From positions 2,585,001 through 2,649,000 of the forward strand of contig NZ_CP036433.1 of NCBI RefSeq assembly GCF_007751035.1: a stretch of DNA of 64,000 nt, written 5' to 3'. Below, piece by piece: positions 1 to 64,000 of the stretch (its first letter is position 1; each line of letters opens with the position of its first letter). The position numbers and the translations under genes were made by a program. The DNA comes from Lignipirellula cremea. GTDB taxonomy: Bacteria > Planctomycetota > Planctomycetia > Pirellulales > Pirellulaceae. Under the pieces are notes generated by a model. That model saw only the letters and a list, made by a program, of their open reading frames with translations. It searched no databases and was not told the DNA's origin.

Positions 1-75
1 GTCTTCACCAGCCGCTCCGGCCGCCCGATGAAGATCGCCAACAGCGGCAAAGTCATCACCGAACTGTTCAGCTAA
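1..75 (+). CDS. C-terminal end of an unidentified protein (5' truncated)
   Basis: The first 75 bases read in frame 1 as 24 residues ending in GKVITELFS followed by TAA. The gene begins outside the window, so neither its length nor its domains can be judged. Two strong hairpins lie directly downstream and the second is a classic terminator, which supports this being the true end of a plus-strand transcription unit. No family could be recognised from so short a tail. Confidence 0.6.
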   Translation, partial: VFTSRSGRPMKIANSGKVITELFS

Positions 76-98
76 CTGTCGGTTCGATCAGCCAGTCA

Positions 99-127
99 GG
101 AAGCACGCTCCACCGGAGCGTGCTTCC
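99..127. repeat. Perfect 13-bp inverted repeat (hairpin)
   Basis: GGAAGCACGCTCC at 99-111 and GGAGCGTGCTTCC at 115-127 are exact complements around a 3-nt loop. The right arm is followed by CCAAAA rather than a T-run, so this alone is not a canonical intrinsic terminator on the plus strand. It sits 24 nt after a stop codon and 11 nt before a true terminator, and may act as part of a tandem terminator or as an mRNA 3' stabiliser. Confidence 0.7.
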
Positions 128-138
128 CCAAAACTCAG

Positions 139-168
139 CCCCGGTCTTTCGCAAGACCGGGGTTTTTT
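139..168 (+). terminator. Rho-independent terminator
   Basis: CCCCGGTCTT at 139-148 pairs perfectly with AAGACCGGGG at 153-162 around a TCGC tetraloop and is followed at once by six T residues (163-168). This is the textbook intrinsic terminator layout and would end the transcript of the gene whose tail opens the window. Confidence 0.9.
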
Positions 169-281
169 CGTTGGTGGGCAAGCAGAGAAGCAGCCGCGCC
201 GTGGGCAGGCCAGGCGACGGGAAGCGCCGCGCTATTCAAACCTCGCGATTCAAGCAACGCCCAGATTTCTCACGCGAGGGG

Positions 282-764
282 CTACTCGCGGGCAGCGTCA
301 GGATCGACGTCGTCGAGTTCCTCGGGCGCGACAATCCAGCCGCGACAAACGGCCGTGCCGCACAGGCATCGAATCGCGTAATGGGCCGGCCAGCCATAGT
401 CGATCGTCAGTTCTTCGCCGGGCTCGATCGTCCGTAACGCGGCCACATGCAGGCGGTCGGCCGGCGTGGGATCGCCTTCATCTTCGTAAATAAACAGCTC
501 GCAGTTGGGATCGCAACTGTGGTTCATAAAACGAAACGGCGCGCCGGGCTCCAGGGTGAAGTCGCCGCCCAGATCCATCCCGTAGGGCGAAGCATAGTCG
601 GGATCCTCGACGATCTCTCCCAGCACTTCGCCGATCACCTTGCCTTTGCGAAACTGCTTCAATGCGAACAGCGCGCGGCCGAGTTTTGTGTAAGCGATAC
701 TGACATGTGGTTTCTTCATACGGGGAACGGCAGGCGGCCGAATCCGCGGAGTCGCGGCGGGCAT
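282..764 (-). CDS. SET domain-containing protein
   Basis: Small stand-alone SET domain, the lysine methyltransferase fold that uses S-adenosylmethionine. The diagnostic elements are in order: a GRALFALKQFRKGKVIGEV opening strand, the core RFMNHSCDPNCE motif (NHSC forms the pseudoknot with the active site), GEELTIDYGW with the catalytic-type Tyr, and a post-SET-like Cys cluster (CLCGTAVC). The core spans about 130 residues, which is normal for bacterial single-domain SET proteins. The start is uncertain: ATG at 764 has a weak purine-rich stretch upstream, ATG at 719 (MKKPHVS) begins exactly at the domain, and an ATG at 851 gives 189 residues. The target protein cannot be inferred. The gene stands alone on the minus strand. 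Confidence 0.85.
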   Translation of the reverse strand: MPAATPRIRPPAVPRMKKPHVSIAYTKLGRALFALKQFRKGKVIGEVLGEIVEDPDYASPYGMDLGGDFTLEPGAPFRFMNHSCDPNCELFIYEDEGDPTPADRLHVAALRTIEPGEELTIDYGWPAHYAIRCLCGTAVCRGWIVAPEELDDVDPDAARE

Positions 765-1038
765 AGGCGATCTCGCTCTTTCTGAATCTGTGCTGGTCAA
801 GATCGCCTGACGCTGGCGAAGGCGGCGCACGTCTCGACGGGGATCTGGCAACGCGCAACACCGACTGAAGATCGGGGTTGTCGCACGTGCGGCGGATATC
901 GACCAGCAATACCGGGAGAAACGGGTTGTCTTTCTGTTATCTGAACGTAACGTCGTGCATTCGTCAATCAGCAGGCGCCCTACGAATCGGGCGCCGTGGG
1001 GGATGCCGCCGGCAACCCAGCGAGGCGGCCCGGCCGAT

Positions 1039-2031
1039 CTAGAAATCGCGAATCAGCTGGTCGTCGTCGACGGACGCCAGAAGCCGCCAGATATCGAGCG
1101 CGATCGACTCGGTGACAAACCGGCAGGAACCATCCGCCAGCAATAGCATCACGCCGCCGGGGTGCCGGCTGCGGGCTGCCTTCCAGGTCCCCACGCGCGA
1201 GTAACAATCCAGCTGCGGCGAGTTGGGTGTCTGGTGGTGGTTGTATCCGGTCGTACTGCAGGCGCCGTCGGCCCACTTTTCGCCGCGGGTGAACTGCACC
1301 GGTTTGGAGGCATCGCTGCAGCCGGAGTCGCTCAGGGGACTTCCCAGCAGCCAGACCATGCCCATCTCCTGCTGTTCTTTGGTGGCGGCGCCCACAGTCG
1401 TTTCCGCCGAGTTGTCGCCCAGCACTGATTCCGAGAATGCGGCCGTATGGCTGAGGCCGTCGGTAACATCCAAAAAGGTGCGTCGGGAATCAATGTAGAA
1501 CAATCCGTCTGCCGTCAGGTTGTCTCCATTCGTTCCACCCGTTCCCCAGCAGACGGCGTAGTTGACCGAACCCCAGCCTGGCGTAAGACGGGCCTGGCGA
1601 TCGCTGGGACAGAGAAACTCGTTCACCTGCAGGGCGACGACCGGCGCGTTCTGCGGCGCAATGGCCGGCGTTTGGCCGATCAGATGCAGCGGCGATTCGA
1701 GGTCGAGCGCGTTATAAATCGACGACCCTTCCAGGAAGGGAGAGAGCATCGCCTGGGCCGACCAGCGATAGGCCCAGTCGGGAACGGTCGGATAAGCAGC
1801 CGTTACCTTGTAGTCATACGCGGACGGCAACTGCTGATGGGCGCTTTCAAAGTTGTGCATCGCCAGCCCCAGCTGTTTCAACTGATTGCTGCACTGGGAA
1901 CGGCGAGCGGCCTCGCGAGCCATCTGCACAGCGGGCAACAGGAGCGCGGCAAGCACTCCAATAATGGCGATCACCACTAGCAGTTCCACCAGCGTAAATC
2001 CGTGTTGTCTTTTCACGTAATGTTTGTTCAT
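1039..2031 (-). CDS. DUF1559 domain-containing pseudopilin-like protein
   Basis: 330 residues starting with a type IV pilin-like prepilin leader: basic N-terminus, Gly at position 11 followed by FTLVELLVVIAIIGVLAALL, the expected prepilin peptidase site and transmembrane helix. Then LLPAVQMAREAARRSQC, typical of the DUF1559 (SBP_bac_10) family, which is hugely expanded in planctomycetes. The C-terminus has the family ending HPGGVMLLLADGSCRFVTE. The start was chosen at the ATG just before the leader; AAGGAA lies about 12 nt upstream. These proteins are thought to be secreted pseudopilins; the individual function of this member is unknown. It is monocistronic, with about 390 bp of upstream non-coding sequence. 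Confidence 0.93.
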   Translation of the reverse strand: MNKHYVKRQHGFTLVELLVVIAIIGVLAALLLPAVQMAREAARRSQCSNQLKQLGLAMHNFESAHQQLPSAYDYKVTAAYPTVPDWAYRWSAQAMLSPFLEGSSIYNALDLESPLHLIGQTPAIAPQNAPVVALQVNEFLCPSDRQARLTPGWGSVNYAVCWGTGGTNGDNLTADGLFYIDSRRTFLDVTDGLSHTAAFSESVLGDNSAETTVGAATKEQQEMGMVWLLGSPLSDSGCSDASKPVQFTRGEKWADGACSTTGYNHHQTPNSPQLDCYSRVGTWKAARSRHPGGVMLLLADGSCRFVTESIALDIWRLLASVDDDQLIRDF

Positions 2032-2424
2032 GGGACAGAGGTTCCTTCGTAATTGCAGGTTTCCAGACAGATCGCTCAACTGCGCAGCGCGCAGCAGCGG
2101 ACGGCCCGATGTGTCCATCGAGAAAATGTGGGGAGCATCGCCTGCCGGGAGCGATCCCGTAGCTCGCGCCGCAACCGCCGTTTCCTGGTATCCCGGTTCA
2201 AACCAGGCCAATTACACGAACCGCAAGGCTCTTGCAAAAAGCGATTTGGGAACTTGCTGGACTCAGGAACGACTGTCCGTTTCCGACAGCCGGAAACCTC
2301 ATGCAAAGGCGCAGGGCGTACGCTGCGTGCTAGACTCGACGACCAGAATCTGGTCAGTCGGTCGGGACGCAGTGGTGGGAACGAATCAACCCAGCAGGGC
2401 GATCAAAGTAAAGACGCGCCGTTG
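2032..2424. other. Intergenic region without recognisable gene
   Basis: 393 bases between the DUF1559 gene and the Cys-rich protein gene, both on the minus strand. It should hold the promoter of the DUF1559 gene. Reading frames here lack coding character. No clear -35/-10 pair, terminator or repeat was found. Confidence 0.6.
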
Positions 2425-3150
2425 TTAACGCAGCGCGGAAAGAGACCCGACACAGCCGCGCGGCGGAGGAGTCGGCGGCGGGTCGTTGAGAGCCAGCGGC
2501 CACCTGACGGCTGCGGGACGAATCGGGCGAACCTGCAGTTCGGGCCGCCAGGCATCGACGGGGTAATCGGGTAATGCAGCGGCCAGCACGGCGGAAAGAA
2601 AGCCTTGGCCACGGCATTGGCTGACGCCGGAAAGTGTGACAACCGTCCAGGTTTTCTCGGCGGAATCCGTCGCGGCAGGACCGTCCTGCGGCGTGCTTCT
2701 CTGACTGCAGGCGCAACATCGGGTACAGCTTTTATCGGATCCCTTCGTGCGGGCGGCGGCGGCCCGCAGCACCACGTACTCGGGCGGCGTGACGCCGTTG
2801 GCGGCCGCCCAGGCAAGTTTCTCTTCGTCGTTATAGCAGCAACAGTCCCGCCAGCAGGAAGCGGCGTCGCGGCAACTGCAGGAGCAATCCTGGCAGGGGA
2901 ACGGTTGCGAACGATCCTTCACCACCACGGGAAACAGTGGCACGCCCAGCCCGCCTGCCAGCATCACCGGTAGCAACGCCCACGCCGTCCAACGGCCGCG
3001 CCAGGGGGCGATGAGGTGTCTGGCGGAAGATGGCAAGCGAAACGAAATCACAAGAAAGCAGCCGAGCAATGAACCTTTCGCCAGCGACAGGAACTGGCGC
3101 AAGATAACAGGATAGTTCCGGTTCTCGGGCAGGGCAATCCGTGCGACCAT
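2425..3150 (-). CDS. Cys-rich membrane protein of a planctomycete-type family
   Basis: 241 residues. A first hydrophobic stretch lies near residues 20-38 and a stronger membrane segment at about 54-77 (WALLPVMLAGGLGVPLFPVVV). Next comes a dense Cys cluster: Cys 86, 89, 91, 93, 99, 103, 104 and 105, within PCQDCSCSC and CWRDCCCYNDEEKLAWA. The stretch EEKLAWAAANGVTPPEYV follows, then a second cluster at Cys 142, 145, 146 and 148. I recognise the arrangement C-x2-C-x-C-x-C followed by CCC and KLAWA...GVTPPE as recurring in planctomycete hypothetical proteins, but know no demonstrated function. Metal (copper or zinc) binding at the membrane surface is an inference from Cys spacing. The start is uncertain; the true one could be closer to the second hydrophobic segment. 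Confidence 0.65.
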   Translation of the reverse strand: MVARIALPENRNYPVILRQFLSLAKGSLLGCFLVISFRLPSSARHLIAPWRGRWTAWALLPVMLAGGLGVPLFPVVVKDRSQPFPCQDCSCSCRDAASCWRDCCCYNDEEKLAWAAANGVTPPEYVVLRAAAARTKGSDKSCTRCCACSQRSTPQDGPAATDSAEKTWTVVTLSGVSQCRGQGFLSAVLAAALPDYPVDAWRPELQVRPIRPAAVRWPLALNDPPPTPPPRGCVGSLSALR

Positions 3151-3266
3151 TTGCCACAGATATGGCCGCGGCCTTTACCAGCAAGCCAGTCAGGCGGCAC
3201 GAGCTCTTTCACATTAACGAGAAACAATCAGCAGGACGCGCGCGTCTTTGCCGTCGTCTTCGCAGG

Positions 3267-5384
3267 CTATCGCATCCGGCGGAAAGTGCTGAGCCTGTCC
3301 ACCAACTGCCGCAGCCGTTCGTAGCCGGGATAGAATCGCAGCTGCGATTCATGTTCATGCAACGCGGCCCGTACGTTTGTCAAATCGCGTTCGCCGGCGA
3401 AGGGAGAATCACGCAGCACTTCGGCGACTTGTGCGGAAAGCACGGCCTGCTGCAGGGCCGGCGGCCCTTTGGCGAATTCGGTCGCGACCTGGCTGGCTCG
3501 CAATACGGCGGTCGCTGTCTGGGACTCGCCTGTTTGTGGATCACGCCAGTGGGTTTCCAAGCGGGCGACTTGACCTTCGCCATCGCCCCGCAGCCAGACT
3601 TCGAACAGCACGCCGGCCGATTCCAGCGCCCTGATCTCCACCGAGGCTTCACCCGACAGCAGGCCGCCCAGGGCGACCGACTCATGCCCCAGCATGCGAT
3701 AGGCAATCACCCGCTGCGGATTGAAGTGAATCTGGGCCGTCACCTCAGCAGCGATTACGGGTGAATCGCCCGTGACCACCCGAAGCATGGCATAGCGCAG
3801 GTCGCGGGCGTTGCGGGCCGCACTCAGGTTGCCGCCGCCGGCCTGGCAAAGCTTTGCTGCCGTCGGAAATTCCCGACTGCCGATCGTAACAATATGTGTT
3901 TCCCCCTCGGCCTCGGCCGACAGTCGCATCAGCTCGCACAATTTATCAGACAAGGCTGGTGCGATCTGCGATCGACCATCGGTAACCAGCAGCACTCGCT
4001 TCGCCAGGGTGTGTTGCTCTTCGATCGGATCCGCCGTCAGCAAGGCGCGATGCAAGCCGGCGCTCAGGTCAGGACTGACAGCCGGCTCCGCCTGGGCCAG
4101 GGCGAAATGCACCTCGGAAGCGTTCAGCCGCGAGGCGCCTTCGATGATCATGCGAGGTTCGTCTTCGACCAGCAGGATCGACAGGCGATCCCGACCGTTC
4201 ATGTATTGGAAAAGTTCGGCGACCGCTTCCCTCACCATCTGCAGGCGCTGGGCCGCACCGGGAGCCGCGGAAATATCAATCACCAGGGTCAAGTGCGCAG
4301 CGGGCGTCTGCCGGGTTGACTGGGGTCCGGCCTGGACGGAAGCATACAGGGCATGTGCCGAAGGGCGAAACAGTCCCGGCGCCGCGTTGAGTTGCGGCTT
4401 GAGCCGCCCTGCCGCGGGAGCGTCCAGTCCGACGCTGGTCGCTGCAAGGAAATCTTCAACACGCACCTGACGCGGATCGGGCCAGCGTCCTTGTTGCATC
4501 TGGCGTTCGGCTGCTTCGAACGAATCGGATCCGGTCGAGAACGGCGCCGGGGAATCCAACAGCTTCCGGTTCAAGGCCGGAACGACAACAGGATGCGTCC
4601 AGTTCTTCAGCAGGAATCGTCGGTCAAAGCCCGGCGTCAGCGGCGGTTCCATCCCACGCGGCTGAGGAGTTGACGCCACTTCGAGGTCGGGCAGATCCAC
4701 GGCGGAAGAGTAAGGCGAAGTCAGCAGGCCGTAACGGGTCGCCAGCAGATCGGACTCAGGGTGGAAACCGGCAGCAAGCTCACGAAACAGGGTCCCGGCC
4801 GGCCCCGGCGGATCGGGCTCCCAGACGGCCAGGGAAACCTGCGTCGCGTCGTGAACCAGGTCGGGCGAAAGTCGCACCGGCGCAGGACGCGGCGTAACGG
4901 CCGGCAGTGCGGCGGTCGACTCGAATATCGGGGTAAAGCGTGCGGTCAGGTTCAGCGGCTGCGAGTCGACCACCACGCGCTGAAGCGCCTGGGCCGGCGG
5001 CCGGCCCACCCAGGCGGCTCCGGTCAACAGGGCTCCCTGCACCAGGTTCAGCGTGAGCAGCAGCAGGGCGGCGACCGCCAGGCGGCGACCGTAGAAAACA
5101 GGCCGGGCGGCGGCGATGTTTTTCAAACGCGCCTGCAGCCCCCACGGAATTTCGACCTGGTTCAGGACGACATCCTGCTGGTGATCCGCGGCCAGGTCGG
5201 AACCCAGTTCGCGAAGTCGCTGGGTGAACCCGGCCGGCATCTCCACCTGTTGCAGTTCCGTATCGATACGGGCCTCATCCCATTGCGGCTCGTCGGCAAT
5301 GCGCCGTAACCGCGCGAGCATGCCGTCGGGCAGCGGGGCCGCTCGCAAGTGCTCATCGAGTTGAGGATCGGAATCGGAAGTCAT
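3267..5384 (-). CDS. Membrane-anchored YfbK-like vWFA protein, putative anti-sigma partner
   Basis: 705 residues. Residues 17-90 contain three copies of a short motif (PLPDGMLARLRRI, VEMPAGFTQRLREL, VEIPWGLQARLKNI) spaced about 30 residues apart. A single transmembrane segment follows at about 101-124. The exported part contains the VRVEDFLAA element found before the vWFA domain of YfbK-type proteins, a vWFA fold from about 363 (LTLVIDISAAPGAAQRL) with the VTDG strand near 467, and a C-terminal tail (YPGYERLRQLVDRL) resembling DUF3520. The MIDAS motif DxSxS is degenerate: D369-I-S371-A-A373. The gene begins 54 bp after an ECF sigma factor gene on the same strand. A cytoplasmic N-terminus plus one membrane pass beside a sigma gene suggests an anti-sigma role; this is inference. 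Confidence 0.8.
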   Translation of the reverse strand: MTSDSDPQLDEHLRAAPLPDGMLARLRRIADEPQWDEARIDTELQQVEMPAGFTQRLRELGSDLAADHQQDVVLNQVEIPWGLQARLKNIAAARPVFYGRRLAVAALLLLTLNLVQGALLTGAAWVGRPPAQALQRVVVDSQPLNLTARFTPIFESTAALPAVTPRPAPVRLSPDLVHDATQVSLAVWEPDPPGPAGTLFRELAAGFHPESDLLATRYGLLTSPYSSAVDLPDLEVASTPQPRGMEPPLTPGFDRRFLLKNWTHPVVVPALNRKLLDSPAPFSTGSDSFEAAERQMQQGRWPDPRQVRVEDFLAATSVGLDAPAAGRLKPQLNAAPGLFRPSAHALYASVQAGPQSTRQTPAAHLTLVIDISAAPGAAQRLQMVREAVAELFQYMNGRDRLSILLVEDEPRMIIEGASRLNASEVHFALAQAEPAVSPDLSAGLHRALLTADPIEEQHTLAKRVLLVTDGRSQIAPALSDKLCELMRLSAEAEGETHIVTIGSREFPTAAKLCQAGGGNLSAARNARDLRYAMLRVVTGDSPVIAAEVTAQIHFNPQRVIAYRMLGHESVALGGLLSGEASVEIRALESAGVLFEVWLRGDGEGQVARLETHWRDPQTGESQTATAVLRASQVATEFAKGPPALQQAVLSAQVAEVLRDSPFAGERDLTNVRAALHEHESQLRFYPGYERLRQLVDRLSTFRRMR

Positions 5385-5438
5385 CAGATACTTGTGACCG
5401 CCACAGGGGAGCCGCGGCGCAGGGGCCGGCGGCGGGAA

Positions 5439-5936
5439 TCAGGTTTTGGCGCCAACCAGCAGTTCTCGCAGCCGGTTGCGGGCCCGGCTGACGCGCGAGA
5501 GGACCGTGCCCAGCGGTACGCCGAGCAGGTTGGCCGTTTCCTGATGGGTCAGATCGCCGACCACCACCAGGAGGAGCGTTTCGCGGAGGGGATCCGGGAG
5601 TTGCGCCAGAGCATGCTGCATTTCATCGGTAAAATCGTTCGCCAGGGGATCGGCCGCTTCGACGGGGATTTCCAGCGGGGAACCTTCGGGCAGGAGTTGC
5701 GGCGGCGGTTTTTTCCGCCACCGGTCAATCACCCGACGGCGCAAAATCGAAGCCAGCCAGGCCCGATCGCTATGCCCCGATTCGTATCGGCGTCGACTTT
5801 TCCACGCAGAGCGGAATGCTTCCTGGACCATGTCCTCAGCTTCGTGCCGGTCGCCTACCAGTCGATAGGCCAGCCGATACAAAACTTCACCATGGTTTTC
5901 CACGAGCGCGTTAAATTCGACTTGGGAAAGGGTCAA
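5439..5936 (-). CDS. ECF-type RNA polymerase sigma factor
   Basis: 165 residues covering the two-domain extracytoplasmic-function sigma architecture. Region 2 includes YRLAYRLVGDRHEAEDMVQEAF and RAWLASILRRRVIDRWR. A linker follows, then region 4: LPDPLRETLLLVVVGDLTHQETANLLGVPLGTVLSRVSRARNRLRELL, the helix-turn-helix that reads the -35 element. Length and motifs are normal for the family. It directs RNA polymerase to a dedicated promoter set, unknown here. It is the upstream gene of a two-gene unit with the vWFA membrane protein, the usual order for a sigma factor and its membrane regulator. The ATG at 5936 is the first residue of the conserved N-terminus. Confidence 0.95.
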   Translation of the reverse strand: MTLSQVEFNALVENHGEVLYRLAYRLVGDRHEAEDMVQEAFRSAWKSRRRYESGHSDRAWLASILRRRVIDRWRKKPPPQLLPEGSPLEIPVEAADPLANDFTDEMQHALAQLPDPLRETLLLVVVGDLTHQETANLLGVPLGTVLSRVSRARNRLRELLVGAKT

Positions 5937-6246
5937 GCCACGCCTTTCTTCCGAAATTCCTCAGGGCCGTATCCGTCGGACCAACTCCGATTCGTCAGCA
6001 GGACGGACAATTATTCCCGCAAGCCGCAATTGACCCGCGGGAATCCAGCAAAATGGCGGCCAACTCGTTACAGGGCTTATGGTTGCGCATTAAAGAAAAG
6101 AGCCGGCCTGTAAACCTATCATAGCGGGCGCCCAGATAGAGTCCAGCTGAAGTTGGTGTCGCCCAAGGCATTGCCCGACTACTTTTTCCGGGGAGAACCT
6201 GCCCTTGCTCCGATCGGTCGGAGAGCGGGGGGGAGAGGAGCCCGGG
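5937..6246. other. Intergenic region upstream of the sigma factor gene
   Basis: 310 bases between the sigma gene start and the end of the DNA methylase gene. It should contain the sigma operon promoter, possibly autoregulated as is common for ECF sigma factors. I see no convincing gene, repeat or terminator in it. Confidence 0.5.
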
Positions 6247-8085
6247 CTAACGAGGCCCTGCGAGGCGGGCCGACGCTGCTTCGACCAGGGCGATTTCGGC
6301 CGACGTCAACTGGTAAAGCTGGTACACCAGCGCATCGATCCGGGCGTCGAGCGTGGCGGCATCGCGGGGGGAATGGTCGGTGGGCTCCTGCTCAAGGCGG
6401 CAGCGCTGGCGGGCGAGATCTTCCAGTCCGGCCGCCAGTCCCGGGGCGCTTTCGTAGCGAACGATCGGCAGCTGAGCCAGCTGGCTTTTGTTGATCGCCA
6501 GGTAGCCCCCACCCAATCGCTTGGCGGCAAAACGGATGCGGAACAGATGCGACAGCAACGTTGAATTCAGCAAGGCCAGCAAGTACAGCGGCGGCATTTG
6601 CATCTCAACCACCGCATAGACCTGCACCCCCAGCGCCAGCGGCCCCGGCGACCAGGCCGCCTCCAGCCGGCGAGTCATCCCGGCGATGACAATCTTTGGC
6701 GCCTGGTACAGGCGGCGTTTCCCCGCACTCAGCAAGCTCGCCTGGCCCGGCAACTGCGGGCGGCGAAAAAATCGCTTCATGAACCGCACATCCCCCAGCT
6801 GCAGGCAGTAACGATCGATGTTGCCGCTCACAATAAAATCAAACGACTCCGGCGGATTGTCGGCGGATGAAGGTTCGATAGTCGGCAGGTCTCCGTTTAT
6901 CGTGGCCGCCGATATGTCGGCGGCGGCCTGCGAAAGATCGTCATCGAGCGACGCCTCGACCAGTTGCCCGGCCAGACGCTGTGCGGAGAAGCCGGTGGCG
7001 CCGGAGTGCAAGATGGCGCAGTCCTGCAGCGGGCAGGTCGGCACGCGGCTTTCCAGCGACAATCGCGCCCCCAGCTGGAAGCGTTCGGCCGTGAAGACGC
7101 CCGACTCCTGGCCGGCGACATACGGCTGTGAGAGCTGCTGCTCGGACGTGATCTGCGTCACGATCGGGCGCTGCACGGACAGCGGAAAGGCCTTCTTCCA
7201 GATCAGAATGTAGGGATAAACATTGGCGCCGGGAAACAACTTCAACGACGACAGGTCGTCGACCGCCAGCAGCGTGGTTTGTTCCGCCAACAGCCGGCGA
7301 CAGGACCGGGCGTAGTCCAGCGTGGCAAGTTTGTTCGGCACGATCATGCCGCACACGCCGCCTGGCCTGAGCAATTCGTAGGCGCGTTCCAGAAACAGCA
7401 CGTACGCGTCGTACGCTCCGTCGGCGGAGCGATATCTTCGTCGCAGGAACGCCAGACATTGTGGTGACTGGCCTTTGGTCCACCGTCGAATGTTCAGGTA
7501 AGGCGGGTTGCCGACGACCGCATCCAGTCCGCCCGGTGCGTCCGGAGCGCTCCAGGCGGCGACTCCGGCGGGAGCCGACGGGTCGTTCCGTTGTCCCAGC
7601 AGCGTGGGGAAAGATTGCCGCCAGTCGAACGTGTGCGGCGGAGCGGGACCGGTCGCCAGCGTCTGCCATTCGGGGCCGACTAGCGCATCGCCGCGTCGTA
7701 CGTCCCAGTTGATCCGGGCGTCGGTTTCGGCCTCCGTGGCGTCGCACGCGACTTCTCGGAGGACGATCTCTCCGCCCGGCGCGACGTCCTGGCGAACGTC
7801 GCCCAGAACGCTGGTGTCAAGACCGGACATTGTCTGGCCGGCGGCGGCGACGGCGACCGGATCGATATCCACGCCCAGCAGTTGATGGCCCGCGCCGCCG
7901 CGTGCGGCCAGCATCCGCCAGGCCTCACTTAGGAACGCCCCATCTCCGCAGGCCGGATCACAAATCGTGAGCGGACCGGCAGAGGGCAGGTGAGCAAGCA
8001 CGCCCTGCAGGATGCGCCGCGCCACGGCGAGTGGCGTGTAAAACACGCCTCGAGCCTGACGATCTTTCGACGGGGTAATCTTCAT
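6247..8085 (-). CDS. N6-adenine DNA methyltransferase, Eco57I/TaqI-like
   Basis: 612 residues. Near the N-terminus GVFYTPLAVARRIL (residues 13-26) is the motif X region of gamma-class adenine methylases. Motif I is ICDPACGDGAF (41-51), which binds S-adenosylmethionine; GVDIDPVAVAAA (71-82) is motif II; NPPY (193-196) is the catalytic motif IV of N6-adenine enzymes. The C-terminal third (ALLNSTLLSHLFRIRFAAKRLGGGYLAI, SQLAQLPIV) resembles the TaqI-like target recognition domain of Eco57I-type proteins. No PD-(D/E)xK or other nuclease domain is visible in the N-terminus, and no nuclease gene is adjacent, so it looks like an orphan methylase. It could alternatively be the modification part of a system whose nuclease lies elsewhere. 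Confidence 0.9.
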   Translation of the reverse strand: MKITPSKDRQARGVFYTPLAVARRILQGVLAHLPSAGPLTICDPACGDGAFLSEAWRMLAARGGAGHQLLGVDIDPVAVAAAGQTMSGLDTSVLGDVRQDVAPGGEIVLREVACDATEAETDARINWDVRRGDALVGPEWQTLATGPAPPHTFDWRQSFPTLLGQRNDPSAPAGVAAWSAPDAPGGLDAVVGNPPYLNIRRWTKGQSPQCLAFLRRRYRSADGAYDAYVLFLERAYELLRPGGVCGMIVPNKLATLDYARSCRRLLAEQTTLLAVDDLSSLKLFPGANVYPYILIWKKAFPLSVQRPIVTQITSEQQLSQPYVAGQESGVFTAERFQLGARLSLESRVPTCPLQDCAILHSGATGFSAQRLAGQLVEASLDDDLSQAAADISAATINGDLPTIEPSSADNPPESFDFIVSGNIDRYCLQLGDVRFMKRFFRRPQLPGQASLLSAGKRRLYQAPKIVIAGMTRRLEAAWSPGPLALGVQVYAVVEMQMPPLYLLALLNSTLLSHLFRIRFAAKRLGGGYLAINKSQLAQLPIVRYESAPGLAAGLEDLARQRCRLEQEPTDHSPRDAATLDARIDALVYQLYQLTSAEIALVEAASARLAGPR

Positions 8086-8246
8086 AGCGGGGGAGCGTCG
8101 GGCCAGGGCGAGTGGTTATTCTCCCGCGTCACGAGGTCTCGCCGGGAGCATGGCCACCGCAACGGGCGGGACCTTCCGTCGCGGCAGGGCATCGCCTCGC
8201 TTCGAGGTCGCATCGTTTCTGAGCACGCGCGCCGGACGGGCGTTCA

Positions 8247-10157
8247 TTACGACGCGCTCTCGTCAAAAAACTTCTCCAGGGTTGCCTTGCCAGGCGGCCG
8301 CGTGACGAGCGAAACGCCGACCAGGGCGACGGTCGAACCCAGCACCATCCAGGTGACCGGCAGCACGCCGAAGCCCAGCGCGCTGTACTCATCGTTCATG
8401 GCGAAGTCGGCCTGCCAGAACATCACCGACCACAGCACGCTGGCCGTCAGCACACAGGCGTACGCTCCGGCCTTGGTCAGCCGGGGCCAGTAAATGGCGG
8501 CGACAATCAGCGGCACTAGCGCCGCGAATCCGCTGAAACACCAGACGCCCATTTGAAATACGCGGGCCGGTTCAAACAGGCTAAAGGCGTACGTCACGGC
8601 GACGATCGCCACAATGAAGCCGCGGGCGAGGGTGATCTGCTGCCGATCGGTAAAGCGGTTCTTGCCGCCGTAATGCACAACGATGTCGGTGGTGAACATG
8701 GTGCCCAGGCAGAGGAACTGGCTATCGAGCGACGACATAATGGCCGCCAGGATGCCGGCCGTCAGAAAGCCGCCGACGATCGGCCCGGTCAGGTCGTTCA
8801 CCATTTTGGAAAGGACCGCGTTTGGATTGAAGTGCGGCGGAATCACAGGGATGCCTGTATCACTGACGGCGATTGTCGCCCAGACGCCGACCAGCACGCA
8901 GGGCGTCCAGACGATGGCGATAAACAGCGGATGGACAATCACCGGCAGCTTGAAGCTGTTCGCGCTCTTGGCCGTCAGCCAGTGCTGGAACAGGTGCGGG
9001 AACATGCCGATCGACAGCGGCACCAGCAGATAGCTCAAGAATCGCCAGTGGCTCATCGGCCGCGGTTCTTCCGGCGCCCAGTGGGTCGCCTTGTACACGC
9101 CGTGCGCTTTCTTGATCGTCCACTTCTTTCCCTGGCTGGGGTCATCGGGGTTCAGCGGCTGGGCCGGGTGTCCGACTTTGGCGCCGAACAGCTTCATCGC
9201 CTTTTTGGGCCAGTCGGCGGAGCGGGGGAAGTGGGACAGCGGCAGCGGTTTGCCGTCGGCGTCGAGCGTGGATTGCCCCTCCGGCAGGACGCGGTCGTCC
9301 TGTTCCAGCCAGGCCAGCGTTTGTTGCTGCAGGGTGAGGTCGGTTTCCGCCAGGCTGTGCGCTCCGGCGTACGCTTTCTCGGCCGTGCGACGCCAAGCCT
9401 CAAGGGCGGTCTGGTACGCCGTTTCCTCCTGGGGAGCGACCGCGCGCATCATCTTGCTGGGATGTTTTTCCAGCACCTTCTGGCTGGCTTCGACCGGTCC
9501 GCCCAGCTTGTTGGCGAGCAGCACAAAGGTCGCCACGCCGAGCGCCATAAAGACGATCGTCTGGAAGGTGTTCGCCCAGGCGGCCCCGCGCATGCCGCCA
9601 AAGAAAACATAGATCAGCACCACCAGGCAGATCACGAAGGAACCGGCCCAGTTCGGCACGCCGTAATCGTATGCGGCGAAAAACTCGTTCGTAAAAGCCC
9701 CTTCGGTCACCGCGCTCACGACCACGCCGGAGGCGATCACGCCGATCAGCAGATACGGGATCACCAGGCCAACCAGAATCGGGAACAGCAGCAACCCGAT
9801 CCGGTCGCTTTCCAGCCGATCGCGAAAGAACTGCACCTGGGTGGAGTAGCCATACTTGCGGCCGAACGTCCACATTTTGACGCCAATGACAAAGATGCAG
9901 AGCGAGTGCACGATCCCGCTTGATGACGCCAGCAGTCCATAAACGCCGACTCCCTGGGTGTAGGATTCGCCAGTCGAACCAACCAGCGCGAAGGCCGTCA
10001 TGGTGGTGCCAAAGATTGACATCAGCAACACAAAAGGGCCGATGCTATGGCTGGCCAGCAGGTAATCTTCGCTGGTGCCGCGGAACAGCCGGCTGGAAAA
10101 CATCCCCAGCACCACCAGCAGCAACAGGTAGACCGAGATAATGATCAGTTGGGTCAT
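8247..10157 (-). CDS. Sodium:solute symporter family protein
   Basis: 636 residues with the multi-helix hydrophobic pattern of the SSS family. The N-terminus MTQLIIISVYLLLLVVLGMFSS leads into a DYLLASHSIGPFVLLMSIFGTTMTAFALVGSTGESY segment, equivalent to the conserved TM1-TM2 region of PutP/PanF-like transporters. Later segments include GGFLTAGILAAIMSSLDSQFL, the conserved sodium-site helix with SSLDS. Between about residues 231 and 365 there is a hydrophilic insert unusual for the family. The substrate is not predictable. Its start overlaps the stop of a small upstream membrane protein by four bases (ATGA), so the two are translationally coupled. Confidence 0.92.
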   Translation of the reverse strand: MTQLIIISVYLLLLVVLGMFSSRLFRGTSEDYLLASHSIGPFVLLMSIFGTTMTAFALVGSTGESYTQGVGVYGLLASSSGIVHSLCIFVIGVKMWTFGRKYGYSTQVQFFRDRLESDRIGLLLFPILVGLVIPYLLIGVIASGVVVSAVTEGAFTNEFFAAYDYGVPNWAGSFVICLVVLIYVFFGGMRGAAWANTFQTIVFMALGVATFVLLANKLGGPVEASQKVLEKHPSKMMRAVAPQEETAYQTALEAWRRTAEKAYAGAHSLAETDLTLQQQTLAWLEQDDRVLPEGQSTLDADGKPLPLSHFPRSADWPKKAMKLFGAKVGHPAQPLNPDDPSQGKKWTIKKAHGVYKATHWAPEEPRPMSHWRFLSYLLVPLSIGMFPHLFQHWLTAKSANSFKLPVIVHPLFIAIVWTPCVLVGVWATIAVSDTGIPVIPPHFNPNAVLSKMVNDLTGPIVGGFLTAGILAAIMSSLDSQFLCLGTMFTTDIVVHYGGKNRFTDRQQITLARGFIVAIVAVTYAFSLFEPARVFQMGVWCFSGFAALVPLIVAAIYWPRLTKAGAYACVLTASVLWSVMFWQADFAMNDEYSALGFGVLPVTWMVLGSTVALVGVSLVTRPPGKATLEKFFDESAS

Positions 10158-10438
10158 TCGGCCGCATCCTGGGCAGGAGTACTCGGGCGGGAGTCCGACG
10201 AAGAGCCGGCCGTTTCGCGTTTGACGGCTTCAATCGTTTCCACCGGCCAGGCGTAGATCGTCGCCAGCCACCAGGTCGCGACGGCCGCCAGCGACAACAC
10301 CACGTGATACAACAAGGTGCTCGGCAGGAAACCAAAGTACAGGGTCGCATCGCCCCACAGCCAGAAATCCTGATGCAGCACTATCAACAGAACAACCAGG
10401 AACCATACCAGGTAGAACATCGGGTGGCGCTTTTTCAT
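10154..10438 (-). CDS. Small two-helix membrane protein, DUF3311-like symporter partner
   Basis: About 94 residues from MKKRHPMFYLVW. Two hydrophobic segments are visible: FYLVWFLVVLLIVLHQDFWLW, and LLYHVVLSLAAVATWWLATIYAW. The spacing and aromatic-rich loop resemble DUF3311 proteins, which are commonly coded just upstream of SSS-family symporters and assumed to be accessory subunits. Its TGA overlaps the symporter ATG (ATGA, 10154-10157), indicating translational coupling. An in-frame ATG at 10450 would add four residues (MDCS). The acidic/polar C-terminus is probably cytoplasmic. Confidence 0.75.
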   Translation of the reverse strand: MKKRHPMFYLVWFLVVLLIVLHQDFWLWGDATLYFGFLPSTLLYHVVLSLAAVATWWLATIYAWPVETIEAVKRETAGSSSDSRPSTPAQDAAE

Positions 10439-10610
10439 CGAGCAATCCATTCAAGCCAGGCGGGGATCAGCGGACCAGCAGCAGGCGGGCGGCGAAGATG
10501 GAAATGTACAAGATCAGGCGGCGCGGCGCCAGCTTCGGGGGTCGACTTCCGTCCGGTACTCAACGGAACAAACCAGGCGTGGATCACGCGGCAAACGGAC
10601 GGGCGGCGCG

Positions 10611-10645
10611 AAAAAAAAGCGTCGTTCCGGTGGGGAACGACGCTT
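10611..10645 (-). terminator. Rho-independent terminator of the NRDE gene
   Basis: AAGCGTCGTTCC (10617-10628) and GGAACGACGCTT (10634-10645) form a perfect 12-bp stem around a 5-nt loop. Read on the minus strand the hairpin is followed by eight T residues (10618-10611), so it ends transcripts arriving from the NRDE gene, whose stop is about 60 bp upstream. It also separates that gene from the symporter pair. Confidence 0.92.
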
Positions 10646-10704
10646 GCGCTTAACAGAAATGGCGCCGACCAGCTTGTCTAGCAAGGCAGTCGGCAGCGAG
10701 CCGA

Positions 10705-11478
10705 TCAGGCTTTGGCCCGGGTGCGGGCTTCGCGCAGACCGCGGCTGAGGATATCCCGCAACATGGGAGAGAAGTCCTCATACTTGGCCTGATCCGGGGC
10801 GCCATCCGCAAACTGATAGATGGCGTCGCGGGGCTTTTTGCCCAGGGCGATCAGCGTGGAGCTAACGGTGCCCCAGTCCGAGTCGCGGCGAACCATGCTG
10901 GGGCGGCCCGGCGCCGTGGGCGAGCGGGCAAAAACCTTGCTGGCGACGGCCAGGAATTTGACGGGCGAATCGAGTGTCTGCAGGGTGAGCAGACGGCGGC
11001 AGAGGCTGACGCGTTCATCGCGGGGATCATTCAGATCGCCGTTGCCGATGATGTTCAGACCTTCGCGCATTTCGACCGCTTCGGGTTCATCGCCCCCATG
11101 GACGGCCCATCCCGTTTCGTAATCGGCGATCACGTAGTTGACGCCGTTGTACTTGCCGGCCGATAGTTCGTCCTGCGCCATGGCGACTGCTTCGCGGGCC
11201 GAACCGGCCCGTAACAGGTCGCGGCACAAGGCCCCACGCGAGCGGGGATTGGCGGGCGGCAGAAGTTTCGGTCGGTTGCAGGCGCCGACGAACAGGCCGT
11301 GCTGATTCACGCCTAACCAGGTGCCGCCGGACTGTTGATCCAGGCCGGCTAGAATGCGCGGTTTACCGGACTGGATCGACGGCGGTAAACTCGGTCGATC
11401 GAAATATTCTTCGCGATTCGCGGCCACCAGAATCGGAGATTCTGGCACCAGCTGATATTGAATTGCCAGGATGCACAT
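10705..11478 (-). CDS. NRDE family protein (TANGO2-like)
   Basis: 257 residues. The N-terminus MCILAIQYQLVPESPILVAANREEYFDRP carries the family motif (here NREE) right after an initial Met-Cys. GGTWLGVNQHGLFVGACNR follows, matching the conserved second block. The family has an N-terminal nucleophile-like fold; bacterial roles are poorly known and the eukaryotic relative TANGO2 has been linked to Golgi and haem biology. Length is normal. It is monocistronic with its own terminator and a roughly 600-bp AT-richer upstream region. Confidence 0.9.
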   Translation of the reverse strand: MCILAIQYQLVPESPILVAANREEYFDRPSLPPSIQSGKPRILAGLDQQSGGTWLGVNQHGLFVGACNRPKLLPPANPRSRGALCRDLLRAGSAREAVAMAQDELSAGKYNGVNYVIADYETGWAVHGGDEPEAVEMREGLNIIGNGDLNDPRDERVSLCRRLLTLQTLDSPVKFLAVASKVFARSPTAPGRPSMVRRDSDWGTVSSTLIALGKKPRDAIYQFADGAPDQAKYEDFSPMLRDILSRGLREARTRAKA

Positions 11479-12085
11479 TGTTAGCTTCTATTTCTACTAG
11501 TTCGATGCGAAGTGGTTTATACGACACATGCTGTGCGCTATCCGCACAGACTCCTTTACGCGTAAACTCAAACGATGCTTGCCCCTTTTTAAAGGCGCCC
11601 GTTTGCTAAACCGCCGCCGCCTGGCCCAATGCAATGGCAACGCCGTGGACTGCATGTGCGGTCCGAAGTACGAGCGATGGAAAATGCAGTGCACAAGTGC
11701 CGCGCTGGCTATCTTTAAACTCTGTAGCGTTCAACTGCGTCTCTTTAACCTGCAAAACTTTGACAGGGTAAAAATACAAAGCAGAAAGAGCGGCGTCAGC
11801 TGTTGTGTTTTTGACGACAAAGGGAGGGGGTATTGAGGTACGTCCTCGGCCCCTCTGCGATCAATGTATTCTTTCCCTACAGACTCGGACACCCCTTAAT
11901 AGGGGAGGCGGTGAACTTTTTCGTAAAGAGACCCGCAGAGCGTCGTCATATCCTGGTATTCGCTACCACCCGAACGGGATTCGACACTTTCCCTCTACTT
12001 TTCTAAAATCCAGGGTCGGATAAAGTTCAATCTTGTAATTTGGCAGCTATACTATCGAGCTTTCTAAAACACAGCGGTGGCGTAT
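11479..12085. other. Long divergent intergenic region, AT-richer than its surroundings
   Basis: About 600 bases between the divergent NRDE and oxidoreductase genes. It is visibly poorer in G+C than the flanking genes and has several short palindromes, such as CCCCTTAATAGGGG near 11893. The reading frames it holds have low-complexity or biased translations and no domain. TATACT at about 12049 is a possible -10 element for the oxidoreductase gene but lacks a convincing -35. I see no gene here. Confidence 0.5.
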
Positions 12086-13207
12086 ATGAGTGATGGGACA
12101 AACGATCGGCCCTTGGGAATCGCCCTGATTGGGGCCGGAGCGGTTAGCGAATATCACCATGTGCCGGCCATCCGTCTTGATTCTCGCACCCGCCTGGTGG
12201 CGGCCTGCGATACCAGCCAGGCATTGCTGGAAAAACGTCGGGATGAATGGAATCTGGACCTGATCAGCACCGATTACCAGGCAATTTGCGACTCGCCCGA
12301 TGTCGACGCCGTGGTGATTGCGACCCCCAATGATACGCATCGCCCGCTCGCTCTGGCGGCCGCCGCTGCTGGCAAGCACATCATGTGCGAAAAGCCGCTG
12401 GGTCTCGACGCCGACGAAGTACGGCAAATGTACGAAGCCTGTCGGGACGCGCAAGTCGTTCACATGACGGCATTTACCTATCGCTTTCCGCCGGCGATGC
12501 GGTACCTGCGGAGCCTGGTGTCCAGTGGCGCCCTGGGCACGCCGCGTCATTTTCGCAGCCAGCGTTTTCTGGACTTGCCGGAAACCAGCTGGGGCTGGCG
12601 ACAGTACAAAAGCAAGGCCGGCGCCGGCGATCTGTTCGATATGACCATCCACCGCATCGATTTCGCCATCGATCTGATGGGACCGATCAAGAGCGTGTGC
12701 GGAGCGGTCGCCCAGTTTGCCCCCCGCGATCTGACGGCCGACGGCAAGCCTTGCCCCCCTTCCGAAGTGGACGACTGGTCCTCGCTGATCGGCGAATTTG
12801 AAAGCGGAGCGGTCGGGGTGTGGGAAGGCACCACCCTGGCCAAAGGTTACGGCATGAACGGCTTTGGCCACGAATGGGCCGAAGTGAACGGTTCGGAAGG
12901 AAGCGCCGTCTATCGGATGCACGATCCCAACAACATTCTGATCGGCAAAACGGGGCAGGATCTGGCCTCGCAGCCGGCGCCGGAAGAGTTTTTGAAACCG
13001 ACGAACAGCCCGCGTGATCCGTCGCAGGGGGAACCGGCGACCGTCTTCCGGTACGACCTGATGTGGGAGTTTGTCTCCGCAATCGTGGAAAAGCGGCAGG
13101 CGATTCCCAGTTTTTACGATGGCTGGCGGGCCCAAATCGTGGCGGACAGCGTCCTCTCCTCTTACAATGAACGCCGGTGGATCGACATTCCCGCCGCGCC
13201 GCTTTAG
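12086..13207 (+). CDS. Gfo/Idh/MocA family oxidoreductase
   Basis: About 373 residues. The N-terminal Rossmann motif is IALIGAGAVSEYHH, followed by the family segment VIATPNDTHRPLALAAAAAGKHIMCEKPLG, where EKP contains the catalytic-type Lys, and the second-domain element GDLFDMTIHRIDFAIDLMG with the conserved His. This is a NAD(P)-dependent sugar or inositol dehydrogenase-like enzyme; the substrate cannot be assigned. No signal peptide is seen, so it should be cytoplasmic. The ATG at 12086 is preferred; a GTG nine bases upstream is an alternative. fabH follows 113 bp downstream on the same strand. Confidence 0.93.
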   Translation: MSDGTNDRPLGIALIGAGAVSEYHHVPAIRLDSRTRLVAACDTSQALLEKRRDEWNLDLISTDYQAICDSPDVDAVVIATPNDTHRPLALAAAAAGKHIMCEKPLGLDADEVRQMYEACRDAQVVHMTAFTYRFPPAMRYLRSLVSSGALGTPRHFRSQRFLDLPETSWGWRQYKSKAGAGDLFDMTIHRIDFAIDLMGPIKSVCGAVAQFAPRDLTADGKPCPPSEVDDWSSLIGEFESGAVGVWEGTTLAKGYGMNGFGHEWAEVNGSEGSAVYRMHDPNNILIGKTGQDLASQPAPEEFLKPTNSPRDPSQGEPATVFRYDLMWEFVSAIVEKRQAIPSFYDGWRAQIVADSVLSSYNERRWIDIPAAPL

Positions 13208-13320
13208 GTGGGCGTCGGTTTTAGCTATACTAAAGTCCCCAACCTGCCACATCGTCTTCGGGTGCGCCGCCTGTCCCGAAGTCCTGTTCCGCACGTCTTC
13301 CGCGCGAGAAACTATTCGAC

Positions 13321-14367
13321 ATGGCGACTATCACTCCCGCCCCTCATCTGCACGCCATGACCAGGCCGCTGGGCAATGCTTCGACTCGATCGCTGACTGG
13401 CGTCGCCATCGCAGGCGTCGGCTCGTTCGCGCCCGCCTTGATCGTACGTAACGAAGACCTGGGGGCCCAGGGCTACGATGCCGACTGGATCCTGCAGCGG
13501 ACCGGCATTAAAGAACGCCGCCGCGCTCCTGATGGCATGAACACCAGCGACATGGGCTACGAAGCGGCCGTACGCTGTTTAGAGGCTGCCGAATGCGATC
13601 CGGCCGACGTGGACCTGATTGTCTTCGCCACCATGACGCCCGACACCCCCATGCCGTCGACCGCTTGTCATCTGCAGGCTCGCATGGGTATTGCTGCTCC
13701 GGCGTTTGATATCAATGCGGCTTGTTCCGGGTTTGTGTACGCCCTGGTGACGGGCGCACAGTTTGTCAAATCGGGCGGCGCCCGCAACGCGCTGGTGGTT
13801 GGGGCCGACCTGATGTCGCGGGTGCTCAACCCGGCCGACAAAATCACCTTCCCGCTGTTCGGCGACGGCGCCGGCGCCGTGCTGCTGCGGAGCGGCCACA
13901 AAAAACAGGGACTGATCTCTTACTCGCTGGGAGCCGACGGCCAGGGGGCCGGACTGCTCTGCACGCCTGGCGGCGGCACGCGGGAACCGTTGTCGGCCGC
14001 CGTGCTGGAAGGGAACCGCCAGTACCTGCAGATGGAAGGCAAGGCCGTCTTCAAATGGGCCGTGCGTAAAGTCTCCGAATCCATCACTCAGGCCGCCCTG
14101 GAGGCGGGCCGCACGCCCGACGAGATGGACCTGCTGATTCTGCACCAGGCGAACGTCCGCATCATCGATGCCGCCATACAGGACCTGGGCATTGACCGGG
14201 ACAAGGTGGTAATCAACCTTGACCGTTACGGCAACACTTCGGCTGGCAGCATTCCCCTGGTGCTGGACGAGGCCCAGCAGGCGGGCCGGATCGCGGCCGG
14301 CGACCTGGTGCTGATCTGCGGTTTTGGCGCCGGGCTCACCTGGGGCTCCGCCGTCATCCAGTGGTAG
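13321..14367 (+). CDS. fabH: 3-oxoacyl-ACP synthase III (KAS III)
   Basis: 348 residues, the usual size plus a roughly 25-residue N-terminal tail. The enzyme condenses acetyl-CoA or a related starter with malonyl-ACP to begin fatty acid synthesis. Its catalytic triad is visible: Cys135 in DINAACSGF, His in LILHQANVRII, and Asn in DRYGNTSAGSIP. DYDADWILQRTGIKERR near the N-terminus and FGDGAGAVLL are further family blocks. A second start (MTRPLGNA, 13357) would remove 12 residues. It is the last gene of a possible unit with the upstream oxidoreductase and converges with the next gene 31 bp away. Whether it serves housekeeping synthesis or a special lipid cannot be told from sequence alone. Confidence 0.93.
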   Translation: MATITPAPHLHAMTRPLGNASTRSLTGVAIAGVGSFAPALIVRNEDLGAQGYDADWILQRTGIKERRRAPDGMNTSDMGYEAAVRCLEAAECDPADVDLIVFATMTPDTPMPSTACHLQARMGIAAPAFDINAACSGFVYALVTGAQFVKSGGARNALVVGADLMSRVLNPADKITFPLFGDGAGAVLLRSGHKKQGLISYSLGADGQGAGLLCTPGGGTREPLSAAVLEGNRQYLQMEGKAVFKWAVRKVSESITQAALEAGRTPDEMDLLILHQANVRIIDAAIQDLGIDRDKVVINLDRYGNTSAGSIPLVLDEAQQAGRIAAGDLVLICGFGAGLTWGSAVIQW

Positions 14368-14398
14368 GCCCTGTGCCGATCGCCTGGTCGTCCCCCAC

Positions 14399-15811
14399 CT
14401 AACGACGGATGACATCCAGCTTGGCGTCGGACAGATAGCCGTAACGATTCAGCCAGGCGCCGCTGGCTCCCGTCTGTTTGACCAGATCGAAGCGCCGCTG
14501 GAAATCGTCGAGCGGTCCATAACCGTGCACCAGGGGATAAATGGGCGCGCGGCCGGCCGCCGCGGCGACCGTTTCTTCAATCCGCGCGATCTGCACCGCA
14601 TCCCCAATGGCATGAGGTTCGTGCGGTTCCGGGTAGGCGAAGTCCGCCAACCGCTTGCCGGCGTGCTGCGCTTCTTCCAGCCCCAGCAACCGCAGCAGCG
14701 CCGCGGTCAGCAGGGCGTCGTCGAGTTCCGGCCGCGACTCCAGAATCCGCTTCCCCCACAGCTGGATCATCAGCATCCAGTGCATGGTGTAAAGCTTGGG
14801 GCTGATCGAATCGCATAAGTCCGACGCCGCATCAAAATCGAAACCGGTCAACGTGGTGAAGGCCGGCATGAACGCATGAGCGGACAACCGGCAGGAGTCG
14901 CCGCCGTGCCGTTTGATGATCGTCCGCCAGTGTGTGAGCGTCGCCAGCGATAGCCTGCGTTTCAAATCAAGCCAGCCGAGCAGGCCCGGAAAACGCGCTT
15001 CCCACACCGCCCCCAGCGTGTTGCGGGGGACGGCCAGCAACTGCTCGAGGTCTTCATTGACGATCTCTTCCAGCAGGAATCGCTGCAGACCGGCGGCGGC
15101 CGATCGGGCCTTTTCAAAATCGATCGGTTGCTGCTCGAGCGCTTGCTGTTCAGCCCAGGCGGCTACCTGGGGGCTGAAATCCTGGAACACTTCGTCGAAC
15201 GTGTAACACGGGTACTCGGGCCAGTCGATACGGAAGCCGTGCAGACGCGGGTACTCGGCTAACAGATCGCGGACGTACGCTTCGTTGTATGCCTGGACGG
15301 CCGTGCTGGCCAGGCTGGCCGTGTTGGCCACGCGATTGGCGGGCAGGCTGCCATCAGGAAGTCGCGGCTTGTCTTCAGCGCGCAGGCCGGTCGGCTGGAC
15401 GGCGCCGATCTGCAGGTAAACGTCGATCCCGGCGTCGGCGGCCGCATCGATAAAGCGGCCGATCTGCGGGCCATGCTCGGCCGTCAGTTCGTTGGTTTTA
15501 CGAGGGCGATAGGTCGAGTCGGCATAGAATTCCTGCCGCGGTTCATAGCTGGGACCGCTGCGCAGCCAGAGAGCGCCCTGGCCAAACAAAGGGCGATCAA
15601 ACGTGCGGGGGCTATGGCCTGCATCCCGCGGCGGCTGCCAGTTGCCGGACGTTTCGTCACCCGGCACGGTCACGGTCGGGTTCACTGCGACGGCGGTGGC
15701 GCCGATGTTGACGAGGTTCGCCAGCACCAGTTCGACGCCTTCACTCAGGATAAAATCACCGAGAACCGTCACGCCCAGCAGCGGCGGTTTCTTTGTACTT
15801 GCAGCATTCAT
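14399..15811 (-). CDS. Conserved hypothetical protein, possible TIM-barrel glycosidase-like fold
   Basis: 470 residues, no signal peptide or membrane segment. The N-terminus LGVTVLGDFILSEGVELVLANLVNIGATAVAVNPT suggests an opening beta-alpha unit. Further along, GRFIDAAADAGIDVYLQIGAVQP and LLAEYPRLHGFRIDWPEYPCYTFDEVF read like successive barrel strands with acidic residues at strand ends, as in glycoside hydrolase-like barrels. SISPKLYTMHWMLMIQLWGKRIL and PIYPLVHGYGPLDDFQRRF follow. No family was recognised with confidence; a carbohydrate-active or isomerase role is inference. It is convergent with fabH. Confidence 0.75.
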   Translation of the reverse strand: MNAASTKKPPLLGVTVLGDFILSEGVELVLANLVNIGATAVAVNPTVTVPGDETSGNWQPPRDAGHSPRTFDRPLFGQGALWLRSGPSYEPRQEFYADSTYRPRKTNELTAEHGPQIGRFIDAAADAGIDVYLQIGAVQPTGLRAEDKPRLPDGSLPANRVANTASLASTAVQAYNEAYVRDLLAEYPRLHGFRIDWPEYPCYTFDEVFQDFSPQVAAWAEQQALEQQPIDFEKARSAAAGLQRFLLEEIVNEDLEQLLAVPRNTLGAVWEARFPGLLGWLDLKRRLSLATLTHWRTIIKRHGGDSCRLSAHAFMPAFTTLTGFDFDAASDLCDSISPKLYTMHWMLMIQLWGKRILESRPELDDALLTAALLRLLGLEEAQHAGKRLADFAYPEPHEPHAIGDAVQIARIEETVAAAAGRAPIYPLVHGYGPLDDFQRRFDLVKQTGASGAWLNRYGYLSDAKLDVIRR

Positions 15812-16072
15812 GCAGTCAGGCCAGAGAGAGTCGAGGGTTCTTTGGTTCCAGGCGACGATTATACACGCCTGGCCGACGCCGTTTTCCTGCGAGGCCGAAT
15901 TGGCGACACCGCCTGCTGCAGCCGGCGTGCTCTCCCACGGGACGACCTTTTCCTCGCGACTGGCGAACCGCGACGCTGCCGATCGCGTAACACAGGCAGA
16001 TGCGACAGACGCCTTGCCGATGCGGCAAGCGTCCCACAGAAACGCTTGTCGCCGAGAGAGAACGGCGACTCG

Positions 16073-17527
16073 CTAGCGGTGGTTGCGAAGCCAGTTCTGC
16101 AGTTGACTGCGGAGCGCGGCGTCAGCTTCCTCACTCGCTAATTCTCGAAAGCGTTCGGTGATCGAGGGATGATCGCCGCTGGCCAGGAGGGAGACCACCG
16201 TACGGCGCACCTGTACGTTCGGGTCATGACTCAGCCGCAACAGCCAGAGCCGGGCATTGATCCCTTTGGCGCCAGGCAAGGCCTGGGCAAAGGCGATTCG
16301 CCGCTCCGGATCGGGGTCGGCAAAACGGGCCGCCAGACGAATCTCCTGCGATTCCATGCCACGCCGTTCCAGTTCCAGGCGAGCTTCCGCAGCAGCAGCC
16401 GGATCATCGCCGGCCAGATCGCGAATCACGTCCAGGTCGCTGGCGGCCTGGTAGCTGGGCGTTTCGATCTCCTGCTCTAACGAAAGCGGGCGGATCGCTT
16501 CGCTTGTCTCCTCGATAAACGATCGCGGCGGCAAGGCCGGTTCCGGGGCGCCGGGAAGCGGCGACGCATCCTCAAAAGGACTGCGCCCTGGGGAGACGAC
16601 ATTCGGTTCACGCCCGGCATCGCCGGAATAAACAGAGGGGCCCGCTCCCACCGTGGGAGAGGTCAACGAGGGAACAGATTCCGAGGAGCCAGGAAAAGTG
16701 GAACCCATCACAGGCGTACCAAAATCAGGAGCTTCCGAAACGCCGCCCGGTGCGGTGACAAAGCCCGGTTCGGTGACAAAGCCGGGCTCTGCCGCAACGC
16801 CTGGCATGGCAGTGGCCGTATCGGGCACGGTCAGGGTTTCCGGCGGAGCGGACAGCACTTCGTGGACGGGTTCTACACCACGCAGCAAAGGTTGCGGCAG
16901 GGTGGGAAGCCTGGCCACTTCCAGCGGAAGTTCTCCGCCGGGCATGGTGTCGGACGCATCCAGTTCCAGGTGGGCCGACGGCGTTCGCGCCAGCAGATTC
17001 GTCGACTCGCCGACCATTTCCCGGGCGCCCGCGGCCGCCCGCAGCACATGTTCACAGTCCGCAGCCAGGCTGGCGCCGTTGATCGCTTGCGAATCAATCG
17101 GCCAGAGAAGCAGGCTGGTCGCGAAGTCGGCCGCCGTCCGTCGGGCTCGGGGAGAGAAGGAGTCGCTGTGCTGGGCCAACAGGCGGGCCAGTCGGGCCGC
17201 TTTGGGAGATGAGTCCGCTCGATCCAGCAGACGCCAGCGCGCCAGCTGGTCGCCAATCAATTCCCGGGCGGCCAGCGATTGCTGGTCCCGTGGAGCGTCG
17301 AGCAGTTCAACCAGTATGGGTAAACCGGCCGATTCCAGCCGGGCAATTTCCCGCATCAACGCGACGGCTGTTTTGTCATCGGTCGCCGCAGCGGCCTGGT
17401 CACGCAGATAAATCGCCACCGTTTCCTCGCTGCGACGGGTCAACACCCAGACCGTCGCCGCCAGGACACACGCCAGAAGACCAATCGCGGTCGTCCACTT
17501 TGCCGAAGGTAATTGGAGTTTTCGCAT
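16073..17527 (-). CDS. Signal-anchored protein with C-terminal HEAT-like repeats
   Basis: About 484 residues from MRKLQLPSAKW. A hydrophobic segment TAIGLLACVLAATVWVL near the start acts as signal anchor. The next 150 residues are helical (IYLRDQAAAATDDKTAVALMREI...). A central Pro/Gly/Thr-rich linker holds short tandem repeats (EPGFVT EPGFVT APGGVS). The C-terminus (DVIRDLAGDDPAAAAEARLELERRG, LRLSHDPNVQVRRTVVSLLASGDHPSITERFRELASEEADAALRSQL) has paired-helix repeats like HEAT/armadillo modules. These act as protein-binding scaffolds; the partner is unknown. A second possible start four codons upstream (17539) exists. It is divergent from the next gene. Confidence 0.8.
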   Translation of the reverse strand: MRKLQLPSAKWTTAIGLLACVLAATVWVLTRRSEETVAIYLRDQAAAATDDKTAVALMREIARLESAGLPILVELLDAPRDQQSLAARELIGDQLARWRLLDRADSSPKAARLARLLAQHSDSFSPRARRTAADFATSLLLWPIDSQAINGASLAADCEHVLRAAAGAREMVGESTNLLARTPSAHLELDASDTMPGGELPLEVARLPTLPQPLLRGVEPVHEVLSAPPETLTVPDTATAMPGVAAEPGFVTEPGFVTAPGGVSEAPDFGTPVMGSTFPGSSESVPSLTSPTVGAGPSVYSGDAGREPNVVSPGRSPFEDASPLPGAPEPALPPRSFIEETSEAIRPLSLEQEIETPSYQAASDLDVIRDLAGDDPAAAAEARLELERRGMESQEIRLAARFADPDPERRIAFAQALPGAKGINARLWLLRLSHDPNVQVRRTVVSLLASGDHPSITERFRELASEEADAALRSQLQNWLRNHR

Positions 17528-17876
17528 GCTTGCTATCACGCGTTACGCTGCTGCTTTCACACGGCGGTTTCAGGATCTTTGCCGCAGGACCGGTTCCGCC
17601 GGTACCGCCCTGCGAGGGGGCCGATGCTGGCAGCCAGTACCGGCAGTTGCAGCGGCGCACGGTCCCTTTCTGGGATTCTGGAGAAAACACGCCGCGACGG
17701 CAAGATCGATCTTTTCGGGTTCTCTTGCCCACCCTGCAATTTCATTGTCTGCCGGGGGCGTCGATTGCCGAAATAGTACTAGCGGTCATCCGGCGGCGGC
17801 ATTCGCCTCAGGTGTTTGCTTCCAGGCAACTACGACCGGACAACCGCGGCGACACCAGCGCCTCCAGGGGGATAAT

Positions 17877-18761
17877 ATGCCAGCCAGATTCAGCAGTGCG
17901 GGGCGATGCGCCGCACTTCGGTCGCTATATGTCATTGCAGGATTCGTACTTTTCCTGGGCCTGCAGGCGGCGGCCCAGGCCGCCACGCCTGAGGAGGGGG
18001 ACAGCAGCCGCGCCTCTCGCGACGCGGCGACGCGACTGATCCCCTACGACCAGTTGACCCGCGACGCCCAGGCCAAGCTGAATGGGGTTATTTCGCGGAC
18101 CACCGTTTTTCGACGTCTACCGGCCCGCACCATCGACTGCGATCCGGATATGTACGTTTTCCTGGTGCGTTATCCCGAGGTGATCGTCAGTATCTGGCAG
18201 CTCATGCAGATCTCTTCCGCCGAGATCAAACGCACGGCCCCGTATGCCTTTACGGTAAATGACGGCGGCGGCACGGTGTCGGGAGTGGAACTGATTTACG
18301 GCCGCAGCGACCTGCATATTTATTACGCGGATGGTTATTACGACGGGCCCATGCTGCGACGCCGGATGCCCGGCAAATGCGTGATGATCCTGTCGACCGG
18401 TTACAACCGCGGACCCGACGGGCAGCCGCTGGTGACCCATCAGATGGATGTGTTCCTGCAGCTGGAGCAGGGCGGTTTTGAATTTATGGCCCGCACCTTC
18501 TTCCCGCTGGTGGCCAAGAACACGGACTATAACTTCATCGAGACCTCAAACTTTCTGGCAAAAGTTTCCGAGGCGGCCGAATCCAACACCTCCGGCGTCG
18601 AACGCATGGCGACCCAGCTAAACAGCTGCCAGCCCGAAGTCCGCGAGAAGTTCGCCGAACTGGCGACGCAGACGGGCCATCGAGCGATCCTCCGCAGCAG
18701 CCAGCCCGGCGACCAGAACGCCATGGTCAACCGGGCCCCGGCTTACAGGGCGCCCAAGTAA
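17877..18761 (+). CDS. Secreted protein of unknown function
   Basis: 294 residues. The start is decided by the ribosome binding site AGGGGG six bases before ATG 17877; the open frame continues far upstream but without coding character. The N-terminus has a signal peptide (basic stretch, then LYVIAGFVLFLGLQAAAQA). The mature part includes LIPYDQLTRDAQAKLNGVISRTTVFRRLPARTIDCDPDMYVFLVRYPEVIVSIWQLM and a long beta-rich section (GVELIYGRSDLHIYYADGYYDGP). I do not recognise a named domain; the overall pattern resembles secreted hypothetical proteins seen in planctomycetes. A hairpin terminator follows at 18873. Confidence 0.85.
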   Translation: MPARFSSAGRCAALRSLYVIAGFVLFLGLQAAAQAATPEEGDSSRASRDAATRLIPYDQLTRDAQAKLNGVISRTTVFRRLPARTIDCDPDMYVFLVRYPEVIVSIWQLMQISSAEIKRTAPYAFTVNDGGGTVSGVELIYGRSDLHIYYADGYYDGPMLRRRMPGKCVMILSTGYNRGPDGQPLVTHQMDVFLQLEQGGFEFMARTFFPLVAKNTDYNFIETSNFLAKVSEAAESNTSGVERMATQLNSCQPEVREKFAELATQTGHRAILRSSQPGDQNAMVNRAPAYRAPK

Positions 18762-18872
18762 AAAAGATCGTAACGTCGGTCGGAGGGACGACCAGACGAA
18801 CTCATATCCTGGCAGCCGGTTGTTCAAATCGGCACGATCTGTTTGCGGCGGCCCCGGCAATCGGGCAGAATG

Positions 18873-18900
18873 AGGGCGAGTTCCCGCTCGCCTTCTTTTT
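18873..18900 (+). terminator. Hairpin terminator between two plus-strand genes
   Basis: AGGGCGAG (18873-18880) and CTCGCCTT (18887-18894) form an eight-pair stem with one G-T pair around a six-base loop, followed by CTTTTT (18895-18900). It lies about 110 bp after the stop of the secreted protein gene. Its position just before the TTG at 18918 also argues against translation of the next gene starting further upstream. Confidence 0.7.
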
Positions 18901-18917
18901 GTCACGGGGTCGCCAGC

Positions 18918-20471
18918 TTGTCCGGTCAATGGTACGTCAATCGTCAGGGGGACATCCGCGGCCCGCTATCGCTTGCCCAGCTGCAGGCAAAGGCGCACGC
19001 CGGCCAACTGACGGCCGCCGACAGTGTTTGCCGCGACGGCATGAAGGACTGGATCGCCGCCAGCGAATTGCCCGCCCTGGTCTTTCCGGCGGCAATCGCA
19101 CCATCGGTCGCGCCGACAAGATCCGTACCGACCGGTCCGCCACCGCTCCCTGCGGCTGCAGAACGGAAGACGACGGAGCGACCTCAACCTGTCCGGCGCA
19201 CCCGTCCCCTGGCGCCCTGGCTGGCGGTCCTGGCTGTGGCCGGGCTGTTGCTGGCGATCCTGGGACTGGGCCTGATGCGCCAGCGAGCGACAGGGCCGAT
19301 CCAACAGGCGGCGCCGGCGATCGCCTCTCGCCAGACCGAACCGACGCGTTTAACGGGACGGTTGGAAATGGCCAATCCGCCATCTTCAGAACCGGCAGTC
19401 AACGAGCAGACGACTGCCAGAACCGACGACGCCCGCCCGCGTTCCGGCCCGATTTCACCGCCGCCGTCCGCCCCGGCCGAGGAAGAAACAGCGACGGAGG
19501 CGCCGGCCTCGAAAACGCTGGCGCCTCTGAAATCCCGTGACGAGCCCGTCCGCCCCGGGCAGGCGACGGAGCCTGTCGTATCGGCGGTGACTGCCGACGC
19601 GCCGCAGGACAGCCAGCAGACGCCCGTTGCGGCCCTCGCTTCCCAGTCGCCGGAACGGGTGCTGTTTGTCGAGGTCGACGTCTCCCGTCAATCAAAAATG
19701 ACGGTGCAAGGCTTGCCGATCGCCGGCCAGTCCCGCTATCGCTTGTTATCGCAGTTCGACCTGGGGCCGGCCGATTCGCAGGGAGTACGGGTCGTCACGC
19801 AGACCGTATTGGCGACCCGGCTGGAGGCGTGCGACGAGCTGTCACGCGGCGCTTTGGCGCCGTCGCTGGCCCGGCTGAAGGGGCAGCGCTACACGTTCCA
19901 GCTGAATGAAGCGAACGAGGTCAGCGGCTTTGCCGGAGCAGCCGCCTTGCCCGAGTCGGCCGCCGTCGACGCATTGGGCGGATCGGGTCTGGTGCTAGTG
20001 TCGGCGATGGACGACGACGGCTTTGCCGAGCTGGCCCAGTCCGCTTTTTTCCCGTCGCCCGCGCGATCCCAGGTCGGCCAGCAATGGCAGCGACCGATGC
20101 ACCATGACTGGGGGCCGCTGGGTTCCTGGCAGGGCGAAACGCACTACGAACAGGTCGCCCCGCAAAACGCGGCCGACACGTTCGAATTCACGTATCACCT
20201 GCGATACGCCCCGCCCGACGCGGCTGCAGCCAGCGGCTTGCCGTTTACGCCAACGCGTGCGGACTTCAAAACGCTCAAAGCGGGTGGCGTGATCCACTTC
20301 GATCGGAAGCTCAACCGCGTCGCCACGGCAGTCGAACATTTCCACGCCCAGGGCGAACTGGTCGCCGATCTGCTCGGCCAGAGCACCACCCTGCAGGTGG
20401 AAGAAGTGCAACAGATGCAGCTGCGACTGTACGACCAGAACCCCTGGCCCCAGGCCGGGCAAGAGCCGTAA
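18918..20471 (+). CDS. GYF-domain membrane protein with DUF6263-like C-terminus
   Basis: About 517 residues from a TTG start. Residues 1-56 (SGQWYVNRQGDIRGPLSLAQLQ ... GMKDWIAASELPALV) form a GYF_2 domain, a small fold usually binding proline-rich peptides. A transmembrane helix lies at about 98-120 (LAPWLAVLAVAGLLLAILGLGLM), then a Pro/Ala/Thr-rich linker. The exported C-terminal half from about 245 (VLFVEVDVSRQSKMTVQGLPIAGQSRYRLLSQFDLG) resembles DUF6263. The TTG is preferred because GYF domains usually start the protein, GGGG lies about eight bases upstream and a terminator hairpin precedes it; a TTG at 18843 would add 25 residues. Function unknown; a cytoplasmic peptide-binding plus exported sensor layout is inferred. 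Confidence 0.8.
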   Translation: MSGQWYVNRQGDIRGPLSLAQLQAKAHAGQLTAADSVCRDGMKDWIAASELPALVFPAAIAPSVAPTRSVPTGPPPLPAAAERKTTERPQPVRRTRPLAPWLAVLAVAGLLLAILGLGLMRQRATGPIQQAAPAIASRQTEPTRLTGRLEMANPPSSEPAVNEQTTARTDDARPRSGPISPPPSAPAEEETATEAPASKTLAPLKSRDEPVRPGQATEPVVSAVTADAPQDSQQTPVAALASQSPERVLFVEVDVSRQSKMTVQGLPIAGQSRYRLLSQFDLGPADSQGVRVVTQTVLATRLEACDELSRGALAPSLARLKGQRYTFQLNEANEVSGFAGAAALPESAAVDALGGSGLVLVSAMDDDGFAELAQSAFFPSPARSQVGQQWQRPMHHDWGPLGSWQGETHYEQVAPQNAADTFEFTYHLRYAPPDAAAASGLPFTPTRADFKTLKAGGVIHFDRKLNRVATAVEHFHAQGELVADLLGQSTTLQVEEVQQMQLRLYDQNPWPQAGQEP

Positions 20472-20485
20472 AAATAGGACTGTTT

Positions 20486-21649
20486 CTACGACGCCTTCTC
20501 GACAACCGGCGGGCCGAAGGGGGAGATCTGCTCGACGCGCTGGAACGCTTTGGGGTCGATCTTGCGCAGGGCGTCCAGCTCTTTGTCGGCGGCCGGCAGG
20601 GGGCAGGCCATCAGGAACTTGATGATCGGCTCGCGGATCCAGATCGTGTCGTCGTCGGCGTTTTTGAACAGCTCGACCAGTTTGGGCATCGACTCCCAGT
20701 CTTCCCAGCGGGCCAGATCGGGCACGACCAGATCGGCCAGGGCCGGGCGATTGAGCAGCAGGCGGAACGACTTGATCAGTCGCCGCCGCGGCGCCACCTT
20801 GAGTTCGGTGTCGACAAAGCGAATCGCCAGCACGGCCGAATACGTTTCGACATACGTGGCCGACTCGACGGACAGGAACCGCTTCTCCACCAGCGGCAGG
20901 CCGGCGGCCCCTTTTAACTTCAGATAACAGGCGATCAACGCATCGAGTCCCTCGTGGTCGCTCCGCCGGGTCGACTGTAGCTTCGCTTCGAGCATCGACG
21001 CATCGTCAGGCTGGCCGCACACGCCAAGCATGGTGAAGTACAACCGGCGACGGTGCGACGACGTATCTTTGGAGCCGATCCAGGCCAGCAACTGTTCCCG
21101 GTTCATGTCGGGACCCAGGGCAACAAGATCCTTGTAGGGCGCCTTGACGAACTCATCGTACGCGTCGCGGGCCAGCATTTCGTCGCCGTTTTCCAGATAG
21201 TCCTGGAAGAACTTCAGCCGCTTCCCCCCGGCGGCCGGCAGCTTGGGCAGTTCGTCCAGGTAGGCGAGCGCTGTGTCGGATAATCGCCAGGGCGAGCCCC
21301 AGGCAATCTTTGATTCGTCGTCGTCGATACCCAGCAGCAGGAAAGACGGCGGCCTTTTTTTGGTCGGTTGGTCGGAGCCGAAATAGAACGCTTCGATTTC
21401 GTCGCCGACTTTCAACGCATCACCGCGCAGGACTTTCGTCACCTGGAACAGGGACTTCGCTTCGTCGTCGGGAGTCGCCGGCGTAATGTTGGCCGGCTGT
21501 TTCACCAGCACGCCGATCACGGCGATATCGTTCTTTTGAAGATCTTCGCTGATCGTAGTAGCGTACTGCGGGTAACAAAGCGCACAGGCCCAGGACGGTG
21601 TCGACAGCATGAGCTGCCCCAGCAGGGAAAGCAGAACGGCGTATCGCAT
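20486..21649 (-). CDS. Secreted protein of unknown function, paralogue B of a tandem pair
   Basis: 387 residues. The signal peptide MRYAVLLSLLGQLMLSTPSWA is followed by CALCYPQ. The N-terminal 100 residues (DIAVIGVLVKQ, FQVTKVLRGDALKVGDEIEAFYFG) look like a beta-barrel (OB/NTR-like) module, and the remainder is helical with HEAT-like character (RRRLYFTMLGVCGQPDDASMLEAKL). The start has a good ribosome binding site (AGGA). It lies 35 bp after the stop of a closely related gene and shares an identical C-terminal 90 residues with it, encoded by an identical 277-bp DNA tract. No known family was recognised; a HEAT-like extracytoplasmic protein is the best description. Confidence 0.85.
   Translation of the reverse strand: MRYAVLLSLLGQLMLSTPSWACALCYPQYATTISEDLQKNDIAVIGVLVKQPANITPATPDDEAKSLFQVTKVLRGDALKVGDEIEAFYFGSDQPTKKRPPSFLLLGIDDDESKIAWGSPWRLSDTALAYLDELPKLPAAGGKRLKFFQDYLENGDEMLARDAYDEFVKAPYKDLVALGPDMNREQLLAWIGSKDTSSHRRRLYFTMLGVCGQPDDASMLEAKLQSTRRSDHEGLDALIACYLKLKGAAGLPLVEKRFLSVESATYVETYSAVLAIRFVDTELKVAPRRRLIKSFRLLLNRPALADLVVPDLARWEDWESMPKLVELFKNADDDTIWIREPIIKFLMACPLPAADKELDALRKIDPKAFQRVEQISPFGPPVVEKAS
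20493..20769. repeat. 277-bp direct repeat, copy 1 (3' end of paralogue B)
   Basis: Base-for-base identical by eye to 21692-21968 (offset 1199). The matching stops abruptly at 20492 (C versus T) and at 20770, beyond which the paralogues diverge clearly. Such a sharply bounded identical block inside otherwise diverged paralogues is the signature of gene conversion. Confidence 0.9.
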
Positions 21650-21684
21650 GGGTCTTCCTGGGGTTCGCGGGGCGAAAGCGCCGA

Positions 21685-22845
21685 CTACGATGCCTTCTCG
21701 ACAACCGGCGGGCCGAAGGGGGAGATCTGCTCGACGCGCTGGAACGCTTTGGGGTCGATCTTGCGCAGGGCGTCCAGCTCTTTGTCGGCGGCCGGCAGGG
21801 GGCAGGCCATCAGGAACTTGATGATCGGCTCGCGGATCCAGATCGTGTCGTCGTCGGCGTTTTTGAACAGCTCGACCAGTTTGGGCATCGACTCCCAGTC
21901 TTCCCAGCGGGCCAGATCGGGCACGACCAGATCGGCCAGGGCCGGGCGATTGAGCAGCAGGCGGAACGCTTCGACCAGTCGCGGGCGCGGCACCACGTCG
22001 AGTTCGTTCCCGACAAAGCGGATCGCCATCACGGCCGAATAAATGTCGACGTACTCGGCCGACTTGTCGGCCAGGAACTGCTTCTCCACCAGCGGCAGGC
22101 CGGCAGCCCCTTTGAGCTTCAGGTAACAGGCAATCAAGGCATCCAGGCCTGTGCGATCACTGCGATCGGCCGACTGCAGCATCTCTTCGAGAATGGCCAC
22201 ATCTTCGGGCTGGCCGCACACGCCCAGCAGCGTGAAGTACAACCGGCGACGGGTCGACGGCGTTTCGTCCGAGCTGATCCAGTGCAGCAGCTGCTTCCGG
22301 TTCATGTCCGGGCCCAGGTCGACAATGTCCTCGTAGGGAGCTTTGGCGAACTCGTCGTAAGCGTCGCGGGCCAGCATTTCATCGCCGTTTTCCAGGTAGT
22401 CCTGGAAGAACTTCAGACGTTTGGCGCCTTCGGCGGGCAGTTTGGGCAGTTCGGCCAGGTAGGCGATTGCTTCCTCGGAGAGACGCTGCGGCGAGCCCCA
22501 GACGATCTTCGATTCGTCGTCGATGCCCAGCAGCATGAACGACGGCGGCTTCTCGCCGGTCCGTTTGCCGGAGCCGTAGTAATAGACTTCGATCTCCTGG
22601 CCGACTTTCACCGCATCGCCGCGCAGGACAGTCGACACTTTAAACACGCACGGCGGGACTTCGTCCTCCAGCGTCAGCGGGGTATCGGCGGCGGCCTGTT
22701 TCACCAGCACGGCAATCACGGCGACATCGTTCTTTTGAATATCGTCGTTAATGGTGCCGGGCGGCGGTCCGCAAAAAGGACAGGCCCAGGCGAGCGTCGA
22801 CAGCAACAGCTGTCCCACGAGGGAAAGGGAAACGGCGTATTTCAT
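21685..22845 (-). CDS. Secreted protein of unknown function, paralogue A of a tandem pair
   Basis: 386 residues starting at MKYAVSLSLVGQLLLSTLAWA, a signal peptide followed by CPFCGPPPG. The start is supported by GGAAAA upstream; an in-frame ATG 12 codons earlier gives no better signal. Body features match the downstream paralogue: DVAVIAVLVKQ, FKVSTVLRGDAVKVGQEIEVYYYG, GIDDESKIVWGSPQRLS, then helical repeats RRRLYFTLLGVCGQPEDVAILEEML. The CxxC-type start of the mature protein (CPFC) could be a thiol or metal site; in the paralogue it is CALC. The pair forms a likely bicistronic unit transcribed leftwards from the repeat-rich region at 22.9 kb. Confidence 0.85.
   Translation of the reverse strand: MKYAVSLSLVGQLLLSTLAWACPFCGPPPGTINDDIQKNDVAVIAVLVKQAAADTPLTLEDEVPPCVFKVSTVLRGDAVKVGQEIEVYYYGSGKRTGEKPPSFMLLGIDDESKIVWGSPQRLSEEAIAYLAELPKLPAEGAKRLKFFQDYLENGDEMLARDAYDEFAKAPYEDIVDLGPDMNRKQLLHWISSDETPSTRRRLYFTLLGVCGQPEDVAILEEMLQSADRSDRTGLDALIACYLKLKGAAGLPLVEKQFLADKSAEYVDIYSAVMAIRFVGNELDVVPRPRLVEAFRLLLNRPALADLVVPDLARWEDWESMPKLVELFKNADDDTIWIREPIIKFLMACPLPAADKELDALRKIDPKAFQRVEQISPFGPPVVEKAS
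21692..21968. repeat. 277-bp direct repeat, copy 2 (3' end of paralogue A)
   Basis: Identical partner of 20493-20769. Both copies encode the C-terminal segment running from FRLLLNRPALADL to the last residues VVEKAS. Confidence 0.9.
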
Positions 22846-22890
22846 CGGTTTTCCTGCGTTTTGGCGAAAATCGCAATGCAAGGCGGGTAT

Positions 22891-22991
22891 GGAACGAGGG
22901 GAAAATAACTTCGGTTTTTGTATGGTAAGCCGAACGCGCTAGCGTCGGGCGGTTCTACTCCTGTGAGCCGAAGTTATTCTTCCCCAGTTCC
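22891..22991. repeat. Large imperfect inverted repeat with GCTAGCG core
   Basis: The arm GGGGAAAATAACTTCGG at 22898-22914 pairs with CCGAAGTTATTCTTCCCC at 22968-22985, one extra base apart. The flanks GGAAC (22891-22895) and GTTCC (22987-22991) also pair, extending the stem. Between the arms lies GCTAGCGTCGGGCGGTT (22938-22954), related to a motif inside the element at 23573-23704. It may be a REP-like or MITE-like palindromic element; it also lies about 46 bp upstream of the paralogue pair and could affect its expression. Confidence 0.7.
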
Positions 22992-23232
22992 TATGGTTCC
23001 GTATCGGCAGAATCGTCCTGGACGAAAACTCTCCCTGCCGCGGCGGGGGTTCCAGAGGCGATCCTCTCTATTTTAAGGCCGATGCGGGCGTCAAGTCCAA
23101 TCCAATCGACAAGAACGTCCCGAATGCGGCGTCTTTGCCGGCCGGAAGGCAAGAGAAAGGACATGCATGGATTGGCCCACACGGGCGAATCTTGGGTGGA
23201 CAGGCGCCCAGCTGCGGGAGGTTTCGGAAGTT

Positions 23233-23263
23233 TGGTATCAAATCGCGAATTCTTCGCTTCGCA
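23233..23263. repeat. 31-bp direct repeat, copy 1
   Basis: TGGTATCAAATCGCGAATTC and the following 11 bases match 23285-23315 at 29 of 31 positions, with a 52-bp period. Confidence 0.8.
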
Positions 23264-23284
23264 AGTCAGGAGTGATTGGACGTG

Positions 23285-23315
23285 TGGTATCAAAACGCGA
23301 ATTCTTCGCTTTGCA
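23285..23315. repeat. 31-bp direct repeat, copy 2
   Basis: Second copy of the repeat at 23233-23263, beginning TGGTATCAAAACGCG. Sequence between and around the copies is not repeated, so this is not a longer tandem array. Confidence 0.8.
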
Positions 23316-23572
23316 GGGCGTTCCTCCCACCGCAGGGGCCGGCGCCTGTTCCTGCATCGTTTCTTGCTGACGCATCAAGGGAACCGGACCGCGGTTTGTG
23401 GGGAACTGCGAACGATAGACGATAACCGGGACCGTTGGCGGGGAAAAATACGAGAAGACGCCTTCATCGGAAGGGAGTTTGGAATCGCAGTACCGGATCG
23501 AGGCAGGCGGCAGAGAACTCGCGCCTGCTCTCTCGGGCGTCGGATCGCCCCCCAGGCGGAACTGGAAGTGCG

Positions 23573-23704
23573 CTAGTGCTGCGTCAATCTTCAATCTTCG
23601 AGTGAGCGATTTCGGCCGTGCTGCTGTGCTGCCAAAAAAACCGGGGGCTAGCGCCCGGCGGCTGATTTAGAGAAACCTGATTTTAGGGTTTGACGCACCA
23701 CTAG
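23573..23704. mobile_element. MITE-like element with 15-bp terminal inverted repeats
   Basis: The left end CTAGTGCTGCGTCAA (23573-23587) and the right end TTGACGCACCACTAG (23690-23704) are inverted repeats at 14 of 15 positions. The outermost CTAG on both sides would also fit a 4-bp target duplication of the YTAR type known for IS5-group elements, leaving inverted ends beginning TG(C/G)TGCGTCAA. The 132-bp interior has no coding capacity but contains a palindromic core, GGGGGCTAGCGCCCGG. This is the structure of a non-autonomous miniature element; the parent transposon is not in the window. Confidence 0.65.
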
Positions 23705-23789
23705 AGTCTTACAGGGAACGTTAGGAGTCTGGCCTGGTCAAATCAAGCGAATTCTCCTGGCCTGCCTTGCCGCATTCTCCAAACAATTA

Positions 23790-24242
23790 ATGGACGAAGC
23801 CATTCTCTCCCCGATGAAGTTCCTGCAGAATCGCAGGCTTGAGCAAATGGTCTTCTACGAGATCAACGGAAGTGAAGTAGTTGGTGCGAACATAAGCAAA
23901 TTAAAATGGCGGAAGACCAAGGTCTCCGATGCGGTGGCGAGGCAAATGGATGTCGCCCTGTTGCAGTTAGATCAAAGGAGAAACCAGCGGCATCAGCGAA
24001 TAACGCATCTCTTCGGAAAGATGCTTCTTTTGACCATCGAGGATGTGATTGTTTTCACTGCGGGAACGCACACCCGCCCCGCGAGCATCGTTGCAATCGC
24101 TCTCGTTCAAAATGCAAACGGCGAGGCTTTCTTCCTTGACGAAATCGATGGAATGGAGGCGTGTTGCGATCACCTTGGCATGGAAGATCAAGTTGAACGA
24201 CGAGAATTCTCCCGTTTCGTGTCGCCTAAATCCAAGCAATAG
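23790..24242 (+). CDS. Hypothetical protein (doubtful ORF)
   Basis: 150 residues with no recognised domain: KFLQNRRLEQMVFYEINGSEVVG, then LLLTIEDVIVFTAGTHTRPASIVAIALVQNANGEAFFLDEIDG. Codon use is less GC-rich than the neighbours. An antisense frame at 23967-24305 is also open with plausible-looking residues, so the coding strand is not certain. No ribosome binding site stands out before ATG 23790. It sits just beyond the MITE-like element, in a patch that looks like acquired or decaying DNA. It may be a real small gene or a remnant. Confidence 0.35.
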   Translation: MDEAILSPMKFLQNRRLEQMVFYEINGSEVVGANISKLKWRKTKVSDAVARQMDVALLQLDQRRNQRHQRITHLFGKMLLLTIEDVIVFTAGTHTRPASIVAIALVQNANGEAFFLDEIDGMEACCDHLGMEDQVERREFSRFVSPKSKQ

Positions 24243-24354
24243 CAGGCAAGCGGGGTCGCCCAAGCCTTGCCGAGTCGGCGAGGTTTGGCACGGATAGGGG
24301 GCCATTCATTGATTGTCCCGCGACGGCAAAGTTTGGGCGGGCCCAGTTTCCCTT

Positions 24355-24739
24355 TCAAAGCAACCGAAGAGGTAGCCCCAGATTCTCGGCGGTATCGGTT
24401 CTAATTTCCGTTCCGTCGTCTCCGTCCTCTACCCAAAACAGGGTTTGATTATCAAGTTCCACATAAAGCGATTTGTCGATATCGCAAACCAGAAGACTTT
24501 GGATCGAATGACCAGTACAGGAGTCTGCTCTATGCTCAACCAACGAAACAAAACCTTCAGCATCGTCAACTAATCGGAACGGGTCCACCCGAGTCTAATC
24601 GTAGCAGCACGCGATAGTACCAGCGATGCTCCAATCCGTCGTATCGTCGTCCAGGAACAACCTCGGGGGAGGACGAAACAAGCAGATCAAGAATTGTTCG
24701 TCCGACGACTTCTTTCTTGAGTAGATTCAATTCCGTCAT
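24355..24739 (-). pseudogene. Small gene broken by an apparent frameshift
   Basis: Two overlapping minus-strand frames look like halves of one protein. The upstream part runs from MTELNLLKKEVVGRTILDLL to HRWYYRVLLRLDSGGPVPIS and stops at 24566. The downstream part, open from 24588 in another frame, runs from DPFRLVDDAEGFVSLVEHRA to the stop at 24355. Joined within GGGTGGACCC near 24585-24594 they give RVLLRLDSG-DPFRLVDDAEGF, a smooth acidic protein of about 125 residues. Size and composition recall small immunity-type or cytosolic proteins, but no family was recognised. It could instead be two real genes or a sequencing error. Confidence 0.5.
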
Positions 24740-24799
24740 AATTTGCGCCAAAAAGCAAACGTGTAAATTATTTCGGGAAACGACCCCGGCGCCGGGAGC

Positions 24800-25780
24800 T
24801 TACTCGCCCAGTCGCTGCAGGTGGACACGGGCTTGCTCCGGATCGCCCAAGACGAGGAGCATGAGGTCTTCCAGCGGTTGGGGTTCGAGCTGGGACAGGT
24901 GCATCAGCATTTCGGCCAGCGGTCGATCGGACGGCGACACGGCCAGCAGACGACGCCAGACTTCGGCGCCGGCCTGCAGCAAGGGCGTTTCGTATTCGAT
25001 CTGGTCTGCTTCCTCGGTGACTTGCTGGTAGACCGATTCTTCCAGCTGGTTCAAGCCGTGCAGGCAGACTAGCTCGGCCGTCCCTTTGACCAGTTCGTGG
25101 GCGACCAGCGGCCAGTTCACTGCTTTGGCTATGACTTCCATCCGGCCGTCGCACCTCTGCACGCCGCCAAAGCCGCTGGCCGCCGCCTGGGTGAAGCGGC
25201 CGACCCAGGTGCGAGGGCGATGCAGGTCGCCAAAAGCGACGTCCGTGGTGAAGTGCGGGTGCAGTCGTTCCGGCGGGATGTCCCAGATTTCCGACACGGC
25301 CCTGCAGGCCAGTTCGCCCAGCTGTTCCTGGTGTTTCCGTTCCGCCCGGGCTGCTGTCCACATGAGCCCGTGCAGATGGACCGCGTGCAGCACGGGCCAC
25401 GACTGGACCTTTTTCACGCGGGCCCGATCGAGGAGATACTTTTTCGAGGCAAGCGACATCGCGCCGCCATGCTGGGACAACAGCCGGTGCCGATAGAACG
25501 GATGGCTGCGGCGCCAGATGGTTCCCCAGAACCAGGTCGGCGGGCCATAGAACAGCGGGATCTCGCCAAACCAGTACGACAGATGCGCGCTGATCGCCAG
25601 CCGGTCGTACAAGTGCGTCAGGCCTGGGTGCAGCTGTTCCAGTTCCGCCTTGACCAGATGATGGGCCGTCAGGAACGTATGCGCGGCGGCCCCCTGGATT
25701 AACAGATTCAGGGTCAGCCGCTTTTGAATCTGCGACTGCAGTGCGTCGTCGCTGGCGCCGGCCGAAGGATTCGATGGCAT
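24800..25780 (-). CDS. Conserved hypothetical protein
   Basis: 326 residues, largely helical, no signal peptide. Conserved-looking stretches are AAAHTFLTAHHLVKAELEQL, LSYWFGEIPLFYGPPTWFWGTIWRRSHPFYRHRLLSQHGG and HLHGLMWTAARAERKHQEQLGELA, rich in His and aromatic residues. The N-terminal HTFLTAHHLV and later HxH residues could form a metal site, but this is speculation. It begins ten bases after a Pro-rich ORF, which itself follows a PIG-L deacetylase gene, so the three may form an operon. I do not recognise the family. Confidence 0.75.
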   Translation of the reverse strand: MPSNPSAGASDDALQSQIQKRLTLNLLIQGAAAHTFLTAHHLVKAELEQLHPGLTHLYDRLAISAHLSYWFGEIPLFYGPPTWFWGTIWRRSHPFYRHRLLSQHGGAMSLASKKYLLDRARVKKVQSWPVLHAVHLHGLMWTAARAERKHQEQLGELACRAVSEIWDIPPERLHPHFTTDVAFGDLHRPRTWVGRFTQAAASGFGGVQRCDGRMEVIAKAVNWPLVAHELVKGTAELVCLHGLNQLEESVYQQVTEEADQIEYETPLLQAGAEVWRRLLAVSPSDRPLAEMLMHLSQLEPQPLEDLMLLVLGDPEQARVHLQRLGE

Positions 25781-25789
25781 CGGGCGGCG

Positions 25790-26029
25790 CTACGCTTTCG
25801 GCTGCGGTTCGGTTCTTTGCGGCGGCCAGGACGGCTCAAACGGCTGCGGCCGTTCCCTTGGCTTCGGGGGCGGCTGCCGCGGTTCCGGCGTGGGGGAAGG
25901 AGCAGGAACCGGCGGGGCAGGCGCTGGCAATGTGGACGGCGCCGGCGCAGGTGATAACCGCGGCGGCCCGGTGGCCGGGGCCGCGTGAGAGGTCGCCTGG
26001 GTGCGGCGGTCGCGCCAGATTCCTTTCAT
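25790..26029 (-). CDS. Short proline-rich protein
   Basis: 79 residues: MKGIWRDRRTQATSHAAP followed by about 55 residues dominated by Pro, Ala and Arg (for example PAPAPPVPAPSPTPEPRQPPPKPRERP). A GGGAG sequence lies about nine bases before the ATG. The stop is ten bases before the next gene and the start 33 bases after the deacetylase stop, which is operon-like spacing. Against it: low-complexity composition makes chance open frames likely in GC-rich DNA. No function can be given. Confidence 0.4.
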   Translation of the reverse strand: MKGIWRDRRTQATSHAAPATGPPRLSPAPAPSTLPAPAPPVPAPSPTPEPRQPPPKPRERPQPFEPSWPPQRTEPQPKA

Positions 26030-26062
26030 GTCGATCGACTCCCGGTTGTCGCGACGCGGGGG

Positions 26063-26989
26063 TTATTTGTCGGCGGCCTCGAAGAAGGGGAACAGCTTCT
26101 TCAGTTCGTCCCGCGTGGGGCGCGAGCCATACTCGCAGACCTCGAACGCTTCACAATACTTGACGGCCTTGCCTTGCTCTTCGCCGTAGAAGGAAATCAG
26201 CGTCTCACGAAAACGCTCGGCCAGTGCGCCTTGGCGCCGTTCCCAGGTGCGGCGCAGGATCTCTTTCCGGGCGACCGGATCGCCTGCCTGCTTGTCGACC
26301 AGCGTTTGTTCCGATCCCAGGGCGCCGCCTTCGTAGACTTGCGATTCCAGGGCGTCGACGGCGTGCACTTTCTGGTCGAAGACATCGTCGACGGAAACGG
26401 CGATATCGGCCTCGAATTTGTTGGGTTTGGTGAAGTTGTCGGGGAAGTACAGGAACACCGGGTTATGATCCAGCGGCTTCGAGTCGGGGGTGTAGAACGG
26501 CACCCGCACCATGAAGGCCGCATCGCGGACGAGCAGCCCAATGTTGCGGTGGTCAGGGTGGTAATCGTTGGGCCGATGGGTCAGCACAATATCGGCCTGC
26601 CAGTTACGGATCAGCCGGGCGATCGTTTTCCGGTTTTCCAGCGTGGGCATGATTTCGCCGTCGTGGATATCGAGCACCTCAGTCGTAACGCCCAGCCGTT
26701 TGGCGGCTTCCATGACTTCGGCCGTACGTCGTTCTGCCAGTGGTTTGCCGAACATTTTCCAGTGGCCGATATCGCCATTGGTGGCGGAAACGAGCTTGAC
26801 CTTGTGTCCCAGCGCCGCAAATTTCGCCGCCGTGCCGCCAAACTGGAACTCCGCATCATCGGGATGGGCCCCAAAAGCAATGATCCGCAGCGGGCGGGGA
26901 GCCGCATCGTCTGCGGCCGCGGGGCGCCAGGCGGTCGCCGTGAGCGACAGCAAAAGCACCGAAAAAACCATCGTAAACACGCGTCGCAT
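26063..26989 (-). CDS. Secreted PIG-L family deacetylase
   Basis: 308 residues. A signal peptide is present (MRRVFTMVFSVLLLSLTATAW). The zinc-binding motif of the LmbE/PIG-L fold is GAHPDDAEFQFGG (about 36-48), and the second metal motif HRPNDYHPDHRNIG supplies further His/Asp ligands. The family removes acetyl groups from N-acetylated amino sugars such as GlcNAc derivatives. Export to the periplasm or surface separates this copy from the cytoplasmic second copy at 27514-28302 and suggests action on external glycans. The start agrees with the signal peptide. It may be the first gene of a leftward operon. Confidence 0.92.
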   Translation of the reverse strand: MRRVFTMVFSVLLLSLTATAWRPAAADDAAPRPLRIIAFGAHPDDAEFQFGGTAAKFAALGHKVKLVSATNGDIGHWKMFGKPLAERRTAEVMEAAKRLGVTTEVLDIHDGEIMPTLENRKTIARLIRNWQADIVLTHRPNDYHPDHRNIGLLVRDAAFMVRVPFYTPDSKPLDHNPVFLYFPDNFTKPNKFEADIAVSVDDVFDQKVHAVDALESQVYEGGALGSEQTLVDKQAGDPVARKEILRRTWERRQGALAERFRETLISFYGEEQGKAVKYCEAFEVCEYGSRPTRDELKKLFPFFEAADK

Positions 26990-27284
26990 GGGGTAGCTCC
27001 AGGTGGGGATCTTGGTTAGGGGGACGGCCGCCGTGTTGTGGCGCCCTGGGGCGATTGTCGCACACAGCGCGTCCGCATCGGGGTGGGGGCGGCAGCTGCA
27101 GCAGTCGCTTATCAGGCTAACCTAAATCGCCACACGATCCAACTCAAGCATGGGGGCAAAAGGGGGCCGCTTGCGACCTGCGACCACTCCAGGTCCAGGG
27201 CGAAAGCATGCTATCCTTAAGAGATGCAGGAGCCAGCGGCCAAGCTGGTTCCGCCCTTACAGAGACCCGTCAAGGAATACGACA

Positions 27285-27500
27285 ATGGACCATGAAAAAA
27301 TCGTCGAAGTTTACACGACAGGCGACGCCAACCAGGCCGAGATCCTCAAAGGGGCCCTGGCGGCCGAAGGGATCGAGGCGATGATCGAAGGGGAAACCCA
27401 GGGCGGCTTCACCGGCCTGACCACCGTGCCCGTGAAAATTTATGTGCATGAATCCGACGCCGATCGTGCTCGGGCCTATCTGAAGAAGCACGACCACTAA
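27285..27500 (+). CDS. DUF2007 domain-containing protein
   Basis: 71 residues: EKIVEVYTTGDANQAEILKGALAAEGIEAMIEGETQGG, then VPVKIYVHESDADRARAYLKKHD. This is the ferredoxin-like DUF2007 domain (putative signal-transduction or prokaryotic regulatory module) covering the whole protein. The start at 27285 is supported by AAGGA eight bases upstream and by the domain boundary; the longer upstream frame has no coding character. It is flanked by the two PIG-L genes but on the opposite strand, converging with the second. Confidence 0.88.
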   Translation: MDHEKIVEVYTTGDANQAEILKGALAAEGIEAMIEGETQGGFTGLTTVPVKIYVHESDADRARAYLKKHDH

Positions 27501-27513
27501 CGACCGGTTCCCG

Positions 27514-28302
27514 TTACGCGCCGGTCCCTTCTTCCAGCGGCCGCGCGAACGCTTTTTCGCCCAGGGCGGTGAAGAGCGGATCGTCGTCGGGGCCGCAGAA
27601 GCCCAGGTGCAAATGCCGGCGCCAGCCTTCGGCGTACTGGAACAGGGTCGACTGGCGGCCCAGTTCCGCGTCGAGGTCGCGCATCGCCTGCAGGTAGGAG
27701 TCGTGCCCCTGGCTTTCATCGAGCCAGCGTTTCTGGCTTTTGTGCTCGGCCAGCATGGCGACTTTCTGTTCGATCAGGTCGCTCACATCGACGTACAGGT
27801 CGGGAAACACGCGGCGCCTTAGCGGATCCCGATGCGAGTACGGCTGCGCGTGGTAGACGGTCGTTGGCGCCAGGATCGCCGGCAGTCGCGGGTCGGTGAC
27901 AAAGTTGGGCATGTTCCGGCTGAACGCCGCCGTGACCGCCAGCCGACAGGCATTCATGTGGTCTTCCATGTAGTCGTCGGGCGAGTGCGTCAGCACGATC
28001 TGCGGCGCCGCCTGACGCACCACGGCCGCCACTTTGGCCAGCAGGTCGCGTTCATAAAAGATCGCCAGATCGCTGCAGATCGGCGGGTAGAACACCGCTT
28101 CCAGGTGGGCGGCCGCCGCCCTGGCTTCTTCCCGCCGCACGCGGGCCGTCTCTTCGGCGGAGTACTCGGTCGAGCCGGTATGGCCGTTCGCCAGGTTCAT
28201 GTAATGGACCTGGTAGCCCGCTTCCCGTAACCGCATCAGCGTGCCGGCCATGAAGAATTCGATATCATCTGGATGGGCGGCGATCGCCAGAACCGACTTC
28301 AT
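27514..28302 (-). CDS. PIG-L family deacetylase (LmbE/BshB-like)
   Basis: 262 residues without a signal peptide. The metal motif AAHPDDIEFFMAGTL starts at residue 8 and the second element is THSPDDYMEDHMNACRLAV. These are the conserved zinc ligands and catalytic Asp of the LmbE-like fold. The usual substrate class is an N-acetylglucosaminyl conjugate; BshB in bacillithiol synthesis is one relative, but no bacillithiol partner genes are nearby. It follows a sulfatase gene on the same strand (122-bp gap), consistent with sulfated amino-sugar breakdown. The start is the first residue of the conserved N-terminal strand. Confidence 0.92.
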   Translation of the reverse strand: MKSVLAIAAHPDDIEFFMAGTLMRLREAGYQVHYMNLANGHTGSTEYSAEETARVRREEARAAAAHLEAVFYPPICSDLAIFYERDLLAKVAAVVRQAAPQIVLTHSPDDYMEDHMNACRLAVTAAFSRNMPNFVTDPRLPAILAPTTVYHAQPYSHRDPLRRRVFPDLYVDVSDLIEQKVAMLAEHKSQKRWLDESQGHDSYLQAMRDLDAELGRQSTLFQYAEGWRRHLHLGFCGPDDDPLFTALGEKAFARPLEEGTGA

Positions 28303-28424
28303 AAAGATTCCCCGTCAGGCAGAGGCGATGTCCCCGGCCGTGAGCGTCTTGGTGGAGGTGAAGGGCAAAACGGGCGAGCCGACCTGATCGAGGGAACGGC
28401 GGCGCCCTGCCGCCCGGCCAAATG

Positions 28425-29864
28425 CTATTCGTTCTGCGTGGACGGTTGCCAGGGGATGGCGCCGCCGCGCTGCAGTTGCCGGCGCAGGGCCGCCGACAGC
28501 TCGCGGAAGCGGGCCGGCTGGTCGCGGGCCAGATCCGTTTCTTCGGCCGGATCGTCGGCCAGGTTGTACAGCTGTTGCGGGGCAAAGGGGCTGTTCTGCA
28601 GCAGCTTCCAGTCGCCGCGGCGCACGGCGTTGATCACCAGCCCGTTGTAGCGCAGGTTTCCTTCCCGACGATGAAAGTACAGGTCGCGTTCCGGCAGCTC
28701 CGCCTTGTCGCCCTGCAGTTGCGGCAGGAACGACGCGCCGTCGATCGGCTCTTCCATCACGACGCCGGCCGCGGCACAGACCGTCGGGAAAATGTCCATC
28801 GTCAAGGCGAACGCATCGCAGCGGGAACCGGCTTGAATGTGATCCGGCCAGACGGCGATAAACGGCACTCGCAGGCCGCCTTCGTACATGCTCTGTTTGC
28901 CGTCCCGCCAGGGTCCGTTATTGGCGCCGACCTCGACCTGACCGCCGTTGTCCGAGGTGAAAATGACGAGCGTGTTCTGCTCCAGCCCCTGTTCCTTCAG
29001 GCAGGCCAGCACCTTGCCGATGCCGTCGTCCATATGTTCGATCAGCGCGACCAGTTTGGCCCGGCGGTCGGTTATTTCCGGCTCGCGGGCCTTCACTTTC
29101 GCCAGCCAGTCGGCAGGCGGCTGGATCGGCGTATGCGGGGCGTTGTACGCCAGGTACAGAAAGAACGGCTCGGGCTGCTGGGCCCGTTCCTTCAGGTAAT
29201 CGCAGGCCCAGGTGGTGAACAGGTCGGTGGCGTGGCCTTCGGGATCGATCTCGGTCGTCCCTTCACGCATGTAGTTGATGTCGTGCCGGCGATGATGGTA
29301 GTAGTCGTCCATCATGTCGCCCAGGAAGCCGTGGAAATGATCAAAGCCGCGATCGGTCGGCCGGTTGGGAAAGTCCAAACCCAGATGCCATTTCCCCACC
29401 AGGGCCGTGTGGTAGCCGGCATCCTGCAGCCGGTCCGGCAAGGTGGGAACGAACGGACGGAAGAAGCCCCAGCTGTCCTCGGGCTGGGTGCGGATCACCC
29501 CCGGCACGCCGACCATTTCCGGGTACTGGCCCGTCATGAGCGACGCCCTCGTTGGCGAACAGACACAGCAGTTGGCGTAGAAATTATCAAACCGCATCCC
29601 GCGAGCCAGCAGCCCATCCAGGGCCGGCGACTCCAGGTCGGTCGCCCCATAACACGACAGATCGCCAAACCCCAGATCATCCGCCAGGATGACGATCACA
29701 TTCGGCGGCTTGGCCGTATCGCCCTGCGCGTTGTCGGCCGCGGTCGCAGGACGGGCCGCACCGGCCAGCATGCCGCCGGCCAGGGCCAGCAGGAGCAGAG
29801 CCGCCTGGGGAGACAGCAGTCGAACCTGTAACACGGGACAACAGGGGCGCAGTGAGGCGAGCAT
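28425..29864 (-). CDS. Sulfatase (arylsulfatase family)
   Basis: 479 residues. The start at 29864 is supported by AAGGA seven bases before the ATG and by the signal peptide that follows (LLSPQAALLLLALAGGMLAGAARPATA). The family opening NVIVILADDLGFGDLSCYGA has the metal-binding Asp pair. The formylglycine motif is CSPTR in CVCSPTRASLMTGQYP, whose Cys is matured to formylglycine. LVGKWHLG and IFTSDNGG supply further active-site residues. Exported sulfatases release sulfate from algal or animal polysaccharides and are strongly expanded in planctomycetes. It lies upstream of a PIG-L deacetylase and downstream of an amino-acid permease. Confidence 0.95.
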   Translation of the reverse strand: MLASLRPCCPVLQVRLLSPQAALLLLALAGGMLAGAARPATAADNAQGDTAKPPNVIVILADDLGFGDLSCYGATDLESPALDGLLARGMRFDNFYANCCVCSPTRASLMTGQYPEMVGVPGVIRTQPEDSWGFFRPFVPTLPDRLQDAGYHTALVGKWHLGLDFPNRPTDRGFDHFHGFLGDMMDDYYHHRRHDINYMREGTTEIDPEGHATDLFTTWACDYLKERAQQPEPFFLYLAYNAPHTPIQPPADWLAKVKAREPEITDRRAKLVALIEHMDDGIGKVLACLKEQGLEQNTLVIFTSDNGGQVEVGANNGPWRDGKQSMYEGGLRVPFIAVWPDHIQAGSRCDAFALTMDIFPTVCAAAGVVMEEPIDGASFLPQLQGDKAELPERDLYFHRREGNLRYNGLVINAVRRGDWKLLQNSPFAPQQLYNLADDPAEETDLARDQPARFRELSAALRRQLQRGGAIPWQPSTQNE

Positions 29865-30125
29865 CAGCAATTCCTTGGTGTCAATCCAGCAGCGAGCAAC
29901 AGGCCCCAGTATCGGGCGCCAGCGCCAGCCGGTCAACGTTTCGGCAACCCAGCACGCAGCCGCAGTGGTCGTCCGCGAGGATGCCGTCGCGGCGCCGGCC
30001 AGGCGATCGTCGTTAAAGGGGGCAGCATCCCTGATCCTTGGAACAGAACGAACATCGGGGATACCGCGCTGAGCCCTGTCGGAGGGCCAGTGGCGACATG
30101 CTTGCAACGTCCCGCCAGCAGACGC

Positions 30126-31619
30126 CTAAACTTTCGCCGGCTCGGCGACGAAGCGGGAAAGCACGGCGCCAAGGGCGACCCAGCCGATGGCCCACAGCGC
30201 TTCGTTCTCTTGCGATTCCAGCGCGTACTTGAAGCTGGACTCGAAGATCAGCACGCAGCACATGCAGAACAGCAACGGCGCCCAGGGGTAAAACGGTATG
30301 CGAAACGGCCGCTCCAGGTCGGGCCGCTTGTGCCGCAAAATGAACAGCGAGATGACCACCATGAACACAAAGAACCAGAACACAGGCGTCGAGAAACGGA
30401 CCAGCTCTGAAAAAGCGTGTTCATACCGGCCGAAACTCAGCACCATCAGCACGGCCACGATCGCCTGGACCGTGATGGAACGGATCGGCGCGTCGAAGCG
30501 GGCGTTCCATACGCCCAGCCAGGAGAAAACGGGAAGCTCGGCGCCCAGCGAATAGTACAGTCGGGCGCCCGTCATGATCATGCCGTTGAGAGCGCCCAGA
30601 CTGGAGACGGCAATCAGCAGGCTCACCCCGGCTCCTGCCAGCGGGCCCAGTCGCGGCGCCAGCGCCTTCCCGGCGACTGCCTTGGCGCCGGCCAGTCCTT
30701 CGTAACCCAGCAGACGGATCAGGGCGAAGTTCGTCAGCAGGTAGATCAGCATGATGCCGACCAGGCCCAGCAGCAGGGCCCGCCACAGGTTCCTTTCGGG
30801 ATGCCGCACCTCGGCCGCGACGTAAGAGATTTCATTCCAGCCGCCGTAAGTGAACAGCACCAGCACCATCGCCAGCTGCAGGGAATCCAGCGGCGGCCAG
30901 CTGGCTTTCTCCGGTTCGGCGTCGCCGGTTGCCGTGTCTGGCGTCGCCTCTTCCGTTGCTGCAGCGACCGGCGTCGTCTCTGCTGGTTGTGCGAGCGCCG
31001 GCTCGACCACGGCGGGCGCTGCTGCGGTCGTGATGGTGACAGGCGGTACAAACGCCGGCAGGATCAGGCCGGCTCCGATCACCAGCAGCAGGCCGACGAT
31101 CTTGGCGACGGTGAACACGTTCTGCGTCCACTTTCCCGTTTTGACTCCCAGCACGTTCAGCCCGGCCAGCACCAGGATGGCCCCGCCGGCCAGACCGAGC
31201 GACCAGGTTTTGGTGGGCGTTTCGGCCAGCGCTTGCGGCGTCAGGTAGACCAGGGCTTCGTAGCTGTAGGTCGCAAACACGAACGCCATCATGCCGATGT
31301 TGGCGGGGCGGATCACCCAGTACTCGGCCCAGACGAAGAGGAAGCCGGTGCGATTCCCGTACGCCTGGGTCAGAAAGACGTAATCGCCGCCGTCGCGGGG
31401 AAACGACGTACTCAGCTCGGCGTAACACATGGCTCCCAGCAGGGCGATCAGCCCGCCGACCAACCACACGCCCAGCAGCACCTCGGGCGAGCCCGCCATG
31501 AAGGCGATGAACGGCGTGGTTTCAAAAATACCGACGCCGATCACAATGCCCATGATCACACAGACGGAATCAAACAGCGTGAGCTGTTTCTGCGGCGTGG
31601 TGGTTTTGTTTTTCGTCAT
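30126..31619 (-). CDS. APC family amino acid permease
   Basis: 497 residues with about 12 hydrophobic segments. TLFDSVCVIMGIVIGVGIFETTPFIAF carries the conserved GxGIF of TM1 in the amino acid-polyamine-organocation superfamily; CYAELSTSFPRDGGDYVFLTQAYG is the conserved TM2-TM3 region; LFTYGGWNEISYVAAEVRHPERNLWRALL is the TM6 region. A Pro/Ala/Thr/Glu-rich insert of about 55 residues interrupts the protein between two helices (about residues 190-246). The substrate cannot be named. It lies upstream of the sulfatase on the same strand with a 261-bp gap. Confidence 0.93.
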   Translation of the reverse strand: MTKNKTTTPQKQLTLFDSVCVIMGIVIGVGIFETTPFIAFMAGSPEVLLGVWLVGGLIALLGAMCYAELSTSFPRDGGDYVFLTQAYGNRTGFLFVWAEYWVIRPANIGMMAFVFATYSYEALVYLTPQALAETPTKTWSLGLAGGAILVLAGLNVLGVKTGKWTQNVFTVAKIVGLLLVIGAGLILPAFVPPVTITTAAAPAVVEPALAQPAETTPVAAATEEATPDTATGDAEPEKASWPPLDSLQLAMVLVLFTYGGWNEISYVAAEVRHPERNLWRALLLGLVGIMLIYLLTNFALIRLLGYEGLAGAKAVAGKALAPRLGPLAGAGVSLLIAVSSLGALNGMIMTGARLYYSLGAELPVFSWLGVWNARFDAPIRSITVQAIVAVLMVLSFGRYEHAFSELVRFSTPVFWFFVFMVVISLFILRHKRPDLERPFRIPFYPWAPLLFCMCCVLIFESSFKYALESQENEALWAIGWVALGAVLSRFVAEPAKV

Positions 31620-32077
31620 TTCGGCAGCATATCGCGGCGCACCGCGGCCGACAATTCAATACGCTGCCTCCGCGAGAAAATTTACGACCTGTCGACTTCG
31701 GCTCCAAGACAGAAGTTGTCGTTGGCATGCGCCGCCCGACGACCCGGGCCGTCGCTGGCCTGCCGCGCCAGTGTTCGATACATTGAATTCCCCCGAAGTC
31801 ATGCGGGGACGATGCCGAGGCAGTGCTCGTTCTGAAAGCCATGACTGAGAGCAGGGGGAGCGAGAGACTTTTAACGGACGGAAGTCGACGGTAAGTCGTC
31901 TTTTGCTCCGCAAAAGAACGCGTCCTTTCACGGAGTGAAAGGCGACTGTCCGGCGTCTGCACTTGCTCAGAACGACGAACCAGAATCCGGCAGATATTTC
32001 GTTCCAGGGCGCCCTGCTCCATTCCTTCACAACTGCGTGACCTGCCGGGGAAACCATCGAGAAGGCGAGGCTGTTTT
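31620..32077. other. Intergenic region with a twin-hairpin repeat
   Basis: 458 bases between the divergent permease and membrane protein genes. Apart from the twin hairpin at 31900-31942 no gene or terminator was seen. It should carry both divergent promoters; TTGACA/TATAAT-like pairs are not obvious. Confidence 0.6.
31900..31942. repeat. Twin-hairpin extragenic palindrome
   Basis: The first hairpin is CTTTTGC (31900-31906), loop TCC, GCAAAAG (31910-31916). The second is CCTTTCAC (31924-31931), loop GGA, GTGAAAGG (31935-31942). Both stems are perfect, and the two loops are complementary to each other. The arrangement resembles repetitive extragenic palindromes; I recall closely similar sequences in other planctomycete genomes, but this has not been checked. 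Confidence 0.75.
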
Positions 32078-32887
32078 ATGTCCCAGGACCCGACGAACGT
32101 CCCCGCTGCTGCGCCCTCGGCTGATCCTTTGCCCAGTGCGCCGCCGCTGTCGGTGCGGCATCCGTTTCTGCTGATGACGTGTATGGCCGTCAGCCTGGCT
32201 TTTTATCGCTCGGAGATAATCGGCGACGAGTCCTTGCCGAGCGCGCCTCGCAGCTTGCTGGTGGTTCTCCTGGCGATGCTGTCAGCCGTCTCTTTGACGA
32301 GTCTGATTCTCTGGGCTGTCTGGCGACGTCGGGGTTTCTGCTTTCCCCGCCAGTCGGGCGAATTCTTTCTGTGCGCCATTTCCCTGATGTCCGTGGCGAA
32401 CGTGGCAACGCAAATCCTGACGTTTTATTTCTGGGAAGGGAGAGAGGGGCATTTCACGGAATTATGCACTGCCGCCCAAATGACCGTGGTGAGTCCAGGG
32501 ACGGAGATCCTGACGTACTATTCCAGGGCAGGGAGTGAAGGGCTGGTCACGGCGATGGCGGCGACAGCGCTGATCGATCTGGCGTTGTGTTGGATCGCGG
32601 CCGTCCTGATGCCTGCCCTGAGATGGCGGCTGTTTACCTTTGCCTTTGGGGTAAATTACGTAGCGGATCTCATCTGTTTTCTAAGACTAATGTACTTCGA
32701 CCCAAACCTGAGCGGTGGCTCCTGGTCCATCATCAATGCAACCATGGCGTTCAGTCTGCCCGTCTTCCTCCTGGTGATGATCGTCAAAGATTTTCGTCAG
32801 CCCCAGCGTTTGCCCTGGACGCATTGGGCCGGAGCAGCCATGGCGTTCCTGTTATTCGGCCTGCTGCACACCGTGCTGTTGTTATAG
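32078..32887 (+). CDS. Multi-pass membrane protein of unknown function
   Basis: 269 residues. A Pro/Ala-rich cytoplasmic N-terminus is followed by about six hydrophobic segments (HPFLLMTCMAVSLAFY, SLLVVLLAMLSAVSLTSLILWAVW, EFFLCAISLMSVANVATQILTFYF, ALIDLALCWIAAVLMPAL, FSLPVFLLVMIVKDF, AGAAMAFLLFGLLHTVLLL). A 31-residue segment is imperfectly duplicated inside it (TQILTFYFWEGREGHFT and TEILTYYSRAGSEGLVT). No catalytic motif or named family was recognised. It converges with ribD 111 bp away. Confidence 0.75.
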   Translation: MSQDPTNVPAAAPSADPLPSAPPLSVRHPFLLMTCMAVSLAFYRSEIIGDESLPSAPRSLLVVLLAMLSAVSLTSLILWAVWRRRGFCFPRQSGEFFLCAISLMSVANVATQILTFYFWEGREGHFTELCTAAQMTVVSPGTEILTYYSRAGSEGLVTAMAATALIDLALCWIAAVLMPALRWRLFTFAFGVNYVADLICFLRLMYFDPNLSGGSWSIINATMAFSLPVFLLVMIVKDFRQPQRLPWTHWAGAAMAFLLFGLLHTVLLL

Positions 32888-32998
32888 AGATAATGTCGCT
32901 GCTCGGCGCGAGAATCGCGGACGGTAAAAGAGCGTCGATAATAGACTTCGCGTTCCCCACGAAAGCAGCCCTGCTTGCGGCGCAAAACCGACGTTCCC

Positions 32999-34117
32999 TC
33001 AAACCTCAGGACGCGCCAGACGGCCGTGCAGGTAGATGTCGCCGTCGAGCAGTTCGGTGACCGGATCGAGCAGCCGGATGGCGCCCGGCATTTGCTCCAG
33101 GCCGACTCCGCCCAGCGGCGAAGGGGCGGCCGCTCCGCCGATCAGTTGCGGGGCGACGAACACATGGGCTTCGTCGATCTGCCCCAGGTCGAACAGCGAG
33201 CCGAGCAGCGCGGCGCCGCCTTCGACCAGTACGTTCGTCATCCGGCGACGGCCCAGTTCGTCCAGCAGATTTTCCAGACGGGCCGACGGTTCGGCCGCGT
33301 CGCACTGCAGCACCTCCACCCCGGCCTGACGCAGCTGCGCGAGCTTCTCCGCCGGCGCTGCGGGGCCGACGGCCAGCAGCACGGGCGCTTCGTCCGCGGT
33401 CTGCACCAGCCGGCTGTCGAGCGGCATGGCGGCCAGCGAGTCGATCACGATCCGCGTCGCCGTCCGCGGTCCCGGCGGACGGGAGGTCAGCAGCGGGTCG
33501 TCGGCCGCCGCGGTCCCCCGGCCGACCAGCACCGCATCGACCCGGCCTCGCAACTGATGCACGACGGCGCGCGAAAGGGCGTTGCTGATCCAGCGGCTGC
33601 TGCCGGTGCGGGAAGCGATTTTGCCGTCGAGCGTCATGGCCCATTTGGCGATCATCCAGGGGCGGCCGGTGGTCTCGCGTTTGGCGAATGGGGCCAGCAA
33701 CTGCCGGGCTTCATCGGCGGCCAGACCGACTTCCACTTCGATTCCGGCTTCGCGCAGCCGGCGAAAGCCCTCGCCGTCGACCGCCGGGAAAGGATCGCTA
33801 ATGGCGGCCGCCACCCGACCGATGCCGGCGGCGATAATCGCGTCAGCGCACGGCGGCGTTTTGCCGTGATGGCTGCACGGTTCCAGCGTGACGTACAGCG
33901 TGGCGCCGGTCAGATCGACGCCGGCCGTGTGGCGCAGCGCCTCGACCTCCGCATGCGGCCCGCCGAACTTTTGATGCCAGCCTTCGGCCAGGACGTCCGT
34001 CCCCCGGGCGATCACGCAGCCGACTAGCGGGTTCGGCTCGACGCTGCCCTGGCCCCGCCCTGCCAGTTCCAGCGCGCGTCGCATGTGCAGCAGGTCAATT
34101 TCGTGCGGGTTCATCAT
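32999..34117 (-). CDS. ribD: Bifunctional pyrimidine deaminase/reductase RibD
   Basis: 372 residues, normal for the fused enzyme that performs the second and third steps of riboflavin synthesis: deamination of the diaminopyrimidine and NADPH-dependent reduction of its ribosyl group. The N-terminal deaminase domain has the zinc site HAE (55-57) and PCSHHGKTPPC (80-90). The reductase domain begins near RPWMIAKWAMTLDGKIASRTGSSRWISN, with VLVEGGAALLGSL near the end. No other rib gene is adjacent and no FMN riboswitch was noticed upstream. It lies 20 bp downstream of uvrA on the same strand and may be cotranscribed with it. Confidence 0.95.
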   Translation of the reverse strand: MMNPHEIDLLHMRRALELAGRGQGSVEPNPLVGCVIARGTDVLAEGWHQKFGGPHAEVEALRHTAGVDLTGATLYVTLEPCSHHGKTPPCADAIIAAGIGRVAAAISDPFPAVDGEGFRRLREAGIEVEVGLAADEARQLLAPFAKRETTGRPWMIAKWAMTLDGKIASRTGSSRWISNALSRAVVHQLRGRVDAVLVGRGTAAADDPLLTSRPPGPRTATRIVIDSLAAMPLDSRLVQTADEAPVLLAVGPAAPAEKLAQLRQAGVEVLQCDAAEPSARLENLLDELGRRRMTNVLVEGGAALLGSLFDLGQIDEAHVFVAPQLIGGAAAPSPLGGVGLEQMPGAIRLLDPVTELLDGDIYLHGRLARPEV

Positions 34118-34137
34118 GGGACGGATTCCAGGCGTCT

Positions 34138-37020
34138 TTAACCTTCGGCCTCGCCAGGCATCGACAGCAGCGGACGCAGGAAACGGCCGGTGTGGCTGTT
34201 TGCGTTGGCCGCGACTTCCTCAGGCGTGCCTTCGGCCAGCAGGCAGCCGCCGCCGGCGCCGCCGTCGGGGCCCAGGTCGAGGACCCAGTCGGCCGTTTTG
34301 ATGACTTCCATATTATGCTCAATGACGATCATGGTGTTCCCTTTGTCGACCAGCCGCTGGAACACATCGAGCAGGCGGCGGATGTCTTCAAAGTGCAGGC
34401 CGGTCGTCGGTTCGTCGAGCAGGTAGAGCGTGGCCCCGGTGTCAACACGTGACAGTTCGGCCGCCAGTTTCACCCGCTGGGCTTCTCCGCCGGACAGGGT
34501 CGTCGAAGGCTGGCCCAGCGGCAGGTAGCCCAGGCCCACGTCCTGCAGGCTGGCCAGCGGCCGATGAATGTCGACGACGTTCTCAAAGAACTCCACCGCC
34601 TCGTCGACCCGCATCTCCAGGACTTCAGCAATCGACTTGCCGCGGTGCTTGACCTCAAGCGTCTGCCGGTTGAAGCGGGCGCCTTTGCAGCGCGGACAAG
34701 GGACGTACAGGTCGGGCAGAAAGTTCATCTCGATCTTCAGCAAGCCTTGGCCCTGGCACTCTTCGCAGCGGCCCGATTTGACATTGAAGCTGAAGCGGCT
34801 GGCGCGGAAACCGCGACGCTTGGATTCCTTGGCGGCGGCGAACAGCTTGCGAATCGGATCAAAGGCGCCCACGTAGGTCGCGGCGTTGCTGCGGGGGGAG
34901 CGTCCGATGGGGGACTGGTCGATGCGGACGACCTTGTCGATCTTGCTGGCCCCGCGGAGGCTGCGGAACGGACCGGGCCGCACGGCGGCGCCGCCCAGTT
35001 TGCGAATGAGGGCCGGCGCGAGCGTGTCGTTGACGAGCGAGCTTTTTCCCGATCCGCTGACGCCCGTCACGCAGACCATCGCCCCCAGCGGGAACCGGGC
35101 GGTCACGTCCTGCAGGTTGTTGGTCTGGGCGCCTTCGATCACGATCGAGTTGGCCTTGGCCGTGCGGCGCCGCTGGTCGGGCACGGCGATCTGCATGGCT
35201 CCGGAAAGATAGCGTCCCGTCAGCGATTGCGGGTCCAGGATGACTTCGGCGACCGTTCCCTGGGAGACGACCTGTCCGCCGGCCGTGCCGGCTCCGGGAC
35301 CGAAATCAATCAGCCGGTCCGACGCCCTCATCATCGCTTCATCGTGTTCCACGACCAGCACGGAGTTGCCGCGCCGCTGCAGATCCCGCAGCGCCGCGAT
35401 CAGCCGCTCGTTGTCGCGCGGGTGGAGGCCGATGGAAGGCTCGTCGAGCACATAACAGACGCCGACCAGTCCCGCGCCGATGCAGGTGCCCAGCCGGACG
35501 CGCTGGAGCTCGCCGCCGCTGAGCGTATCGGCGGAGCGGTCGAGGGTCAGGTAATCGACGCCCGCCTTCTGCAGGAACGATAGCCGCTGGCGGATCTCGG
35601 CGACGAGCGGTTCGCCGACGGGAGCTGCCGACGGATCGAACTCCAGGCTGGCGAAATAGTCGTCAGCCGCCGCCAGCGACAGCCCGCAGATCTCCTGGAT
35701 GTTCTTCTCCGCCAGCCGCACATGCAAAGCTTCCGGCCGCAATCGTCCTCCGCCGCAGGCCGGGCAGAGCGTTTCACCGCGGAACAGTTCCAGCTGCCCC
35801 AGACGGACGTCGTCGGTGGTGGTCGACCATTCCTTCTCCAGCAACTGCTGGAGCCCGACAAACTTCTGTTCGCCCTGCCAGAGCGACTGCTGGGCGGCGG
35901 GGGAGAGCTTGTCGTATGTGGCGGCGGCGGTCGCGTTCTGCAGTTTGAAAAACGGCTTCAGCTCGGCCAGTCGTTTCTTCAGGTTGACCTTCGTCAGGCC
36001 GCGCCAGGGGGCGATCCCCCCTTTTTTCAACGTCAGGCTGCCGTCGGGGAATACGAGTTCCGGGTCGAACTGTACCTTGACTCCCAGTCCATCGCAGACG
36101 GTGCAGGCGCCGTAGGGGCTGTTGAAGCTGAAGGTTCGCGGCTCCAGTTCGGTATAGCTGATCCCGCAGCGGGCGCACGCGTAAAGCGTGCTGTAGACGC
36201 GATCGCGCCACAGGCCGCGGGGGTGTTCCTCGTCGGCGGCCGACGTATCGAGCCAGCTGGCCAGCATGACGCCTTCGCCATGCTTCAGGGCCAGATCGAC
36301 CGACTCGGCAATGCGGGAATCCGAGCCGCTGCGAATGACGACCCGATCAACGACCGCTTCAATATCGTGCGCATGCCGCGGATCGAGCTCGGGGGCGTGA
36401 TCGATATCGAAGACTTCCCGGTCGATGCGCACCCGGACAAAACCGTTGCGGCGGACCTGGGCCAGGGTTTCTTCATGCTTCCCTTTCCGGCCGCGGGCGA
36501 GCGGGGCCAGCAGGATGACCTTCACTCCTTCGGGAAAGCCGAGCAACGACTCCTGGATCTGTTCCGACGATTGCTGCAGGATTGGCTCGCCGCACTGATA
36601 GCAATGCGGCAGTCCCAGTCGGGCCAGCAACAGCCGCAGGTAATCGTAGATCTCCGTGACGGTGCCGACCGTGCTGCGGGGATTGGCGTTGGCGGGACGC
36701 TGGTCGATGCAGACGGTGGGCTGCAGGCCTTCGATCAGGTCGACATCGGGCCGCTCGAGCTGATCGAGGAATTGTCGCGAATAGACCGAGAGGGTTTCAA
36801 AATACTGGCGGCGTCCTTCGGCAAAGACGGTATCAAAAGCCAGGCTGCTTTTGCCCGAACCGCTGGGGCCGGTGATCACCACAAACTGGTCGCGGGGAAT
36901 GTCCAGGTCGACATTTTTCAGATTGTGGGTGCGTGCGCCGCGGATGCGGATCGTTTCCTCCGGCGGGAGGGCGTAGGCGGAATCGGCTGTCGGCAGCGGG
37001 TCCAGCGCATCGTTATGCAT
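34138..37020 (-). CDS. uvrA: Excinuclease ABC subunit A
   Basis: 960 residues, full length. UvrA is the damage-sensing ATPase of nucleotide excision repair and works with UvrB and UvrC. Two ABC modules are present: Walker A GPSGSGKSSL (51-60) and GVSGSGKSSLVND, with signatures LSGGELQRVRLGT and LSGGEAQRVKLA. Zinc-binding Cys pairs are visible at CARCG...CTVCDG and at CEECQGQG...CPRCKG. The family opening IRIRGARTHNLKNVDLDIPRD is near the N-terminus. uvrB and uvrC are not in the window. The leader region towards nuoA is divergent, so uvrA and the nuo operon have separate promoters. Confidence 0.97.
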   Translation of the reverse strand: MHNDALDPLPTADSAYALPPEETIRIRGARTHNLKNVDLDIPRDQFVVITGPSGSGKSSLAFDTVFAEGRRQYFETLSVYSRQFLDQLERPDVDLIEGLQPTVCIDQRPANANPRSTVGTVTEIYDYLRLLLARLGLPHCYQCGEPILQQSSEQIQESLLGFPEGVKVILLAPLARGRKGKHEETLAQVRRNGFVRVRIDREVFDIDHAPELDPRHAHDIEAVVDRVVIRSGSDSRIAESVDLALKHGEGVMLASWLDTSAADEEHPRGLWRDRVYSTLYACARCGISYTELEPRTFSFNSPYGACTVCDGLGVKVQFDPELVFPDGSLTLKKGGIAPWRGLTKVNLKKRLAELKPFFKLQNATAAATYDKLSPAAQQSLWQGEQKFVGLQQLLEKEWSTTTDDVRLGQLELFRGETLCPACGGGRLRPEALHVRLAEKNIQEICGLSLAAADDYFASLEFDPSAAPVGEPLVAEIRQRLSFLQKAGVDYLTLDRSADTLSGGELQRVRLGTCIGAGLVGVCYVLDEPSIGLHPRDNERLIAALRDLQRRGNSVLVVEHDEAMMRASDRLIDFGPGAGTAGGQVVSQGTVAEVILDPQSLTGRYLSGAMQIAVPDQRRRTAKANSIVIEGAQTNNLQDVTARFPLGAMVCVTGVSGSGKSSLVNDTLAPALIRKLGGAAVRPGPFRSLRGASKIDKVVRIDQSPIGRSPRSNAATYVGAFDPIRKLFAAAKESKRRGFRASRFSFNVKSGRCEECQGQGLLKIEMNFLPDLYVPCPRCKGARFNRQTLEVKHRGKSIAEVLEMRVDEAVEFFENVVDIHRPLASLQDVGLGYLPLGQPSTTLSGGEAQRVKLAAELSRVDTGATLYLLDEPTTGLHFEDIRRLLDVFQRLVDKGNTMIVIEHNMEVIKTADWVLDLGPDGGAGGGCLLAEGTPEEVAANANSHTGRFLRPLLSMPGEAEG

Positions 37021-37455
37021 GCGACGTTTGCTTTAATCTATTCGCTTGGGAAACTCGCGAACCCGTAGTCAATTCGCGAGAAAACGGACATCTGCGTCGG
37101 GTTTGCCCTGATGGACGCGGCCGCCGGCGCCGACCGATTGCCATCGCGGGGATGGACGTCCTCTGGAGCTCTCACCCATCCAGTCAGGTTAACATAGGAA
37201 CAGGGATCTGCACCAGCCAGGAGTGAAAAGGGGGCCTTGCAGTCCCCGCGGGGATTTTACCGTTCGCCAAAAGGGGGTAGGAAGCGGGCGGCAGGGGCGA
37301 GAAACTCAAGGGCGAGGGGGTGGGTCGCCGCTTGACCGTTTCGGGCGAGGCCATTACGATGCCGCTGTTGGCCCTGTGGCCGACTTTTGTCACGGCGTAC
37401 TTTGTGATAGAATTCACAAACTCCCCCAGTGCTCCCGGAATTTCGTGGGAAAGTC
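37021..37455. other. Divergent intergenic region between uvrA and the nuo operon
   Basis: 435 bases without a gene. It must contain the uvrA promoter leftwards and the nuo promoter rightwards. Direct features are a short palindrome TCCCCGCGGGGA near 37246 and a possible promoter at 37387-37413. No LexA-type box was recognised, though the planctomycete consensus was not available for comparison. Confidence 0.55.
37387..37413 (+). promoter_or_regulatory. Possible promoter of the nuo operon
   Basis: TTGTCA (37387-37392) and TAGAAT (37408-37413) resemble sigma-70 -35 and -10 elements, but the spacer is 15 bp, shorter than the optimal 17. They lie about 43 bp before the nuoA start, a sensible distance. 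This is a weak call by eye. Confidence 0.3.
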
Positions 37456-37872
37456 ATGACGACGCTGATCTTGCCGATTTGCCTTTTCGCTGTCTGTGCC
37501 GCGTTATTAGCGGGCGGCATGCTAGCGGCGGGCACCCTTTTGGGTCCACGTCGCCAGGGCGCGGTCAAACAGATGCCGTATGAAAGCGGCATGGATCCGA
37601 TCCACGACACGCGACGCAAGTTTGATGTGCGCTTTCACCTGGTCGCCATCGCCTTTTTGATGTTCGACGTGGAAGTGCTCTTTCTCTATCCCTGGGCCAC
37701 AGCCGCCGGGAATCAGGAGCACGGCATTACCGCCGTGGTTGCTGAGGCGCAGGCTGCAGGCTTCACTGATTTCACACGATTGCTCGTGTTTGCCGACGTG
37801 ATGGTGTTCATGTTGCTGCTCACGGCGGGCTTCGTTTATGCATGGCGCAGAGGAGTCTTTCGATGGAGATAG
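37456..37872 (+). CDS. nuoA: NADH-quinone oxidoreductase subunit A
   Basis: 138 residues, three transmembrane helices, small membrane subunit of respiratory complex I. Typical sequence: [44 protein letters not shown], containing the conserved YESG and the FDVE acidic motif in TM2. A GGGAAAG purine stretch precedes ATG 37456. Its last codons overlap the start of nuoB by ten bases, implying translational coupling. It opens a 14-gene operon. Confidence 0.95.
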
Positions 37873-38402
37873 AACTTCCCGAAAACGTGGTGGTCAGCAA
37901 GCTCGACGAGCTGGGTAACTGGTGTCGTAAGAATAGCTTGTGGCCGATGCCGTTCGCCACCGCCTGCTGCGGGATCGAGCTGATGGCGACCGGCGCCAGT
38001 CGGCACGACATTGCCCGCTTTGGCGCTGAAGTGTTCCGTTTTAGCCCCCGCCAGTGCGATCTGATGATTGTCGCCGGCCGCGTGGCGATGAAAATGCTGC
38101 CCGTACTGCAGCGTATCTGGCAGCAGATGCACGAGCCCAAGTGGTGTATTTCCATGGGCGCTTGCGCCTCGACGGGCGGCGTGTTTGACACCTACTGCGT
38201 GGTGCAGGGGATCGACCGTTTTATTCCGGTGGATATGTACGTGCCCGGTTGCCCGCCGCGTCCCGAGCAGTTGCTCCAGGCGATTATCGACCTGCAGGAC
38301 AAGATCCAGGGCGAGGGAACGATCAACGGACGCGAGTTCAATACGCAGCAACGCCAGCGGGCGAAACGCGCCCTGGTGGAGTTGCCGATTATCGGCCAGT
38401 AA
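37863..38402 (+). CDS. nuoB: NADH-quinone oxidoreductase subunit B
   Basis: 179 residues. This peripheral-arm subunit carries cluster N2, the last iron-sulfur cluster before quinone. Ligand motifs are visible: [23 protein letters not shown] (tandem Cys), MGACASTGG and VPGCPPRPE. The start ATG 37863 is chosen from GAGGAG seven bases upstream; an ATG 21 bases earlier is possible. The C-terminus is slightly extended beyond the core. Confidence 0.96.
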
Positions 38403-38590
38403 CAAGTTTAGTAGTAAGTGTTGCCGGTCGCCGCCCGTCATTGGCTGGTGCGGTGGGCCGGGAGTTTTTGATTGAGGTGTCGCTGGAAATCCTGTTTTCA
38501 GCAAACGGTTGGCGGATGGCCCGCTGAATGGCCCGCTGGGGTTGTTCATCCTGTTTGCTGTTCCTGAATTTTGGAAGCTTGACGATCGCC

Positions 38591-39091
38591 ATGCCCTGTT
38601 CTCCGGAAATCCTCGACGCCCTGAAGCAGCACTGCGGTGAGATGCCCGTCAGTGAGTTTCGGGGGCAGACGCGCGTGATCGCCCCGCAGGCGAAGCTGTT
38701 TGAAGTGCTTGCTTTCCTGAAGCAGGAGCAGGGCTTTGACTTCCTGTGCGACATTACCTGCGTCGACTATCTCAACTATCGCGGCGCCACGGACCGCTTT
38801 GGCCTGGCCTATATGCTGGTGCGGCATGAGGAGTGGGAGCGGCTGATCGTGCGGTGCATGCTGAATGAGCCCGATTTGACCGTGCCTTCGGCGACGCCCT
38901 TGTTTGAAGGGGCGAACTGGCTGGAGCGCGAGGTCTGGGATATGTTCGGAATTCCCTTTGAAGGGCATCCCGACCTGCGTCGAATTTTGATGCCTGAAGA
39001 GTTTACGGCCCATCCGCTGCGCAAGGACTACCCCTTGCAAGGACGCGGCGAGCGGCATAATTTTCCGGTGCTTCGTCGCGGCCAGGCGTAA
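38591..39091 (+). CDS. nuoC: NADH-quinone oxidoreductase subunit C
   Basis: 166 residues forming the 30-kDa subunit of the connecting module. The signature ends the protein: WLEREVWDMFGIPFEGHPDLRRILMPEEFTAHPLRKDYPLQGRGER. It is a separate gene, not fused to nuoD as in some proteobacteria. The start at 38591 matches the beginning of conserved sequence; the frame is open for 21 codons upstream. About 190 bp separate it from nuoB. Confidence 0.95.
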   Translation: MPCSPEILDALKQHCGEMPVSEFRGQTRVIAPQAKLFEVLAFLKQEQGFDFLCDITCVDYLNYRGATDRFGLAYMLVRHEEWERLIVRCMLNEPDLTVPSATPLFEGANWLEREVWDMFGIPFEGHPDLRRILMPEEFTAHPLRKDYPLQGRGERHNFPVLRRGQA

Positions 39092-39138
39092 GCTGTCCGT
39101 ACCCGTTTTTATCCTGCCATTGATGGATTGGATTGAAG

Positions 39139-40362
39139 ATGCCGCTGACGCCTTCGTCGCTCGCCAGTCCTGAGGAAACGAGCGAACAGGATTATCTGTG
39201 GACGCTGAACTTCGGCCCGCAGCATCCGGCGACGCATACCACCCTGCGGATCGTGCTGAAGCTCGACGGCGAGCGCGTCGTCGACGCGGTTCCCGATATC
39301 GGCTACCTGCATTCCGGCTTTGAAAAGATCGGCGAGCATCTCGACTACAACCAGTATGTCACCGTTACCGATCGCATGAACTACATTTCGCCAATGGCCA
39401 ACAATGTGGCCTGGCATCATGCGGTGGAAACGCTGTGCGGTATCGAACTGACTCCCCGCGGCAAATATATCCGCGTGATTATTTCGGAGTTGGCCCGGAT
39501 TAGCGATCACCTGCTCAGCACCGGGGCGATGGGACTGGACACCGGGGCCTTTACCTTCTTTTTGTACGCGTTCTACCAGCGCGAAGTCATTTACGACATT
39601 TTTGAAACGCTGTGCGGCGCCCGCTTTACCAACAGTTATACGCGGGTTGGCGGGTCGATGTACGACATGACCCCGTTGGTGATTGAAAAGATTCGCACGT
39701 TCGTCAAAACGTTCCCGGCAACGGTCGACGACATGGAGCGACTGCTGAACCGCAACCGCATTTTTGTCGACCGCATGAAAGATGTCGGCCTGCTGACCAA
39801 GGCCGAAGCGCTCAGCTTCAGCGCCAGCGGGCCGGTCGCCCGGGCCAGCGGCGTGCCGTGCGACCTCCGCAAGGATGAGCCGTACCTGGCGTACGCCGAC
39901 TTTGATTTCAACGTCTGCTGTGCGACCGCCGGCGACTGCTTTGCCCGCTACTATGTGCGGATGGCCGAGATTCGCGAGAGCCTGAAGATTGTGCAGCAGG
40001 CGATTGAGAACCTGCCGTCGGGGCCCGCCAATATCGGTGTCGATGAACGAACCGCCCTGCCGACCAAGCAGCAGGTGTACCAGACGATCGAAGGCACCAT
40101 TACCCACTTTGAATTGACCATGGCCAATCGCGGCTTCACTGTCCCGCACGAGGAAGTGTACGCCGCGGTCGAAGCTCCTAACGGCGAGCTGGGTTTTTAC
40201 CTGGCGGGCGACGGCTCCGATGTGGCTTACCGGGCCCGCTGCCGGCCGCCTTCGTATATCCATTTTGGAATTTTTCCCCATCTGATTCGCGGCCATACGC
40301 TCAGCGACGTGGTCGCCGTGCTGGGGAGCTTGAATATTATTGCCGCCGAGCTGGATCGGTAG
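39139..40362 (+). CDS. nuoD: NADH-quinone oxidoreductase subunit D
   Basis: 407 residues. This 49-kDa subunit helps form the quinone-binding cavity. Motifs: LNFGPQHPATHTTLRIVLKLDGE, VPDIGYLHSGFEKIGEH with the conserved His/Glu, DRMNYISPMANNVAWHHAVE and RCRPPSYIHFGIFPHLIRGH near the end. The ATG at 39139 is preferred over the in-frame TTG six bases upstream. Full length and intact, including the HPATH loop. Confidence 0.96.
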   Translation: MPLTPSSLASPEETSEQDYLWTLNFGPQHPATHTTLRIVLKLDGERVVDAVPDIGYLHSGFEKIGEHLDYNQYVTVTDRMNYISPMANNVAWHHAVETLCGIELTPRGKYIRVIISELARISDHLLSTGAMGLDTGAFTFFLYAFYQREVIYDIFETLCGARFTNSYTRVGGSMYDMTPLVIEKIRTFVKTFPATVDDMERLLNRNRIFVDRMKDVGLLTKAEALSFSASGPVARASGVPCDLRKDEPYLAYADFDFNVCCATAGDCFARYYVRMAEIRESLKIVQQAIENLPSGPANIGVDERTALPTKQQVYQTIEGTITHFELTMANRGFTVPHEEVYAAVEAPNGELGFYLAGDGSDVAYRARCRPPSYIHFGIFPHLIRGHTLSDVVAVLGSLNIIAAELDR

Positions 40363-40473
40363 CCGTCCCGCGACGGCTGGTCTGTTCCGCGGGGGACCGG
40401 GCCGCATACGGCGGAACCGTTCCGCGTACGCCATTTATTTCCTTTACGACCTTTCTTCTTTCGCGAAACTGCC

Positions 40474-40959
40474 ATGTCGACCGGCGACCGCATCTTGACC
40501 GACGAAATGATCGCGGAGATCAAGGAGTTTTTCCCCCGGTACCCGTCGCGCCAGGCGGTGACCTTGCCGGCGTTGCATATCGTCAACGAGAAGTTGCGGC
40601 ATGTGCCGCTGCAGGCCGTGGTGGAAATCGCCCAGCTGCTGGACCTGGCTCCGGCCGAGGTGCAGGACACGCTCTCGTTCTACGGCATGTTTCCCCAGGA
40701 CAAGCCGCACGGAAGAACGCGGGCCTGGGTCTGCCGCTCGATCAGTTGCGCCCTCCGCGGCGGCGACGAATTGCTGGAACATATGTGCGACGAAGCCGGG
40801 ATTGAACCTGGCCAGACCACGCCCGACGGCAGTCTGACCCTGGAGTTCGCCGAGTGCCTGGGCGCCTGTGAACACGCCCCGTGTATTCTGGCCAACGAAG
40901 AGCTGCACAAGTCGGTCACCAAAGAAGAAGCCACCAAGTTGCTGGGCACGTTCAAGTAG
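40474..40959 (+). CDS. nuoE: NADH-quinone oxidoreductase subunit E
   Basis: 161 residues, thioredoxin-like [2Fe-2S] subunit of the NADH-oxidising module. N-terminal ILTDEMIAEIKEFFPRYPSRQAVTLPALHI, then the cluster ligands in VCRSISCALRGG and AECLGACEHAPCILANEE (C-x4-C and C-x3-C). Length is typical. nuoF follows 71 bp later. Confidence 0.95.
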   Translation: MSTGDRILTDEMIAEIKEFFPRYPSRQAVTLPALHIVNEKLRHVPLQAVVEIAQLLDLAPAEVQDTLSFYGMFPQDKPHGRTRAWVCRSISCALRGGDELLEHMCDEAGIEPGQTTPDGSLTLEFAECLGACEHAPCILANEELHKSVTKEEATKLLGTFK

Positions 40960-41030
40960 TCTCCGGCCTGGCCCGGTTTTGAATCGCCCTTCCCCACAGA
41001 CTTACCTTCGCATTTTGCGAGTCGATCGCT

Positions 41031-42377
41031 ATGGAACCTGTACTGCTCGCCAACATTCATCGCAGCGATAGCCACACGCTGTCGGGCTACGAGTCAACGG
41101 GCGGCTACAACGCGTATCGTAAAGTGCTGGCGGAAATGTCGCCTGACGACCTGAAAGATCTGGTCAAAGAAAGCGGCCTGCGCGGACGCGGCGGGGCCGG
41201 TTTTCCCACCGGTCTCAAGTGGACGTTCCTGCCCAAGAATCACCCGGGGCCGATCTACTTCTGTCTCAACGCCGACGAAAGCGAGCCGGGCACCTTCAAT
41301 AACCGCATCCTGATGGAAGAAGACCCGCATCAGGTGCTCGAAGGTCTGGCCCTCAGTTGCTACGCGACCGGCGCGGAAACGGCCTACTTTTACATCCGCT
41401 ACGAATACCCGCTCTGCTACAAGCGGCTCACGCAGGCGCTGGAAGAAATGTACGCCAAGGGGCTGCTGGGCAAGAATATCCTGGGCAGCGGCTTTAACCT
41501 GGATATCTACCTGCACCGCGGGGCGGCCGCCTACATTTGCGGCGAAGAAACAGGCCTGATCGAAAGCCTCGAAGGGAAGCGGGCCTGGCCCCGCATCAAG
41601 CCGCCGTTTCCCGCCATCGAAGGCGCCTTCCGCAAGCCGACGGTCGTCAATAACGTGGAAACGGCCGCCTGTGTGCCGCATATCGTCAACCGGGGCGTTG
41701 CCTGGTTCCGCTCCATGGGCGTGCAACCGGACCCGAACAACCCGCGTGATCCCGGCAGCTTTGGGCCGAAGCTCTACTGCCTCAGCGGTCATATCGAAAA
41801 GCCCGGCTGCTATGAAGCTCCGCTGGGCATTACGGTAAACGAGCTGATCCAGGAATATGGCGGCGGCATGCTGGACGGGCGACGTCCCAAAGCTGCCATC
41901 CCCGGCGGCATCAGCATGGGGTTGCTCACGGCCGACGAATTTGATTGCCCTCTCGATTTCAGCGGGCCGGGCCGTTATGGCTGCCTGGGTCTGGGAACCG
42001 CCGCGGTGGTGGTGATGGACGAGACCGTTTCGATGGTGGACTACCTGCACAACAGCGCCCGTTTTTTCGCCCATGAGAGCTGCGGCCAGTGCACCCCGTG
42101 CCGTGAAGGCACCTCTTGGTCGCTCAAAATGCTGGACCGGATCCAGGCGGGTCGCGGCCGGTTAATCGACCTCGACCTGCTGCTGGAGATTGGCGACACC
42201 ATCGGCATTATTCCCGGCACCACCATTTGTGGTCTGGCGGACGGCGCCGCCTGGCCGCTGAAGAACGCGATTCGCAAGTTCCGCGGCGAATTTGAAGATT
42301 TTATCAAGCAGACCAACCCCGACGGCTACGCGGAAACCAGCCCGGTACCGGCCTTGCATGAAATCCACGGACACTAA
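41031..42377 (+). CDS. nuoF: NADH-quinone oxidoreductase subunit F
   Basis: 448 residues. The NADH-binding flavoprotein subunit binds FMN and cluster N3. Motifs: GLRGRGGAGFPTGLKW (FMN/NADH-binding glycine loop), NADESEPGTFNNR, YICGEETGLIESLEGKR, and the cluster ligand region ESCGQCTPCREGTSW with a distant fourth Cys in TTICGLADGAAWP. Full length. Confidence 0.97.
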   Translation: MEPVLLANIHRSDSHTLSGYESTGGYNAYRKVLAEMSPDDLKDLVKESGLRGRGGAGFPTGLKWTFLPKNHPGPIYFCLNADESEPGTFNNRILMEEDPHQVLEGLALSCYATGAETAYFYIRYEYPLCYKRLTQALEEMYAKGLLGKNILGSGFNLDIYLHRGAAAYICGEETGLIESLEGKRAWPRIKPPFPAIEGAFRKPTVVNNVETAACVPHIVNRGVAWFRSMGVQPDPNNPRDPGSFGPKLYCLSGHIEKPGCYEAPLGITVNELIQEYGGGMLDGRRPKAAIPGGISMGLLTADEFDCPLDFSGPGRYGCLGLGTAAVVVMDETVSMVDYLHNSARFFAHESCGQCTPCREGTSWSLKMLDRIQAGRGRLIDLDLLLEIGDTIGIIPGTTICGLADGAAWPLKNAIRKFRGEFEDFIKQTNPDGYAETSPVPALHEIHGH

Positions 42378-42449
42378 ACCCCCGCGGCGTTTGCCTGCCG
42401 GCGACCCTTTGGTTCCTCCCCATCCGTTTTCTTTAATCCCGAAGTTACC

Positions 42450-44072
42450 GTGTCTATTGTTATCGTAAACGGTCAAGAGATCGAAGTCGGCGACGACGAG
42501 CAACTCAACGGTATCGAAATCGCCGAACGGGCGGGGCTCGAAGTACCGCATTATTGCTGGCATCCGGGAATGTCGGTCGTCGCCAGTTGCCGGATGTGCC
42601 TGGTCGAAACGGGCCGCAAGAACCCGGAAACCGGCGAAATCCAGATGATGCCGAAGCTGTCGCCGGCCTGCCAGACGCCCGCCACCGACGGCTCGGTCTT
42701 CGTCACCAACAGCGAGAAGGTCAAACAGGCCCGCGCGATGGTCGAAGAGGATCTGCTGATCCGGCATCCGATCGACTGCCCCATCTGCGACAAGGCCGGC
42801 GAGTGCCGCCTGCAGGATTACCACTTTGAGCACGGCCAGGGCGAACGCCGGGCCGACCTCAAGCCGTTCACCAGTCGGCGCCGTCCGCTGGGCGAAACGG
42901 TCACCCTGTTTGTCGACCGCTGTGTCATGTGCACCCGGTGCGTTCGTTTCTGCCGGGAGATTTCCGGCACCAGCGAACTGATGGTCGCCAACCGCGGCGC
43001 CCATGAGGAGATTGATGTCTTCCCGGGCTTCCCGCTCAACAACAAAATGTCCGGCAACGTGGTCGACCTGTGCCCCGTCGGCGCGCTGGGCGACAAGGAC
43101 TTTCTGTATTCGCAACGCGTCTGGTTCATGCAAACCCATGACCATGTCTGCGACGGCTGCAGCACCGGCTGTTCGATTCATGTCGACGAAAACCAGGACC
43201 ACGTGTATCGCATCCGGCCGCGCGAGAACCCGGAGGTCAACGAGTGGTGGATGTGCGACGACGGCCGTTACGGCTGGAAGCATGTGCATTCGCCCGAACG
43301 GCTGACGGAACCGATGCGGCAGATCGCCGCCGAACCGGGCAAACTGCAGCCGGCCCGGCTGGAATGGTCGCAGGCGCCCGACGCGATTGATGGAGCCCTG
43401 CGGAAGGCCGGTCGCCTGGCCGCGGTGCTGTCGCCCCATTTGACCGTCGAAGAAGCGTACCTGCTGGCCAAATATGTCCGCAGCATCGACCCCCAGGCTG
43501 TGCTGGCCGTGGGGCCCGTGGTGCAGGTCGGCGAGCCGGAGAAGTACCCGAACGGGTTCACAATCCAGGCGGAGAAATGCCCCAACCGCCGCGGCGTAGA
43601 AACGATCGTCAACCGGCTGGGCGGAGAACTGCTGGGCTGGGACGACTTTGTCGCTCGGCTGGAAAAAGAGACGTTCGGCGGCGTCTGGGTGTCGGGCGGT
43701 TATCCGTCCGCCTGGATCGACGAAGCGACCGCGGCGAAGTTCGCCAACGTGAAGACGCTGATCGTTCAGGACATGTTCCGTTCGCCGCTGTGGGAAAAGG
43801 CTCATTTCCAGCTGCCGGGCGCCGCCTCGGTGGAGCGGGAAGGGTCGTATGTAAATCATCACCAGCGGCTGCAGTCGTTTGGCTGGGCCATTCGCCCGCC
43901 GGCCGGCGTGATGGTGGAGGGTCGCTTGTACTGGCGGTTGCTGCAGCGGCCTGGCATGTACAATGGCGCCCAGTTGATGGGGGAAATCGCCCGCGAAATC
44001 GTCGATTTTGCGGCGGCCGCTCCCGGCGTTCCGCCCAACGGCGTCGACTTGCGGGTGAACCAGCTGGCTTGA
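42450..44072 (+). CDS. nuoG: NADH-quinone oxidoreductase subunit G (short form)
   Basis: 540 residues from a GTG start. The N-terminal [2Fe-2S] ferredoxin domain has CWHPGMSVVASCRMCLVE and C in LSPACQTP. A His/Cys-liganded cluster region follows (HPIDCPICDKAGECRLQDYHFEHG), then CVMCTRCVRFCREI, and the 4Fe4S_Mo/W region CDGCSTGCSIHVDENQ. The molybdopterin-oxidoreductase-like C-terminus is much shorter than in classical NuoG proteins of about 690-900 residues, ending after GSYVNHHQRLQSFGWAIRPP. It lacks catalytic molybdenum function in all complex I enzymes, so a reduced domain should be tolerated. Confidence 0.92.
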   Translation: MSIVIVNGQEIEVGDDEQLNGIEIAERAGLEVPHYCWHPGMSVVASCRMCLVETGRKNPETGEIQMMPKLSPACQTPATDGSVFVTNSEKVKQARAMVEEDLLIRHPIDCPICDKAGECRLQDYHFEHGQGERRADLKPFTSRRRPLGETVTLFVDRCVMCTRCVRFCREISGTSELMVANRGAHEEIDVFPGFPLNNKMSGNVVDLCPVGALGDKDFLYSQRVWFMQTHDHVCDGCSTGCSIHVDENQDHVYRIRPRENPEVNEWWMCDDGRYGWKHVHSPERLTEPMRQIAAEPGKLQPARLEWSQAPDAIDGALRKAGRLAAVLSPHLTVEEAYLLAKYVRSIDPQAVLAVGPVVQVGEPEKYPNGFTIQAEKCPNRRGVETIVNRLGGELLGWDDFVARLEKETFGGVWVSGGYPSAWIDEATAAKFANVKTLIVQDMFRSPLWEKAHFQLPGAASVEREGSYVNHHQRLQSFGWAIRPPAGVMVEGRLYWRLLQRPGMYNGAQLMGEIAREIVDFAAAAPGVPPNGVDLRVNQLA

Positions 44073-44201
44073 GGTCAGCGGGGTGAGGTTTGATCGTCGC
44101 TGCCGGGACCGTGTGGTTCTGGCGGAGGCGGTTATCGGTATTGTTGAGAAGCTGCGTTAGCAGACACTGAGAATTGTTTCGTACTCCTTCGAGAGCCTGC
44201 C

Positions 44202-45410
44202 ATGTCGGCGACCTTGATAGCCGCCCTGATAAAGATCGCCATTCTCATCGGGGGACTGATGACGGCCGCGGCTTACCTGGTGCTGCTGGAACGGCGAATC
44301 GCCGCCTGGATCCAGGATCGTCGGGGTCCCAACCGCGTTGGCATTCCGCTGACCAAGGTCCGCGTGTGGGGTTTTGGCCAGCCGCTGGCCGACGGCGTGA
44401 AGTTCATCCTGAAAGAAGAATACACCCCGGCGCACGTTGACAAGCGGTTGTACGTGCTGGCCCCGGTGATGATTCTGGCGGCCGCCTTGGCGGTGTTTGC
44501 GGTGATTCCCTTTGGCGGCGTGATTGCTCCGCTGTGGGAAGGGATGGACCCGATCCCGCTGGTCGTTGCTCCGACAATGAATGTGGGCGTGCTCTATGTG
44601 TTCGCCCTGTCGAGCCTCGCGGTTTACGGCGTGATCCTGGGCGGCTGGGCCAGCAATAACAAGTACAGTTTTCTGGGCGGCCTGCGCAGCAGCGCCCAGC
44701 TGATCGCTTATGAATTGCCGCTGGGACTGGGTCTGTTGGGGGTCGTGCTGGCCTGCGGTTCGCTCGACCTGGATACGATCATTTTGCGGCAGGCCGAAAC
44801 GGGCGTGTGGCTGGCGTTTGCCCAGCCGCTGGGCCTGATTGTGTTTACCATCGCGGCGTTTGCCGAAGCGGCCCGTTTGCCGTTCGACTTGCCGGAGTGC
44901 GAGCAGGAACTGATCGGCGGTTACCACACCGAGTATTCGGGGATCAAGCTGCTGCTGTTCCTGGTGGCCGAGTTCCTGCACATGATTACGGCCGCCTTTT
45001 TGATTGTGATTCTGTTTTTTGGAGGGTGGCATCTGTGGGGGATGCCGGCGGAACAGGAAGTCAGCTGGTACGTAGCGCTGGCCCGGGCCGTGATTCTCAG
45101 CACCAAGGTGCTGGCGGTGATCGTGTTCTTTATGGTCGTCCGCTGGAGCTGGCCCCGCTTCCGCTTTGACCAGTTGATGGCCTTGGCCTGGAAGGTGATG
45201 TTGCCGCTGGGACTGGTCAATCTGGCTGCGGTCGCCATCTTTCAGGAGCTGCAGTTGCACTTTAATCCCGACGGCGGATTGCCGCTGAAACTCGCGTTTA
45301 TTTTGGCAAGCTGGGGCGTGTGCGCGGCTGCCTGGACGGCGGTCGCCATTGCGGGCCCGCTGGTGACCGATAACCGCGCCCGCCGCGATATTGAACCGCT
45401 GGAAACGTAA
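44202..45410 (+). CDS. nuoH: NADH-quinone oxidoreductase subunit H
   Basis: 402 residues, eight or nine transmembrane helices, membrane subunit at the quinone channel. Conserved elements: LLERRIAAWIQDRRGPNRVG, GFGQPLADGVKFILKEE, and the loop FAEAARLPFDLPECEQELIGGYHTEYSG with the conserved acidic residues. Normal length or slightly long. It is separated from nuoG by 129 bp, the largest gap within the operon apart from those before nuoC and nuoM. Confidence 0.96.
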   Translation: MSATLIAALIKIAILIGGLMTAAAYLVLLERRIAAWIQDRRGPNRVGIPLTKVRVWGFGQPLADGVKFILKEEYTPAHVDKRLYVLAPVMILAAALAVFAVIPFGGVIAPLWEGMDPIPLVVAPTMNVGVLYVFALSSLAVYGVILGGWASNNKYSFLGGLRSSAQLIAYELPLGLGLLGVVLACGSLDLDTIILRQAETGVWLAFAQPLGLIVFTIAAFAEAARLPFDLPECEQELIGGYHTEYSGIKLLLFLVAEFLHMITAAFLIVILFFGGWHLWGMPAEQEVSWYVALARAVILSTKVLAVIVFFMVVRWSWPRFRFDQLMALAWKVMLPLGLVNLAAVAIFQELQLHFNPDGGLPLKLAFILASWGVCAAAWTAVAIAGPLVTDNRARRDIEPLET

Positions 45411-45470
45411 GCCCTGCGTCATTGGCGCCGGGGAGTCGCTTAGGTCAAGTCGCTGACTTGCAGAATCGTT

Positions 45471-46010
45471 ATGAAACCAGACGACAAAAACATTCAATGG
45501 GTCGAAGAACCGAAGCTCGGGCTGGCGGGGCGCATGTACCTGCCGCTGTTCGTGCAAGGTTTGACGACGACCGTCAAGCATCTGGTGGCGCCGAAGGTTA
45601 CGGTCAGCTATCCCGACCAGGAACCGGAGATCGGCAACCCGTTGATCTACCGCGGCGTGCATCGCCTGAATAAAGACGAAGACGGCCGCGTCAAATGTGT
45701 CGCCTGTTTTCTCTGTGCGACCGCCTGTCCGGCGCATTGCATCGACATTATCGGCGTCGAGAGCCCCTGGCCGGATCGCGAGAAGTATCCGGAGAGCTTC
45801 GTCATTGACGAACTGCGGTGCATCTATTGCGGCATGTGCGAAGAAGCCTGCCCGGTTGATGCGATCGAACTGACGAGCCTTTACAACCTGACCGGCCGCA
45901 GCCGCGAAGAGATGATCTTCGACAAAGAAAAACTGCTGAGCGTTTACGACATGACCAAGGACCAGGAAGCGATGAAATCGCGCAGCCTGGGCGGAACGGT
46001 GGGTGGCTAG
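45471..46010 (+). CDS. nuoI: NADH-quinone oxidoreductase subunit I
   Basis: 179 residues. The two [4Fe-4S] ferredoxin motifs that carry clusters N6a and N6b are visible: CVACFLCATACPAHCIDI and CIYCGMCEEACPVDAIELT. The N-terminus GLTTTVKHLVAPKVTVSYPDQEPEIGNP is family-typical. Its TAG overlaps the possible GTG start of nuoJ. Confidence 0.96.
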   Translation: MKPDDKNIQWVEEPKLGLAGRMYLPLFVQGLTTTVKHLVAPKVTVSYPDQEPEIGNPLIYRGVHRLNKDEDGRVKCVACFLCATACPAHCIDIIGVESPWPDREKYPESFVIDELRCIYCGMCEEACPVDAIELTSLYNLTGRSREEMIFDKEKLLSVYDMTKDQEAMKSRSLGGTVGG

Positions 46011-46012
46011 TG

Positions 46013-47197
46013 ATGAACCTGCTGTTGTTCGCCCCCATGATCCTGGCGCAAACGGACGCCGCTCCCATCGCGGCTGAGTCGGCGGCCCCGTCGCCGGCGA
46101 CGATGAGCCTGCTGGTGGAAGCGCTGGCGTCGCCCTTGCTCTGGTCGATGGTGCTGGGAGCGGTCGGCCTGTGGCTGCTGCTGCCGGGCCAGGCCGCCCG
46201 GAGCCGTGGGGCTGCTTACTTTTTGGCGCTGATCCAGGTCGCCACCCTGCTGGCGGTGATCTGGCCTGCTTTTGAAAAGGCTTTTTCCGCTTTCACTCCC
46301 GGACTGGGAATTCTGCTGGGCTGCTCGGCCTTGTCGCTGGTATTGCTGGGCGCCTGGCTGGCGACCGACCGCGGCGGACTGGGGGCCTTTTGGTTTCTGG
46401 CCGTGCTGGCGACGGCGATTACCGCTTCGGTGCTGAATACGGCGTTGTGGACTCCGTTGCTGGTGCTGGTGCTGATCTCGGCTGCGATGCTGGTGCTGTT
46501 GTCCCCGCTGGCGACGAAGTCGCCGCGGTGCGGCGGGGCGATGCTGTCCATCGGGGCGGTTGTGCTGCTGGGCTGCATGGTGGCACCCACGACCGAAGTC
46601 GATCAGGCCGGCTGGCTCTTTTTCTGGCTACTGGCGGGACTGACGGTGTTTTCCGCGGTCGCCGCAGTCAGCATGCAGAGCCCTGTCTATAGTGCGATCT
46701 GGTTTGGCGTGTCGCTGCTGGCGACGGCCGGTCTGTTCCTGATCCAGGGCGCTCAGTTTTTGAGCGTGGCGACCGTGGCGGTTTACGCCGGCGCCATTCT
46801 GGTGACGTTCCTGTTTGTGCTGATGCTGGCCCAGCCAGAGGGCCATTCCTATTACGACCGGACCAGCTGGGGCGCCTTTCCGACGATCGCTGCGGTGATG
46901 GCGGCGGCGTTGATCGTCGGCGGTTTAACGTATCGGTATACCAAACTGGATTCGGGGCCGATCGGTCCTTCCCCCCGGCCGGCGGCCGCCACGTTTGAGG
47001 ACGGCATCGGCCATCCTGAACACATGGCGAAGCTGGGCGGCTATATGTTCAGCCGACACATGCTCTCGGTGGAAGCGGCCGGTTCCCTGCTGCTGGCGGC
47101 GCTCGTCGGGGCAGTGGCCATTTTGATCAAAGGCCGCGAAGAACAAGAGGCCGCCGCATCGCGGCGTTCCGATCGTGCGGAAGGAGGGGCCGCATGA
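46013..47197 (+). CDS. nuoJ: NADH-quinone oxidoreductase subunit J with an N-terminal membrane extension
   Basis: 394 residues, about twice the usual size. The NuoJ core starts near residue 200: GWLFFWLLAGLTVFSAVAAVSMQSPVYSAIWFGVSLLATAGLFLIQGAQFLSVATVAVYAGAILVTFLFVLML, with the conserved AVYAGAI helix, and ends with the last helix around LSVEAAGSLLLAALVGAVAILI. The first 200 residues hold about five additional hydrophobic helices (PLLWSMVLGAVGLWLLL, YFLALIQVATLLAVIW, LGILLGCSALSLVLLGAWL, AFWFLAVLATAITASVL, PLLVLVLISAAMLVLL) with no recognised homology. The GTG at 46010 is an alternative start. Its end overlaps nuoK by four bases (ATGA). Confidence 0.9.
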   Translation: MNLLLFAPMILAQTDAAPIAAESAAPSPATMSLLVEALASPLLWSMVLGAVGLWLLLPGQAARSRGAAYFLALIQVATLLAVIWPAFEKAFSAFTPGLGILLGCSALSLVLLGAWLATDRGGLGAFWFLAVLATAITASVLNTALWTPLLVLVLISAAMLVLLSPLATKSPRCGGAMLSIGAVVLLGCMVAPTTEVDQAGWLFFWLLAGLTVFSAVAAVSMQSPVYSAIWFGVSLLATAGLFLIQGAQFLSVATVAVYAGAILVTFLFVLMLAQPEGHSYYDRTSWGAFPTIAAVMAAALIVGGLTYRYTKLDSGPIGPSPRPAAATFEDGIGHPEHMAKLGGYMFSRHMLSVEAAGSLLLAALVGAVAILIKGREEQEAAASRRSDRAEGGAA

Positions 47198-47640
47198 CGG
47201 CTGATATCGCATTACTGCAGAATTACCTGGTGGTGGGCGCCATTTTGTTCGCCGTCGGCATGGTCGGCTTCCTGGTGCGGCGCAACATGATCATCATGTT
47301 CCTCTGCGCCGAAATGATGCTCCAGGGCGTCTCCCTGAGCCTGGTCGCCTGGAGTCGTTACCATAACGACTGGGGCGGACAGATGCTGGTGATTTTCATC
47401 ATCGCCGTGGCCGCCTGCGAGGCAGGCATCGGGCTGGCGTTGATTTTGATGCTGTTCCACAAAAGCGGGCGGCTGGATATTGCGTTCTGGGACGATCTTC
47501 GTGAAGCCGGTCAGCCTGGCTTTGTGGATCGCAAAATGCCAGAAGAACGCGCCGAAGACCAGGTCTGGCCTACGCTGACCCCAGCCGGCATTCGGCCCGA
47601 ACTGGATCAGGATGAACTGTCGCACCGCAGCCGGGTTTAA
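47194..47640 (+). CDS. nuoK: NADH-quinone oxidoreductase subunit K
   Basis: 148 residues, against the usual 100 or so. The three-helix core is LLQNYLVVGAILFAVGMVGFLVRRNMIIMFLCAEMMLQGVSLSLVAWSRY and MLVIFIIAVAACEAGIGLALILMLFHKSG, including the conserved membrane Glu residues of the antiporter-like region. A hydrophilic C-terminal tail of about 45 residues (PEERAEDQVWPTLTPAGIRPELDQDEL) is additional. Start overlaps the nuoJ stop; nuoL begins two bases after its stop. Confidence 0.94.
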   Translation: MTADIALLQNYLVVGAILFAVGMVGFLVRRNMIIMFLCAEMMLQGVSLSLVAWSRYHNDWGGQMLVIFIIAVAACEAGIGLALILMLFHKSGRLDIAFWDDLREAGQPGFVDRKMPEERAEDQVWPTLTPAGIRPELDQDELSHRSRV

Positions 47641-47642
47641 CG

Positions 47643-50381
47643 ATGGCGGATACTTTGAGCACCCTTCTGATTCTTGTTCCCGCCCTGCCCCTGGCAGCAG
47701 CGATTCTGACGGCCCTGCTGGGTCCGCGCGTGCTGCGCGGTCAAAGCCATTGGCCCATCATTGTCGCCCTGGGCGGCGCCTTCGTCTGCAGCCTTTGCCT
47801 GGCCTGGCAGGTTTCCGAAGGCTACCAGGATGCGCCGGATAGCGCGCAGTCGTTCAGCCGCGTTTATACGCTCTGGACCTGGGCCGCCGTCGACCAGGAT
47901 GCGTCCAACACCATCACGGGCGGTATGCCTTTGAAGATCGACGTGGCGATGCGGATCGACTCGTTGACGGCCATTATGCTGTCAATGGTGACGTTTGTGT
48001 CGACCCTGGTGGCGGTTTACGCCTCGGGCTACATGCACGGCGATCGCGGTTACTGGCGATTCTTTACGTACATTGGGATCTTCGTCTTTTCGATGACGAT
48101 GCTGGTCTCGGTCAGCAACTTCCTGCTGCTGTTCGTCTTCTGGGAAGCGGTCGGCGTGAGCAGCTATCTGCTGATTGGCTTCTGGTATGAAAAGCCGGAA
48201 GCGGCCGCGGCCGGCAAGAAGGCGTTCCTGGTCAATCGCATCGGCGACTTTGGTTTTTCGATCGCCCTGTTTCTGATCTTTTTCCACTACGGCACGCTGA
48301 ACTATCACGATACGGTGGACGCCCGCCCGGCCTTTGGCGTGGAAGCGGCCGACATCTCGCAAGAGTCGGGCGATGATAAAACGGCCGAACCCGCGACGCA
48401 GGTTGCGGCGGCCCCGGGCCTGTCGACTCCCCAGCAAGGGGTGCTGTCGCCCAGTCGCATCAGGGAGATCAAGTTCCACAGCGGCGGCATCGGCATGGCG
48501 ATCTGCCTGCTGCTGCTGGTCGGCGCCTGTGGCAAGAGCGCCCAGTTCCCGCTGCATGTCTGGCTGCCGGACGCGATGGAAGGTCCCACGCCGGTTTCGG
48601 CGCTGATTCATGCGGCGACGATGGTCACGGCCGGCGTCTATATGGTGACGCGTTGCATCCCGCTGTTTACCGCATCGCCCGATGCGTTGCTGGTGGTGGC
48701 GATGGTGGGCGGCTTTACGGCCTTGCTGGCGGGCCTGATTGCCCTGACACAGTTCGACCTGAAACGGGTGCTGGCTTACTCCACTATCAGCCAGCTCGGT
48801 TATATGTTCCTGTCGCTCGGTGTGGGCACCATGGCGGGCGTGACGGCCGGCATGTTCCACCTGTTCACGCACGCGTTCTTTAAAGCGTTGCTGTTTCTGG
48901 CCGCCGGCTCGGTCATGCATGCGATGGGGAATGTGATTGATATGCGGCGGTTCGGCGGTCTGCGAAAGATCATGCCGATTACCCACTGGACCTTTGCCTG
49001 TGGGGCCCTGGCGCTGGCCGGCATCGTGCCGTTCGCCGGTTTCTGGAGCAAGGACAGTATCCTGGGCGCCCTGCACGACAAGAACCTTTCGCTGGAAGCG
49101 GCCCTGGTCGATCGCCAGGCCGAACATCCGCCAGAACACGACGACGCGGAGCATCACGACCACGACGCACACGCCGCAGGGGCAACGCCTGTCGATCACG
49201 CCCCGCGCGCTGCTGGCCTGACGGTTGCCGCGGTGGCTCATGCAGCCGATGCCCATGGGGGCGGTCACGGCGGGCATGCGGCTCCGCCCGATCCGTTGCT
49301 GAAACATTTGACGGACGATCAGCTGCGGCGCCAGGCGACCGTTTATTACTGGCTGGGCTGGGTGGCTTCGTTCACGGCTTTGCTTACGGCGTTCTATACG
49401 TTCCGTGCGTTCTTTATGACTTTCTACGGCGACGAAATGGTTCCCGCCGAAGCGCATGGCCATGCCCATGAATCGCCGCCGGCGATGTGGGTGCCGCTGG
49501 CGGTGCTGGCGGCCTGTGCAACGTTTGTCGGGCTGGCGTTTTTCGCGACCGACGTTTTCAGCAACTTCCTGCGGCAAACGCCGTCGCTGGCGTTGGGGCT
49601 GATTACCGAATCGCCCGCCATGACCTGGGCCGGGATGCACATGAGCGTCGCCGTGATCAGCACCGTGGTCGCCCTCATTGGCGTTGGAGCCGCGGCTTAC
49701 TTTTATCTGGGCAGTCCCCGCGAGATTAACGTCGTTCGCGACATGGCCGATCTGGCCTGGGTGCGGCGCCTGTCGGAAACGCGGTTCCGCTCGCCCTGGG
49801 CCGGCATTGCACGCCCTTTGGTGATCGGCATTAACGTTGTCGTGTTTGTCGCCTTGGTGCTGCTGTACGCCCTGGAATACAAGTCATTCCAGCCGGGAAC
49901 AAGCAGTTGGCTGTACCATGCGGCCTATCTCGACGCGGCGCCGGTGCTCACCGCCTCCCCGTGGGCGACGGAGCACTACTCGGCCGGCGTGCTGAACTGG
50001 CTCAATGCCTTTGAGCTGGCGGGTCGGAATATGATTTTCATCTGGCTGGCGGTGCTGGTGCTGTGGTCGCTGGGAGCGATGCTGGTTTACCTGTCGCCGA
50101 TCGCCATTTATGTGTCGCCTTACAAACTGTCGGTCGGCAAGTTTTTCTTCGATCAGTTGTATTACTTTACGCTGGTCTGGCCGTTGAAAGTGCTGGCCCA
50201 GTTGCTGTACCTGATTGACGACTGGGTGATTGACGGCCTGGTGAATTCGATCGCCAAGATTCCGCCGGCGGTGGGCTCCTTGCTGCGAGGCATGCAGATG
50301 GGGCTTGTGCAGTTTTACGCCGTGGCGATGATTTTAGGCGTGCTGGTGATTGTGTTCACCCGCATCCTGCTGGCCGGATAA
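47643..50381 (+). CDS. nuoL: NADH-quinone oxidoreductase subunit L with a His-rich insert
   Basis: 912 residues, far longer than the common 600-750. It is an antiporter-like proton-pumping subunit. Core motifs: SNFLLLFVFWEAVGVSSYLLIGFWYEKPEAAAAGKKAFLVNRIGDFGF with the key Glu and Lys, and HVWLPDAMEGPTPVSALIHAATMVTAGVYMV. Two hydrophilic inserts are visible: one of about 55 residues after the GTLNYHD strand (VEAADISQESGDDKTAEPATQ...), and a His/Asp-rich stretch of about 65 residues near 490-555 (EHPPEHDDAEHHDHDAHAAG, HAADAHGGGHGGHAAPPDP). The C-terminal long lateral helix region and last helices are present. Confidence 0.94.
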   Translation: MADTLSTLLILVPALPLAAAILTALLGPRVLRGQSHWPIIVALGGAFVCSLCLAWQVSEGYQDAPDSAQSFSRVYTLWTWAAVDQDASNTITGGMPLKIDVAMRIDSLTAIMLSMVTFVSTLVAVYASGYMHGDRGYWRFFTYIGIFVFSMTMLVSVSNFLLLFVFWEAVGVSSYLLIGFWYEKPEAAAAGKKAFLVNRIGDFGFSIALFLIFFHYGTLNYHDTVDARPAFGVEAADISQESGDDKTAEPATQVAAAPGLSTPQQGVLSPSRIREIKFHSGGIGMAICLLLLVGACGKSAQFPLHVWLPDAMEGPTPVSALIHAATMVTAGVYMVTRCIPLFTASPDALLVVAMVGGFTALLAGLIALTQFDLKRVLAYSTISQLGYMFLSLGVGTMAGVTAGMFHLFTHAFFKALLFLAAGSVMHAMGNVIDMRRFGGLRKIMPITHWTFACGALALAGIVPFAGFWSKDSILGALHDKNLSLEAALVDRQAEHPPEHDDAEHHDHDAHAAGATPVDHAPRAAGLTVAAVAHAADAHGGGHGGHAAPPDPLLKHLTDDQLRRQATVYYWLGWVASFTALLTAFYTFRAFFMTFYGDEMVPAEAHGHAHESPPAMWVPLAVLAACATFVGLAFFATDVFSNFLRQTPSLALGLITESPAMTWAGMHMSVAVISTVVALIGVGAAAYFYLGSPREINVVRDMADLAWVRRLSETRFRSPWAGIARPLVIGINVVVFVALVLLYALEYKSFQPGTSSWLYHAAYLDAAPVLTASPWATEHYSAGVLNWLNAFELAGRNMIFIWLAVLVLWSLGAMLVYLSPIAIYVSPYKLSVGKFFFDQLYYFTLVWPLKVLAQLLYLIDDWVIDGLVNSIAKIPPAVGSLLRGMQMGLVQFYAVAMILGVLVIVFTRILLAG

Positions 50382-50498
50382 CGGCGGCGGCCAGAGAGAC
50401 GACAGAGTAAACACAAAGACGACAGCATTTGCGTGGAAACGTTAGAAATCGTTCGTTATCGCAAGCCTTATAGCCACTTCCTTTCATAACCGAACGCA

Positions 50499-52127
50499 AT
50501 GGCAGATTCCGCCCTGTTGCTTGTTACGATCTTCACCCCGCTGGTTGGCGCCTGCCTGGTTTCGATCGTGTCCCCGTATGGTGCGCGCTGTGTGCGCTGG
50601 GTCGCCCTGGTCACGACGCTGCTGGTGCTGCTACTGGCCAGTCTGACGGTCGCCCGGTTCCCGGCCGATGGGGCGGAAGCTTCGTCGTTTACGACCGACA
50701 TCGTCTGGCTGCAGGCGAACCAGATCGCCGTGCATTTCAACGTCGGCCTGGATGGGCTCGGCTTGTGGATGTTCGGCCTGTCCTCGCTGCTGATGCTGAC
50801 GGCGGTGCTGGTCAGCTGGGAGGCGATCAAGGATCGACCGGCCCTGTTCTATGGCATGCTGTTGCTGCTGGAGTGCGGCTGCCTGGGGGTATTCACGGCC
50901 CGCGACATTATGCTGTTTTACGTGTTCTTTGAGTTCACACTGATCCCGCTGTTCTTTCTGATCGGCATCTGGGGGAGCGAGAGTCGGCTGTACGCCTCGA
51001 CCAAGTTCTTCCTGTTCACGCTGGCCGGCAGCGTGCTGACCTTCCTCGGCTTGCTGGCGATTGTCGTGCTGACGGCCCAGAGCAGCGGCGAGGTCACCTT
51101 TTCGATCCCCCGTCTGACAGAACTGCTGGCGGCCCATCCGCTGTCGCCCAGCCATCAGTTATGGATCTTCCTGGCGCTGTTCGCCGGGTTTGCCATTAAA
51201 GTGCCGCTGTTCCCCGTGCATACCTGGTTGCCGCTGGCGCATGTCCAGGCGCCGACCGCAGGTAGCGTGTTCCTGGCCGGCGTGCTGCTGAAAATTGGCA
51301 CCTATGGGTTTGTCCGATTTAACCTGCCGCTGCTGCCCGATGCTTCGGCCGTGTGCATGCCGTGGCTGCTGTGGCTGGCGGCGATCGGTATCGTGTACGG
51401 CTCGCTGGTGGCCCTGGCGCAGACCGATATGAAAAAGCTGATTGCCTATTCCAGCGTGGCCCACCTGGGCTTCTGCATGATCGGGCTGTTCTCGATGAAT
51501 CGGCTGGGGATGCACGGCGGCGTGCTGCAGATGATTAACCACGGCATTTCGACCGGCGGCCTGTTCGCCGTGATCGGCATGACCTACGAACGGTACCACA
51601 CGCGGGAGATCGCCTCGCTGGGCGGGCTCACCCGCAAACTGCCGATCCTGTCGTTCTTTATGGTGGTGTTTACGCTGTCGAGCATCAGCCTGCCGGGCAC
51701 GAATGGTTTCTCCGGCGAGTTCCTGATTCTGCTGGGTATTTTCCAGCGGGCGTTTGACGGAGCGGCTCCGCCGGGCGACCTGGCCTGGCAGTTCCAGGCG
51801 ATCGCTCTGCTGACACTGTCCGGCGTGGTGCTGGGCGCCTGGTACATGCTGACGCTGGTGCAGAAAGTATTCTTCGGCCCGCTGAAAGAACCGCACGCCG
51901 GTCCGGGCGAGCATCACCCGGTGCATGATTTGTCATTGCGTGAAATTGCCGCTTTGGCGCCCCTGGTGGTGTTTGTCGTGTGGATTGGCCTGTTCCCGCA
52001 GTTCTTTCTGGATCGCATGGCTCCGACATTAAACGACCTCCAGGCGGCCTCCGCCCAATCGCTCGAACAGAATTATGCCGAAGCGGCCACCGCTGCGGCA
52101 GAGGAGAACGCGACGCGTGTTCGTTGA
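50499..52127 (+). CDS. nuoM: NADH-quinone oxidoreductase subunit M
   Basis: 542 residues, antiporter-like proton-pumping subunit with about 14 helices. Motifs: FYVFFEFTLIPLFFLIGIWGSESRLYASTKFFLFTLAGS (conserved Glu and Lys), FPVHTWLPLAHVQAPTAGSVFLAGVLLKIGTYG and SSVAHLGFCMIGLFS. Length is slightly above usual. A 117-bp gap separates it from nuoL, which leaves room for a second promoter although none is obvious. Confidence 0.96.
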   Translation: MADSALLLVTIFTPLVGACLVSIVSPYGARCVRWVALVTTLLVLLLASLTVARFPADGAEASSFTTDIVWLQANQIAVHFNVGLDGLGLWMFGLSSLLMLTAVLVSWEAIKDRPALFYGMLLLLECGCLGVFTARDIMLFYVFFEFTLIPLFFLIGIWGSESRLYASTKFFLFTLAGSVLTFLGLLAIVVLTAQSSGEVTFSIPRLTELLAAHPLSPSHQLWIFLALFAGFAIKVPLFPVHTWLPLAHVQAPTAGSVFLAGVLLKIGTYGFVRFNLPLLPDASAVCMPWLLWLAAIGIVYGSLVALAQTDMKKLIAYSSVAHLGFCMIGLFSMNRLGMHGGVLQMINHGISTGGLFAVIGMTYERYHTREIASLGGLTRKLPILSFFMVVFTLSSISLPGTNGFSGEFLILLGIFQRAFDGAAPPGDLAWQFQAIALLTLSGVVLGAWYMLTLVQKVFFGPLKEPHAGPGEHHPVHDLSLREIAALAPLVVFVVWIGLFPQFFLDRMAPTLNDLQAASAQSLEQNYAEAATAAAEENATRVR

Positions 52128-53730
52128 CCATAGTTTCTTCGCGATCATTTTTCCTGAGTTATCGCTGATCGTCCTGGCGACCTGGATTATCGTCGGCAGT
52201 TCCTTCCAGCGTGGGCGGGTCTGGTGGACGAGCTTCGCCGTCATGTCGTACGTGGTGGCCCTGATCGCGCTCGCGCAGCAGGACATGCACCTGTTCGCCA
52301 TGTTCGGCGCCGGCGAGGGCCAGCTGAACGGCCCGCTGGCGGTCGACCTGCTGGGCCATGGGTTACGCTGGCTGGCGGTCATCATGGGTCTGCTGTTTGC
52401 GCTCAATTACGGACAGCCCGATCGTTCCCAGCTGACAGGCGAACGGCAGGGGCTGTTGATGCTGCTGGTGGTGGGCGTCATGCTGGTCGGCAGTGCGAAT
52501 GAACTGGTGCTGCTGTTCCTGGGGCTGGAGTTGATTTCCGTCCCGACCTATGTGCTGCTGTTCCTCGGCCGCAACGACCGTTCTACGGCAGAAGCGACGA
52601 TCAAATACTTTTTCCTCAGCATTTTCTCGTCGGCCATGCTGCTGTACGGTTTCAGCTTTCTATACGGCATCGGCGGCAGCACGAATCTGTCTGACATCCA
52701 CGCGGCCCTGGGACGCGAATCGACCGGCATGGGGATCCTGGGGCTGGCTCCGGTCGCCGCGGTGCTGATTGTCGCCGGCCTGGGCTACAAAATTGCGGCC
52801 GTGCCCTTTCACTTTTACGCTCCCGACGTCTACCAGGGTTCGACCAACACCAACGCCGGGTTGCTGGCCGTGGCGCCGAAGATCGCCGGCATTGCCGCGC
52901 TGGCTCGGCTGGCCGTGTATGTGATGCCGGAGAGCTTCGCCTTTGGCTGGCCGCTGATCCTGGTGCTGTCAATGATCAGCATGACGATTGGCAACGTGTG
53001 CGCCCTGTGGCAGACGAACCTTCGCCGGATGATGGCGTATTCTTCGATCGCCCATGCGGGCTATATGCTGATCGGCCTGTCCGTGGCGCTGGCTGCGGCC
53101 GAAACGGGCGACCTCACGTCCGGCGGCGTGGCGGCCATGCTGGTGTATTTGACGATGTACGTGTTCGCCACGATCGGCGTGTTCTCGGCCCTGTCCTACC
53201 TGTCGGGACCCGATCACGAAATTAGTGAAGTCGACGAACTGGCGGGCGTCGGCCGTAGCCACAGCACGGCCGGCACGGTGATCGCGATGGGGATGTTCTC
53301 CCTGGCGGGTATTCCGCCGCTGGCCGGTTTCTGGGGGAAGTTCGCCGTGTTTGGCAGTGCGATCCGATTCGCCGCCATGCCGACCAGCGGGGCCGCCTCC
53401 TGGTGGTTTATCGTGCTGGCGATTGTCGGCGCCGTGAATGCAGCAATCGCAGCTGTGTACTATCTCAATGTGGTGTCGACGCTGTACTTCCGTACTTCGC
53501 AGACTTCGACGCCGGCCCGGGGCGGTTATGGCTCGCTGGCGGCCATGTCGATCTCGGCGATTGCCATCGGCTTCCTGGGTCTGGTCCCTGGCGGCGTCAT
53601 GAAAACCGCCGGCCTGGCCGAACAGACCGCGCTGAGCGTTTCCGAACAGCAGTTGCCGATCGGCCCCGTACATACGGCCCAGGCTGACGCGGAGCAGCCA
53701 GTCGAGCCGCACAGCATCGCCGGCGAGTAG
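52117..53730 (+). CDS. nuoN: NADH-quinone oxidoreductase subunit N
   Basis: 537 residues from a GTG start. Antiporter-like subunit, the last gene of the operon. Motifs: LLFLGLELISVPTYVLLFLGRNDRSTAEATIKYFFLSIFSSAMLLYGFSFLYG, VPFHFYAPDVYQGSTNTNAGLLAVAPK and MMAYSSIAHAGYMLIGL. The GTG at 52117 overlaps nuoM by 11 bases and follows GAGGAG; an in-frame ATG at 52075 would lengthen the overlap and add a basic segment unlike the family. No clear terminator was seen after the stop. Confidence 0.94.
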   Translation: MFVDHSFFAIIFPELSLIVLATWIIVGSSFQRGRVWWTSFAVMSYVVALIALAQQDMHLFAMFGAGEGQLNGPLAVDLLGHGLRWLAVIMGLLFALNYGQPDRSQLTGERQGLLMLLVVGVMLVGSANELVLLFLGLELISVPTYVLLFLGRNDRSTAEATIKYFFLSIFSSAMLLYGFSFLYGIGGSTNLSDIHAALGRESTGMGILGLAPVAAVLIVAGLGYKIAAVPFHFYAPDVYQGSTNTNAGLLAVAPKIAGIAALARLAVYVMPESFAFGWPLILVLSMISMTIGNVCALWQTNLRRMMAYSSIAHAGYMLIGLSVALAAAETGDLTSGGVAAMLVYLTMYVFATIGVFSALSYLSGPDHEISEVDELAGVGRSHSTAGTVIAMGMFSLAGIPPLAGFWGKFAVFGSAIRFAAMPTSGAASWWFIVLAIVGAVNAAIAAVYYLNVVSTLYFRTSQTSTPARGGYGSLAAMSISAIAIGFLGLVPGGVMKTAGLAEQTALSVSEQQLPIGPVHTAQADAEQPVEPHSIAGE

Positions 53731-53949
53731 CGATCGGGACGGACGTCGCCGGTCTGCTTTCCCTCCGGCAAACGACGACCGGCTGTTGACTTCCACCCGT
53801 TGAAGGTTTCTCGTCCCAGGTCAAAGGCGTCAGTCCGCCGATGATCGGCAGGGGCGTCCGTCATACGAGGTTTCGAAGGCTGCAGCCTTGCACGGGGCGG
53901 TCAGACCGTTATCATCAACGGCCTGCATTTCCTACCTCGGAGCACGCGG

Positions 53950-54789
53950 ATGAAACTCGGCCTGATCAACTCGGCCTGGGTCCAGGCGAACCAACCCACC
54001 GCCTATGGCCTGGAAAAAACGAAGGAAATCGGCTTCGACTGTGTCGATATTTTTGCCGATCCGCTCGATCTGGATGTGATCGAACGGCGTTTAATCAAGG
54101 ACGAATGCGATCGCCTGGAGCTGCCGATTGTGTCGCTCGCCTGTGTGGCGGTAGGGCTCATCGACTTCAACCCGAGCGTGCAGCGGTTTCATATGGATCG
54201 GGTGCAGGAATACCTGGACCTGGCGTATGAGTACAACGCCCAGAACGTGCTGCTGGTGATTGGCGAGTATATCTGGAATCGTGAGGTGATCCCGCCGCAA
54301 GACCAGTGGCGAATCGGCGTCGAGAACTGCCGGCGTCTGGGCGATTACGCCGCGGGGCTGGGGGTGAAGCTCGCGTTGGAGCTGGAACCGTTCAAGCTTT
54401 CGCTGATCAACTCGGTCGATTCGATGGTCCGTTTTCTCGACGATGTCGACCACGACTACGTGAAGGCCAACATCGATATCTCGCATCTCGTTCTGTCCGA
54501 CGTCGCCCCGCAAGAGCTGCAGAAGCTGGCCGGCAAGGCGATCCATGTGCACATTTCCGACTGCAACGGCAAGGTGCATGGCGACCTGCCGCCGGGCCGC
54601 GGCGTGGTGCCGTTCGCTCCGTATCTGGAAGAAATTCGCAAGCTGGAGATCGACGGCGCCATTTCCATCGAGCTGGAATACTCGCCCGAGCCGGATAAAA
54701 TTGTGGAATGGGTCCGCGAAGCGTACCAGGCGACCGATCAACTCATGCAGGCCGCGGGACTTCGCGGCGAAAGTTCAAGCTCCCTATGA
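53950..54789 (+). CDS. Sugar phosphate isomerase/epimerase family protein
   Basis: 279 residues, AP endonuclease 2-type TIM barrel. It begins MKLGLINSAWVQANQPTAYGLEKTKEIGFDCVDIFADPL. Metal-binding residues typical of the xylose isomerase-like fold are visible: Glu in VKLALELEPF, Asp/His in ANIDISHLVL, His in IHVHISDCNGKVHGDLPPGRGVVPF, and Glu in AISIELEYSPEP. Substrate unknown. Its stop overlaps the rpiA start (ATGA), so the two products are probably made together, linking it to pentose or related sugar metabolism. Confidence 0.92.
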   Translation: MKLGLINSAWVQANQPTAYGLEKTKEIGFDCVDIFADPLDLDVIERRLIKDECDRLELPIVSLACVAVGLIDFNPSVQRFHMDRVQEYLDLAYEYNAQNVLLVIGEYIWNREVIPPQDQWRIGVENCRRLGDYAAGLGVKLALELEPFKLSLINSVDSMVRFLDDVDHDYVKANIDISHLVLSDVAPQELQKLAGKAIHVHISDCNGKVHGDLPPGRGVVPFAPYLEEIRKLEIDGAISIELEYSPEPDKIVEWVREAYQATDQLMQAAGLRGESSSSL

Positions 54790-55466
54790 CCACGCCCGAT
54801 TACGAAGCGGAAAAACGCCAGGCCGCCGCCAGAAGCCTCGACTACATCAGGCCCGGCATGCGGCTGGGGCTGGGATCCGGCAGCACGGCCCGGTTTCTGG
54901 TCGATCTGCTGGCGAAGCGCGTCCAGGCGGGACTGCAGGTGCAATGCGTCGCCACTTCGGAAACCACGCACGGCTGGGCCGAACAGGCAGGGCTGCCGCT
55001 GACCACGCTCGATGAAACGCCCGAGCTCGATTTAACGATCGACGGAGCCGACGAAGCAGATCGCCAGCGCAACCTGATCAAAGGGGGCGGCGGCGCGCTG
55101 CTGCGGGAAAAAATCGTGGCGGGCGCCAGCCGGCAGATGATCGTGATTGCCGACTCCCGCAAGCTGGTTGACCAGTTGGGGGCCTTTCCGCTGCCGGTCG
55201 AGGTTGTGCCGTTCGCCTGTGAGCCGGTCGCCTGTCGACTGCGGGGGATGCAGGCCCGTCCCACGCTGCGTCTGCAGGATGGGAAGCCGTTCGTCACCGA
55301 CGAAGGGAACCATATCTTTGATTGCGCGCTGGAACGGATCGACGACCCGGCCGGCCTGGCGGCCGCCTTAGCGCAGATTCCCGGGATTGTGGAGCACGGG
55401 CTGTTTGTCGGTTACGCCGATATTCTGCTGATTGGCCGCGGCGACCAGGTCGAGGTGGTGGAGTAA
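54786..55466 (+). CDS. rpiA: Ribose-5-phosphate isomerase A
   Basis: 226 residues, normal size. Converts ribose-5-phosphate and ribulose-5-phosphate in the pentose phosphate pathway. Motifs: GLGSGSTARFLVDLLAKRV (phosphate-binding loop), LDLTIDGADEADRQRNLIKGGGGALLREKIVAGAS containing the catalytic DGADE, KGGGGA and ALLREK, and LPVEVVPFA. The start is chosen at the ATG overlapping the upstream stop codon by four bases; the frame is open upstream but runs through the previous gene. Confidence 0.96.
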   Translation: MTTPDYEAEKRQAAARSLDYIRPGMRLGLGSGSTARFLVDLLAKRVQAGLQVQCVATSETTHGWAEQAGLPLTTLDETPELDLTIDGADEADRQRNLIKGGGGALLREKIVAGASRQMIVIADSRKLVDQLGAFPLPVEVVPFACEPVACRLRGMQARPTLRLQDGKPFVTDEGNHIFDCALERIDDPAGLAAALAQIPGIVEHGLFVGYADILLIGRGDQVEVVE

Positions 55467-55542
55467 TCGGGCCTGGAAGGCGCTCCGGCCGCGGTTTTGG
55501 GAGTTTTCCTTCCCTCAGGGCGGTCGCAAGGGCGTCGTTTCG

Positions 55543-55571
55543 TTGACACCCGCATTCGCCCGCGCTAAAAT
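55543..55571 (+). promoter_or_regulatory. Sigma-70-type promoter of the acetyl-CoA synthetase gene
   Basis: TTGACA (55543-55548) and TAAAAT (55566-55571) are separated by exactly 17 bp. The -35 box is perfect and the -10 box matches the consensus at five of six positions. Transcription would begin near 55578, giving a leader of about 150 bases before the start codon at 55728. Confidence 0.75.
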
Positions 55572-55727
55572 CCTCTCTTCTTAAAAACTGGTTGCACGTC
55601 CCTGCCACGGCCCTCGCGGAAGATCGCAGGCGTCGTCCGGCTGGCTCCCTCCTTTCTGTCGAGGGTTCCGTCGGGCGGATCGTGGTGTTGTTCAGCCAGC
55701 TTCCCTGTTGTGGTAATCGAGGTAGAT

Positions 55728-57689
55728 ATGTCTGAAAAAGGCGGCGGTCAACTTGACACGGTGATGCACGAAGAGCGGCTTTTCCCGCCGACCGAGGCGT
55801 TTGTCGCCAAGGCGCAGATCAACTCTCCGGCAGCCTACGAACGCCTGTATAACGAATCCAAGAGCGACCCTCAGGGTTTCTGGGAGAAACTAGCCCGCGA
55901 AGAACTGCACTGGTTTGAGCCGTTCCACACCACGCTGGAATGGAAAGAGCCGCATGCCCAGTGGTTTGTCGGCGGCAAAACCAACGCCAGCTATAACTGC
56001 CTCGACGCGCATCTGGATACGTATCGTCGGAACAAAGCGGCCATCATCTGGGAAGGGGAGCCCGGCGATCAGCAGGTGCTGACCTACCAGCAGTTGCATC
56101 GCGAGGTGTGCAAGTTCGCCAATGTGCTGAAAACGCTCGGCGTGGGCCAGGGCGATGTCGTTTCCATTTATATGCCGATGACGCCCGAACTGGCCATCGC
56201 CATGCTGGCTTGCGCCCGGATCGGGGCGGTCCATTCGGTCATTTTCGCCGGCTTCTCGGCCGAAGCGATCGCCGACCGGAACAACGACGCCAGCGCCAAA
56301 CTGCAGATCACGGCCGACGCTGCCTGGCGCCGCGGGAAAGAACTGCCGCTGAAAGCGACGGTCGACGCCGCCCTGGCCAAGTCGCCTACGGTCCAAAAAT
56401 GCGTGGTTCTGAAGCGGGTCGGTTGCGAAACACCGATGCAGGAAGGCCGCGACGTCTGGTGGCACGAGCTGATGGCGGAAGCCTCGGCCGATTGCCCGGC
56501 CACGCCGCTTGATAGCGAGAACCCGCTGTTCATCCTGTACACCAGCGGCTCAACCGGCAAGCCCAAAGGGATCAAACACACCACGGCCGGCTACAACCTG
56601 TTCGTCAAGAAAACGTTCGAATGGGTCTTCGATCACCGGGATACCGATATCTTCTGGTGCACGGCCGACTGCGGCTGGGTCACGGGGCACAGCTATGTGG
56701 TCTACGGGCCGTTGACCGCCGGGGCCACCGTGCTGATGTACGAAGGGGCGCCCAACTACCCGGCCGAAGACCGTTTCTGGGATATCATCGAGCGGCATCA
56801 GCCGACTATTCTGTACACGGCCCCCACCGCCATCCGCGCGTTTATCAAATGGGGGGACGAGCATGTCGACAAGCACGACCTTTCCAGCCTGCGATTGCTC
56901 GGCACGGTCGGCGAAGGGATCAACCCGGAAGCCTGGATGTGGTACCACGAGAAGATCGGGGCAAAACGCTGCCCGATCGTCGATACCTGGTGGCAGACGG
57001 AAACCGGCGGCATCATGATGTCGCCGCTGCCTGGCGCCATTCCCGCCAAGCCTGGCAGTTGCACCAAACCGCTGCCTGGCGTGTTCCCGGCAATCGTCGA
57101 TGAAGAAGGCCAGCCGGTCGAAGCGAACCATGGCGGCTGGCTGACCATGACTCACCCCTGGCCCGGCATGCTCCGCGGGATCTGGGGCGACGAAGCCCGC
57201 TACGAAGAGCAGTACTGGTCCAAGGTGCCCGGCAGTTATCTGGCCGGCGACAACGCCCGCTGCGACAACGACGGCTATTACTGGATCATGGGCCGCATCG
57301 ACGATGTGATCAATGTTTCCGGTCATCGCCTGAGCACGATCGAAGTCGAGAGCGCCCTGGTCAGCCATCCCAATGTGGCCGAAGCGGCCGCCGTGGGACG
57401 TCCCGACGAGATCAAAGGCCAGGCGATCGCCGTCTTTGTCACCGTCAAAGGGGCCGAACCGTCGGAAGAACTGCGGCAAGCGCTGAAGATGCACGTCCGC
57501 AAAGAGATCGGCGCGCTGGCCCAGCCCGACGACATTCGCTTTACCAGCTCTCTTCCCAAAACACGCAGCGGCAAAATCATGCGTCGCCTGCTGCGGGATA
57601 TTGCTTCGGGACAGGAAGCGGCCGGTGATACCTCCACCCTGGAGGATCTCAGCGTTCTCGCCAAGCTGCGCGACGACGACGAATCTTAA
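55728..57689 (+). CDS. acsA: Acetyl-CoA synthetase (AMP-forming)
   Basis: 653 residues, the full size of the enzyme that activates acetate to acetyl-CoA with ATP. Motifs: [16 protein letters not shown] (P-loop-like A3), [10 protein letters not shown] (A5), [24 protein letters not shown] (A8 hinge), and [14 protein letters not shown] with the C-terminal catalytic Lys that is the usual acetylation control site. The start at 55728 follows GAGG; a GTG six codons upstream is an alternative. A strong predicted promoter precedes it. It would feed acetyl-CoA to central metabolism whose NADH is reoxidised by complex I. Confidence 0.96.
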
Positions 57690-57713
57690 ACCGTTCTCAA
57701 AGGGAACGCCCCG

Positions 57714-58679
57714 ATGCAGGGAAACCCCACGATGCGATTGCTGGCCGTGGCCGCCGTACTTTACGGCGGCGGGAGCCTGGGCGTTGCCGGTCTGCCCAGC
57801 CAGGGTAATGCGGCGGAACCCGTGGCGGAGAAAGCGTCGGCGGAGCCGGTGCAGTTTGGGGCGGCCGTTGTTTTTGGGCGGTTGCCGGACTCCGTGACGA
57901 TCGGCTCCTGTGCGGCTGTGTCGGTGGATTCGCAGGGACGCATCTATCTGTTTCATCGCGGCCGCCAGCCGATTCGCTGCTATGACCAGCAGGGCGACCT
58001 GCTGCGGTCCTGGGGCGACGACGAGATCCACACGGCTCATGGCCTGCGGATCGACGCCGACGACAACGTCTGGGTGACCGACATGGGCGCCCATCGCGTG
58101 CGCCAGTACAGCCCCCGGGGAGATCTGCTGCTCACGCTGGGAACGGGCCAACCGGGGGACGACGACGACCAGTTTGATCGTCCGACCGACCTGGCGTTTG
58201 GCGCCAAAGGGGAAGTGTTCATCTCCGACGGTTATGGCAACAGCCGCGTACTGGTGATGTCGCCCGGCGGCGTGCTGCAGGGGCAGTGGGGAAAGCGGGG
58301 CGTGGAGCCCGGGCAGTTCCATCTGCCCCACTCGCTGCTGATCGATTCCCAGGGCCGACTGCTGGTCGGCGATCGGGAGAACGACCGGATCCAGGTGTTC
58401 ACCCAGCAAGGGAAACTGCTCGAAATCTGGAAAGGCTACGCCCCCTACGGCCTGGCGCTGGATCCGGCGGGGAACGTCTTTGTGGCCGACGGCAGGGCGA
58501 ACCAGGTGCTGCAGCTCGACAGCGACGGCAAGGTCGTGCAGCGGATCGGCCGCCGCGGCGACAAGCCGGGCGAATTCCAGATGCCCCACATGCTGGCCTT
58601 CGACGCTGACGGCAATCTGTTCGTCGCCGAAGTTCAGGGAAAACGCCTGCAGAAGTTTCCGCGTCTGACGCGCCCTTAG
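57714..58679 (+). CDS. Secreted NHL-repeat (beta-propeller) protein
   Basis: 321 residues. A hydrophobic N-terminus (MRLLAVAAVLYGGGSLGVAGL) looks like a signal peptide. At least five NHL-type blades follow, each with a pattern like VSVDSQGRIYLFHRG, LRIDADDNVWVTDMGAHRVRQYSPRGDLL, LAFGAKGEVFISDGYGNSRVLVMSPGG, LLIDSQGRLLVGDRENDRIQVFTQQGKLL and LALDPAGNVFVADGRANQVLQLDSDGKV. This resembles the lyase half of peptidyl-glycine alpha-amidating enzymes and related six-bladed propellers, which often bind proteins or sugars. A second start at 57732 is possible. It follows acsA by 24 bp and may be cotranscribed. Confidence 0.9.
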   Translation: MQGNPTMRLLAVAAVLYGGGSLGVAGLPSQGNAAEPVAEKASAEPVQFGAAVVFGRLPDSVTIGSCAAVSVDSQGRIYLFHRGRQPIRCYDQQGDLLRSWGDDEIHTAHGLRIDADDNVWVTDMGAHRVRQYSPRGDLLLTLGTGQPGDDDDQFDRPTDLAFGAKGEVFISDGYGNSRVLVMSPGGVLQGQWGKRGVEPGQFHLPHSLLIDSQGRLLVGDRENDRIQVFTQQGKLLEIWKGYAPYGLALDPAGNVFVADGRANQVLQLDSDGKVVQRIGRRGDKPGEFQMPHMLAFDADGNLFVAEVQGKRLQKFPRLTRP

Positions 58680-58784
58680 CCAGCATCGGGTCGCAGTCCG
58701 TCGTCCTTCACTCCCGACGTTTGATCCTTTCTGACCGCGAACGGTTTCTCTTCGCACGCGGGAATGGTGAAGGTCGAATCACGC

Positions 58785-58790
58785 TATAAT
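58785..58790 (+). promoter_or_regulatory. Exact TATAAT box upstream of an oxidoreductase gene
   Basis: TATAAT lies 44 bases before the ATG at 58834, a suitable distance for a -10 element in GC-rich DNA where the hexamer is rare by chance. No good -35 match lies 16-18 bp upstream, so the promoter call is tentative. Confidence 0.4.
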
Positions 58791-58833
58791 CACCCGACGA
58801 CTTGCGTTATTACTTTTGCCGGGGGATGAATAA

Positions 58834-59799
58834 ATGTTGGAACCGCTGCGCTGGGGCATTCTGGGAACCGGCAAAATCGCGAACCGTTTTGCCGATGAAT
58901 TGCGGCAAGCGCAGGCCGGCGTGCTGGCGGCGACCGGCTCCCGCACGCTGGATTCGGCCAGCAGCTTTGCGGCCCAATACGGCGGCCAGGCGCACGGCAG
59001 TTATGAACAGCTGTTAGCGGATCCCACCGTGGAAGCGGTTTACATCTCGCTGCCCAATGCGCTGCATTACCCGTGGACGCTGCTGGCCCTGCAGGCGGGC
59101 AAGCATGTGCTGTGCGAGAAGCCGATGGCGGCCAAGGCAAGCGAAGCGGAAGAGATGTTCGAGGCGGCCGACAAAGCCGGCCTGCGGCTGGCTGAAGCGT
59201 TCATGTACCGGCATCATCCGGCCGTGGGGCAAATGCTGAGGACGGCGCACGAAGGGGCCGTGGGACAGATCCGGCTGATCAGGGCGAACTTTACCTTCCA
59301 TCGCCAGGCAACGCTGGAAGACGGCCGTTACCAGACCAAACTGGCCGGCGGATCGCTGATGGATGTCGGCTGCTACTGTGTGAACTTCTCCCGGGCCGTC
59401 GCCCAGGCGGAGCCTTCGGAAGTGCATGCGGCCGCCCATCGGCACGAGTCGGGCGTCGATGACTATGCTGCCGGGGTGCTGAATTTCAACGGGCAGATTC
59501 TGGCTTCGTTCACCTGCGGGATGACGGTGGAAAGCAATCGCCAGACCCTCATTGCCGGCGATGAAGGCTATCTCATGATGCCCGATCCCTGGCAGGGGGA
59601 CGGTTCGTATTCCCTGTTCCGCGGCGAGGAAGAGCAGAAGTTCTGCGTGCCGTCGGACCGAGGGCGGTTCGCCCTGGAGGCGGATGAAATGGCGCACCTG
59701 GTTCGAGAAGGGGGCGAACAGATCGTCACCCCGGCGGACACGCTGGGGAATCTCCAGGTGCTGGACGATCTGCGGAGCGACGCCGGTCTGGGCTACTAA
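58834..59799 (+). CDS. Gfo/Idh/MocA family oxidoreductase
   Basis: 321 residues. Rossmann motif WGILGTGKIANRFADEL, then VEAVYISLPNALHYPWTLLALQAGKHVLCEKPMA with the conserved EKP, and the C-terminal domain element GGSLMDVGCYCVNFSRAV with RLAEAFMYRHHPAVGQM. This matches the trans-1,2-dihydrobenzene-1,2-diol dehydrogenase/glucose-fructose oxidoreductase-like branch, NAD(P)-dependent; the substrate is undetermined. No signal peptide. The start is the first residue of the conserved N-terminus. It differs clearly in sequence from the other family member at 12086-13207. Confidence 0.93.
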   Translation: MLEPLRWGILGTGKIANRFADELRQAQAGVLAATGSRTLDSASSFAAQYGGQAHGSYEQLLADPTVEAVYISLPNALHYPWTLLALQAGKHVLCEKPMAAKASEAEEMFEAADKAGLRLAEAFMYRHHPAVGQMLRTAHEGAVGQIRLIRANFTFHRQATLEDGRYQTKLAGGSLMDVGCYCVNFSRAVAQAEPSEVHAAAHRHESGVDDYAAGVLNFNGQILASFTCGMTVESNRQTLIAGDEGYLMMPDPWQGDGSYSLFRGEEEQKFCVPSDRGRFALEADEMAHLVREGGEQIVTPADTLGNLQVLDDLRSDAGLGY

Positions 59800-59847
59800 A
59801 GATAGCCCAGAACCAGGACGTCAGGCCGTAGAGGAATGGGAGCGACT

Positions 59848-60384
59848 TCAGGACAGCAGCAGGGGCGGGTCGTCTCCTTCGTGACTGCGTTCCCATTCCC
59901 GGCGCACTTCGCGCAGGCCATAGGCGCACATTTCGAACTCTTTGCTCAGCCGCTGCAGGACGTCGTTGTTGGCGTCTGTTTCGCTGCTGGCCTCGATGGT
60001 GCTGGCGATGTAGTACGCATGTTTGCCGTGCTGGCAGTAGTCGCCGTAAAAGTCATAGGCCTCGGCCCCGCGCGCCCGGCGGAGCGTTTCCGGGTAGATC
60101 CCGGCCCAGAACAGGGCGAAGTCGCCAATGTGGCGATGGACTTCGCGGCGAGCATCGCCCACCCGGGCTTCGGCCTCGCTGAGCATCTCTCCGATGGCGC
60201 CGAGCTGTTTGCCGCGGGGATTTCGCACCCGCTGCACTGCGTCCATGCGAATAAAACGGATCAGCAACTGGCTGAGGTAATCGACCATGGGAGGGTCGGC
60301 GACGCCTAGTTGCGACTGGAAGACGTTCTCCGCCATACCGGCGAAGAATCGGTCTAAACCACGAGAAGAAGGTTCAGCGGTCAT
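59848..60384 (-). CDS. Conserved hypothetical protein
   Basis: 178 residues. The start is decided by GGAGGAAATCTA before ATG 60384, an unusually good Shine-Dalgarno match; an upstream in-frame ATG lacks one. Sequence is helical: GLDRFFAGMAENVFQSQLGVADPPMVDYLSQLLIRFIRMDAV, GEMLSEAEARVGDARREVHRHIGDFALFWAGIYPE, YDFYGDYCQHGKHAYYIASTIEA. No signal peptide, membrane segment or known domain was recognised. His, Cys and Tyr near HIGDFALFWAG and YCQHGKHAYY could be functional. It converges with the oxidoreductase gene. Confidence 0.75.
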   Translation of the reverse strand: MTAEPSSRGLDRFFAGMAENVFQSQLGVADPPMVDYLSQLLIRFIRMDAVQRVRNPRGKQLGAIGEMLSEAEARVGDARREVHRHIGDFALFWAGIYPETLRRARGAEAYDFYGDYCQHGKHAYYIASTIEASSETDANNDVLQRLSKEFEMCAYGLREVRREWERSHEGDDPPLLLS

Positions 60385-60750
60385 TAGATTTCCTCCGGGA
60401 TGCCGTGTAGAAACCTCTATCCCATAGTATTTAGCGACCTCGCTGCGGGTCAAGAGAAACCACGTAATCTGCGCAAACGGCGCGAAAGAACTCGGAAGAC
60501 CATTACCTGTGGCGACAATTGTGCGGAAAAGGTAGACGTCGCGGCGGATCGGATTAGAGTAAAACAGTCGCCCGGAATCGTTCCCCCAGGAAAATCCGGC
60601 GGCGGCGCCGGGAATAGTCAGCGATTCGACAGACGAATCTCTTGGCGTAGACTGTTAACAAGCGAACGAAACTGCGAGACCCCGACGCGCCTGAGCGTGC
60701 GGGGGGGTCTTTCCACCCCGGCTTCTTTCCTCGAAATTCGCGGAACCTCG
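60385..60750. other. Intergenic region with a GC-rich hairpin
   Basis: 366 bases between divergent genes. At 60677-60710 an imperfect hairpin can form: AGACCCC (60677-60683) pairs with GGGGTCT (60704-60710) and an inner stem CGCGC/GCGTG adds five pairs. No T-run follows, so a terminator is unlikely; it may be a structured leader of the downstream gene, 40 bases away. No gene is seen. Confidence 0.45.
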
Positions 60751-61116
60751 ATGGCATCCTCCCCCTTTGATAACGATTCCGACATTCCCGCCGACAGCGC
60801 GCTCGATATGGACCTGGGCGGCGATATGTCGCTGGATATGCCGGTAGAATCCACGGAAAATGCCGAGCAGGCTCCGGGCGATATGTTTGCCGGCGTGCCC
60901 GACAAAGCTCCCGCCGGGGGACCCGCGGAGGCCGACGCGCCGGAGGAAGTGCCCGTCAAAAGGACGCCGTCGGACGTCTATTCCTGGCTACTGGCGGCGG
61001 CGTTTATCTGTTTATGTACAGGCGTGTTGCTGCTCTATATGGAACTACGCGACTATGGCAGTTATCCGTACTGGAAGACCAGCGGATCCGCGGCCGTAGG
61101 GGCGTCCGGCAGATAA
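60751..61116 (+). CDS. Small single-pass membrane protein
   Basis: 121 residues. The acidic, low-complexity N-terminal part includes NDSDIPADSALDMDLGGDMSLDMPVEST. One transmembrane helix follows near 78-99 (VYSWLLAAAFICLCTGVLLLYMEL) and a short aromatic tail, RDYGSYPYWKT. GGAA lies five bases before the ATG. The acidic part followed by one membrane span suggests an adaptor-like role, but no family was recognised. The large J-like protein gene follows 144 bp downstream on the same strand. Confidence 0.7.
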   Translation: MASSPFDNDSDIPADSALDMDLGGDMSLDMPVESTENAEQAPGDMFAGVPDKAPAGGPAEADAPEEVPVKRTPSDVYSWLLAAAFICLCTGVLLLYMELRDYGSYPYWKTSGSAAVGASGR

Positions 61117-61260
61117 GCCCTTGCTTGCAGAAAAATTCCCGCGTAGGATTAATCTCCCGTGGGGTGCTGCCAAGGCGCTAATTCATCGCCCCCTGCCTGC
61201 CTGGCCGTGGCTGGCGATCGACCGCCTCGGCTTCCCATTCTCCCACCCCTGGGATCTGCT

Positions 61261-63501
61261 GTGGTTGATTCGTTCAACGCCTATCGCGAGTGGCTAGGGA
61301 TCGATGCGGCCCCTTCGCCGCGTAATTTCTATCAGCTTCTGAGTCTGCCGGACACGGAATCGGACCGCGACAAAATTGCGTCGGCGGCGGATCGCGCCCT
61401 GACCAAAGTTCGCGGATTCAAACCGGGAGCCAACGCCCGCAACTGGGCCGCCCTGCTTGACGAAATCAAAGAAGCAAAGCGCCGGCTGCTTGATGCGAGC
61501 GAGAAACAGGCGTACGACGAGCAGGTTCGCAATGGCTCCGTGGCTCCGGTTTCCGGCGCTTTGTCATCGCCTTCCGCCGGCCCGGCGGCCCCCGCGGCTC
61601 CTTCCAATCCGGCCATGTACCCCCCCGGCATGGGCCAGGCGAGTTCTGGCGCCCCTGTCATTCCGACGGCTCCCTCCACGTGGCCCCAAACACCGTCGAC
61701 TCCCGGCCATGGCAGTCCGCAGGGCGGATTTTCGCCCGACCCTTACGGCGGAATCACCCCCGGCGCGGCTCCGCAGCCCTATGGTTCGCCCAGCCAGTCC
61801 GCCAGTCCGCAAATGCCGTACAGCGGCTCGCCAGCTTCGAACCCGCCAGCCGGAGTCGATCCGATGGCTCCCGTCGGAGGCTTCCCGCAAAGCAGCACGC
61901 CCTCGGCCGGTTTTAACAGCCCCGCGTCGTATGAGCCGTATGACTATGACCCGATGGCGCCCGCCGATCCTTACGGCGCCCCCGGAGCCGGTTCGCCGCC
62001 AGCCAATCCGATGGCCGCTTATCCGGCGCCTTCCAACCCGATGGCCGCCACTCCCCAAGCCGGCAATCCGCCCGCCTACAATCCCCAAGCTTATGCACAG
62101 CCCGGGAATGCCCAGGGCGGTATTCCGGTGAGCCCCTATAACCCAATGGCCCCCGCCAGCGGAGCCGGCGCCGCGACTCCCTATGCGGCGCCGATGGCCG
62201 GATACAGCACGCCGATAGCGAGCAACGGTTATGGCGCGCCGACGACGCCGCTGGTGACTCCCTATGCGGACGAAGATCTTGGCGCGGGCACGCCGACCGT
62301 AAAACACGGAAAGCAGTCGCTCGCCCAGCAACGCAAGTCGCAAGGCCGGCAAACGGGACTGCTGGCCGTGGGTTCGCTGGTGATCTTCGGCTTGCTGGCC
62401 GGAGCAATCTATCTGTTCGTTAACAAAACAGCCGGAACCGATGCGGTCGCCGTGGTTCCCGGTCAGGAGCAAACCCCGCCGCCCGTAACAGGCAACGATC
62501 TTCCAGGCGCAATCATGCCGCCGGTGAATCCCGCGAATCCGGGGCAAACGAATCCGGCTCCCGTCAATCCGACCGCGAACGTTCCGCCGATGGTCAATCC
62601 GCCTGCGAGCAATCCGCCTGCGAGCAATCCGCCTGCGGGTAACCCGTCGACAGGAAATCCGCCGATGGGAAATCCACCGATGGGCAAGGAACCCTTGTTC
62701 AAGAAGGATCCTTCCTTTGAGCCGGATCCGCCGTCTTCCAATCCGCCAGCGACCGATCCTGCACCGTCCCAATCGCCTGCCGAAGATCCGGCCATGGCGG
62801 ACCCGTTCGGCGTGAATCCTGCCATGGCGAACCTGCCCGGCGGCGCAGCCGATCCGGAAACGATGGCGAGCGTCGGCACGCCTGGAACGGCCCCGACCGA
62901 GCCGCCGCCCGCCGGTCCGCCGAAGCCAACCGCCAATGACGTGCGCCAGTTGTCGGAGTCGCTGACCAAAGCCCGGGCGGCCCTCCATGCGCGGGACTTT
63001 GGTACGGTAGCGAAAGAACTGACCGTCATCGACAAGTTGCCCCAATTGCCTGTGCATCAGGAGAAGTCCGACCGCCTGGAGAGCCTCGTCGGTCTGAGCC
63101 GTCAATTCTGGGAAGCCGTAACCTCGGAACTGGCGCGACTCAAAGGCGGCGACGAACTGCAGATCGGCGACACGTTTGTTTCGATCGTCGAAGCAGAGCC
63201 CGACCACCTGACCATTCGCACCGCAGGGCGGAACCAGCGTTACGCCACCCGTGACATTCCAGCTGGTCTGGCCCGTGTGCTGGCGGAGCGGTTCCTGAAC
63301 CAACAAGACCCGCAAAACGTGGCAGTGATCGGCGCCATCTATGCCGTCGAGAGCAACACCGACGATCCGGCCAAACGTCGCGAATACGCCGGTAAAGCTC
63401 GGCAGTACTGGAAGCAGGCCGAATCCGGCGGAGCCAAACTTGGCGACCTGGTCAAAGTGCTGGACGACACTTACGATCGACTGGCAGACGACCTGAAGTA
63501 G
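61261..63501 (+). CDS. Membrane protein with a J-like N-terminal domain and Pro-rich regions
   Basis: About 746 residues from a GTG start. Residues 1-85 (DSFNAYREWLGIDAAPSPRNFYQLLSLPDTESDRDKI...LLDEIKEAKRRLLDASEKQAYDEQV) resemble the J-like domain found at the N-terminus of many planctomycete proteins: helices in J-domain order, but without the HPD tripeptide needed to stimulate Hsp70. About 270 residues of Pro/Ala/Gly/Tyr-rich linker follow (PYGGITPGAAPQPYG), then one transmembrane helix (TGLLAVGSLVIFGLLAGAIYLFV), a second Pro/Asn-rich repeat region and a folded C-terminus (NDVRQLSESLTKARAALHARDFGTVAKEL). The GTG at 61159 would add an unlikely Cys/Pro-rich leader. An Hsp70-family gene follows 171 bp downstream. 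Confidence 0.8.
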   Translation: MVDSFNAYREWLGIDAAPSPRNFYQLLSLPDTESDRDKIASAADRALTKVRGFKPGANARNWAALLDEIKEAKRRLLDASEKQAYDEQVRNGSVAPVSGALSSPSAGPAAPAAPSNPAMYPPGMGQASSGAPVIPTAPSTWPQTPSTPGHGSPQGGFSPDPYGGITPGAAPQPYGSPSQSASPQMPYSGSPASNPPAGVDPMAPVGGFPQSSTPSAGFNSPASYEPYDYDPMAPADPYGAPGAGSPPANPMAAYPAPSNPMAATPQAGNPPAYNPQAYAQPGNAQGGIPVSPYNPMAPASGAGAATPYAAPMAGYSTPIASNGYGAPTTPLVTPYADEDLGAGTPTVKHGKQSLAQQRKSQGRQTGLLAVGSLVIFGLLAGAIYLFVNKTAGTDAVAVVPGQEQTPPPVTGNDLPGAIMPPVNPANPGQTNPAPVNPTANVPPMVNPPASNPPASNPPAGNPSTGNPPMGNPPMGKEPLFKKDPSFEPDPPSSNPPATDPAPSQSPAEDPAMADPFGVNPAMANLPGGAADPETMASVGTPGTAPTEPPPAGPPKPTANDVRQLSESLTKARAALHARDFGTVAKELTVIDKLPQLPVHQEKSDRLESLVGLSRQFWEAVTSELARLKGGDELQIGDTFVSIVEAEPDHLTIRTAGRNQRYATRDIPAGLARVLAERFLNQQDPQNVAVIGAIYAVESNTDDPAKRREYAGKARQYWKQAESGGAKLGDLVKVLDDTYDRLADDLK
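62596..62685 (+). repeat. Six tandem 15-bp repeats coding NPPxx units
   Basis: Six consecutive 15-base units start at 62596, 62611, 62626, 62641, 62656 and 62671, translating to NPPAS NPPAS NPPAG NPSTG NPPMG NPPMG. They lie in the extracytoplasmic linker of the J-like protein and are likely to vary in number between strains through slippage. Confidence 0.85.
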
Positions 63502-63672
63502 TCGCGGCCGGCAGACTCGACGAGAAGGAACCCGGTTGCTCTCCGACCTGGTCCCGCACAAAATGGGCAGCTCTCGCCGAACCGGCCTGCCCCGCTGGAA
63601 CCTGGTCCTGCCGCATCACCCGGTTTTTCTTTCGTAACTTCTTTCGCCCCTCGTTTCGTTTGCAGGACGCAC

Positions 63673-64000
63673 GTGTCTTCGACGCCTGTTGATTTTGATC
63701 CGCTGGTTGATGAAGCCCCCAGCCGTTACGTCGTGGGCATCGATCTGGGAACGACGAACTCGGCGTTGACGTATGTCGATACCGAGAAATCGCCCTGGAC
63801 AGTCGAAGTGTTTGCGGCGCCCCAGGTCGTGGCGGCCGGCGAAGTCGAAGCCCGCGAGACGCTCCCCTCGTTCCACTACCAGGCGACCCTCAACGAGGCC
63901 GAACAAGGCGCCCTGCGGTTGCCCTGGTTGAAAGAAAATCCGACGTACGCGGTCGGCGTATTCGCCCGCGACCAGGGGACGGCGGCGCCAGGGCGCATGA
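63673..64000 (+). CDS. Hsp70 family protein (3' truncated by the window)
   Basis: The first 109 codons are present, from a GTG start. An 18-residue acidic leader (SSTPVDFDPLVDEAPSRY) precedes the Hsp70/actin-type phosphate 1 motif VVGIDLGTTNSALTYVDT, which binds ATP. The following LPWLKENPTYAVGVFARDQG segment differs from DnaK, where the sequence after the motif leads to a conserved EG/PSxV region; here TLPSFHYQA may be the equivalent. It therefore looks like a divergent Hsp70 homologue rather than DnaK itself. It follows the J-like membrane protein gene, suggesting a functional link. Confidence 0.85.
   Translation, partial: MSSTPVDFDPLVDEAPSRYVVGIDLGTTNSALTYVDTEKSPWTVEVFAAPQVVAAGEVEARETLPSFHYQATLNEAEQGALRLPWLKENPTYAVGVFARDQGTAAPGRM

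Follow-up and report, generated by a model that had tools for sequence, protein, structure and literature searches.

A tandem helix-PxPxG-helix repeat as the probable sigma-binding part of a putative planctomycete membrane anti-sigma factor

We analysed a stretch of 64,000 nucleotides (the window) from the 9.57 Mb genome of Lignipirellula cremea, in which an ECF sigma factor gene is followed by the gene of a 705 aa membrane protein. An earlier note on this DNA had described a sigma gene and, after 54 bp, a single-pass membrane protein; the open reading frames and domain matches confirmed this layout and placed the gap at 5385-5438. The membrane protein has one transmembrane segment, followed by a long exported region in which a vWFA domain and a short match to YfbK_C were recognised, and its cytoplasmic residues 1-98 contain three copies of a 24-residue unit. 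The features are as follows:

5439-5936, minus strand: ECF sigma factor gene, 165 aa, TTG start, with Sigma70_r2 and Sigma70_r4_2
3267-5384, minus strand: putative membrane anti-sigma factor gene, 705 aa, ATG start, adjoining the cognate sigma gene, with vWFA and YfbK_C matches
5289-5360, minus strand: repeat 1, residues 9-32, LDEHLRAAPLPDGMLARLRRIADE, per-copy E 7e-7 with the hold-out profile
5196-5267, minus strand: repeat 2, residues 40-63, IDTELQQVEMPAGFTQRLRELGSD, per-copy E 2e-4 with the hold-out profile
5106-5177, minus strand: repeat 3, residues 70-93, QDVVLNQVEIPWGLQARLKNIAAA, per-copy E 0.04 with the hold-out profile
5013-5081, minus strand: transmembrane segment, residues about 102-124, seen in the sequence as a hydrophobic stretch behind GRR
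3975-4289, minus strand: vWFA domain, residues 366-470, with a degenerate metal site (DISAA), VWA_2 E 1.8e-6
3669-3758, minus strand: YfbK_C match, residues 543-572, E 2.8e-8
5990-6017, minus strand: promoter-like element GGAATAATTGTCCGTCCTGCTGACGAAT, which lies 53 nt upstream of the start codon of the sigma gene; GGAATAR-N16-CGAAY is conserved at cognate sigma genes
60611-60638, plus strand: second copy of the element, before ORFs 60751-61116 and 61159-63501, a predicted target

Directly upstream of the sigma operon, on the same strand, lies the gene of an Eco57I/TaqI-like N6 adenine methylase (6247-8085, minus strand). Directly downstream of the anti-sigma gene, a putative coding ORF for a Cys-rich protein of 241 aa with no Pfam match (2425-3150, minus strand) occupies the place of the TPR-like third gene of relatives. 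The window also encodes a small SET-domain protein (282-851, minus strand; PF00856, E 2e-17), a putative bacterial lysine methyltransferase.

The sigma protein matched Sigma70_r2 at residues 11-76 (E 5e-19) and Sigma70_r4_2 at residues 104-156 (E 1e-12); it has sigma70 regions 2 and 4 without region 3, as defines an ECF sigma factor, and a fold search led to ECF sigmas. It shares 52-71% identical aa with 33 cognate sigmas (aligned set) and carries the diagnostic LLLVVVGELTHQEAADLLGVPLGTVLSRVSRAR. The metal site of vWFA domains consists of DxSxS and a downstream Thr and Asp. This motif is incomplete in the window copy (DISAA), and the corresponding columns of about 44 orthologues showed the first Asp in 36, the first Ser in 27 and the last Ser in 24.

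The three copies of the cytoplasmic unit follow the motif [LI]D..LR.VP.P.GL..RL..I and lie 30-31 residues apart, with prolines P19, P50 and P80 spaced by 31 and then 30 residues, which bears out the earlier description of three motif copies about 30 residues apart before the membrane segment. The consensus of the family is LDxxLRxVPxPxGLxxRLRxI. A hold-out profile, built from the 24-aa repeats of relatives with copies 1 and 2 of the window removed and run against every window ORF of 60 aa or more, singled out the 705-aa protein (whole-protein E 5.8e-15; runner-up ORF 0.15). The tandem repeat is not due to chance, and a scan of the whole genome revealed this protein as its sole tandem array. 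Among orthologues repeat 1 shows 46% identity, compared with 21% for the vWFA domain and 23% for the periplasmic linker; no other part of the membrane protein is as well conserved as the repeat.

A profile search of the first 100 residues, proposed earlier as a check, revealed no match in Pfam or NCBIfam and hence no known unrelated domain; no family in Pfam, NCBIfam or the PDB covers the repeat, and when PDB sequences were searched with the profiles of the N-terminus and of the repeat, all hits were at chance level. A search of genome contigs with the single 705-aa protein as query gave no matches, and in the papers searched we found none on vWFA anti-sigma factors or on this repeat. The zinc motif Hx3Cx2C is absent, as residues 1-100 contain no Cys (read from the sequence). 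The earlier note had regarded a His/Cys zinc site as general to known anti-sigma domains, which is wrong: about 44% of class I domains are without Hx3Cx2C and about 56% have it, so that the motif is optional for membership (PMC7406223).

Run over 398 genomes of the class, the N-terminal profile (A1) matched 67. In the strong group all 48 distinct repeat proteins (48/48) adjoin a sigma gene, always of one type; automatic scoring gave 45/48, and in the three other loci (L097, L013 and L050) the ORF overlaps the sigma gene, which is present. The converse search, starting from the sigma factor alone, yielded 80 loci with named records, 74 of which have a repeat-bearing ORF immediately downstream; the 48-protein and 80-locus sets overlap in part. 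Three of the six sigma loci without a scored repeat ORF are found no more than 540 nt from the end of a contig (L131, L171, L123). The other three (L144, L163, L174) have zero scored motifs beside the sigma gene; inspection of L144 by eye revealed one degenerate copy (LEEQLRQVPAPESV) ahead of a transmembrane segment. The test set beforehand, that homologues should always occur beside an ECF sigma gene, was passed, and always with the same sigma type.

Copy number varies among the 74 loci, with one copy in 8, two in 33, three in 23, four in 8 and five in 2. At eight loci nothing more than a short protein, with one or two motifs and no vWFA domain, is encoded beside the sigma gene. Single-motif short proteins follow the sigma gene at L121, L126, L134, L142, L147, L157 and L161, with no transmembrane segment seen, and L111 has two motifs within 86 aa. 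The single motif is often located at the extreme C-terminus, for example EDSLRDVPLPDGFMARLRGLVNDL in Botrimarina colliarenosi, and the short forms at L126 (Aeoliella) and L147 (Botrimarina) come from isolates, not from metagenome bins. These motif-only proteins beside the sigma gene indicate that the persisting element is the motif and not the membrane sensor.

The weaker matches of the class scan were nearly all proteins of 240-360 aa, mostly with Hx3Cx2C and mostly encoded directly downstream of other ECF sigma genes (E about 1e-19 to 1e-27 against the window sigma). Because the A1 profile includes the border of the transmembrane segment, we rescanned with the 24-aa repeat profile alone. In 59 genomes at E<=0.02 this gave 26 matches, namely 20 repeat proteins and 6 others; four of the latter are zinc-finger proteins beside an ECF gene (L231, L235, L236 and L237) and two come from one unrelated family. 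In the zinc-finger proteins the motif lies shortly after Hx3Cx2C and before the transmembrane segment. In class I domains Hx3Cx2C extends over helices 2-3, and a flexible linker precedes helix 4, which is the sigma2-binding helix (PMC7406223); the motif of the zinc-finger proteins therefore stands at the position of helix 4. In solved complexes it is helix 4 that covers sigma2. A profile comparison of the zinc-finger tails with the repeat gave a probability of 96% (E 1.6e-9) for a tail set gathered mostly via the repeat profile itself. Compared with the PDB, the tail profile ranked RslA, RsiW and DdvA first, weakly (E 0.02-0.12), and aligned the motif to RsiW VEAPADFTANVMAKL.

The idea that the motif is general to zinc-finger anti-sigma factors was rejected: only one of 29 Hx3Cx2C ORFs, chosen independently via zf-HC2, carries it, which makes the motif-bearing zinc-finger proteins a planctomycete subset. 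In the zinc-finger tails the first helix exceeds that of the repeat by about one turn. As the alignable stretch comprises only about 20 residues, a shared origin with helix 4 can be held with less confidence than the anti-sigma role. Searches also connected these tails with DUF3379 (PF11859), a family whose function is unannotated: weak matches (best E 4e-5) came from 12 of the 16 tails of planctomycete zinc-finger anti-sigma factors and marginal ones from two repeat proteins. Judged by these matches, DUF3379 may be an anti-sigma relative.

The sigma factor and the tail share a reading frame, which made single-chain folding feasible. We modelled window 5091-5936 with AlphaFold as one chain with the sigma stop codon read as Gly (62-row alignment, 20 rows paired). 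This model of sigma factor and tail, suggested in the earlier note, had a pTM of 0.40: the repeats formed hairpins of a helix, a P-x-P-x-G turn and a helix (block pLDDT about 65-81), and the two parts gave no confident complex, for which reason sigma binding is something that we infer. The sigma part matched CnrH of the CnrY complex at 4.3 A. Modelled alone as a control, the sigma factor (pTM 0.77) resembled CnrH even better (3.3 A, TM 0.78). The CnrH-like arrangement was therefore dropped as an argument for binding, and the fusion model speaks neither for nor against it.

Examination of 74 sigma upstream regions (loci L104-L182) revealed the conserved promoter-like element GGAATAR-N16-CGAAY in 50/74 by a loose definition (5-7 in shuffles) and in 37/74 by a strict one; the strict element lies 74-153 nt before the start codon and has identical spacing in 34 of the 37. 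It is probably the promoter recognised by the cognate ECF group, with autoregulation of the operon. In the L. cremea genome GGAATA-N17-CGAAY occurs 11 times, compared with 0 occurrences of the reversed control and 3 of a form whose spacer has two more bases. Across 60 relatives we counted 4.7 sites per genome with the system versus 2.4 without it (per Mb Mann-Whitney p 0.0009, uncorrected for kinship).

Of the two ORFs behind the second element of the window, 60751-61116 encodes a small membrane protein and 61159-63501 a J-like membrane protein; a J-like protein behind the element was also seen by eye in the relative G031 (L316). Sites recur before a TonB-like protein with squalene-cyclase-like repeats (own genome, G000, and relatives G003 and G023), before a coiled-coil membrane protein (G000, G023) and before ExbD (G000, G023). 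The third gene of the operon usually encodes a secreted TPR-like protein (57/66 loci). A relative of this protein with 39% identity is located elsewhere in the own genome (L329, G000:C1:8092000-8099000), followed by genes for TPR, ExbB and two ExbD proteins, with a predicted site between the two ExbD genes, ahead of the second. These sites and neighbours suggest an envelope function.

Class I anti-sigma domains (ASDI; RsiW, RseA, RskA, ChrR, RslA) resemble the repeat proteins in having a cytoplasmic N-terminus before a transmembrane segment, in being encoded beside an ECF gene (here 48/48 proteins and 74/80 loci) and in a helix-linker-helix that resembles the end of helix 3 plus helix 4. The likeness to this linker and helix 4 is one of sequence, and contact with sigma2 is putative. 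In contrast to class I, the repeat proteins show no recognisable three-helix bundle and no zinc motif, and carry the hairpin up to five times. The bundle (helices 1-3) was looked for and not found, neither as a family match nor in the low-confidence model, which shows hairpins; the repeat protein, although it would act in the manner of an anti-sigma factor, is therefore not formally filed as a class I member. Class II proteins (CnrY, NepR) likewise have short helices and no bundle. CnrY uses its two helices to contact sigma4 and sigma2 (PMC7406223), and two is the commonest copy number in the repeat proteins; however, no sequence match to class II was found, the repeat units are mutually similar whereas the two helices of CnrY are not, and binding is putative here. 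Planctomycete YfbK-like vWFA proteins (L020-L032) share the same exported vWFA/YfbK_C part, but their N-terminus, of a DPRLxxYxLGEL type, is unrepeated and, read from the sequence, looks like a non-zinc class I domain. They may represent a second anti-sigma architecture that uses this exported part.

The reading that we prefer, with a probability of roughly 0.78, is that the locus encodes an ECF sigma factor and its own membrane anti-sigma factor, in which the zinc bundle was lost and the helix-4 hairpin multiplied. Going by sequence comparison and gene neighbourhood, the repeat is very probably the sigma-binding part, and its most likely origin is the helix-4 element of class I domains, with the bundle left out. 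The anti-sigma module would be the cytoplasmic tail of mostly two to five tandem helix-PxPxG-helix hairpins, each the counterpart of the segment that runs from the last part of helix 3 through the linker into helix 4 in a class I domain; the three-helix (zinc) bundle would be gone. The serial hairpins would inhibit the sigma factor, probably by embracing sigma2 and sigma4 jointly, as the two helices of CnrY do, and the prevalence of two copies (33/74) fits two contact sites. Release might follow a signal sensed by the exported vWFA/YfbK-like domain, or proteolysis. The freed sigma factor would then transcribe its own operon from GGAATAR-N16-CGAAY and, as predicted from the sites, a few envelope genes for ExbD/TolR-like, TonB-like (with squalene-cyclase-like repeats), coiled-coil and J-like membrane proteins. 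Points against this reading are the pTM of the fusion model, the CnrH-like arrangement seen for the sigma factor alone, the single motif among 29 zinc-finger ORFs, the short alignable stretch and the chance that the co-occurrence of sigma factor and repeat stems from co-regulation.

A wholly new anti-sigma module, which binds the sigma factor, is unrelated to class I and resembles the zinc-finger tails through convergence on a short sigma-binding peptide, seems unlikely to us. It would agree with the want of a Pfam, NCBIfam or PDB match, a common stretch of about 20 residues, the generic zf-HC2 proteins without the motif and the longer first helix of the zinc-finger tails; the shared position within an anti-sigma gene and the profile match at 96% probability argue against it. 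The earlier proposal of a new sigma-binding module stands insofar as the repeat accompanies one ECF sigma type and belongs to no known family; its novelty is reduced by the single copy in planctomycete zinc-finger anti-sigma factors, at the helix-3/helix-4 position. Less probable still is that the membrane protein is a co-transcribed envelope protein or a sigma activator whose repeats bind another cytoplasmic partner. The usual secreted TPR-like third gene (57/66 loci) makes shared expression plausible, and the computed data are compatible with inhibition, activation or no contact. Such an envelope protein is, however, hard to reconcile with single-motif proteins that persist beside the sigma gene without any envelope part, with the strongest conservation in the cytoplasmic repeat and with the recurrence of the same motif in zinc-finger anti-sigma factors.

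Returning to the anti-sigma reading, we tentatively propose, at slightly less than even odds, a further structural class of tandem helix-4-type hairpins, in which a copy number of 1-5 would set the strength of sequestration and which would serve one planctomycete ECF group with the promoter GGAATAR-N16-CGAAY and an Exb/Tol-like envelope regulon.

Class I anti-sigma domains are the partners of about one third of ECF sigma factors, and helix 4 has been proposed to help decide specificity within this class (PMC7406223). In the proteins described here evolution apparently discarded the rest of the domain and kept and multiplied the hairpin; in the most reduced cases a short single-motif protein is left. 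As related anti-sigma factors carry the hairpin once, this would be a new layout for a common type of bacterial stress sensor. The minimal sigma-binding element becomes testable with 24-residue peptides, and the loci offer a natural copy-number series for the tuning of sequestration. For this ECF group the analysis also supplies a predicted promoter and a short list of targets, in a phylum that is rich in ECF genes and of which few regulons have been studied.
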